From Nanobdellota archaeon (GTDB taxonomy: Archaea; Nanobdellota; Nanobdellia; Woesearchaeales; UBA583): 32,711 nt of DNA. The position numbers and the translations under genes were made by a program. The notes under the pieces are model-generated. The model was not told where the DNA came from, did no database searches, and saw nothing but the letters and a program-made list of their open reading frames with translations. The DNA is taken from contig JAIUMM010000018.1 of assembly GCA_022565615.1 (NCBI GenBank), positions 1 to 32,711 on the forward strand, read 5' to 3'. This document shows positions 1-32,711 of this stretch, piece by piece. Each line of letters begins with the position of its first letter. Position 1 is the first letter of the stretch.

Positions 1-567
1 GCTTCAAACTATGCTACTAAAAGAATAGCTTGTGCAGGAAAAGGAATAGTAGCTTCAATTTCTTCAGGACCAGGTGCTGCAATAGTTGGAACATTATCTA
101 CAATTGGTTGTGTTGGTTCAGCAGCTATAGGATTATTTGGTCTATATTCAACTGTTTCTCAAATTAATTTATTACAAGCAGACATTCCTCTTATAATGTC
201 AATTTTTAAATTTCCAGGAATTGAAACTGAATTAACTCCTCAACAAGAAATTTCCCTCCAATTAATTTCAAATTGGCTAAATGATATTGATTCATTTAAT
301 TATGAAGATTTGAATCAAATTTCACCTTTTATTTTAAATAACTTAGAAGGAGATCCTAGAAGAACATATGACAGAATTAATAGAGGAGATACAAATATTA
401 ATCAAAATTCTCTTCAAGAATTAGTATCTCAAATTGCTCTAAGACAAGTTTCAATAATTACAAATACTCAAGATTCATTTGATTTTGAACAGTATGTTGA
501 AATTATGCCTCAAAGTGATTTTTATAGAGAATGTGGAGTTGTTACAAATACTAATTTAAGAAGATAA
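1..567 (+). CDS. C-terminal part of an unknown glycine-rich, probably membrane-associated protein
   Basis: The frame is open from the first base of the window and ends in TAA at 565-567, giving 188 residues of a protein whose start lies outside. An ATG at 196 is internal, because the coding frame continues upstream of it without a stop. Residues about 10-60 are rich in Gly, Ala and small hydrophobics with regular spacing (for example GPGAAIVGTLSTIG), which looks like a glycine-zipper membrane hairpin. The remaining ~125 residues are hydrophilic, rich in Asn, Gln and Ile, with single cysteines. I do not recognise a family. It could be the end of a large surface or pore-forming protein, but nothing here proves that. 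Confidence 0.6.
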   Translation, partial: ASNYATKRIACAGKGIVASISSGPGAAIVGTLSTIGCVGSAAIGLFGLYSTVSQINLLQADIPLIMSIFKFPGIETELTPQQEISLQLISNWLNDIDSFNYEDLNQISPFILNNLEGDPRRTYDRINRGDTNINQNSLQELVSQIALRQVSIITNTQDSFDFEQYVEIMPQSDFYRECGVVTNTNLRR

Positions 568-651
568 TATAAAATTTAAATTATTAATAATATTTAACAA
601 AGTATACTTTTTTAACATAGAGTTAATAAATTCAGTTTTTAAAAAGCATAT

Positions 652-661
652 TTTTATAATA
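652..661 (+). promoter_or_regulatory. TATA-like promoter box for the AK6 gene
   Basis: TTTTATAATA is centred 27 bases before the ATG at 684. This fits an archaeal TATA box giving a leaderless or nearly leaderless transcript. Confidence 0.55.
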
Positions 662-683
662 TTTTAGTTTTTAATTTATCTAT

Positions 684-1193
684 ATGAGAATTGCAATTTC
701 AGGTTCAGTGGGTGTTGGTAAAACAACAATTACAAAATTACTTTCTAAAAAGTTACAATTTGATATTATTCATTTAAATGATATTGCTCAAAAATTTAAA
801 AAAGAAGATATAATACAACTTCAAACATTTGATTTTGATGTTGAAAAATGTTTAAACTTTATAGAAAAAGAATTTGAAAATAAAAATAATATTATTTTTG
901 AAGGACATTTTGCACATCTTCTCAGTCCAGATTTTATTGATATACTAATTATTATCAATAGAGATTTAAAAGAATTACATCAAGAATATATTCAAAGAGG
1001 ATATAATGAACAAAAAGTTAAAGATAATTTAGAGGTTGAGAGTTTAAATGTTTGCTTTTATGAAGCTGAGGAAGAAGGTTTTAAAGATTATCAATTCATA
1101 GTATTTGAAAATTCACAAGATTTTGAAGTAGAGGAAGTAGTTCAAATATTACTTAAAAAAATTCAAAAAAAAATTGGCAAGTGTAAATATTAG
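684..1193 (+). CDS. Fap7/AK6-type adenylate kinase
   Basis: This is a 169-residue P-loop kinase of the Fap7/hCINAP (AK6) family, the broad-specificity adenylate kinase that also acts in small-subunit ribosome maturation in eukaryotes and archaea. The Walker A motif GSVGVGKTT is at residues 7-15. The family signature EGHFAHLLSPDFID lies in the middle, followed by a region reading RGYNEQKVKDNLEVESLNV, which is the conserved AK6 segment ending near EAEEEG. The length is normal for archaeal members. The start is the ATG 27 bases after a TATA box. It is followed at a 45-base gap by a HAD phosphatase, perhaps on its own promoter. The family call is secure; the role in ribosome assembly is inferred from homologues. 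Confidence 0.88.
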   Translation: MRIAISGSVGVGKTTITKLLSKKLQFDIIHLNDIAQKFKKEDIIQLQTFDFDVEKCLNFIEKEFENKNNIIFEGHFAHLLSPDFIDILIIINRDLKELHQEYIQRGYNEQKVKDNLEVESLNVCFYEAEEEGFKDYQFIVFENSQDFEVEEVVQILLKKIQKKIGKCKY

Positions 1194-1238
1194 ATTTTTG
1201 ATTTAAAAATTAGCAATAAATAATTAATATATATAAAA

Positions 1239-1982
1239 ATGGAAACTCAAAAAAACTCAAAAAATATTTCAATAAACTTTAGAAATTTAATTTCTTATAA
1301 TATTAAAGGAGTTCTTTTAGATTTTGATGGAACTGTTGTAAATTCTGAAAATTCAAGATATTTAAGTATTAAAAAAATACTTGAAGTAGAATATTCAATT
1401 TATTTTACAGAAGATGAGTGGAAAAATACATATAAATCACTTGGAACTGAATTAATATTTAAATTAATTCTTGAAAAAAATAATATTAAAATTATAGATA
1501 ATTTACCAAATATGTTATATGAAAAATCTAAAATAATAAGAACTCAAATTGAAGAAGAGGAGGAAGTTGAAATTATTGAAGGGTTTTTAGAGTTTTATGA
1601 ACAATGTAATATTTTAGGATTAAAATGTATTATTTGTTCAGGTGGTACAAGTGAGCATGTTCAAAGAATTTTAAAAAAAGCTAATTTACAAATTCAAGGT
1701 TTTGGAAGAGATGAATATAATAACAGAAAACCAGCCCCTGATGCATGGCTTAAAGGGTTGGAATTATTAAAATTAGACAAGCATGAAGTATTATTATTTG
1801 ATGATGCTAAAACTGGAATTGTAGCAGGGCTTAGAGCAGGAATTAAAAAGTGTTGTGCAATTGATTATGATGTAGAGGATTTTAAAGATATACAAAAAGA
1901 TGAACAAGAAATTGGAATTAAAACATTTAAATATTTTAATAATTGGAAAGAGGTTAATTTAGAAGAATTAATTAAAAATTAA
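1239..1982 (+). CDS. HAD-superfamily phosphatase (phosphoglycolate phosphatase/beta-phosphoglucomutase-like)
   Basis: This 247-residue protein has all four HAD motifs. Motif I is DFDGTVVNSE (nucleophile Asp and acid/base Asp). Motif II is in CSGGTS. The motif III lysine is in RKPAPDAW. Motif IV is LLFDDAKTGIVAG. The helical segment between motifs I and II is the size of a C1 cap, so it fits phosphoglycolate phosphatase-like or beta-phosphoglucomutase-like enzymes acting on small phosphorylated metabolites. The true substrate cannot be read from the sequence. The N-terminal ~25 residues before the first strand are polar and poorly conserved-looking. It sits in the same direction as the AK6 gene and converges on the peroxiredoxin gene. 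Confidence 0.85.
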   Translation: METQKNSKNISINFRNLISYNIKGVLLDFDGTVVNSENSRYLSIKKILEVEYSIYFTEDEWKNTYKSLGTELIFKLILEKNNIKIIDNLPNMLYEKSKIIRTQIEEEEEVEIIEGFLEFYEQCNILGLKCIICSGGTSEHVQRILKKANLQIQGFGRDEYNNRKPAPDAWLKGLELLKLDKHEVLLFDDAKTGIVAGLRAGIKKCCAIDYDVEDFKDIQKDEQEIGIKTFKYFNNWKEVNLEELIKN

Positions 1983-2067
1983 CAATATCAATATAATAAT
2001 TTATACTTGTGTATTATAAACTCAAACTAAAAAAATTAATTTTATTTTATTATTTAATAAGAATTAA

Positions 2068-2631
2068 TTATAATTTTCCAACCATTTCTATTCCTGGTTT
2101 TAAGTTTTCTTCTCCTTCTTCCCATTTAGCAGGACATGCTTGACCTGGGTTTTCTCTTGCATAAATGAGTGCTTTAATTTTTCTAACCATCTCTTTTGCA
2201 TTTCTTCCAATTGGTTCATCAGTAATTTCAATAGATTTAATTTTTTGATCGGGGTCAATAATAAATGTAGCTCTATTAGCAACTCCTTCATCTTCTCTTA
2301 ATACTTCATACGCTTTTGAAATAGTATGTGTTGGATCAGCAATCATAGGAGAAGTAATTTTTGAAATTCTAGGAGATGAACTATGCCAAGCAGCATGAAC
2401 AAAATGAGTATCAGTTGAGACAAATAAAACTTCAACTCCTAGAGAATCTAATTCCTCTTTATAATTTGCAACATCCTCAATTTCTGTTGGACATACAAAT
2501 GTAAAATCAGCAGGATAAAAAAATAAAACTACAAATTTTTCCTTATACTCTTCTAATGAAACTTCTTTAAAGTTATGATCTACAAAAGCCATTGCTTTAA
2601 ATGTAGGTGCTATACTATTTAGTGTAATCAT
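2068..2631 (-). CDS. ahpC: AhpC-type 2-Cys peroxiredoxin
   Basis: Peroxiredoxins reduce hydrogen peroxide and alkyl hydroperoxides through a reactive cysteine. The peroxidatic Cys47 is in FYPADFTFVCPTE and the resolving Cys166 in QACPAKW, so this is a typical 2-Cys enzyme of the AhpC/Prx1 group. It aligns closely with bacterial AhpC, including STDTHF and EDEGVANRATF. A GTG 24 bases upstream (2655) extends the frame, but I chose the ATG at 2631. It gives 187 residues, the length of E. coli AhpC, and a TATA box lies 29 bases before it; the longer start would fall inside that promoter. No AhpF-like reductase is in the window, so the electron donor is unknown. Bacterial origin is inferred. Confidence 0.93.
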   Translation of the reverse strand: MITLNSIAPTFKAMAFVDHNFKEVSLEEYKEKFVVLFFYPADFTFVCPTEIEDVANYKEELDSLGVEVLFVSTDTHFVHAAWHSSSPRISKITSPMIADPTHTISKAYEVLREDEGVANRATFIIDPDQKIKSIEITDEPIGRNAKEMVRKIKALIYARENPGQACPAKWEEGEENLKPGIEMVGKL

Positions 2632-2654
2632 ACAAAAGATATAAAATAAACTCA

Positions 2655-2665
2655 CTTTTATAAAA
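2655..2665 (-). promoter_or_regulatory. TATA-like box for ahpC, deciding its start
   Basis: On the reverse strand this reads TTTTATAAAAG, centred about 29 bases before the ATG at 2631. It overlaps the longer GTG start at 2655, which argues against that start. Confidence 0.55.
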
Positions 2666-2725
2666 TATTCTAATTAAAATCAATTATATACTTTATAAAT
2701 ATCAAGAGAAATAATAATCACACAA

Positions 2726-2736
2726 TATTTATAAAG
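2726..2736 (+). promoter_or_regulatory. TATA-like box for the L37Ae-RpoP-Pcc1 genes
   Basis: TATTTATAAAG is centred 28 bases before the ATG at 2759, predicting a leaderless transcript. Confidence 0.6.
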
Positions 2737-2758
2737 TAATTTTGATTCTTACTATTTA

Positions 2759-2974
2759 ATGGCAAAAAAAGTAGCAAATTCAGCTGGAAGATTTGGTGTT
2801 AGATATGGTAATATGCTTAGAAAAAAGGTAAATACTGTTGAATCAACTTCTAGAGCTAAACACAAGTGTCCATATTGTGGAAAAGAAGGAAAAGTAAAAA
2901 GAGTGGCATATGGAATTTGGAAATGTAATTCCTGTGAAAAAGTATTTGTTGGTAAGGCATATAAACCTTATTAA
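2759..2974 (+). CDS. rpl37ae: 50S ribosomal protein L37Ae
   Basis: This 71-residue zinc-ribbon protein of the large ribosomal subunit is found in archaea and eukaryotes (eL43). Paired cysteines CPYC (37-40) and CNSC (56-59) form the zinc site. The N-terminal sequence SAGRFGVRYG and the C-terminal GIWKCNSCEKVFVGKAY are family hallmarks. Length is slightly short, as often seen in reduced archaeal genomes. It heads a gene order (L37Ae, RNA polymerase subunit P, Pcc1) that is conserved across many archaea, so co-expression of ribosome, transcription and tRNA-modification components is expected. Confidence 0.95.
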   Translation: MAKKVANSAGRFGVRYGNMLRKKVNTVESTSRAKHKCPYCGKEGKVKRVAYGIWKCNSCEKVFVGKAYKPY

Positions 2975-3002
2975 ATTATACTTTACTTAGATTAAAAATT
3001 AA

Positions 3003-3025
3003 ATCAAAATAGAATCTATTTTGAT
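3003..3025. repeat. 23-bp palindrome between L37Ae and RpoP genes
   Basis: ATCAAAATAGA and TCTATTTTGAT are perfect 11-base inverted arms around one central base. As RNA it could form a 9-bp stem with a 5-base loop. It is not followed by a clear U-tract, so a processing site, weak attenuator or protein-binding site is as likely as a terminator. Confidence 0.5.
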
Positions 3026-3061
3026 AATTAAATAAATTACAAATTATAATCTTAAAATAAA

Positions 3062-3202
3062 ATGGTAACCTATAAATGTTTTAATTGTAAAAAAGAAGTT
3101 CCTGAAAATATTAGAGGAAGAAGAGTAAGATGTCCTTTTTGTGATTCAAAAATTTTTCAAAAAATGAAACCTGAAGTTTCTCAGTTTGTTAAAGCAAGAT
3201 GA
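3062..3202 (+). CDS. rpoP: DNA-directed RNA polymerase subunit P (Rpb12-like)
   Basis: This 46-residue gene encodes the small zinc-binding RNA polymerase subunit P, homologous to eukaryotic Rpb12. Cysteines at 6, 9, 24 and 27 (CFNC and CPFC) form the zinc ribbon, followed by the typical DSKIFQKMKP and a VKAR end. It starts at an ATG 88 bases after the L37Ae stop, with a palindrome in between. Its last four bases (ATGA at 3199-3202) overlap the start of pcc1, implying translational coupling. The subunit bridges Rpo3 and the large subunits in archaeal polymerases (known for the family). Confidence 0.92.
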   Translation: MVTYKCFNCKKEVPENIRGRRVRCPFCDSKIFQKMKPEVSQFVKAR

Positions 3203-3480
3203 AGTGCTCAGCAACTCTTAGATATCAAACACAAAATCCTCAAGAATTATATGAGCTACTTATTAGCGAAGATTATGATTTTAAAGATAAAGAAGTTATA
3301 ATTGAAATTTCAATAAAAATTTCTAAAAATGATGAAAATAAAAATACATCAGAAGAAGAAGTAGTAGTTGAAATTCAAGCAGCAACTCCACATCTATTAA
3401 AAGTTGTAACAACTGCTGTAAATGATAGTTGTGAAGTTATTAGAAAAACTCAAGAATTAATTCAAAATAATTTAAATTAA
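3199..3480 (+). CDS. pcc1: KEOPS complex subunit Pcc1
   Basis: This 93-residue protein overlaps rpoP by ATGA. Its pattern is that of Pcc1, the dimerising subunit of the KEOPS complex that makes t6A at position 37 of ANN-decoding tRNAs: an N-terminal strand (MKCSATLRY), a second strand (KEVIIEISIKIS), a third strand (EEEVVVEIQAATP) and a long C-terminal helix (LLKVVTTAVNDSCEVIRKTQELI, split here only for description). Location right after rpoP is where archaeal pcc1 is commonly found, which strengthens a call that sequence alone would make only moderately. The linker between strands is longer and more acidic than usual. Other KEOPS genes (Kae1, Bud32, Cgi121) are not in this window. Confidence 0.75.
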   Translation: MKCSATLRYQTQNPQELYELLISEDYDFKDKEVIIEISIKISKNDENKNTSEEEVVVEIQAATPHLLKVVTTAVNDSCEVIRKTQELIQNNLN

Positions 3481-3488
3481 AATGTTTC

Positions 3489-3508
3489 AACTAATTTTAA
3501 AATTAGTT
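3489..3508. terminator. 20-bp perfect palindrome after pcc1, possible terminator
   Basis: AACTAATTTT followed directly by AAAATTAGTT is a perfect 20-base palindrome starting 9 bases after the pcc1 stop. A hairpin followed by TTTAA is a plausible end for the rpl37ae-rpoP-pcc1 transcript. In such AT-rich DNA chance cannot be excluded. Confidence 0.4.
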
Positions 3509-3582
3509 TAACTGATATTAAAAACATATATTAAAATATTGAGAGTTAATTAAAAATTAATTAGTATAATAAAATTAAAAAA

Positions 3583-3828
3583 ATGAATGATGAAATTGAA
3601 TATTTTGTAGATATATTAGAATCATTAGTTGAAGATTTAAGTTCTAAACCAAAAGAGGAGCTTAAAAAAATAATTTCTACTATGAAAAAAGATTCTTTAT
3701 TAGATGAAGAACTAATTAAAATTCAAGAGGATTTAGAACAATTTACAGCTGTATTTAAAATTGATTCTTTTACAAGGACTGAAATTATGAATATAATTAC
3801 AGAAATAGAAGTACTCTATAACGGATAG
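3583..3828 (+). CDS. UPF0147-like small helical protein
   Basis: This is an 81-residue acidic, all-helical protein. The end of the sequence (SFTRTEIMNIITEIEVL) and the preceding LEQFTAVFKIDS resemble the archaeal UPF0147 family, whose members end in a motif like a threonine/arginine followed by a helix with isoleucine and glutamate. The N-terminal half (FVDILESLVEDLSSKPKEEL) also fits that family's first helix. The function of UPF0147 is unknown. It follows pcc1 after about 100 bases and a palindrome, so it may have its own promoter. The family assignment is from pattern memory and moderate. Confidence 0.5.
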   Translation: MNDEIEYFVDILESLVEDLSSKPKEELKKIISTMKKDSLLDEELIKIQEDLEQFTAVFKIDSFTRTEIMNIITEIEVLYNG

Positions 3829-3890
3829 AATTAAATAAATTTAATTTATATGTAAAGTATATTTTTTATGTTTATATAACTAAATAAAAT

Positions 3891-4805
3891 TTATTCTAAC
3901 ACATCTATTTTTGAAATATCTCCTGTTGAATAATAATCTTTTCCTTGAAATACGTTACATTTGAATTTGTTATTTGTTGTGTTTCCTCTCTCAAGTTGTT
4001 CAAAATGGTGAAGAAAAGATAAAACTCCTGTTTGAGTTCCTTTAATACCAATTCCAGAAATAATTAATACTTCTTTTTTAGTATTATAAGGATTTTTAAA
4101 TTTACAAACAACTCCAATATTGGTATGATTATATTCTTTTTTAGAAATATTTGAAATAACAGTTTTCTCTTTTGTCATAATAATTGGAGATTTTTTATTT
4201 AATTTTTCAGTAACTGAATTTACAATAAATCCTCCAATAGAAATAATATTATTATCTTTTAAATCTTGCTCAGTAAGTTGTGTATCAAGTTTTACTTGTA
4301 AGTTATCAAGTGATGACAAATAACTTCCTAAAAATAGACAAAAACTCATTCCAAAATAACCATCTTTTGCCATAGCATTGTTTGGACCATGTGGTTCTGG
4401 ACTTCCAACTACAAGTATTGAGTTAAGTTTGCCATCAATAATGAAGTTATCAAAGTATGGCGAGACTTTTTCTTTATCAATTCGTCCTTTTTCAAACTCA
4501 TCAAATTGAATAAAAAAAGAAGGAGAACTTAATTTGTAATATTGTGCTTGAGTTCCATTAATATCTTCACAACGCTCAAGTTTAATAATTTTATTTTTTT
4601 CTAATTTTTTAATATAATAGTAAATATTTTGTTCATGAATTTTCAACTCTTTTGCAATTTGCTTTGGATACTTTTCTTTATGTTTTATTAAATTTAAAAT
4701 TTTTTGTACAATATCATTTTTAAATAATGCAATTTGTTTAGGTTCAAGTTGTTTAGTTTGCAAAGAATAATTTTCACCTTTATTACCTTTTTTTACAATT
4801 TTCAT
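3891..4805 (-). CDS. Winged-helix regulator with a C-terminal ligand-binding-like domain
   Basis: This 304-residue protein carries a winged helix-turn-helix at about residues 28-78 (KYPKQIAKELKIHEQNIYYYIKKL), so it probably binds DNA. Residues about 125-280 form an alpha/beta domain containing VVGSPEPHGPNNAMAKDGYF, IISIGGFIVNSVTEKL and LIISGIGIKGTQTGVL. The repeated hydrophobic-strand-then-glycine pattern recalls Rossmann-like or archaeal S-layer-type domains, but I cannot name the family firmly. The gene is divergent from glmS, with both promoters in 110 bases, so control of amino-sugar synthesis is a reasonable inference. Its own TATA box lies 26 bases before the ATG. Confidence 0.65.
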   Translation of the reverse strand: MKIVKKGNKGENYSLQTKQLEPKQIALFKNDIVQKILNLIKHKEKYPKQIAKELKIHEQNIYYYIKKLEKNKIIKLERCEDINGTQAQYYKLSSPSFFIQFDEFEKGRIDKEKVSPYFDNFIIDGKLNSILVVGSPEPHGPNNAMAKDGYFGMSFCLFLGSYLSSLDNLQVKLDTQLTEQDLKDNNIISIGGFIVNSVTEKLNKKSPIIMTKEKTVISNISKKEYNHTNIGVVCKFKNPYNTKKEVLIISGIGIKGTQTGVLSFLHHFEQLERGNTTNNKFKCNVFQGKDYYSTGDISKIDVLE

Positions 4806-4825
4806 ACATAATTAAAAATTCTAAA

Positions 4826-4835
4826 ATTTATAAAG
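4826..4835 (-). promoter_or_regulatory. TATA-like box for the winged-helix regulator
   Basis: The reverse strand reads CTTTATAAAT, centred about 26 bases before the ATG at 4805. It lies in the divergent regulator/glmS promoter region. Confidence 0.55.
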
Positions 4836-4885
4836 TTATCTATTATAATTTTTCTTTTAGTACTTTTATAATTTTTTTAATTGAA

Positions 4886-4895
4886 TTTAAATATA
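4886..4895 (+). promoter_or_regulatory. TATA-like box for glmS
   Basis: TTTAAATATA is centred about 25 bases before the glmS ATG. It lies only ~55 bases from the regulator's box on the other strand. Confidence 0.5.
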
Positions 4896-4914
4896 AACTA
4901 CATATATCATTAGT

Positions 4915-6804
4915 ATGTGTGGAATAATTGGATATACAAATATAGCACCTCAAAAAGAAGATTTAATTCAAGCAGTGTGTACACTTATGGCAAGAGGATA
5001 TGACTCTTTTGGAATTTCAATAAATTCAAATACTAAGAAAATAATTCATCCAACTAATGAAGATGTAAAAATTATAATTAACTCATTATATGATTCATTA
5101 GAAGAAGTAAATGGAGTATGTATTGCACATACTCGTTGGGCTACTCATGGAAAAATCTCAATTGAAAATACTCATCCAATACAAACTAAAAACTGTAGTG
5201 TTGTTATGAATGGACAAATTTCAAATTATAAAGAAATTTGTGATAATTTAGGGATAAACTTATCTCTTAAAACTCAGTGTGATACAGAATTAATTTCATA
5301 TTTATTTAATCAAGAATTAAATTCTCAATTATTAAATTATAGTAAAATAACTTTAAAACAACTTCAAGACGCTCTTAAAAAAATAGTTTCACAACTAAAA
5401 GGAGATTTCTCATTTTTATTGCAATATAGAGAATTTGTAATTGTATTTAAAAGAGGAAATCCTCTTTATATTTCAAGAAGTAAAAATTCAATGTATTTTT
5501 CATCTGATTACTTAGTTGCATCAACTCTACATCAAAGTATTGAAGAAATTATCTCTCTTCAAGATAATGATTATGTAATTACACATTCAAAAAGTAATGA
5601 ACATATATTATCTTCAAATGTAATGTTTGAAAAAATTGAAAACACTAATAATCCAATTTATAATAATTCAATTTATAATAATTTAGAAAATCAAGAGTTT
5701 TACACATTTCAAGAAATTATAAGGCAAGGAAATTTTCAACAACTAAGCACTAAACAAAATATTCAAATTATTTCAAGATTATGTAAAAAATTACAAGATA
5801 CAAACTTTAATTGTATTGCAATAGGAGAAGGGACTTCATATCATTTAGCAAAAGACTTAGAGGAAGAAATTCATAAAAAATATAATAATATATTTCAAAT
5901 TGCTCTATATTCATCTCAAATTTATACAATCCCAAAAGAGTATTATAATGATAAAATTATAATTTTATATTCACAATCAGGAGAGACAAAAGATATTATT
6001 GATTCTTTAAAATATATTAAATCATTACATAAAAATATAGAAGTTTATCTTATTACAAATAATCAACACTCAACTCTTGCAAAATGTAGTGATTTTGTAA
6101 TTACACTTAATGCAGGAATTGAAATTGGAGTCGCATCAACTATTACATATACTAATGCATTATTTATTAATCATCTATTAGTTTCAAAATTTATTACAAA
6201 ATATGATTTAGATTCTCTTTTAAATGATAATTTAGAAAATTATTTTAAAAATTATAATGAACTTATAGTACAAACTTTATTAAATAATTCAAAAATTACT
6301 CAAAAATTACATTTAAAGTATGATATCGCTTCAATTCAAAGAGGATTTTCTCTTTCAAATCATATTAATTCATATGTTCTTGAGAGTTCTTTAAAAATAA
6401 GTGAACTCACTGAAATTTTAATTATGCCAAGCAATTTTAATTCATTAAAACATGGAATGTATTCTTGTATTAGTGAGAATTCAACAATAGTATTAGTTGA
6501 CGAACAAGTTAGTTCAAATCTTCTTCATCAGCTTAAATGCAGAGATGCGATAACTATTGGATTTAATAATAAAGAGTGTGAATTTTCATTTATTATTTCA
6601 CTTGATAATTACTTGATTGATAATTTTGAGAACATACAAACTAATTTGAAATCTGATTTACAAAAAGAGGAAGAGAAATATTTTCTATATAAACTATTAA
6701 AAATTATACTTATACAAAAATTTGCATATGACATAGCAATACTTAAGCAACTAAATCCAGATAGACCAAAGAATTTAGCAAAAAGCATCACAGTTGAGAG
6801 TTAA
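4915..6804 (+). CDS. glmS: Glutamine-fructose-6-phosphate aminotransferase (isomerizing)
   Basis: GlmS makes glucosamine-6-phosphate from fructose-6-phosphate and glutamine, the first step to UDP-GlcNAc. The 629 residues contain an N-terminal Ntn glutaminase domain with catalytic Cys2 (MCGIIGY), RGYDSFG, HTRWATHGK near residue 71 and VVMNGQISNY. Two SIS domains follow: GEGTSYH near 301, SQSGET near 352, EIGVAST, and the C-terminal PDRPKNLAKSITVE with the lysine of the isomerase site near 620. It begins at ATG so that Cys is residue 2, as the mechanism requires. A GNA1-like acetyltransferase follows after 19 bases, making a two-step unit. Some positions differ from consensus (STITYT where STKAFT is common). 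Confidence 0.95.
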   Translation: MCGIIGYTNIAPQKEDLIQAVCTLMARGYDSFGISINSNTKKIIHPTNEDVKIIINSLYDSLEEVNGVCIAHTRWATHGKISIENTHPIQTKNCSVVMNGQISNYKEICDNLGINLSLKTQCDTELISYLFNQELNSQLLNYSKITLKQLQDALKKIVSQLKGDFSFLLQYREFVIVFKRGNPLYISRSKNSMYFSSDYLVASTLHQSIEEIISLQDNDYVITHSKSNEHILSSNVMFEKIENTNNPIYNNSIYNNLENQEFYTFQEIIRQGNFQQLSTKQNIQIISRLCKKLQDTNFNCIAIGEGTSYHLAKDLEEEIHKKYNNIFQIALYSSQIYTIPKEYYNDKIIILYSQSGETKDIIDSLKYIKSLHKNIEVYLITNNQHSTLAKCSDFVITLNAGIEIGVASTITYTNALFINHLLVSKFITKYDLDSLLNDNLENYFKNYNELIVQTLLNNSKITQKLHLKYDIASIQRGFSLSNHINSYVLESSLKISELTEILIMPSNFNSLKHGMYSCISENSTIVLVDEQVSSNLLHQLKCRDAITIGFNNKECEFSFIISLDNYLIDNFENIQTNLKSDLQKEEEKYFLYKLLKIILIQKFAYDIAILKQLNPDRPKNLAKSITVES

Positions 6805-6823
6805 AATAGTAATTAGAATAAAA

Positions 6824-7159
6824 ATGGTAATTTCTTTAGAAGAAAAAATATTAGCATATGGAATCAAAGTTATAGAACAAGATGAAAATAAAAATTTTAT
6901 TGGACGAGGAACACTATATATTTTATATAATGAAAATTTAAAACCATTTGGGTTTATAGAAGATATTTTTATTAGTTCAAGTCATAGAAGAAATGGAAAT
7001 GGAAGAAAAATAATGAATTCTTTATTAGAACATGCAAAAAATAAGAATTGCTATAAAGTTGTATTAGGTGTAAAAGGGGAAAACACTTATGCTTTACAAA
7101 TATATGATTCATTAGGTTTTAAAAAACATGATATTGGAATGAGATTAGATTTAGAATAA
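6824..7159 (+). CDS. GNAT acetyltransferase, GNA1-like (glucosamine-6-phosphate N-acetyltransferase)
   Basis: This 111-residue GNAT-fold enzyme probably acetylates glucosamine-6-phosphate. FIEDIFISSSHRRNGNGRKI contains the acetyl-CoA pyrophosphate loop (RRNGNGRK). The preceding IED, the later CYKVVLGV and the end YDSLGFKKHDIGMRL closely follow the eukaryotic GNA1 pattern, in which GHIEDVVV precedes the loop and CYKV and YEKCGF follow. It lies 19 bases after glmS, exactly where the next enzyme would be. A TTG at 6794 extends the frame into glmS, but the ATG at 6824 is preferred. The protein is shorter than fungal or animal GNA1 (about 150-180), missing part of the N-terminus. It may instead acetylate another amine; context makes GNA1 the best reading. 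Confidence 0.72.
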   Translation: MVISLEEKILAYGIKVIEQDENKNFIGRGTLYILYNENLKPFGFIEDIFISSSHRRNGNGRKIMNSLLEHAKNKNCYKVVLGVKGENTYALQIYDSLGFKKHDIGMRLDLE

Positions 7160-7210
7160 ATAATTTAATTTTTAAAGTATAATTTGTATTTTCTTCTCTT
7201 AGTGACAAAC

Positions 7211-7220
7211 ATTTAAATTG
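7211..7220 (+). promoter_or_regulatory. TATA-like box for gyrB
   Basis: ATTTAAATTG is centred about 26 bases before the gyrB ATG. Confidence 0.45.
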
Positions 7221-7240
7221 TAAAAATAAGAAAACTAACT

Positions 7241-9139
7241 ATGTCAGAGGATTATGGAGCAAAAAATATTAAAGTTTTAGAAGGTCTTGAAGCGGTGAGA
7301 AAAAGACCAGGTATGTATATTGGAGGAACTGGAATTAATGGACTTCATCATTTAGTAAAAGAATTAGTTGATAACTCAATGGATGAAGCACTTGCTGGGC
7401 ATTGTGATAAAATTGAAATTACAATTCATAAAGACAATTCAGTAACAGTTGGAGATAATGGGCGTGGAATTCCTGTTGATACACACTCAAAAGGAAAATC
7501 TGCAGCTGAGATTATTTTTACAGTTCTTCATGCGGGTGGAAAATTTGATAAAGGTTCATATAAAGTATCAGGAGGTTTACATGGTGTTGGTTCAAGTGTT
7601 GTAAATGCTCTTTCTAAATGGATGAAAGTTGAAATTTATAAAAATGGAAAAGAATATTTATTAGAATTTGAAAAACAAAAAGCAAAAAGAGGACTTGAAG
7701 AGATTGGAGTTACAAAACAAAGTGGAACAAAAGTTACATTTTTAGCTGATGATACTATTTTTCAAACTATTGAATACGAATATAAAACTATGCGTAAAAA
7801 GTATAGAGAATTTGCTTTTTTAAATCCTAATGTTACAATTATTTTTAGAGATGAAAGACCTGAAGAGATGATTGAAGAAGTATTTCATTTTGAAGGAGGA
7901 ATTGCCGAGTATGTAGATGAAATTACACAAAATTCAAAAAAAATTATTAAAGATACAATTTTTGTAACAGGTGAGAGAGATGATGTTGAAGTTGATATTG
8001 CTCTTACCTATACAAATTCATTTAATGAAGTTATTGAAGGATTTGTAAATAATGTGACAACTCCTGGAGGTGGAACTCACATTAGTGGTTTTAAACTCTC
8101 AATTACAAAAGCAATTAAAGATTATTTAAACGTTAATGGAAAAGCTGCTGATAAGAAGATTAATTTAACAGGAGAAGATATTAGAGAAGGAATTACTTCA
8201 ATTATTTCAGTAAGAGTTCCAGAACCACAATTTGAAGGACAAACTAAAGATAAACTTGGAAACCCTGAAGTTCAAGGAATAGTTCAACAAGTATTTTTTG
8301 AAAAATTTTATGCATATTTAGATGAAAATCCAAAAGCAGCTCAGGCAATTATTGAAAAATCATTGGGTGCTAATAAAGCAAGAGAAGCTGCTAAAAAAGC
8401 AAGAGATTTAGTAAGAAGAAAATCTGCTCTAGATTTCTCCTCAATGCCAGGAAAACTTGCAGATTGTTCAATTAGAGATCCAAAAGAAGCTGAATTATTT
8501 ATTGTAGAGGGAGATTCAGCAGGTGGTTCTGCTAAACAAGGAAGAGATAGAATGACTCAAGCTATTTTGCCTCTTAGAGGTAAACCTTTAAATGTTGAAA
8601 AGGCAAGACTTGTTAAAATGCTTGAAAATGAGGAAATTAAAACATTAATTACAGCTTTAGGTATGGGATTTGGAGAACAAGTTGACTATGAAAAACTTAG
8701 ATATCATAAAGTAATTATTATGGCCGATGCTGATGTTGATGGTTCACATATTGCAACATTAATTTTAACATTATTATTTAGACATTTTAGAGAATTAATT
8801 TTAAAAGGGCATGTGTATATTGCAATGCCTCCGTTATATGGAATTAAAAAAGGTCAAAAGAAAATTTGGATTCAAGATGAAGAGCAATTGACTCAATATA
8901 GGACAAATAATCCTTCCGAAAAATTGGAGCTTCAACGATATAAAGGTTTAGGAGAGATGAATCCAGATCAATTATGGGAGACAACTCTTGATCCTCTAAC
9001 AAGACATTTAAAGAGAATTACAATTGATGATGCAATTGAAGCTGATGAAGTATTTTCAATGTTAATGGGTGATAAAGTTGAGCCAAGAAAAGATTTCATT
9101 ATTGAAAATGCTAAATTTGTAGACGAGCTAGATATTTAA
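7241..9139 (+). CDS. gyrB: DNA gyrase subunit B (bacterial type)
   Basis: GyrB is the ATPase subunit of the type IIA topoisomerase that introduces negative supercoils. The 632 residues contain the GHKL ATPase (VRKRPGMYIG, ELVDNSMDEALAG, GGKFDKGSYKVSGGLHGVG), the transducer loop with QTKDKLGNPE, a TOPRIM domain with VEGDSAGGSAKQGRDR near residue 421 and ADADVDGSH near 494, and the C-terminal YKGLGEMNPDQLWETTLDP. The length fits the short GyrB lacking the E. coli-type insertion. Archaea with gyrase are thought to have acquired it from bacteria, and this copy looks fully bacterial. No gyrA is found here; the next gene is on the other strand. All key residues are intact. Confidence 0.97.
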   Translation: MSEDYGAKNIKVLEGLEAVRKRPGMYIGGTGINGLHHLVKELVDNSMDEALAGHCDKIEITIHKDNSVTVGDNGRGIPVDTHSKGKSAAEIIFTVLHAGGKFDKGSYKVSGGLHGVGSSVVNALSKWMKVEIYKNGKEYLLEFEKQKAKRGLEEIGVTKQSGTKVTFLADDTIFQTIEYEYKTMRKKYREFAFLNPNVTIIFRDERPEEMIEEVFHFEGGIAEYVDEITQNSKKIIKDTIFVTGERDDVEVDIALTYTNSFNEVIEGFVNNVTTPGGGTHISGFKLSITKAIKDYLNVNGKAADKKINLTGEDIREGITSIISVRVPEPQFEGQTKDKLGNPEVQGIVQQVFFEKFYAYLDENPKAAQAIIEKSLGANKAREAAKKARDLVRRKSALDFSSMPGKLADCSIRDPKEAELFIVEGDSAGGSAKQGRDRMTQAILPLRGKPLNVEKARLVKMLENEEIKTLITALGMGFGEQVDYEKLRYHKVIIMADADVDGSHIATLILTLLFRHFRELILKGHVYIAMPPLYGIKKGQKKIWIQDEEQLTQYRTNNPSEKLELQRYKGLGEMNPDQLWETTLDPLTRHLKRITIDDAIEADEVFSMLMGDKVEPRKDFIIENAKFVDELDI

Positions 9140-9148
9140 ATATTTTTT

Positions 9149-9168
9149 ATAATTTTTAAAAAAATTAT
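9149..9168. terminator. Possible shared terminator between gyrB and the next reverse gene
   Basis: ATAATTTTT and AAAAATTAT form inverted arms separated by two bases in the 60-bp gap where two genes converge. It has the A/T-run shape of a bidirectional terminator, but base composition makes such repeats common. Confidence 0.3.
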
Positions 9169-9199
9169 TTGTTTGTACACTTTAAATAATGAGTTTATT

Positions 9200-9628
9200 T
9201 TAATGAAGTAATGTGTTTATTCTTTCTCTTTGTTTATCATCTAAACTTTGATATGTTTGATGAAGTGCGTCTAAAATAGTATTAGTTTTATCCCTTACTG
9301 GTTCATATAGTTCTGTCATATGTGAATATGCAATACTTAAAGTTCTTGCAAAATCTCTTTGAGTTAATTGAGTTTTTTTTAAATTTTCAGGAAAAAACCC
9401 TCCCCAAAAATATGCACTATCTCTAAGTTCTTGAGGAGATGTAAATCCTATTGAGCTATCTATTAGTGGAGTCCTTGTAGGAATATTTTTCCCTTGTAAC
9501 ATATTAATAACATCTGTACTTATAACAAATCTAGTGATTTCATGTTCAATTCCTCCATATTTGAGGAATGTTTCAACTCTATTAAATGTATCACTATAAA
9601 ATTTTTTTGGTATTACTAATTGTTCCAT
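9200..9628 (-). CDS. Hypothetical protein, alpha-helical, no recognised family
   Basis: From the ATG at 9628 this encodes 142 residues. A longer frame starts at a TTG (9673), but an AT-rich TATA-like box is centred 25-26 bases before 9628, so the shorter form is favoured. The protein is mainly helical: an N-terminal part MEQLVIPKKFYSDTFNRVE, a central part with TPLIDSSIGFTSPQELRDSA and the aromatic YFWGGFFPENL, and a polar C-terminal helix ending in QRERINTLLH. No transmembrane segment, cysteine or catalytic motif is apparent. It is divergent from the methyltransferase-kinase fusion and shares its promoter region, and it converges on gyrB. I cannot assign a function. Confidence 0.6.
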   Translation of the reverse strand: MEQLVIPKKFYSDTFNRVETFLKYGGIEHEITRFVISTDVINMLQGKNIPTRTPLIDSSIGFTSPQELRDSAYFWGGFFPENLKKTQLTQRDFARTLSIAYSHMTELYEPVRDKTNTILDALHQTYQSLDDKQRERINTLLH

Positions 9629-9648
9629 TTTCTTTGTAGAATTTATTA

Positions 9649-9658
9649 ATTTAAAAAG
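9649..9658 (-). promoter_or_regulatory. TATA-like box deciding the start at 9628
   Basis: The reverse strand reads CTTTTTAAAT, centred about 25-26 bases before ATG 9628. It lies inside the longer TTG-initiated frame, which argues for the shorter gene. Confidence 0.45.
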
Positions 9659-9695
9659 TTTTTGAAATTTCAAATAAATTAAAGTTTAAGAAATT

Positions 9696-9704
9696 ATTAT
9701 AAAG
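9696..9704 (+). promoter_or_regulatory. TATA-like box for the methyltransferase-kinase fusion
   Basis: ATTATAAAG is centred 26 bases before the ATG at 9726. Confidence 0.5.
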
Positions 9705-9725
9705 TTAAAATTATATTTTTATAAT

Positions 9726-10949
9726 ATGACTTATCAACCAAGTGATGATACATTTCTTCTTCTCAATTCAATTAAAGATGATATTAAAGAAAATAATATT
9801 AGTACAAGTTCAATTAAAGTGTGTGAAGTTGGCTGTGGGAGTGGAGAGATTATTACAACACTAAAAGAAAAATTTACAACTATTAATGCATATGCAAGTG
9901 ATATAAATCATCAAGCAATTGAAGATGCAGTGAATTTGGCTCAACAAAAAAATGTAAATATTAATGCAAAAGTTGGTTCATTCTTAGAACCATTTGAAGA
10001 TGAAAAATTTGACATTATTTTATTTAATACTCCGTATCTTCCATGTGAAGATGGAGAGAGGTTTGATAAATTAAGTATTGAAGATAAAGCTTTATATGGG
10101 GGAAAAGCAGGATTTGAAGTGACTAATCAATTTTTAGACTCTTTGCATAATTCAATTCATGAAAACACTATTATTTATATGTTAATTTCAACTCTTACAC
10201 AACCAAATGTAGTAGAAGATTGTATTGTGGGAAATGGTTTTTCATTTGAAGTTGTAGCAAGACAAAATCATTTTTTTGAAGAATTATTGGTATATAGAAT
10301 TATACCTGCAAATGTATTGTGTCATTTAATGACAAAAAAATATACAAATATTAAGCGATTTGATAAAGGAAGACATTCTCATATTATTCAAGCACAAGTT
10401 CATAGTTCTAAACAATTAGCTATGGTTAAATTTGGAAAAAAACAACATATTGAAAAAGAGATATTTTTTTTACTAAAATTACAAGATGCCAATTATGCTC
10501 CTCAAATTATTGAATCTGGTATTGATACTATTTCTCAAGAAGGATTTGTGATTTATAAAAAAATTCAAGGTATGAAAATTGAAGAATTTATTCAAACGTA
10601 TATTCAAACTTATGATTCAATTATTCCACTAGAAAAAGTGTTAAATAGAATACTTGAAATTTGTTTTGATTTAGATGTAAAAGGAATTAGTAAAGATGAA
10701 ATGACTCATCCCCAAGAACACATTTTTATAAAACCAGATAATGTGGGAGAGATTTATTTTATAGATTTTGAACGTTCAATATTACAAGATAGATTTTCTA
10801 ATTCTAGACAATTTTTACAATATTGTATTAAAATTGGAAGAGTATTTGAACATTTTGGAATTATTCTTTCAAGAGAAAAATGTATCATTATGGGAAAAGA
10901 AATAATTCAAAAAAATACTTCTATTCTAATTCAAGAAATATATGAATAG
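9726..10949 (+). CDS. Fusion of HemK2/Mtq2-like methyltransferase and a COG2112-like protein kinase
   Basis: This is a 407-residue two-domain protein. Residues 1-195 are a class I SAM methyltransferase: YQPSDDTFLLL at the start, CEVGCGSGEI near 32-42, and NTPYLP near 100-105 in place of the usual NPPY, followed by LYGGKAGFEV. This is the archaeal/eukaryotic HemK2 (Mtq2) pattern; that family methylates the glutamine of the GGQ motif in release factor 1. Residues about 205-407 resemble the archaeal predicted Ser/Thr kinases of COG2112: a glycine-type loop FDKGRHSHI, lysine in VKFGKK, glutamate in EKEIFF, a catalytic-loop segment GISKDEMTHPQEHIF and a metal-binding IDFERS near 346. The two halves are in one frame without a stop. 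Substrates of both are inferred. Confidence 0.78.
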   Translation: MTYQPSDDTFLLLNSIKDDIKENNISTSSIKVCEVGCGSGEIITTLKEKFTTINAYASDINHQAIEDAVNLAQQKNVNINAKVGSFLEPFEDEKFDIILFNTPYLPCEDGERFDKLSIEDKALYGGKAGFEVTNQFLDSLHNSIHENTIIYMLISTLTQPNVVEDCIVGNGFSFEVVARQNHFFEELLVYRIIPANVLCHLMTKKYTNIKRFDKGRHSHIIQAQVHSSKQLAMVKFGKKQHIEKEIFFLLKLQDANYAPQIIESGIDTISQEGFVIYKKIQGMKIEEFIQTYIQTYDSIIPLEKVLNRILEICFDLDVKGISKDEMTHPQEHIFIKPDNVGEIYFIDFERSILQDRFSNSRQFLQYCIKIGRVFEHFGIILSREKCIIMGKEIIQKNTSILIQEIYE

Positions 10950-10955
10950 GTTTTT

Positions 10956-12083
10956 TTAATCATCAAATATTGTTTTAATTTGGTCTTCTACTTTTATTAT
11001 ATACGGCTTAATATATTTATAATCATCAATTTTAAATTTGCCAAAGAAGAGATGTTTAATATTATGTTTCTTTGCAAATGATTTAACATCATAATAACCT
11101 TTGAAATAAATGTAATCTTTTGAATATCCTCCTTTTAATGAAGTATCACAAATATTTCTTTTTGCTCTAAGTGAGAGAGAAAATGCATCACTTTCTTTAA
11201 AGTTAAATTCTCTAAGATAATGATATAATGTATAAAAATCCATTTTTTGAGCATAATATGTTGCAAGGACTCTTCCAGCATAAATATAAATTTGTGCTTT
11301 TGATAAAACTCCTGCTCTCTCTTCACTATATACTGCAAGACCTTCTTCAGTTGAAATATAATGGTCAGTTCCTCTTTGAAATAATTCTAAAGGTGCAAGT
11401 TGCTTAGCATTATAGTATCTCATATAATGAACACCTATCTCATGTACTTTTAATCGTTTTAAATCTAGAGTTGTAAAGCTCTCAGAAGGGTTAATTTCAA
11501 CAGTTTTTAGTCTTGCCATAATATTCATCTTATTTGCAAGTTTTTTATGTACAATTTTCAAATTATCTCCTGTGAGTCTTTTAACTTCTAATTGGAGTTC
11601 TTTTCCTAGTTTTTTATTATCAATTCTTTTAAATTTTATTTTTTCTCTTTTAAAATTTCTGCAATAAAGTTTAGCTCTAAGGACTAAAATTTGAGAAGGA
11701 GTTTTAAATAAGCGTTTATTAAAATGACTTGAAAGAGTTGAACCCCATGTATTATAGCATTCTAGAAGTAAAATGTCTTCTTTAATTTTGCTTTTTAAAA
11801 GTTGTTTAAATGCATAATAATCATTTTTAGTATTAATTTTTTTTTCAAATTCTTTTAACTTTAGCATTGAATTTTCATCAATTGTTCGTGTTTCAAATTT
11901 AAATTGAGGGTTGTAGACTTTATGTTCTTTAAGTTTTTTAAAAAATTTTTTTCTCTCTTCTTTAGAATTAAGTGGTTTTGGATAAGAGAAATTTATATCT
12001 TTAATAATTTCTTTATAATCTTCTTCAATTTTTTGACATTCTTGAATATAGACTTCCTCAATTTTATTAGAAATTACTTTCAT
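10956..12083 (-). CDS. DUF1704 zinc metallopeptidase, MATCAP-like
   Basis: This 375-residue protein has HEIGVH near residue 211 and STEEGLAVYSEE near 246. These are the HExxxH zinc motif and the downstream glutamate (the 'QEGLA' motif) of the DUF1704 family. The family includes bacterial proteins and the animal tubulin carboxypeptidases MATCAP/KIAA0895L. Catalytic residues appear intact, so a peptidase is expected; the substrate is unknown. The N-terminal 180 residues are helical and lysine-rich. No signal peptide is seen, so it should be cytoplasmic. It is convergent with the fusion gene, only 6 bases apart, and has its own TATA box 26 bases before the ATG. Length is close to the family norm. 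Confidence 0.82.
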   Translation of the reverse strand: MKVISNKIEEVYIQECQKIEEDYKEIIKDINFSYPKPLNSKEERKKFFKKLKEHKVYNPQFKFETRTIDENSMLKLKEFEKKINTKNDYYAFKQLLKSKIKEDILLLECYNTWGSTLSSHFNKRLFKTPSQILVLRAKLYCRNFKREKIKFKRIDNKKLGKELQLEVKRLTGDNLKIVHKKLANKMNIMARLKTVEINPSESFTTLDLKRLKVHEIGVHYMRYYNAKQLAPLELFQRGTDHYISTEEGLAVYSEERAGVLSKAQIYIYAGRVLATYYAQKMDFYTLYHYLREFNFKESDAFSLSLRAKRNICDTSLKGGYSKDYIYFKGYYDVKSFAKKHNIKHLFFGKFKIDDYKYIKPYIIKVEDQIKTIFDD

Positions 12084-12104
12084 ATGATATATTCTTAGAA
12101 ATCT

Positions 12105-12114
12105 ATTTATAAAC
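12105..12114 (-). promoter_or_regulatory. TATA-like box for the DUF1704 gene
   Basis: The reverse strand reads GTTTATAAAT, centred about 26 bases before the ATG at 12083. Confidence 0.55.
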
Positions 12115-12206
12115 TTATTTTCTTTGTTTATTCAATGATAGAATACTTCATTTAATAAAGTAACTTATATCAGTAATTATTATTAAAATTAATATTATAT
12201 ATTTAA

Positions 12207-12998
12207 ATGATTAAGAAAATGAAAACTAAACAAAAATATTGTGTAATTACAGGGGCTACTTCAGGAATAGGGTTTGAGAGTTCAGTTTATTTGGCTCAGT
12301 TAGGTTATTCGTTAATATTAATTGCAAGAAATAAGTCTAAACTTCTTGAAATGAAATCTAATTTAGAAGAAATTTATAAAATTGATTGTATAATTATTAT
12401 AAGTGATTTAAGTGTTTCAGGAGCTTGTACTAAGATTTCTAATTATATTACTAAGGAGAAATTAAATGTGTATATTGTAATGTGTAATGCAGGATTTGGA
12501 GATTATGGTGATTTTAAGGACTCTTCTTATTCAAAAACTCTTGAGATGATGGAATTAAATATGACATCAGTTGTTGATTTAACATATCAGTTACTTCCTA
12601 AAGTTATTTTATCAAAAGGACATATACTTTTTGTCTCTTCAATTGCTGGTTTTATTCCAATTCCATATATGAGTGTATATGCAGCTACAAAGTCATTTAT
12701 ATTGTCATTATCATTATCTTTAAGAGAAGAATTGAAGCCTTTTAATGTAAATGTGAGTGTATTATGTCCAGGTCCTACTAAAACTGCTTTTTTTAATAAA
12801 GCAAATGCTCAGAAGATTAGTTCAAATCAAAAATTAATGAGTGCAAGAGATGTTGCAAGAATAGGTGTAGATGCTATGTTTAAACAAAAAAGCATTATTG
12901 TTCCAACTTTTAAATTAAAATTGATGATTTTTATGAGAAGATGTATTTCATTATCCTTACTTACAAAAATTAGTGGAACAATGATTCGTTTAAAATAA
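12207..12998 (+). CDS. Short-chain dehydrogenase/reductase (SDR)
   Basis: This 263-residue NAD(P)-dependent oxidoreductase has TGATSGIG at residues 15-22 (cofactor glycine motif), ARNKSKL after the second strand suggesting NADP binding, NAGFG near 94-98, the catalytic serine in VSSIAG near 145, and YxxxK in VYAATKSF near 158-162. The later CPGPTKTAFF is typical of the classical SDR subgroup that includes DltE/YqjQ-like and 3-ketoacyl-type reductases. The C-terminal 30 residues are basic and hydrophobic (LMIFMRRCISLSLLTKI), possibly touching a membrane, as in lipid-acting SDRs. The substrate cannot be read. A second ATG at 12219 is possible; the first is used here. A 430-bp gene-free stretch follows. 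Confidence 0.88.
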   Translation: MIKKMKTKQKYCVITGATSGIGFESSVYLAQLGYSLILIARNKSKLLEMKSNLEEIYKIDCIIIISDLSVSGACTKISNYITKEKLNVYIVMCNAGFGDYGDFKDSSYSKTLEMMELNMTSVVDLTYQLLPKVILSKGHILFVSSIAGFIPIPYMSVYAATKSFILSLSLSLREELKPFNVNVSVLCPGPTKTAFFNKANAQKISSNQKLMSARDVARIGVDAMFKQKSIIVPTFKLKLMIFMRRCISLSLLTKISGTMIRLK

Positions 12999-13430
12999 TT
13001 TTTGAATTTTCTAAATTTTATGTTTGTCAATTTTTTTTGGATTTTTGAAATATCAATTTATTTCTTATATTTATTCATTTTTATTTTAAATATTAGTTAA
13101 TAAATATATTTGGATTTAATTAGAAATATTTATTTAATTAATAAAATTTTATAAATTTTATAAATAAACTTTAATTTGTTTTTTAATATTATATTTATTT
13201 ATTTATATTTAATTTAATTTATTTTTAAGGTTTTTTTAATATATAAAAATATTTTTAATCATTATTATTATTATTAGAAGATAAATTTTGTTTTTAAATC
13301 AAAATAACTTTTAAAATTCTTCACTGAGTATATTCTAGCAAGATTAATTTTTGTAAATTATAAGTGTTAAATTATTTTTAAGTCAGAGATAAATAGGTAA
13401 TTATTTAAACATTTATTTGTTAATATAAGT
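12999..13430. other. Gene-free, extremely AT-rich interval
   Basis: No convincing gene, tRNA or structured RNA is visible in these 432 bases. Between 13081 and 13260 only 9 of 180 bases are G or C (5%). A short ATT run lies near 13261-13275. The last 30 bases hold the polB promoter. It could be a replication-origin-like unwinding region or just decayed spacer; nothing here distinguishes these. Confidence 0.6.
13401..13410 (+). promoter_or_regulatory. TATA-like box for polB
   Basis: TTATTTAAAC is centred about 26 bases before the ATG at 13431. Confidence 0.5.
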
Positions 13431-15965
13431 ATGACTAAGTCTTTTTTATTTCATATAGATTTTAATAGAGAATCTCATGAATTAATTAGGTATTATATAA
13501 ATTCCAACTATCAAACTATTACTCAAAAAGTATTATTTTTTAAACCAATTTTTATTTTAAAAGAAGATTTTAACTCTTTATTTTCAAATCAAGAACAATC
13601 TTCTTTATCTTCACTTTTTACTATTGAATTTAATATTTCACAAAATAATGGGGATTTAAACTCTAAAATCTCTTCTTTATTTGATGAAGAAATTGTCAAG
13701 ATAACTCCTCTAAGTATTGATTCAAAAAATGAGTTGTATGAACTTATTAAATTATATTCTCTAAAGACATTTGAGTTTGATATTTCAGAAGTTGATTATT
13801 ATTTAATTGAGTCACAAGAACAAATAATTAATGATATTGATATTTCAAAGTGTAAAACTGTAAGTTTAGATATTGAAACAATTGGAGATGTAAATAAACA
13901 ACGAATTAATTTAATATCATTAAGTTCATATTCAAAAGAGTTTGAAGATGTAGTTCTTTTGAATTTAGAAGAATTAGACGATGAGAAGAGAAAAGAATTG
14001 TTTAATTTAACTTTAAAACATAAAGGGAGTCTTGAAACTTCTAATATTTCTATTCTTTTTAGTTCTATTACTAATGAAAGTGATTATAAGGAATTTCAAT
14101 TACAAAAGGCAAATTTAAATAATCAAGATTTTACCGTTGTTATTTGTAATACTCAAAGAGATCTTCTTTTAGAACTTCAAAGAAGAGTTAAAGAGTTTCA
14201 ACCTCAATTTATTGTAGGATGGAATGTTATTAATTTTGATTTTAAAGTATTACGTGATAAATTTAATCAATATGATTTAGATTTTAATTTTTCATCTCTT
14301 CAAGGGGAGAGTAAGATGAGAGTAACTTCTGAGTTTTTTGGAAAAGATCAGTTATATTTTCCAGGAATTATTGTTCTTGATGGAATTCAATTACTCAAAA
14401 CAAATTATATTCAATATTCAAGTTATAAATTAAGTTCAGTTGCAAAAGAAGTTCTTGGTGATGATAAAGTTGAACTTGATGAGTCAGAAGATAGTGATTA
14501 TAGTATTGTTGAGAAAATAAAGACTATTGAGTATAACTGGAAAACAAATCCTAAAAAATTAATCTGGTATAATTATAAAGATTCTGTGCTAGTACTTGAA
14601 ATATTGCAATCTTTAAAACTAATGGATTTAATGGTTCAAAGATCAATTATTACACAAACTCTTTTTGAGCGATTACAATCTCCAATTGCTGTGCTTGATC
14701 AGATGTATTTAAAAGAGCTTCATATTCAAAATAAAGTTGGAATTACACATTATCCTAATCAAGGAACAACTTCAATAGAAGGAGCATATGTAATTGAGCC
14801 AAAGAGTGGATTTTATGAAGATATTGTTGTATTTGATTTTGCATCTTTATATCCTTCATTAATGATTACATTTAATATTGATCCATTTAGATATAATTTT
14901 AAATTATCTTCTTCTTCATCTTCTTCAAATCCAGATTTAGATATTAATACTAATAGTAGTATATTTAATTATATTGTAGCTCCAAATGGTGCTGTGTATG
15001 AAAAAGAGGTTGGAATTTTACCGGGAATTTTAAGAAATTTATTTAATTTGAGAAAAGAAGCTAAAAAAAATAGAGAGTCTGTTAAATCTCACGCTCTAAA
15101 AATTACAATGAATTCATTTTATGGTGCAATGGCATCTCCTAAATCTAGGTATTATAATAAACATTTAGCAGAGTCAATTACTGCATTTGGAAGAGAGTGT
15201 TTATTAAAAGTAAAAGAATTTTTAGAAGAAAAAGAGGAATTACATGTTATTTATGGGGACACTGATTCAGTATTTGTTGAATGTTCAAATTTATTTAAAT
15301 TAAAAAATGCTTCAAATTTAGAAGAGAAGAAAAAAGTGATGCAAAAAGTTGAAGATTCAATTAATCTATATTTTAAAGAGTGGGTATTAGAGACATTTGG
15401 AGTTGAGAGTTTTTTAAGTATTGAAGCTGAAAAAGTATTTGATAAATTTTTTATTGCAAGTAAGAAAAGATATGTTGGAAGAGATGAATTGGGTGAATTA
15501 CAATTTACAGGAATGGAGTATGTAAGAGGAGATTGGACTGAGCTTGCAAAAGAGTTTCAAAGACAACTTGTTGAGCGTATCTTTAATGGTATAAGTAAAA
15601 ATGATATTAAATCATTTATTTTAGATGAGATTTCAAGATTACAAAGGGGAGAATATGATGATAAATTAGTATATTTGAAAAAAATTACAAAACCTCTTGA
15701 TGAGTATACAAAAATGACTCCTCCTCATGTAAAAGCTGCACGTGAACTTTCACATTTTAATGGAAGAGTAGTTGAATACGTAATGACTAAACAAGGTCCA
15801 AAACATATCTCTCTTTTTAATTCAAAATATCAGGAGTATGATTATGAGCATTATATTGATAAACAACTTAAAGGAGTAAGTGATGAAATTTTAGAATCAA
15901 TTGATTTGGACTTTGAGGAGATACTCAATTCAAAAAAACAAACTAGTTTAAATAAATTCTTTTAA
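13431..15965 (+). CDS. polB: B-family DNA polymerase, closest in pattern to bacterial Pol II
   Basis: This 844-residue enzyme has an intact 3'-5' exonuclease (DIE near 148, GWNVINFDF, YNYKDSVLV) and polymerase motifs A (DFASLYPSLMITFNIDP near 470), B (ALKITMNSFYG near 560) and C (YGDTDSVFV near 608). Around and after these motifs it follows E. coli Pol II closely: IDP after motif A, KKRYVG, GMEYVRGDWTELAKEFQ, KPLDEY, PPHVKAAREL and YDYEHYIDKQL. Pol II is a translesion/repair polymerase in bacteria, so this may not be the main replicase. The last eight residues QTSLNKFF are a PCNA-binding PIP box. A serine-rich insertion lies after motif A. The domain set is complete. Confidence 0.93.
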   Translation: MTKSFLFHIDFNRESHELIRYYINSNYQTITQKVLFFKPIFILKEDFNSLFSNQEQSSLSSLFTIEFNISQNNGDLNSKISSLFDEEIVKITPLSIDSKNELYELIKLYSLKTFEFDISEVDYYLIESQEQIINDIDISKCKTVSLDIETIGDVNKQRINLISLSSYSKEFEDVVLLNLEELDDEKRKELFNLTLKHKGSLETSNISILFSSITNESDYKEFQLQKANLNNQDFTVVICNTQRDLLLELQRRVKEFQPQFIVGWNVINFDFKVLRDKFNQYDLDFNFSSLQGESKMRVTSEFFGKDQLYFPGIIVLDGIQLLKTNYIQYSSYKLSSVAKEVLGDDKVELDESEDSDYSIVEKIKTIEYNWKTNPKKLIWYNYKDSVLVLEILQSLKLMDLMVQRSIITQTLFERLQSPIAVLDQMYLKELHIQNKVGITHYPNQGTTSIEGAYVIEPKSGFYEDIVVFDFASLYPSLMITFNIDPFRYNFKLSSSSSSSNPDLDINTNSSIFNYIVAPNGAVYEKEVGILPGILRNLFNLRKEAKKNRESVKSHALKITMNSFYGAMASPKSRYYNKHLAESITAFGRECLLKVKEFLEEKEELHVIYGDTDSVFVECSNLFKLKNASNLEEKKKVMQKVEDSINLYFKEWVLETFGVESFLSIEAEKVFDKFFIASKKRYVGRDELGELQFTGMEYVRGDWTELAKEFQRQLVERIFNGISKNDIKSFILDEISRLQRGEYDDKLVYLKKITKPLDEYTKMTPPHVKAARELSHFNGRVVEYVMTKQGPKHISLFNSKYQEYDYEHYIDKQLKGVSDEILESIDLDFEEILNSKKQTSLNKFF

Positions 15966-16013
15966 TTTTTTTAATTTTTTTAATTGATTTTTTCTTTTTT
16001 TTCTTTCTTTTTC
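15966..16013 (+). terminator. Pyrimidine-rich terminator region after polB
   Basis: Immediately after the polB stop come repeated runs of five to nine T residues within a tract of almost only T and C. This is the kind of oligo-T sequence at which archaeal RNA polymerase stops. No hairpin is needed. Confidence 0.55.
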
Positions 16014-16051
16014 AATAATTTTTAAATATTCTTTTTTATATATATAATAAT

Positions 16052-16078
16052 TTTAGAATGTTTTTCTTAAATTCTAAA
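16052..16078. repeat. Inverted repeat upstream of the membrane-protein gene
   Basis: TTTAGAAT and ATTCTAAA form a perfect 8-base inverted pair with an 11-base spacer, about 55 bases before the ATG at 16131. It could be an operator or chance. Confidence 0.3.
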
Positions 16079-16130
16079 CGCAAGAATGGTAATAAATATA
16101 TTTTAATTGAGTAGTTATTAATTTGATATA

Positions 16131-16949
16131 ATGGATATACTAAAATCATTTAGAGGATTATTTTTTTTATCATTTTTAGTTATATTTGGTTCATTTATTT
16201 TTTATCATTTTACACAAGGAAGTTATGTTGTTGCATCTTATGGAATTTTAATTTCATTTGTAATATATGTCATATATTCAATGTATGTATCAATTAAGCA
16301 TATTAAAAGAGAACATATTGAATTACTTACTGAGACTATTGCAATTTTTAGTGTGTTTTTATTTCCTCTTTTAGCATATGGGTTTGTATTGTTTGAAAAT
16401 TCAATTGAAGGAATTTTATTACTTGTTTTATTTTCTTTTATGCAAATTTTAAATTTTGTAAGAAATTGGGCGTATGAAGTTCATCATTCAAAAGGATTTC
16501 CTGTTATTCTTCATGGATTATTTTTCCCTTTAATTGTATTTGTTGCTCAAGTTTTAGCTCCAAATTTTGAACAGGCTTTATTTGTAGTATATTTTATTAT
16601 AACGAGTATGCTTAGTGCTACTCCTTATAATTTTATTCAATACCAAGGAGGGGTATTTGATGATGAAAAAGAAAATATTAAATATAAAGAAGAAGAGAGG
16701 GAAAAAGGAGTACATGAAAAAAATAATGTAAATGAAGTAGTTGAAGTTTCTCAAAATGAAAAAGTAAGTGAGGTTAAAGATGAAACTATTGAAGAGTCAA
16801 ATGATGATAATATATTACTAAATTCAATTCCATATTTAAATAAAAATCAAAATGCTAAAAAAAATAATGTACTAGAAGATTCTTTTACAGATGATGAATC
16901 AATTGATGAAGAGGATGAGAAATTTTTCAATTCTCTTAATAAATTATAA
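16131..16949 (+). CDS. Polytopic membrane protein with acidic tail, possibly a degenerate CDP-alcohol phosphatidyltransferase fold
   Basis: The 272 residues contain about six hydrophobic helices (roughly 6-27, 32-53, 66-87, 92-109, 122-142, 146-165) and then a hydrophilic, acidic ~95-residue tail that looks disordered (many Glu, Asp, Asn, Lys). The helix layout and segments such as NFVRNWAYEVHHSKGFPVILHG resemble the second half of phosphatidylserine/archaetidylserine synthases, where ARFN...KGLPIPAA occurs. However, the signature with its aspartates (DGxxARxxxxxxxxGxxxDxxxD) is absent. So if related, it is not an active enzyme of that type; it may be an unrelated membrane protein. A TATA-like ATATATTTTA lies about 28 bases before the ATG. 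Confidence 0.6.
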   Translation: MDILKSFRGLFFLSFLVIFGSFIFYHFTQGSYVVASYGILISFVIYVIYSMYVSIKHIKREHIELLTETIAIFSVFLFPLLAYGFVLFENSIEGILLLVLFSFMQILNFVRNWAYEVHHSKGFPVILHGLFFPLIVFVAQVLAPNFEQALFVVYFIITSMLSATPYNFIQYQGGVFDDEKENIKYKEEEREKGVHEKNNVNEVVEVSQNEKVSEVKDETIEESNDDNILLNSIPYLNKNQNAKKNNVLEDSFTDDESIDEEDEKFFNSLNKL

Positions 16950-16959
16950 TTATTTTTTA

Positions 16960-17454
16960 TTAGTTTATAAAATTATTAGTAGGAGGAGTTGTTGTAACAA
17001 TTTTATATAATGCTTGGCTATACATTTCTTCATATTTTTCTTGTTCTTTTAATGATTGTATATAATTACTTGTATATTTTTCCCAAAAATCTTCAGGGAG
17101 CTGATAAACTTCTAATATTGTTGAGGGTTCTAAATTTTGATATTTTTCTCTAAATGCACTAGATGTAAGCATTGGTTGATAAAATATAAATTCTTTTTTT
17201 TGAGGTTTCCATAATCCTGTTTTTTCATCACGTTCATAAAAGTCACCCATTATTATTGCTTTTCTTGATGAGTTATAATTACAATTTGTACAAGTTGAAT
17301 TAGTATCCAAAAATCTAAATACTCTTAATTCTAAATCAGAATTTGGTTCGTTAGTTTCTTGTAATTTAAAATTAGATAGTAAAGTTCCTAAATGTTGTTT
17401 TGAAGAAAAATCTTGTAAGTTTACAACTTGAAATGGATCTTTTTGAGTTTGCAT
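16960..17454 (-). CDS. Hypothetical soluble protein with a CxxC motif
   Basis: This 164-residue protein belongs to no family I recognise. It has one CTNC pair at residues 55-58, a basic-aromatic middle part (IIMGDFYERDEKTGLWKPQK) that may form a beta-hairpin, and a helical C-terminal segment rich in Tyr, Glu and Gln ending in a Thr/Pro-rich tail. No signal peptide or membrane helix is present. A single CxxC is not enough for a zinc site in one chain, so a dimeric zinc site or redox role would be speculation. It is convergent with the membrane-protein gene (11-base gap) and lies downstream of gatE. It seems to have its own TATA-like box (17475-17485). Confidence 0.55.
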   Translation of the reverse strand: MQTQKDPFQVVNLQDFSSKQHLGTLLSNFKLQETNEPNSDLELRVFRFLDTNSTCTNCNYNSSRKAIIMGDFYERDEKTGLWKPQKKEFIFYQPMLTSSAFREKYQNLEPSTILEVYQLPEDFWEKYTSNYIQSLKEQEKYEEMYSQALYKIVTTTPPTNNFIN

Positions 17455-17474
17455 ATAAATTTTGAAAATTAGAT

Positions 17475-17485
17475 TTTTTTAAATC
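17475..17485 (-). promoter_or_regulatory. TATA-like box for the CxxC protein gene
   Basis: The reverse strand reads GATTTAAAAAA, centred about 26 bases before the ATG at 17454. Confidence 0.4.
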
Positions 17486-17527
17486 TTTGTTTTTTGTCTT
17501 TAAAGAGTAGTATTTTAAATTAATACT

Positions 17528-19465
17528 TTAATTCATTTCTTCTTTTAGAATTTGGCTAATGAGTTTTCCATCTGCTTTTTTACTAAATTCTTTCATACAC
17601 ATTCCCATTAATGCTCCAAATGGTGCTTTAAGGTTATTTGAGATAATTTTTTTAATTTCTATTCTTAACTCTTCCTCACTAAGTTGCTCAGTTATTAAAT
17701 TGTGTTCTTTTAAATAGTGTTCTAAATTATCAACTTCTTGTAATTGTTTTTGATATAAGGAAATAAAAATATCTCTAATTGTTTGTGTATTGAGTTTTTT
17801 AATTGAAATTTCTTTAAGTAAATCTTGAAGAAGAGAGTATGAAAAATCAACTGGTTCAATATTATCTCTTTTTTTAATATCTTTTGGAATTGTGATAATA
17901 AAGTTATATAATTCTTTTGCTCTAAGATGAGTTTGTGTAATTAATTGAGAAATATTTTGTTCTTCATATTTTTCAAGAAGTGAGAGAATTTCATCTTTAG
18001 ATAATTCAAATTCTTTTTCTAATCTTTTTATTTTGTCATTATATTTTTCTGGTAGTGAATGTTCTAATTCTTCAAGAGGAAGGGAGTTTAGAGGAATTGT
18101 TCTAATGTCAGTTTCAGGATACATTCTACTTGCACCAGGCATTGGTCGTAAAAATTGAGTGATAGTACCTTTAGGGTCAACTTGTCGGACTTCTTCTTGT
18201 ACTCCTTGAATTAAATCTTTAATAATTTCAAAAATATTTTGAAGTGACTCAGTTGCTGTTTTGGTATTATGAGCAATTAAAATGAAACCATCTTTTGAAG
18301 AATCTAAAGTTAAAGTTGAGTATATACTATCAACTTCTTCTTGTGTAATGTTATATTTTGGAAGTTCATCGCTGTGAAATAATCCTTTAATTGAAGGAAA
18401 TGTTTTTTTATTTCTATTTGAAATTTCTGTTGCAAATCTATAATTTTCTTGAATTTCATGTCCTAAAATACCTTTCATATTAAAGAGTTTAATTGCTAAT
18501 ACTGATGAATCTTTTTCTTCAAGTGCTTCTTTGATAACTTTTGCTTGTGTGTTTGAAAATAATGAAGTAATATCTCTAAGTTCATAATCACTAAGAGTTT
18601 GAGGAGTTATATTTCTATCTTCACATTCTTCTTTAATTGAATTCATAATAAGTTGTCTTTTAGCTTCTGCAATTACAACTTGAGGAATTAATTCTAAGTT
18701 TTGGGCACCTTTAATTTCAACTCTTTTACCAACTCCAATAGATACATTTAAGTCTTGTCTAATTGTTCCTAGTCCTCTTCTTGTGGTTGAAAAACTTCTT
18801 AAAACATTTCCAATTTCATATGCTACTTCTTGAACTGCAATTGGTGTATGCATTGTAGGTCCTGTTGTAATTTCAATTAGAGGAATTCCTTGTCTATCTA
18901 ATGAGTAAATATGTTCTTTTCCAGACTTTGAAATTATTCTTGATGAGTCTTCTTCTAAATTCATTGCATAAATTGGAATTATTCCATGCTCAGTTTCAAT
19001 TTCTCCTCCAACTCCTAAAAGAGCAGTTCTTTGAAAACCTGTTGTAATTGAACCATCAATGATTAATTTTCTCATAAATGTGAGTGTATCTAGAAATTGT
19101 AAATTTAACATTTGGCCTACTTGAATTGCTGTATGAAGTGCTTGTGTATTTGGTGCTTGTGGTGGTTCTTCATCTAAATCTACAAGAGTTGCAATTTCAT
19201 CATTGTATAAATATTTATAGGTATTTTGCTGTTTAAATGCATGCATTGCAGCTTTATCTACGCTACCATCTTCTGCTTTTGAAAATCTAAGTTTTCTTAC
19301 AATTGATTTATCAAGTTCTTCATTTGGGACAATTTTACATGGGGCTTTTGAAAATAATTTTCCAGTATTTAACTGTTGATGAATTTCAAGTCCTGCTACA
19401 AGTTTAATTTCTTGATAGTCAAGTTTTTTCAAATCTTTTAAAAATAGTAATTTGGATTTTGACAT
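17528..19465 (-). CDS. gatE: Glutamyl-tRNA(Gln) amidotransferase subunit E
   Basis: GatE, with GatD, converts Glu-tRNA(Gln) to Gln-tRNA(Gln); the pair is found only in archaea. The GatB-like core starts with AGLEIHQQLNTGKLFSKAPC and continues through DLDEEPPQAPN, MRKLIIDGSITTGFQRT and the catalytic-domain GTIRQDLNVSI. A GAD-type insert occurs in the middle (about residues 290-420), the feature separating GatE from GatB. MPGASRMYPETDI follows, and the C-terminal YqeY-like helical tail ends with KAPFGALMGMCMKEFSKKADG. I use the ATG at 19465 (645 residues), not the one three codons upstream, because a TATA box lies 28 bases before it. GatD is not in the window. Confidence 0.96.
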   Translation of the reverse strand: MSKSKLLFLKDLKKLDYQEIKLVAGLEIHQQLNTGKLFSKAPCKIVPNEELDKSIVRKLRFSKAEDGSVDKAAMHAFKQQNTYKYLYNDEIATLVDLDEEPPQAPNTQALHTAIQVGQMLNLQFLDTLTFMRKLIIDGSITTGFQRTALLGVGGEIETEHGIIPIYAMNLEEDSSRIISKSGKEHIYSLDRQGIPLIEITTGPTMHTPIAVQEVAYEIGNVLRSFSTTRRGLGTIRQDLNVSIGVGKRVEIKGAQNLELIPQVVIAEAKRQLIMNSIKEECEDRNITPQTLSDYELRDITSLFSNTQAKVIKEALEEKDSSVLAIKLFNMKGILGHEIQENYRFATEISNRNKKTFPSIKGLFHSDELPKYNITQEEVDSIYSTLTLDSSKDGFILIAHNTKTATESLQNIFEIIKDLIQGVQEEVRQVDPKGTITQFLRPMPGASRMYPETDIRTIPLNSLPLEELEHSLPEKYNDKIKRLEKEFELSKDEILSLLEKYEEQNISQLITQTHLRAKELYNFIITIPKDIKKRDNIEPVDFSYSLLQDLLKEISIKKLNTQTIRDIFISLYQKQLQEVDNLEHYLKEHNLITEQLSEEELRIEIKKIISNNLKAPFGALMGMCMKEFSKKADGKLISQILKEEMN

Positions 19466-19487
19466 TATATTCATATAAGTTGTTTAT

Positions 19488-19498
19488 AATTTATAAGG
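19488..19498 (-). promoter_or_regulatory. TATA-like box for gatE, deciding its start
   Basis: The reverse strand reads CCTTATAAATT, centred 28 bases before the ATG at 19465 but only 19 before the ATG at 19474. This favours the shorter protein. Confidence 0.5.
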
Positions 19499-19727
19499 TT
19501 TGTTTTTGTCCTAAAGTTGTTAATTTGACTATTTTTAAATTATTTATTATATAAATTCACTTTTCTTATTAATGTATAATTACTATTATTTATAAAAATC
19601 TTTAATTTATATTAAAATTAAGAGTGTATTTTATTTTTTTAAGAAGTTGTTTTTTCATTTTTCATATTCTCTTTTTCATTTTTCTTATAAAAATAATTTT
19701 AAGTTCTAAATTTTATTATTATATTAA

Positions 19728-20384
19728 ATGTTAGATAATGTTAATACTAATTTAGAGTTTATTTTGAGCTCTTGTTCTCAGAGAGGAACTTTTCTAGAAA
19801 ATCAGAGTAGTAAGTTAGATACTGGTGTTAAGATTTTATCTTCTCCTTCTCAAGTTTTAGAAGCATTTAGACTTAGATATAAAATGTATGAAAATTCAGA
19901 TTTTAAAAATTTTTTTAAAAATTCTCAAGAAATGTTATTTAGTAAAAGTGATTTAACTTCAGTTATTATTGGATATTATTCTCCTCTAAGTAATAGTTCT
20001 AATTCAACATTATTAGGAACTTTGAGTTTGGATATCGGGGATGTATTAAAGTCCGAATATTATGGGCTTGATGTATCTAATTTAAGAAGAGAGAGTATTA
20101 ATTTAGCAGAACTACATGGTCTTGCAATTGATAGAAAAGTTTGTAGAAGAGCGTTTAATCCATTATTTAATTCAATGGTAAATATTGGGAGAACTTGTTT
20201 TGAAATTGATGCATATTTAATGGTTATGAGAGATGAGTTAGTAAAATTATATAGAAATTTTAAAGATATTGAAGTTCATAAAACATTTGATTCATTCATG
20301 AGTATTGATGTATCACAATCTGCTTTAATCTATACTCCTATAAAAATTATAAAAAATAACTCAACTCCAAGAGGTGAAATGTAA
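19728..20384 (+). CDS. GNAT-fold acyltransferase, N-acyl amino acid synthase (FeeM)-like
   Basis: This 218-residue protein has the layout of the autoinducer-synthase/FeeM branch of the GNAT fold. That branch transfers long acyl chains, often from acyl carrier protein, to amino acids or related amines. Supporting segments are VLEAFRLRYKMYE (residues about 43-55, the family's conserved entry motif), LLGTLSLDIGD as the central strand, NLAELHGLAIDRKVCRR as the strand and loop where a glutamate and the cofactor site sit, and LVKLYRNFKDIEVHK near the end. No close family name is certain, and an acetyl-CoA enzyme is possible. It is translationally linked with the methyltransferase that follows, so the two may work on one small molecule. 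Confidence 0.5.
   Translation: MLDNVNTNLEFILSSCSQRGTFLENQSSKLDTGVKILSSPSQVLEAFRLRYKMYENSDFKNFFKNSQEMLFSKSDLTSVIIGYYSPLSNSSNSTLLGTLSLDIGDVLKSEYYGLDVSNLRRESINLAELHGLAIDRKVCRRAFNPLFNSMVNIGRTCFEIDAYLMVMRDELVKLYRNFKDIEVHKTFDSFMSIDVSQSALIYTPIKIIKNNSTPRGEM
20371..20377 (+). promoter_or_regulatory. Shine-Dalgarno sequence for the methyltransferase
   Basis: GAGGTGA, a seven-base match to the anti-SD of archaeal 16S rRNA, ends 8 bases before the ATG at 20386. It decides that start over the in-frame GTG at 20374, which lies inside the motif itself. Confidence 0.7.
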
Positions 20385-20385
20385 T

Positions 20386-21048
20386 ATGCAACAAGTAATT
20401 TTAGATAGTGTGTGGAAAAAGTATTGTGAATTGTATGCTACATTTACTCCTTCTTTTCAAAGAGATTTATTAGAAAAAACAGCTAGACATTGTTCAGGTT
20501 ATGTAGTTGATGCTGGAGTTGGGGTTGGTAAAATGTTAGAGTATTATGATTCAAATTTAAATGTAAGTGGAGTTGTAGGAGTTGATTCATCAAATGATAT
20601 GTTAGGTATTGCTAAAAAATTTAATTCCAGAAGAGGTTTGGAAATTATATTAAAAAATGGTGATGTTAGAACTTTTGAATCTTATGATATTGCAGATACA
20701 GTTGTTTCATTAAATGTGTTATATGCTCTAAGAGATCCTATTGAATATCTTAATTTTTTAAGTTCTTCAATGAAAGAAAACTCAACACTTGTAATGTCTT
20801 CTCAAAATAGAGATTTAGATTTAAAAAAAGTCCAAAATGCTCTTGATGAAGAATTTAGTGGAGATGATTTTGAGAAGTTTAAACAAATTCAATCAGATTT
20901 AAGTGTTACTTCAACTCTCTCAACTCGAAGGTTTTCATTAGAGGAGATGGTTTCATTATTTAAAATTTCAGGTTTTGAAGTTATTGATTTAGATTCTCAA
21001 ACATATTTAGGTTCTAATTTTTTTATTGTGGGTAAGAGGAGAAGGTAA
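20386..21048 (+). CDS. Class I SAM-dependent methyltransferase
   Basis: From the ATG at 20386 this encodes 220 residues. Motif I is VVDAGVGVGKMLEYY (glycine-rich SAM loop, with Val where a Cys or Gly is common). VVGVDSSNDMLGIAKK is motif II with an acidic residue that would bind the ribose. NGDVRTFESYDIADTVVSLNVLYAL contains the motif III-IV strands, and the end ISGFEVIDLDSQTYLGSNFFIVGKRRR is the usual antiparallel C-terminal pair. It fits Methyltransf_11/25-type enzymes acting on small molecules; the substrate is not evident. The ATG lies one base after the acyltransferase stop with a good Shine-Dalgarno sequence inside that gene, so both are on one transcript. Confidence 0.85.
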   Translation: MQQVILDSVWKKYCELYATFTPSFQRDLLEKTARHCSGYVVDAGVGVGKMLEYYDSNLNVSGVVGVDSSNDMLGIAKKFNSRRGLEIILKNGDVRTFESYDIADTVVSLNVLYALRDPIEYLNFLSSSMKENSTLVMSSQNRDLDLKKVQNALDEEFSGDDFEKFKQIQSDLSVTSTLSTRRFSLEEMVSLFKISGFEVIDLDSQTYLGSNFFIVGKRRR

Positions 21049-21154
21049 CTTAGTATTTGATTGTATAATTACATTTTTTTAATTTTTTTAAAATTTGATT
21101 CTGTACATATTTCATTTTAAGATAAATATTTGAATATTTGAAAAAACTTAAAAA

Positions 21155-22261
21155 TTAAATAAATTTATTAATTTGAATATTTGCAGAAAGAAATTTTGTA
21201 AATTCAATTTCTTCTCTTGATAATTCTCTTTTTAAATATATTATGTTAAACACATATTTATTTGTTATTGAGTTTTTTTCAAAGTTTGTTTTAATATCAA
21301 GTCCAAATTCAATAATTCCTTTAAGAATAAAAATACAAAAATTTTCTAAATTTTTGTTTTTATTAAAATCTAGATTTTCAAATATTTGAGTACGTAATTT
21401 TAATACTATTTTAGATTTATTTTTTAATATTATTTTGGTCTCTCCAATACCAATAAGAGATGTTTGCAGTAGAAGTGTTTGAAAAATTTTATCATTATCT
21501 TTTACTCCAAATACATTTCTTTGAAGTTCAACTGCTGAGTAGAGTTGTAGTTGAGCAATTATTTCAAGTGTTTTAGAATTTTTTTGAGTTATTATATTAA
21601 ATAAGTTATCAAGAATCTCAAATGGGATAAATACGCCTGATGTCTTCCATAAACTAAGGATTCCATTTTTAATTATAAGTTGTTTTTCATGTTTAATTTT
21701 AGCAATAATTGGATTTTCAATTTGAGCATAATCTATATTATTTTTTTGAATTAAGTTAACTTTTTCATTTTTTTTTTGAACACTTATAATTTCTTTAAAC
21801 GTGTAAAATAAATGTGTATTGTTTTCAGAGATTTTTAAATTTGAAATTTTAATTCTCAATATTTCTTCTAAACAATTATAAAGTATGTTAGAAATTATTT
21901 TCTCACAAATTTTTGAAGATGTTAACTTATAAACTTGTTCAAAAATTTTACAAATATATTTTTTATGTGATATAATAATTTTATTTTTTGAGAGAATTTT
22001 AACTTCAAGTTTTCCAAAACCAAATTGATTAATTATATTTAAAATTTTATTTATTTTTTCTTTAGAATTGATATTTGATGTAATGCTAAGTGAAATAATC
22101 TTTGATGTTTGAAATGAAATTTTTTTAAAATTTATGTTATTTATATTGTTTTCATTTTTCTCTAATTCTTGAATTATTAAAAGAAAAGAACTCATAGGAA
22201 AGAGCATTCCAAATATTTCACAATATTTGATTCCTGAGGTAGTAAATAATATTGAACTCAT
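21155..22261 (-). CDS. Duplicated-domain protein (possible V4R-like pair) in a KaiC-like operon
   Basis: This 368-residue protein appears to be an internal duplication. Residues ~4-158 and ~203-344 share a TSG-plus-helices start (FTTSGIKYCEIFGMLF versus LWKTSGVFIPFEILDNLF) and a later unit: GFGKLEVKILSKNKIIIS at 81-98 versus GIGETKIILKNKSKIVLK at 271-288, each followed by a helical segment and a closing strand. The order 'G-x-G strand, strand, helix, strand' recalls the V4R ligand-binding domain, but the cysteines typical of V4R are not kept in place, so this is a tentative link. It starts one base after the KaiC-like gene and is the last of three co-oriented genes. Its function is unknown. 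Confidence 0.55.
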   Translation of the reverse strand: MSSILFTTSGIKYCEIFGMLFPMSSFLLIIQELEKNENNINNINFKKISFQTSKIISLSITSNINSKEKINKILNIINQFGFGKLEVKILSKNKIIISHKKYICKIFEQVYKLTSSKICEKIISNILYNCLEEILRIKISNLKISENNTHLFYTFKEIISVQKKNEKVNLIQKNNIDYAQIENPIIAKIKHEKQLIIKNGILSLWKTSGVFIPFEILDNLFNIITQKNSKTLEIIAQLQLYSAVELQRNVFGVKDNDKIFQTLLLQTSLIGIGETKIILKNKSKIVLKLRTQIFENLDFNKNKNLENFCIFILKGIIEFGLDIKTNFEKNSITNKYVFNIIYLKRELSREEIEFTKFLSANIQINKFI

Positions 22262-22262
22262 T

Positions 22263-22985
22263 TTAGTAGTCTAATAAATGTATATTTATTCCTTTATTTG
22301 TAATTTCAAGTGGATGAATATCTTCATTATTTTTTGTTTTTCTCATCTTTGAAATTGTAAGAGTTCTTGAGTATTCTCCTCCTAATGATTCAAATTCTAA
22401 ATGAAATACTCCATCACACGCATATTTTGCAATTGTTGTGACTTGTGAATCTTCTTCTTGACAAATAATTATTGATGTTGTTTGAAGCTCATTTAATTTA
22501 GAGATAAATTGATAAATAAATTTTCTAATTTGTAGATTTGTAGTATCTTGTTCATAGAGTAAATATGAAAGAGTGGATATTGAATCAATTACTACTCTTT
22601 TTGCTTTTGTATCTATAATAATTTGAATTATATCATTAATAGTCTTTTGATTTATTTCATCAATTCCAAGTGAGATTATTTTTAAGTTATTGACTTTTTC
22701 TAATTTTTCAATATCCCAGCCAAATTGAATTGCTTGTTTTTTAAGAGAATCTTTTTTTTCTTCAAATGTAAAATATATCCCTTTTTCATTATATTCTTGT
22801 GCTCCTTTTACTAAATATTGAAGAGAGAATATTGTTTTTCCACAACCTGCTTTTGCAATTAGAGCTGTTGAGCTAAATTTAGGGATTCCTCCTTCAATGA
22901 GTGAATCTAAATGTTCAATTCCAGTTTTAACTCTTTGAATTTGAAGGGAGTTTGTATTAGTGGTGGTATTGGTTTGTTTTTTCAT
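22263..22985 (-). CDS. KaiC/RAD55-family ATPase, single domain
   Basis: This 240-residue RecA-fold ATPase of the KaiC/RAD55 group (COG0467) opens with RVKTGIEHLDSLIEGGIPK, the family signature. The Walker A segment is AKAGCGKT at 44-51, with Ala in place of the first Gly. Paired glutamates in TFEEKK at 75-76 match the KaiC catalytic glutamate pair, and Walker B VVIDSIST has its Asp near 134. Such proteins couple ATP hydrolysis to signalling or assembly. A longer TTG-started frame (23072) would overlap the upstream gene; the ATG at 22985, four bases after that gene's stop, is preferred. It lies in the middle of a three-gene operon with two unknown partners. Confidence 0.85.
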   Translation of the reverse strand: MKKQTNTTTNTNSLQIQRVKTGIEHLDSLIEGGIPKFSSTALIAKAGCGKTIFSLQYLVKGAQEYNEKGIYFTFEEKKDSLKKQAIQFGWDIEKLEKVNNLKIISLGIDEINQKTINDIIQIIIDTKAKRVVIDSISTLSYLLYEQDTTNLQIRKFIYQFISKLNELQTTSIIICQEEDSQVTTIAKYACDGVFHLEFESLGGEYSRTLTISKMRKTKNNEDIHPLEITNKGINIHLLDY

Positions 22986-22989
22986 TTTT

Positions 22990-23289
22990 TTAATAATATT
23001 TTTTTGTGCTATAAATGATATGGTAATGTGTTTTACTCTCAAGTACTTGTGTAGGAACTGAGTTTGATGCAAGTAATACTTTTCTATGACTTTTTGGAGC
23101 TAAAAAATATTTTGAGCTATCTTTTTTTCCTCTAACTACAATTTTAGATTGTTCTGTTGCATTTTTGTCTGCAAAAATAGTAATATTTTCCATTACACCT
23201 TGTAATTTTTCAAATTCTTTTTGACTCATTTCAAATGTTACATGAAGAGTTGTGTCTTTGTTTGCTTTTACTGATATTATTGAACTCAT
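22990..23289 (-). CDS. Small conserved-looking protein heading the KaiC-like operon
   Basis: This 99-residue basic protein is the first gene of the operon. The N-terminal half reads as strands followed by a helix (SVKANKDTTLHVTFEMSQ, KEFEKLQGVMEN) and the rest is strand-rich with clusters of Lys, Arg and Tyr (IVVRGKKDSSKYFLAPKSHRK). No transmembrane helix or cysteine occurs. I do not recognise a family. A compact beta-rich basic domain could bind nucleic acid or the neighbouring ATPase. A TATA-like box lies 26-27 bases before the ATG, making it the transcript start, and the stop is four bases from the ATPase ATG, so it is likely made with the ATPase. Confidence 0.6.
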   Translation of the reverse strand: MSSIISVKANKDTTLHVTFEMSQKEFEKLQGVMENITIFADKNATEQSKIVVRGKKDSSKYFLAPKSHRKVLLASNSVPTQVLESKTHYHIIYSTKKYY

Positions 23290-23614
23290 AGTTGAAATTT
23301 TAGTATTTGATTTTATAATACTTTTTATTATTTTTAAGTTTTAATAGTCAATTTATATAAAATAAAGTATTAAATATTAAATTTTGAACATTTTTTATAC
23401 TAATTTTGAGTATTTTTATTAAAAATATGGTATTTTAGGATATTTTTTAAATATTTTAGATATGATTTTTAAAAATCTATGTTCTTTTAGGTTTATGAGT
23501 ACAAATTTTGAATATCTTAGTCAATTTTATAAGTGAATTATAAGTAAAGTTTGTAAGTTTTAAAATTGAAAATAGTTTTTATGGTGTGAGCTATTTTAAA
23601 TAAATTCTAGTTAA
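23290..23614. other. Gene-free AT-rich interval of 325 bases
   Basis: It contains the TATA box of the KaiC-like operon near its left end. The rest is AT-rich with short TTATAAGT and GAATTATAAGTAAAG motifs near 23526-23550 that are not clear repeats. I see no gene, tRNA or hairpin of note. Confidence 0.5.
23311..23320 (-). promoter_or_regulatory. TATA-like box for the KaiC-like operon
   Basis: The reverse strand reads TATTATAAAA, centred about 26-27 bases before the ATG at 23289. Confidence 0.55.
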
Positions 23615-24157
23615 TTAAAATAATCCTTTTAACCATTCCCAAAATAATCCAAATATTGTTTTTGGTTTTTCAGGAGGGAGAGGAATTGTTGATGGGTCTA
23701 AAACTATATATGAAATAATTTCATTTGTAAGGGAATATGTTACATTTGCCGTGAGTATATTTTGTTGTTTTAATAGTTGCACATTATCAACTTTTTCAAG
23801 AGGTAAATTCATTGTAAAAGGAGTATTTCTTCTAAATACCATTAAACAATCACTCTCAGAACTATCAAGAGTTTTAATACTTGAAATGTTTATTGTAATT
23901 TCATATCTAGGTGGTAAGTAGTCAACAAAAGCACCAACTGGACATGAACCATCAATAGTACAATTATCAATAAATTCTTCTTTTTGTTCAATTTCAATTA
24001 TTTCTCCTCTTAATTCACAAGTGGGAGTATAGAGAAGAGAAGATGCAGAACTATATTGTATAGTAAATAAAGTTATACATAAAAGAAGGATAATTTTTAA
24101 TAATATTGAATTATAATTTGAATTATAACTTAGATTTAAATTAGAGTATAATTTCAT
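23615..24157 (-). CDS. Secreted or membrane-anchored protein of unknown function
   Basis: From the ATG at 24157 this encodes 180 residues. After a short polar N-terminus, a hydrophobic stretch (ILLKIILLLCITLFTIQ) ending in SSASS is a plausible signal peptide, so the mature part lies outside. It has four cysteines, in TPTCELRGE, DNCTIDGSCPVG and ESDCLMV, which may pair as disulfides. Beta-rich segments follow, then a Pro-rich linker, and the C-terminus ends with TIFGLFWEWLKGLF, an aromatic amphipathic tail that may touch a membrane. A TTG at 24199 opens a longer frame, but a TATA box 26 bases before 24157 favours the shorter form. No family is recognised. It is divergent from the oxidoreductase operon. 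Confidence 0.6.
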   Translation of the reverse strand: MKLYSNLNLSYNSNYNSILLKIILLLCITLFTIQYSSASSLLYTPTCELRGEIIEIEQKEEFIDNCTIDGSCPVGAFVDYLPPRYEITINISSIKTLDSSESDCLMVFRRNTPFTMNLPLEKVDNVQLLKQQNILTANVTYSLTNEIISYIVLDPSTIPLPPEKPKTIFGLFWEWLKGLF

Positions 24158-24177
24158 ATATAATTTAGTTTTCAAAA

Positions 24178-24187
24178 GTTTATAACT
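24178..24187 (-). promoter_or_regulatory. TATA-like box deciding the start at 24157
   Basis: The reverse strand reads AGTTATAAAC, centred about 25-26 bases before the ATG at 24157 and inside the longer TTG-started frame. Confidence 0.5.
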
Positions 24188-24263
24188 TTTATGCTTCAAT
24201 TTTGTATTTTAATTTATTTTCACTTACTATTAAATTTCTCCATTATTAAGAAGTAATAAAGTA

Positions 24264-24271
24264 ATTTATAG
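24264..24271 (+). promoter_or_regulatory. TATA-like box for the oxidoreductase operon
   Basis: ATTTATAG is centred about 25 bases before the ATG at 24292. Confidence 0.45.
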
Positions 24272-24291
24272 TTAAAATGTGAATTTTTTGT

Positions 24292-26076
24292 ATGCAGAAT
24301 AAAATTTCAATTAAAGTAGGAGGGCCAGCTGGAGAAGGTGTATTTACAGTTGGATTATTACTTGCTAAATATTTTAAACTTAATGGTTTAGAAGTGGTAT
24401 ATACTACTGATTATCCATCACTAATTAAAGGAGGTCATAATACGTGTTCAATTAGAGCAGAAGATGGGCCTGTTTATGCTGAGATGAAGCATCATGATGT
24501 TGTTGCGTGTATGGATAAACTTGCTGTGCAAGAAGATGTGAGTTCAAGAAATCATACAGGAATTGTAGTAACTGATTCAAAATTAGTTGAGAGTATGAAT
24601 TTACAAGATGATTTTTATGTAGGAATTCCTATTGATTCATTAATTGAAGATGTGGGTAAAAGGTTTAAAAATACTATTGTTTTTGGAGCAATTGTTGGTT
24701 TAATTAGTGTAAGTGAAGAAGATGCAAAAGAGTTTATTTCTCAAACACTATCTAAACATTTTGGTAAAAAATCACAAGAGATAATTGATACTAATATTGA
24801 TGTTGCACTTAGAGGAGTGAGATTTGTAAATGAACATGTTTCACATAAAAAATTAAATAAAATTGTAAAAATTGAAAATACGACTCAAAGAGTAATGATG
24901 ACTGGAAATGATGCAGCAGCTCTTGGAGCTTTAAAAGCAGGTCTTAAATTTGTAAGTGAGTATCCAATGACTCCTTCAACTTCTTTTTTATCATTTTTTG
25001 CAGCAAGAGAAATTTCTCACAATATTACAACTAAACATGCAGAAGATGAAATTGCAGCAATTAATAACGTTATTGGAGCAGCTGCTAGTGGAGCTCGTGC
25101 AATGACTGCAACTTCAGGAGGAGGATATGCTTTAATGAATGAAGCTATTTCATTTGCAGGAATGTCAGAAAATCCAGTTGTTATATTTGAGTGTATGAGA
25201 GCAGGTCCTTCAACAGGGCTTCCAACTTATACTGACCAAGGAGATTTGATGCATGTTCTCTATTCAGGTTCAGGGGAATTTCCAAAAGTGGTGTTTGCAC
25301 CTGGTGATTTACAAGAAGCATTTTATGGAGGATTTGAAGCATTTAATATTGCAGATTTAGTTCAAACTCCCGTTGTTGTGTTACTTGATAAGCATATTTC
25401 AGCATCAGTTATGACAACTCCTCGTTTTGATACGAGTAATTTAGTTGTAAATAGAGGTAATTTTCAGGAATTTGATGCTAATTTAGAACTTGAGAATTAT
25501 AAGAGGTATGAACTTACTCAAGACGGAATTTCAAAGCGTGTAGTAATTGGTCAAAAAGGAGGATGTCATGTGAATTCTTCTTATGAGCATGATGAGAGTG
25601 GTTGGACAAGTGAAGATGGTGAGATGCATAAACTTCAAATGGAGAAGAGACATAAAAAGCTCAATAATATTGATAAGGAATTAATAAAACCAAAAATTTT
25701 AGGAAGAGAGAGTGATTATGATATTACACTTGTTTCATGGGGGTCAAATAAGAGTATTTTACAAGAAGCAACTAAGTACTTAGAGCAAGATGGTATTAAA
25801 GTAAGACAAATTCATTTTATGTTTTTAAATCCTTGTGATTGGGAATATGTTGATGAAATCTTAAGAATAGATGTTGAAAAAAATAGCGTGATGTTATTTG
25901 AAGGGAATATGACAGGTCAATTACATTCACTAATTAGAATGAATACAGGACTTAATATTTTAGAGAAGAAATTAAAATATGATGCAAGACCTTTTTTTTA
26001 TGAAGATGTATATAGAGATGTTGAGAATTTTTTAAAAAAAAGAGGTATGAATATTGTTGGAGGTAATCAAAAATGA
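24292..26076 (+). CDS. 2-oxoacid:ferredoxin oxidoreductase, fused gamma-alpha subunit
   Basis: This 594-residue protein joins a gamma domain (residues 1-~185, with GGPAGEGVFTVG and SLIKGGHNT) to the alpha domain carrying the pyrimidine part of thiamine-diphosphate binding. The motif EYPMTPSTS near 222-230 is the YPITP-type signature that contacts coenzyme A and substrate. Such enzymes oxidatively decarboxylate pyruvate or 2-oxoglutarate (or other 2-oxoacids) to acyl-CoA, reducing ferredoxin. The gamma-alpha fusion with a separate beta subunit is the two-subunit arrangement seen in KorAB-type and archaeal enzymes. Its stop overlaps the beta gene start by ATGA, and a GGAGGT lies upstream of it. 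The substrate cannot be decided here. Confidence 0.92.
   Translation: MQNKISIKVGGPAGEGVFTVGLLLAKYFKLNGLEVVYTTDYPSLIKGGHNTCSIRAEDGPVYAEMKHHDVVACMDKLAVQEDVSSRNHTGIVVTDSKLVESMNLQDDFYVGIPIDSLIEDVGKRFKNTIVFGAIVGLISVSEEDAKEFISQTLSKHFGKKSQEIIDTNIDVALRGVRFVNEHVSHKKLNKIVKIENTTQRVMMTGNDAAALGALKAGLKFVSEYPMTPSTSFLSFFAAREISHNITTKHAEDEIAAINNVIGAAASGARAMTATSGGGYALMNEAISFAGMSENPVVIFECMRAGPSTGLPTYTDQGDLMHVLYSGSGEFPKVVFAPGDLQEAFYGGFEAFNIADLVQTPVVVLLDKHISASVMTTPRFDTSNLVVNRGNFQEFDANLELENYKRYELTQDGISKRVVIGQKGGCHVNSSYEHDESGWTSEDGEMHKLQMEKRHKKLNNIDKELIKPKILGRESDYDITLVSWGSNKSILQEATKYLEQDGIKVRQIHFMFLNPCDWEYVDEILRIDVEKNSVMLFEGNMTGQLHSLIRMNTGLNILEKKLKYDARPFFYEDVYRDVENFLKKRGMNIVGGNQK
26059..26064 (+). promoter_or_regulatory. 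Shine-Dalgarno sequence for the beta subunit
   Basis: GGAGGT, within the 3' end of the alpha gene, ends 8 bases before the ATG at 26073, a perfect archaeal ribosome binding site. Confidence 0.75.
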
Positions 26077-27050
26077 AGTTAGTAAATACATCTGAAGATG
26101 TGCTAAAAAAATCAGGTCAAATTAATGATCATGAAGAGGTGCTTAGATTATATGATGAGCATTCAAGTGAGGTGAAAGATTGGGATGAACCTGAACATAA
26201 GTCTCAGTGGTGTCCAGGTTGTGGTAATTTTGCAATATTACTTGCATTTAAAAAAGCAATGGTGAGTTTAAAAATTAGACCTGAAGAGGTGTGTATTGTC
26301 TCAGGTATTGGTCAAGCAGGTAAGTTTCCACATTATGTGAAATGTTATGGTGTTGAAACTTTGCATGGAAGAGCTCTTCCAGTAGCAACTGGTGTGAAAC
26401 TTGCTAATAAAGATGTTAATGTGGTAGTTGTAGGAGGAGATGGAGATGGATTTGGTCTAGGTATGGGACACTTTGTACATAGTGCTAGAAGAAATTTGGA
26501 TGTTACATATTTAATTCATAATAATGAGATTTATGGATTAACAAAAGGTCAAACTTCTCCTACTTCACCAAAAGGGACTAAGACTGTATCAACTCCAAAT
26601 GGGTCAATTGAAACTCCAATTCATCCAGTTGAGCAAGCAATTACTAATGGTGCTACATTTGTTGCTCGTTGTTTTGCAGGAGATATGGAGCAAACAGTAA
26701 GGGTAATGGCTCAAGCAATGAAGCATAAAGGGTTTGCAATTGTTGAGATGTTACAACCTTGTGTTTCATATAACCCTTCTAAGAATCATCAGTATTTTAA
26801 AGAGAGATGTATTAGAGTGGAGGAGAGTGGTGATTATAATCCAACAAATAAAAATTGGGCTCTTGCATTAGTTCACAGAGAAAAAGCAGGGTTAATTAAA
26901 GATGAAAAAATTGCATGTGGAATTTTATATCATAATGATAGTGAGCGTGGAACTTATTTAGATGAACTTCCTGAGAGTGCTGATTTAGCATTAGTTAAGC
27001 AAGATATTTCAAATGTTGATATAGAAGGATTACTTGATAAATTTGAGTAG
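26073..27050 (+). CDS. 2-oxoacid:ferredoxin oxidoreductase, beta subunit
   Basis: The 325-residue beta subunit binds thiamine diphosphate and the single [4Fe-4S] cluster. WCPGCGN near residue 47-53 gives two cluster cysteines and QPCVSYNP a further one. GDGDGFGLGMGH with the later HNNEIYGLTKGQTSP is the diphosphate-Mg2+ binding motif. SGIGQAGKFPHYV and HGRALPVATGVK are conserved family segments. The N-terminal ~45 residues before the first cysteine form an acidic extension longer than in many homologues. It starts in a 4-base overlap with the gamma-alpha gene and ends at a strong hairpin. No separate ferredoxin-like delta subunit is present, so a soluble ferredoxin encoded elsewhere is expected as acceptor. 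Confidence 0.94.
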   Translation: MKLVNTSEDVLKKSGQINDHEEVLRLYDEHSSEVKDWDEPEHKSQWCPGCGNFAILLAFKKAMVSLKIRPEEVCIVSGIGQAGKFPHYVKCYGVETLHGRALPVATGVKLANKDVNVVVVGGDGDGFGLGMGHFVHSARRNLDVTYLIHNNEIYGLTKGQTSPTSPKGTKTVSTPNGSIETPIHPVEQAITNGATFVARCFAGDMEQTVRVMAQAMKHKGFAIVEMLQPCVSYNPSKNHQYFKERCIRVEESGDYNPTNKNWALALVHREKAGLIKDEKIACGILYHNDSERGTYLDELPESADLALVKQDISNVDIEGLLDKFE

Positions 27051-27053
27051 ATA

Positions 27054-27074
27054 AAATATTTCGAAGAAATATTT
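27054..27074 (+). terminator. Hairpin terminator after the oxidoreductase operon
   Basis: AAATATTTC, loop GAA, then GAAATATTT gives a perfect 9-bp stem starting four bases after the beta-subunit stop, followed by T-rich sequence. Confidence 0.55.
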
Positions 27075-27110
27075 GTATATTTTATTTTTAGATAAATCTT
27101 AAATAATTTT

Positions 27111-28157
27111 TTAATTTAAATATTTTGAAATTTCTGTTGATATGTCAATGTAAAAATTCATTAATTCTTCTACTTCTTTGAGTTCTTCTGGACTAATTTT
27201 AAGACTTTGTGAAGAGATTGAAACGTTTAGTTTTTCAATTAATGGTCCAGGTGTTAGAAATATTACGCAGTTTTGTGTAAATAGAACTTCTAATCCATTA
27301 ATTAGAGAAGATTTATTTGAGAATATATTTTTTTCTTTTACTTTTGAAAAATTAACAAGTTCTTCAATTACTCTTGGAGAGAGTATAGTCATAATGTCAA
27401 TTTGTACTTCATTTCCAGCTTTTTGATAAGAGAATGAGAATCGTTTATTAAATTCTAAAGATTCAGTTTGTATATTTTTTTTAGTAAACATATTTGTAAA
27501 TTTATTCATTAAATTTTTAGGAAATAAATAAAATCTAGAAGAAATTGTTTTTGGAAGTTTTAAGATGAAGAAATGGTCAGTACAGTGTACATCTTTTCTT
27601 CGTGTCCCATTTTTTGTTCTCTCAACTACTGTATATGTATAATTAAATAGTCCTGATACAAATGAGTGATTAAGAGAATTTCTTGTAATATTTCCCCAAA
27701 ATACATCTTCGATATTTTGAAATTTTTCACCTAAATTAAATATTTCAGGAAAGATTCTATAATAATCTTGGTATAGTACAGAAGACTTTTCAGGTTCATA
27801 TAACCAATTTTTATGGTTTGCAAGTTCTATTTTAATTAAATCTTTTTTAAGTGATTTAAGTCTTGTATACACTATTGCATAAAATATTGCTATAATAGTA
27901 AAATATACAATTATAAGGGGAATAAATAGTTCAAAATTTTGTAAAAATATAATTAAAATGCTAAAAATTAGAAAAGATATTACATAAATTAAATTAAATT
28001 TTTTAGTTATTTTTGAGAGATTTTCTTTCCAATACTGAGATTTTTGTAAAATGCTTTGCCTATTTTGTTCTAATATTTCTAAATTAGGTAGTCTTCCAGT
28101 TGGATCCCAAAATTGAGAATTTTGATTAGTATTTTGTTGTTGTATTTGAGGTTTCAT
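27111..28157 (-). CDS. DUF3137-like membrane protein
   Basis: This 348-residue protein has a polar N-terminus with Gln/Asn, two adjacent hydrophobic helices (about 52-71 and 75-96) and then a soluble domain of ~250 residues. Within it FNKRFSFSYQKAGNEVQIDI, then a segment on the theme 'ILSPRVIEELVNF', follow the DUF3137 pattern, in which a phenylalanine-rich stretch precedes 'LTPxFxExL'. A short hydrophobic part later (VLFTQNCVIFLTPGP) fits as well. DUF3137 genes often sit directly beside LemA genes in bacteria, as here (2-base gap), so the pair probably acts together at the membrane in an unknown process. The family call is tentative; the neighbourhood raises it. Confidence 0.65.
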   Translation of the reverse strand: MKPQIQQQNTNQNSQFWDPTGRLPNLEILEQNRQSILQKSQYWKENLSKITKKFNLIYVISFLIFSILIIFLQNFELFIPLIIVYFTIIAIFYAIVYTRLKSLKKDLIKIELANHKNWLYEPEKSSVLYQDYYRIFPEIFNLGEKFQNIEDVFWGNITRNSLNHSFVSGLFNYTYTVVERTKNGTRRKDVHCTDHFFILKLPKTISSRFYLFPKNLMNKFTNMFTKKNIQTESLEFNKRFSFSYQKAGNEVQIDIMTILSPRVIEELVNFSKVKEKNIFSNKSSLINGLEVLFTQNCVIFLTPGPLIEKLNVSISSQSLKISPEELKEVEELMNFYIDISTEISKYLN

Positions 28158-28159
28158 GT

Positions 28160-28714
28160 TTATAGTTCTACATTAGGATTTATTTTTTCTGATTCTTGAA
28201 TACTAAAAAATTCAAACTCTTTAAATTTTAAGGATTGTGCTACAAGATTATTGGGAAATACTTGAATTTTTGAATTAAATATCATTACATTACTATTATA
28301 AATTCTTCGTGAAGCTGCAATTTGATCTTCTGTTCTTGTGATTTGATTTTGTAAATTTAAAAAATTTTCATTTGCTTTTAAGTCAGGATAATTTTCAGAT
28401 ACTGCAAAGAGTGTTTTTAATGTACTTGTCATCATATCATCAGCTTTTGCAAGTTCTTTAATATTAGAATTATTAGAAGCGTTCATCATTGAAGTTCTAA
28501 TTTGAGTGATATTTTCAAATAGTTCTCGTTCATGAGTTGCGTATCCTTTTACAGTATTTACTAAATTTGGTATTAAATCATTTCTTCTTTTTAATTGAAC
28601 ATCAATTCCAGAAAATGAGTTCTGTACTTGATTTTTTAAAGAAATTAAACTATTGTATACAATAATTATCCATAAGATAAGTACTGCTGGGATGATATAT
28701 AAAAATAATTCCAT
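28160..28714 (-). CDS. lemA: LemA family protein
   Basis: This 184-residue protein has one N-terminal membrane helix (LYIIPAVLILWIIIVYNSL) followed by a long helical region facing out or in. LKNQVQNSFSGIDVQLKRRNDLIPNLVNTVKGY is the LemA signature (quoted pieces: GIDVQLKRRNDLIPNL and VKGYATHERELFE). Later ENYPDLKANENFLNLQ and TEDQIAASRRIYN are the other conserved blocks. LemA proteins are widespread in bacteria; their biochemical role is unsettled. It precedes the DUF3137 gene by two bases, so they form a two-gene unit on the reverse strand with a TATA-like box 26 bases before the ATG. A bacterial origin is likely. Confidence 0.93.
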   Translation of the reverse strand: MELFLYIIPAVLILWIIIVYNSLISLKNQVQNSFSGIDVQLKRRNDLIPNLVNTVKGYATHERELFENITQIRTSMMNASNNSNIKELAKADDMMTSTLKTLFAVSENYPDLKANENFLNLQNQITRTEDQIAASRRIYNSNVMIFNSKIQVFPNNLVAQSLKFKEFEFFSIQESEKINPNVEL

Positions 28715-28734
28715 ATAATTTATGAGACATATTT

Positions 28735-28745
28735 GTTTAAAAATC
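28735..28745 (-). promoter_or_regulatory. TATA-like box for the LemA/DUF3137 pair
   Basis: The reverse strand reads GATTTTTAAAC, centred about 26 bases before the ATG at 28714. Confidence 0.45.
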
Positions 28746-28826
28746 TTTATTGTATTTTTAAGAGGAGAATTATTTTAGTTTTATAAGTACAAATATTTAT
28801 ACATTATAATGATTTATATAGTTATT

Positions 28827-29042
28827 ATGAATATAACTATTTCAATTAGTCAAGAACTCTTACATAAACTCAAAGAGCGAAAGATGTATGATAAAGAATC
28901 TTATGAGGAAGTTATCTGGGATGCTTTGGAAGATTCAATGGAACTTAGTGTAGAGACTAAAAATAATATTAAACTTGCAGAAGAAGATATTAAACAAGGA
29001 AGAGTATACTCTTTAGAAGATGTGAAAAAAGAATTAGATTAA
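28827..29042 (+). CDS. RelB/VapB-like antitoxin
   Basis: This gene encodes 71 residues from the ATG at 28827. MNITISISQELLHKLKER is a beta-strand then helix of ribbon-helix-helix type, as in DNA-binding antitoxins. The C-terminal AEEDIKQGRVYSLEDVKKEL is the toxin-binding tail seen in archaeal RelB-like antitoxins that partner RelE. An ATG at 28809 adds six residues. TATA-like boxes exist for both starts (TTTTATAAG near 28780 and ATATTTATA near 28796), so the start is not settled. The next frame, one base after the stop, is a broken RelE-like toxin, so this antitoxin probably has no active partner. It may still neutralise other RelE toxins. Confidence 0.7.
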   Translation: MNITISISQELLHKLKERKMYDKESYEEVIWDALEDSMELSVETKNNIKLAEEDIKQGRVYSLEDVKKELD

Positions 29043-29043
29043 A

Positions 29044-29298
29044 TTGAAAATATATGAAATTCAGTTATCTTTGCAAGTAAAAAAATTTCTTAAAGGATTA
29101 GATTCTCAATAGAAAAAGAGAATATATGCTGTTTTAGAGAGAGTTCGAGTAAGACCGTATCATCATGCAAAAAAGTTAGTTTCATCTCCTTATTTTAGAA
29201 TTCGAGTTGGAACATTTCGTTTAATTGTTGATATAAATAAAGGAAAATTAATTCTTATGGTAATTGAAATTACACAGAGGAGGAATATTTACAAATAA
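29044..29298 (+). pseudogene. RelE/ParE-like toxin interrupted by an in-frame TAG
   Basis: Reading from a TTG one base after the antitoxin stop gives 22 residues (KIYEIQLSLQVKKFLKGLDS), then TAG at 29110-29112, then 61 more in-frame residues to TAA at 29296. The rest contains KKRIYAVLERVRVRP, FRIRVGTFRLIVDI and IEITQRRNIYK, which line up with the archaeal RelE fold (helix, 'YRLRVGDYRIIY' strand, 'HRKEVY' end). So the toxin is inactivated by one nonsense codon. TTG in place of ATG may be a second lesion. TAG is an ordinary stop elsewhere in this window (for example at 1191 and 27048), so read-through as an amino acid is unlikely. A sequencing error remains possible. Confidence 0.75.
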
Positions 29299-29330
29299 AT
29301 TATTCTAACTATGGTTAATAGTTACTAATA

Positions 29331-29340
29331 GTTTAAATAT
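29331..29340 (+). promoter_or_regulatory. TATA-like box for the ArsC/Spx-like gene
   Basis: GTTTAAATAT is centred about 26 bases before the ATG at 29361. Confidence 0.5.
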
Positions 29341-29360
29341 TAAAGATAATTAGTTTTAGT

Positions 29361-29735
29361 ATGACTGCATATAAAAATAAAGTTTGGTATTTATCCTCCT
29401 GCACTACATGTAAGAACATTATTAAAGAGCTTCAATTGGAGAATGGTAATTGTGAATTTGTAGATATTAAAGTAACTCCAATTTTAGCAACTGAACTTGA
29501 AGAGATTCAAAATAATTTGAAATGTTCGTATGAAGAGTTATTTAATAAAAGAGCTTTAAAATTTAAGGCAATTAAAGAGAGTGTTAAAAGTGATGAAGAT
29601 TTTAGGACATTAATTTTAGAAGAATATACATTTTTAAAAAGACCTGTTATTAAAATTGGGCAGAAATATTTTGTTGGAAATTCTAAAGCAGTTGTGGAAG
29701 ATGCAAAAAGAGAATTGAATTCTTCAATTAGTTAA
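29361..29735 (+). CDS. ArsC/Spx-family thioredoxin-fold protein
   Basis: This 124-residue protein has the ArsC/Spx/YffB fold: a first strand VWYLSSCTTCKNIIKEL with CTTC at residues 14-17, then FVDIKVTP (the second strand with conserved Pro), and later the EEYTFLKRPVIKIGQKYFVGN block, in which Lys-Arg-Pro precedes the cis-proline strand. Members include glutaredoxin-coupled arsenate reductases and the redox-sensing transcription factor Spx. The CxxC resembles Spx and YffB more than classic ArsC, which has one catalytic Cys and three conserved arginines. The biochemical role is therefore open. It stands alone with its own TATA box, downstream of the broken toxin. Confidence 0.82.
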   Translation: MTAYKNKVWYLSSCTTCKNIIKELQLENGNCEFVDIKVTPILATELEEIQNNLKCSYEELFNKRALKFKAIKESVKSDEDFRTLILEEYTFLKRPVIKIGQKYFVGNSKAVVEDAKRELNSSIS

Positions 29736-29764
29736 CATATTTTTCTATTGATTAGGAGGAGAAT

Positions 29765-29774
29765 CTTTTTAAAC
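29765..29774 (+). promoter_or_regulatory. TATA-like box for the membrane protein gene at 29797
   Basis: CTTTTTAAAC is centred about 27 bases before the ATG. An AGGAGGAG just upstream (29754-29761) is too far from the ATG to be a ribosome site and may be part of the purine-rich BRE side. Confidence 0.45.
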
Positions 29775-29796
29775 TCATTTCTCATATAATTTTAAT

Positions 29797-30444
29797 ATGG
29801 AGAATTTCTTTGTTACCTATATTTTTCCAAATTTACATTATTATATTGGTTTTTTGCTATTAATAATTGGATTCTTAGTTACAAGTAGGGTAAGTCCGTA
29901 TATGAAAAAACAAATGCTAGGTAGTTTTTATGATATTTTTGCTAGGTTTATAATTACTTTTTTCATATTATTTTTTTTAGTTTTTAATGATAGTTCATTA
30001 CTTGAAAGAGTTATACTAGTTATATTTACATACATTGCATCTTTATTTTTAGTTTCTTATATGTATAATGAAAAAATTTCAGATATACTAGATAGAAAAA
30101 CTCAACTAGGTTCACAGAATATATTCATATTATCTTTGATAATAATTTCTTTCATTTTTAAAATTGTAAATATGTTAAATACAGATTCAACTCAAAAAGT
30201 AGTTGTAAATTTTATGATAGGTTTAATGATTTTATTTTTAGTTGTGATATATTTATTTTATAATTTTTGGAGAAAAAGAGAGTTTAAAATTAAACTTAAA
30301 AATAAGGAAATTTTATTAGGAGAGATTATAAGAGAAGATTCTTCGTTTATACAATTTAAGTCAGGTAATAAATTATATTATATAAAAAAAGAGGATGTTG
30401 AATATGTTGAAGAAATTAATGAAGAAGAAAAATCTCAAAAATGA
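29797..30444 (+). CDS. Membrane protein with C-terminal small beta domain
   Basis: This 215-residue protein has five or so hydrophobic helices (roughly 14-29, 46-62, 68-87, 104-124, 134-156) and then a positively charged stop (FWRKREFKIKLKNK). The remaining ~50 residues read as short strands: KIKLKNKEILLGEIIRED, FIQFKSGNKLYYIKKEDVEYVEEI. This looks like a small beta-barrel (SH3- or Sm-like) on the cytoplasmic side, with the pattern 'LLGEII...D..FI..K.GNK.YYI..EDVEYVE'. I do not recognise the whole family. Its last four bases overlap the start of the next small gene (ATGA), so the two are expressed together. Confidence 0.6.
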   Translation: MENFFVTYIFPNLHYYIGFLLLIIGFLVTSRVSPYMKKQMLGSFYDIFARFIITFFILFFLVFNDSSLLERVILVIFTYIASLFLVSYMYNEKISDILDRKTQLGSQNIFILSLIIISFIFKIVNMLNTDSTQKVVVNFMIGLMILFLVVIYLFYNFWRKREFKIKLKNKEILLGEIIREDSSFIQFKSGNKLYYIKKEDVEYVEEINEEEKSQK

Positions 30445-30662
30445 AGCGATTTATTATTTTGGAAATTGGAGATTCTGCTTATACAGAATTTAGAATGAAA
30501 GGAGGAGAATTTGAAACTACTCAAGATGCTATTTTAATTGATTCAATAGATGCAAATTCAAAAGAAGAAGCTCTTGAAAAATTGTATTTAAATCTAAATC
30601 ACAAAGATAAAGATTTTGATAGATTAATGATTTGTGAAGTTGCAAATACTCAATATGTTTAA
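30441..30662 (+). CDS. Small soluble protein, unknown
   Basis: This 73-residue acidic protein overlaps the membrane-protein stop by ATGA. The pattern is strand (KRFIILEIGDSAY), loop, strand (AILIDSIDANS), helix (KEEALEKLYLNLNH) and a last strand (RLMICEVANTQYV), consistent with a compact alpha/beta fold. No motif or family is recognised. Coupling to the membrane protein suggests a shared role; nothing more can be said. Confidence 0.55.
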   Translation: MKRFIILEIGDSAYTEFRMKGGEFETTQDAILIDSIDANSKEEALEKLYLNLNHKDKDFDRLMICEVANTQYV

Positions 30663-30680
30663 TTTCTTCAATTCTTACAA

Positions 30681-30690
30681 AAATTTAAAT
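30681..30690 (+). promoter_or_regulatory. TATA-like box for the second toxin-like pair
   Basis: AAATTTAAAT is centred about 28 bases before the ATG at 30713. Confidence 0.5.
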
Positions 30691-30712
30691 AATCATACCA
30701 ATTAGTATAACT

Positions 30713-30997
30713 ATGACAAAAAATATAACTATTCCTGAATTATTTGAAAATGTATTTTCATATCCTCAACTTGATACTATTTTAATGGTTGAAAAATTTA
30801 TCGAAGAATATTCTGCTATGTATAAAAAAAAAGAATTATGGGGACTATTGCCTAAAAAAATGAAGTATCAAACATATAAAGTTATTTTAGATTATTTACA
30901 ATATTCAAATAAAGTAGCAATTGATAAAGAAAATAAAGTAGTATGGATAGGATATCCTTTCAATGAAAAATTAGTAAAAAGAGGTGTTGAGGTGTAA
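30713..30997 (+). CDS. Small protein paired with a RelE-like toxin, possible antitoxin
   Basis: This 94-residue protein is mostly helical, followed by a beta-hairpin (NKVAIDKENKVVWIGYP) that is like the wing of a winged helix. The helices (LDTILMVEKFIEEYSAMY, KKMKYQTYKVILDYLQYSN) and that wing suggest a DNA-binding domain. Its TAA shares one base with the ATG of the following toxin-like gene (TAATG), the tight spacing typical of toxin-antitoxin pairs. A tandem GAGGTG in the last codons may act as the ribosome site of the toxin gene. Antitoxin function is inferred from position only; it could instead be an unrelated regulator. Confidence 0.45.
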   Translation: MTKNITIPELFENVFSYPQLDTILMVEKFIEEYSAMYKKKELWGLLPKKMKYQTYKVILDYLQYSNKVAIDKENKVVWIGYPFNEKLVKRGVEV

Positions 30998-31341
30998 TGA
31001 TAAGAAGATTAAAGAACTCAAGAGTTATTTTTCATGATACTTCTCTATATGAAACTTATATGAGTTTAAAAAATGGAACTCATGAAGAGCAAAGATTGTA
31101 TAAATGGATTACAAGAGCAATTCAAGATTTAAAAGAGGATGCTTTTTGTGGAGTATCTATACCAAAAAATAGAATACCTAAAAAATATCAGTCAATTTTT
31201 GAAGCAAAAAGTGTTTGGAAATATGATTTGCCTTCTGCATATAGATTAATATATACGATTGAAAATAATGAGATTGAAGTATTTACAATAGTTCTTGAAT
31301 GGTTTGACCATAAAAGTTATGAAAAAACATTCAAATATTAA
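30997..31341 (+). CDS. RelE-superfamily toxin-like protein (archaeal type)
   Basis: This 114-residue protein has the pattern of a common archaeal RelE-like family: a helical start (SLYETYMSLKNGTHEEQRLY, KWITRAIQDLKED), then the conserved GVSIPKNRIPKKY, then VWKYDLPSAYRLIYTIENN, and the end IVLEWFDHKSYEKTFKY. The 'G-x-x-IPK-x-x-IP', 'W-x-x-DLP-x-x-x-RLIYTI' and 'DH-x-x-Y' motifs are all present, so the fold is intact, unlike the broken RelE-like gene at 29044. mRNA cleavage or ribosome-dependent activity is known for related toxins but not shown for this branch. It starts in a one-base overlap with the preceding gene. Confidence 0.7.
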   Translation: MIRRLKNSRVIFHDTSLYETYMSLKNGTHEEQRLYKWITRAIQDLKEDAFCGVSIPKNRIPKKYQSIFEAKSVWKYDLPSAYRLIYTIENNEIEVFTIVLEWFDHKSYEKTFKY

Positions 31342-31350
31342 TACTCAATA

Positions 31351-31360
31351 TTTATAAAAT
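31351..31360 (+). promoter_or_regulatory. TATA-like box for the NFACT-R gene
   Basis: TTTATAAAAT is centred about 25 bases before the ATG at 31380. Confidence 0.6.
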
Positions 31361-31379
31361 CCTCCTTCTATGTATAAGT

Positions 31380-32228
31380 ATGAACATAGAACTATCACTT
31401 TTTAAATCATTAGAAGAGAATGCTAATGAATATTATCAAAAATCTAAAAAGTTGAAAAAAAAAATTCCAGGAACTCTTTATGCAATAGAGAGGACTAAAA
31501 AAGAGATAGAAGAATTTAAACAACAATATAATGCAAAAGAAGAAATTAAAAAAAAAGAACAATTATTTTCACATGTAAAATCTCAATGGTATCATCAATT
31601 TAGATATACAATACTACCAAGTGGACTCTTAGCAGTATGGGCTCAAAATGCTCAACTCAATGAACTTTTAATTAAAAAATATGCAACAAATAATGATTTA
31701 ATTTTTCACACAGAAGCTCCAGGTTCTCCTTTTGGAATAATTCAACAAACAACACATAAAGCAACTAGAGAAGATATTCAAACAATGGCTCTATGCATTG
31801 GAGCATTTTCATCAGCATGGTCAAGAGGTTTAGGAACAACAGATGTATTTTATGTACATTTAGATCAAGTAACTAAAACTGCACAAAGTGGAGAATTTAT
31901 TGCAAAAGGTGCATTTATGATTAGAGGGGAAAAACAATTTGTAAAAAATGTAGTATTAGAATTAGGAGTTTCACAAAAAACAATTACACATTACAATGAA
32001 GAAGAGGAAGAAGAATATCATCAAAGAGAACTTATTTTAGGAATCCCACACCAATTAAAACAATATGGGGAGGAGAAGATATTAGTACTTACTCCAACAG
32101 TAAGTGAGGCAAAAGATTTGCATAAAAATATCATCAAACACTTCAATTTAGATAGAAAATTTCAACTCCCTAAATTTATTCCACAAGGAGCAAAAATAAA
32201 TGGTGTTCTAAAAATAAATAATAAGTAG
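31380..32228 (+). CDS. Short NFACT protein: coiled coil plus NFACT-R (DUF814) domain
   Basis: This 282-residue protein begins with SLFKSLEENANEYYQKSKKLKKKIPG, a charged coiled coil (to about residue 55), then WYHQFRYTILPSGLLAVWAQ, NELLIKKYATNNDLIFHTEAPGSP, FSSAWSRGLG and the later VFYVHLDQVTKTAQSGEFI with GAFMIRGE, all of which are the NFACT-R domain of RqcH/NEMF/Tae2 proteins. The family rescues stalled large ribosomal subunits and recruits tRNA to add C-terminal tails. Full-length archaeal members are about 650 residues with an NFACT-N domain and HhH; both are missing here, and the ATG has a proper TATA box, so this is not a window truncation. A separate NFACT-N gene may lie elsewhere. TruD follows after 24 bases. 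Confidence 0.85.
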   Translation: MNIELSLFKSLEENANEYYQKSKKLKKKIPGTLYAIERTKKEIEEFKQQYNAKEEIKKKEQLFSHVKSQWYHQFRYTILPSGLLAVWAQNAQLNELLIKKYATNNDLIFHTEAPGSPFGIIQQTTHKATREDIQTMALCIGAFSSAWSRGLGTTDVFYVHLDQVTKTAQSGEFIAKGAFMIRGEKQFVKNVVLELGVSQKTITHYNEEEEEEYHQRELILGIPHQLKQYGEEKILVLTPTVSEAKDLHKNIIKHFNLDRKFQLPKFIPQGAKINGVLKINNK

Positions 32229-32252
32229 TATAAAAATTAAAATAAAACTAAA

Positions 32253-32711
32253 ATGTTAAAATTAAAATATGAACCCAAAGATTTTGTAGTTGAAGAGATT
32301 TCAGATTTAAAACTAGTTAAAAATGGAGCTTTTAAAATTTATAAATTAAAAAAAGAAAATTTAGAAACAATTGAACTTATAAAAAATATTGCATTTAGTA
32401 ACAATCTTACAATAAATGATATTGGTTATGCTGGAATTAAAGATAAAAGAGCAATTACAACTCAGTATATCTCAATTCCAAGCAATAAACATATAGAATT
32501 GTTAAAGGGTAAAAATTATTCTCTCACTCTTATTGGAACAACAAATAAACAAATAGAAACAGGTGATTTAATTAGCAATAAATTTACAATAACAATTAGA
32601 AACATTAATGATTTTGAATTTAACAATTTTCAAAAATATAAAGACTATATACAAAGTGGAATTATGAACTATTTTGATTCTCAACGATTTGGAAGTTATT
32701 TTAATGGAGAA
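32253..32711 (+). CDS. truD: tRNA pseudouridine(13) synthase TruD (5' part)
   Basis: The first 153 codons are present and the frame is open to the window edge. YEPKDFVVEEI is the N-terminal motif. GYAGIKDKRAITTQY contains the catalytic aspartate (KDKRA). TGDLISNKFTITIR and MNYFDSQRFGSY are further conserved blocks of the TruD family, which makes pseudouridine at position 13 of tRNAs. The first ATG after the NFACT-R stop is used, with only 24 bases between them, so they are probably on one transcript. The C-terminal part with the TruD insertion domain lies outside this window. Confidence 0.93.
   Translation, partial: MLKLKYEPKDFVVEEISDLKLVKNGAFKIYKLKKENLETIELIKNIAFSNNLTINDIGYAGIKDKRAITTQYISIPSNKHIELLKGKNYSLTLIGTTNKQIETGDLISNKFTITIRNINDFEFNNFQKYKDYIQSGIMNYFDSQRFGSYFNGE

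Follow-up and report, generated by a model that had tools for sequence, protein, structure and literature searches.

A KaiC-V4R cassette of Nanobdellota archaea that may belong to a hitherto undescribed small-molecule signalling circuit

Background

A role as signalling hubs, each with different partners, has been proposed for the KaiC-like ATPases of archaea (Makarova, Galperin and Koonin 2017, as cited in PMC5847659), and the inputs and outputs of these hubs have so far been mostly obscure. A stretch of 32,711 nucleotides from a tiny and probably symbiotic Nanobdellota archaeon, here termed the window, raises this question in a concrete form: a KaiC-like ATPase is encoded between a small protein and a larger protein of 368 residues, and one may ask what such an ATPase would sense and what it would control. 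Below we describe evidence that the locus may represent a hitherto undescribed circuit by which archaea signal with small molecules.

The operon and its KaiC ATPase

The three genes run on the reverse strand in the order 99-aa protein (P0003; 22990..23289), KaiC/RAD55-type ATPase (P0001; 22263..22985) and 368-aa protein (P0002; 21155..22261), with gaps of 4 bases between the first and second and 1 base between the second and third. The open reading frames thereby confirm the preliminary description of this DNA, which had placed three reverse genes at 23289, 22985 and 22261 with the same gaps. The start of the KaiC gene was taken as the ATG at 22985; a mechanical ORF caller runs on to a TTG at 23072. 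Direct reading of the promoter region (23311..23361, reverse strand) revealed two TATA-like elements 5' of the 99-aa gene. The distal one, TTTATATAAA, occupies about 23361-23352; the proximal one, TATTATAAAA, occupies 23320-23311 and so is situated about 22-31 nt 5' of the ATG, a spacing as would be seen for a leaderless transcript.

The middle gene encodes a single-domain protein that scores 190.9 bits against PF06745, above the gathering score of 26.6 (E=2.7e-56), and matches KaiC chains in the PDB down to 1e-47. Both the catalytic pair (E75/E76) and the Walker B strand (VVIDS) are intact, in agreement with the initial recognition of this protein as a KaiC/RAD55 ATPase with an EE pair. Its Walker A reads A44-K-A-G-C-G-K50-T51 (AKAGCGKT), with alanine in place of the first glycine and the remainder unchanged. 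The substitution had been pointed out before and is genuine, but its significance was overstated, the change being a mild one: alanine at this position occurs in active P-loops, such as those of helicases. The first glycine is kept in the KaiC sequences that we read from relatives of the same genus. As a separate observation, the KaiC-domain protein NEQ174 ranks third among the most abundant proteins of Nanoarchaeum equitans (PMC3149612).

The KaiC fold and a remote score to ArlH raise the prospect that the operon is a switch for the assembly of the archaellum or pili, in the manner of ArlH/FlaH. However, the ArlH model gives 51.6, far under its cut-off of 215, KaiC models score higher, and none of the archaellum or pilus genes was seen beside the cassettes, leaving this explanation very improbable.

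Diverged duplication in the third protein

V4R domains are prokaryotic relatives of the TRAPP subunit Bet3, and their ligands are presumed to be hydrophobic (PMC2253512). The 368-aa protein had been described as an internal duplication recalling these domains, and we examined the two parts of this claim at the profile level. The 99-aa and 368-aa proteins of the window belong to no Pfam or NCBIfam family that we could find; the latter has no Pfam match at E 1, falls below the gathering score of PF02830, and none of the four members of its family that were tested matches the V4R Pfam model. Used as a single query against the relatives it retrieved almost no matches, and the cassette in relatives was found via KaiC and the small protein. 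The halves were then cut from an alignment of the 368-aa family made without other V4R proteins. In hhalign comparisons the N-terminal and C-terminal halves match each other at a probability of 93% (E 2.9e-7), as against 0.2% when one half is reversed, and this supports the duplication. Against the single V4R proteins adjacent to KaiC in other genomes the halves give 96.7% (N) and 97.0% (C), with the reversed-sequence controls for the half comparisons reaching at most 0.3%. These matches point to two diverged V4R-like domains spanning approximately residues 1-160 and 195-345.

Proteins occupying the third slot in the genomes G167 (408 aa) and G292 (385 aa) are recognised by the V4R profile, with E-values of 1e-26 and 5e-19 respectively, and these tandem-V4R proteins align end to end with the 368-aa family. 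They keep the V4R Cys motif in their first domain (loci L077 and L096), as do the single V4R proteins of relatives, two of the four KaiC-adjacent representatives tested exceeding the Pfam cut-off. When searched against the PDB, a single-V4R profile recovered MopR (3e-11), PoxR-type regulators and MJ1460; the 368-aa family alone reaches MJ1460 at E 0.098 and does no better. Thus, the suspected V4R likeness holds at the profile level, but the Pfam cut-off is missed and the C-terminal Cys/Gly motif is absent from the window protein when it is aligned with the V4R proteins of its relatives. We describe the latter as a diverged duplication whose V4R membership is by remote homology only.

The kinship with Bet3 (PMC2253512) might also suggest a membrane-remodelling or trafficking module, with KaiC as the ATPase of a Bet3-like V4R protein. 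Yet the cassettes have neither membrane nor coat genes in linkage with them, the neighbours are biosynthetic and operator pairs occur in the promoters (see below), so that this explanation appears scarcely probable.

The small protein

The first gene encodes a member of a Nanobdellota family with the core RGKNEATKYFLIPKELR. The family was detected in 55 of 353 genomes from the order, in 36 of the 371 that make up a phylum-wide sample, and at 46 loci in named GTDB genomes. Nearly all of these 46 loci are labelled Woesearchaeota, Pacearchaeota, Nanoarchaeota or simply 'archaeon'. The one exception is a contig labelled Nomurabacteria (L116; MFTH01000004.1), which shares its layout and a 100% identical small protein with a Woesearchaeota contig (L115) and is likely to be misbinned. 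Four stand-alone copies of the gene (L088, L093, L098, L145) lie near a gene for a coiled-coil protein of about 450-500 aa, the promoter of which has a palindrome of the operator described below.

Sequence searches recovered no Pfam or PDB relative of the small protein, no match of 24 family members to the AbrB-type model PF04014 at E 0.1, and no internal sequence repeat. An AF2 model of a central family member attained a pLDDT of 89 with an alignment of 56 sequences (42 with 8 sequences). In Foldseek searches against the PDB its sensible matches were dominated by DNA-binding proteins of the swapped-hairpin type (C56, C68, MazE, VapB), all below significance (best E 0.94, prob 0.60), and the viral models yielded nothing useful. 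Furthermore, the C-terminal half, with the motif YFLIPKELR, aligns in register with AbrB domains from the same genomes at 41% in hhalign, with reversed controls under 1%. Given the weak structural matches and this hhalign value, we treat the predicted AbrB/MazE-like DNA-binding fold as a lead and not as a settled assignment.

Conservation of the cassette and its two types

The preliminary description had asked whether the three genes stay adjacent in other genomes. This is indeed the case: the exact trio is present in identical order in G004 (98, 227 and 344 aa), rearranged forms occur in G005 and G003, and the arrangement small protein-KaiC-V4R is met again across both the taxonomic order and its class. 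Neither of the outcomes that the preliminary description had named as refuting was encountered, the likeness of the third protein to V4R being judged at the profile level. In G005 the small-protein gene and the KaiC gene are each present twice, one KaiC copy being broken by unresolved sequence, and a 371-aa homologue of the third protein follows. G003 has a small-KaiC-small arrangement, and its contig also carries two third-type genes. Further third-type genes are unlinked in G003 and G005. In G033 the small protein and KaiC are followed by a 180-aa V4R protein above the Pfam cut-off, and V4R proteins also adjoin KaiC in G007, G052 and G038. In G003 and G004 a nitroreductase-family gene is found just 5' of the small-protein gene on the same strand (L025 2622-3308; L032 2806-3498).

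Among 75 distinct small-protein genes that were read, 8 begin a small-KaiC-V4R cassette, here termed type A, and 17 begin a second kind, type B, in which the third gene encodes a tandem protein of about 370 aa; the remainder are truncated where a contig ends, represent divergent copies or stand alone. The N-terminal half of the type B third protein matches V4R at 97.4%, its C-terminal half weakly at 53.9%. In a phylogenetic tree the type B KaiCs form one clade (100/100) apart from the V4R-adjacent type A KaiCs. The window KaiC groups with type A, the position of its genus in the tree being weakly supported.

Putative synthesis operons facing the cassettes

Immediately downstream of the window cassette, and convergent with it, we noted a pair of forward genes that the preliminary description had not mentioned. 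The first (19728..20384) encodes a FeeM/LuxI-type N-acyltransferase (PF21926, 48.9 bits against a cut-off of 27, E 8.2e-13) and the second (20374..21048), overlapping it by 11 bp, a SAM-dependent methyltransferase (PF13489, 1.2e-11). A profile of 11 FeeM-type enzymes from relatives retrieved from the PDB FeeM itself (2g0b, 5e-10) and acyl-homoserine-lactone synthases (2e-7 to 3e-4), with plain GNAT acetyltransferases also among the best relatives. G005 has both genes at the same place, at 27% (FeeM) and 31% (methyltransferase) identity to those of the window. In G167, G233 and L132 the two are fused into a single protein facing the V4R gene, and in G292 (L096) a FeeM gene (E=8.9e-13), a gene for a 246-aa protein, the small protein, KaiC and V4R follow each other on one strand.

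FeeM is a rare gene, present in just 16 of the 353 genomes of the order and in none of the phylum-wide sample outside it. The small-protein family is found in 11 of these 16 genomes (Fisher p=1.2e-6, ignoring relatedness), and for 14 of the 17 FeeM places in the 353 genomes a KaiC-V4R pair is no more than 5 kb away (a generous random model gives about 3e-17 for this), counting G053 and G349, whose cassettes are split or cut by contig ends. At three FeeM places (two in G117 and one in G270) KaiC-V4R faces FeeM in genomes where the small-protein gene was undetected. The linkage of the KaiC-V4R cassette to the FeeM and methyltransferase genes is therefore well supported. It bears on the possibility that the cassette is a generic KaiC hub, of the kind proposed for archaea (cited in PMC5847659), in which V4R would sense an external or host hydrophobic compound and the FeeM and methyltransferase genes would be passengers or unrelated targets. 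Some cassettes do lack FeeM: it was undetected in G003 and G004, and neither it nor the methyltransferase is near the cassette in G003, G004 and G033. Nevertheless, this degree of linkage of a rare gene, together with common operators, is hard to obtain by chance, and we consider a generic hub distinctly improbable.

The type B cassettes face a different operon, which encodes a UbiA prenyltransferase together with an FAD oxidoreductase, in nearly every locus that is long enough. In the loci L270-L282, L285, L122 and L154 the oxidoreductase is geranylgeranyl-reductase-like, and an HMGL-type, homocitrate-synthase-like enzyme is sometimes included in the operon. Among the type A loci, a B12-binding radical SAM enzyme is encoded directly 5' of FeeM in L075, L083 and L085 (by Pfam) and in L031 and L267 (by likeness), and ThiF-like genes occur in L094 and L112.

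The initial suggestion of a signalling or assembly switch can be narrowed in the light of these operons: signalling fits, and can be stated more sharply because the module faces a FeeM/methyltransferase operon, while assembly is not supported.

A paired promoter element

The hexamer GGATAA/TTATCC is the most enriched 5' of the small-protein genes, being present in 57 of 69 as against 93 of 563 other genes. Pairs of half-sites 19-22 bp apart, or about two helical turns, are found 5' of 30 of 73 small-protein genes (Fisher 4e-16), 9 of 16 type A synthesis operons (3e-8) and 5 of 11 type B synthesis operons (1e-4), compared with 18 of 420 control operons; these Fisher values ignore the relatedness of the genomes. 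Further spacings lie at multiples near 40 and 61, and longer upstream sequences revealed pairs directly 5' of UbiA in several more genomes. The element was tested on operon-first genes; directly 5' of the FeeM and methyltransferase genes enrichment of TTATCC looked absent. These promoter-level tests replaced a genome-wide count of the palindrome GGGATAA-N-TTATCCC, whose presence per genome is uninformative since most of its matches in genomes without the small-protein family are inside coding sequence.

The small protein can only be called a candidate for the binder, as the element is also encountered 5' of genes of other kinds, for example TFE-like ones in a genus (g106) where a GGGATAA...TTATCCC palindrome precedes the TFE-resembling gene (L225, L226, L228, L229, L230, at about 1501). 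In many type B cassettes (L118, L119, L121, L122, L125, L127, L138, L142 and others) a second, diverged small-protein gene is head-to-head with the first, and the intergenic region of about 100-200 bp often has operator half-sites. No paired sites are present in the window or its close relatives, and the operator part of our proposal is hence inapplicable to the window copy. In the window genus divergence has affected the promoter as well as the third protein, so that its version of the circuit may be altered.

A proposed circuit

The observed genes, their homologies and linkage, and the DNA element common to the relatives can be brought together in a proposal to which we give an even chance of being correct: in a small-molecule regulatory circuit, the three genes would serve for sensing and response, and the convergent pair for synthesis. 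The FeeM-type enzyme would acylate an amino acid or a comparable amine, and the product would probably be capped by the methyltransferase. The V4R-type protein would bind this hydrophobic product and alter the ATPase activity or oligomeric state of KaiC, which would in turn shift DNA binding by the AbrB-like small protein. In relatives the latter would act at the paired TTATCC/GGATAA sites about 20 bp apart, in its own promoter and that of the synthesis operon. The sensed product would be acyl in type A and prenyl-derived in type B. We infer the identity of the ligand, the direction of the circuit and its function, and likewise the contacts of V4R with KaiC and of KaiC with the small protein, the binding of the operator by the small protein and any exit of the signal from the cell.

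A stronger form of this proposal is a KaiC-based cell-to-cell signalling system of DPANN archaea, with FeeM/LuxI-like synthases, V4R receptors, KaiC as transducer, an AbrB-like output and acyl-amino-acid signals (prenyl-derived in type B), which we hold to be unlikely. Alternatively, the circuit could provide intracellular feedback control of a biosynthetic cluster by its product (an acyl-amino-acid, an aminolipid or another compound; an isoprenoid in type B), with no signalling between cells. The synthesis operons vary (FeeM/methyltransferase, UbiA/FAD, an AMP-binding enzyme), as biosynthetic clusters do, they often include B12-radical-SAM, ThiF or HMGL genes, and in relatives the operator is common to them and the cassette, all of which would suit such feedback. 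Although the resemblance of FeeM to autoinducer synthases might tell against it, the products of FeeM are N-acyl amino acids of uncertain role, and the observations made here fit this reading and the signalling one alike. We regard product feedback alone as somewhat unlikely.

Under the circuit proposal, the locus offers the KaiC hub a concrete input in V4R, a likely output in the AbrB-like small protein and its candidate operator, and, in FeeM/methyltransferase or UbiA/FAD, a possible source of the ligand. As these are kept together across many genomes, the pathway is open to direct tests on purified proteins. Were the product secreted, it would give tiny symbiotic archaea, most of them uncultured, a chemistry for signalling.

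Comparison with known systems

We did not find the combination of a small AbrB-like protein and KaiC with FeeM/methyltransferase or UbiA/FAD genes in the open-access papers searched, which deal with KaiC hubs, with V4R domains and with quorum-sensing homologues of DPANN archaea, a scope outside which Makarova 2017 falls. NAMEs, which are AHL analogues, are of a product type attainable by an acyltransferase and a methyltransferase; they are likened to the putative product by type alone, and take no part in AHL signalling. As in the LuxI/LuxR and FeeM systems, an acyltransferase of the FeeM/autoinducer-synthase family adjoins a ligand-sensor gene and a putative DNA-binding gene; unlike LuxI/LuxR, the cassette has no LuxR, with V4R as the putative receptor and KaiC as the putative transducer. 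With the phenol-responsive regulators MopR and PoxR and with MJ1460 it would share the V4R ligand-binding fold, the third proteins of relatives keeping the Cys motif, whereas the V4R-like copy in the window is duplicated and devoid of the cysteines. In MopR the V4R domain is fused to an AAA+/DNA-binding regulator, in contrast to the separate V4R, KaiC and small-protein chains of the cassette. Finally, like the archaeal KaiC hubs for which a signalling role has been proposed (cited in PMC5847659), it places a single-domain KaiC beside sensor-type genes, and to this arrangement it adds a conserved small AbrB-like protein and a FeeM/methyltransferase or UbiA/FAD operon.
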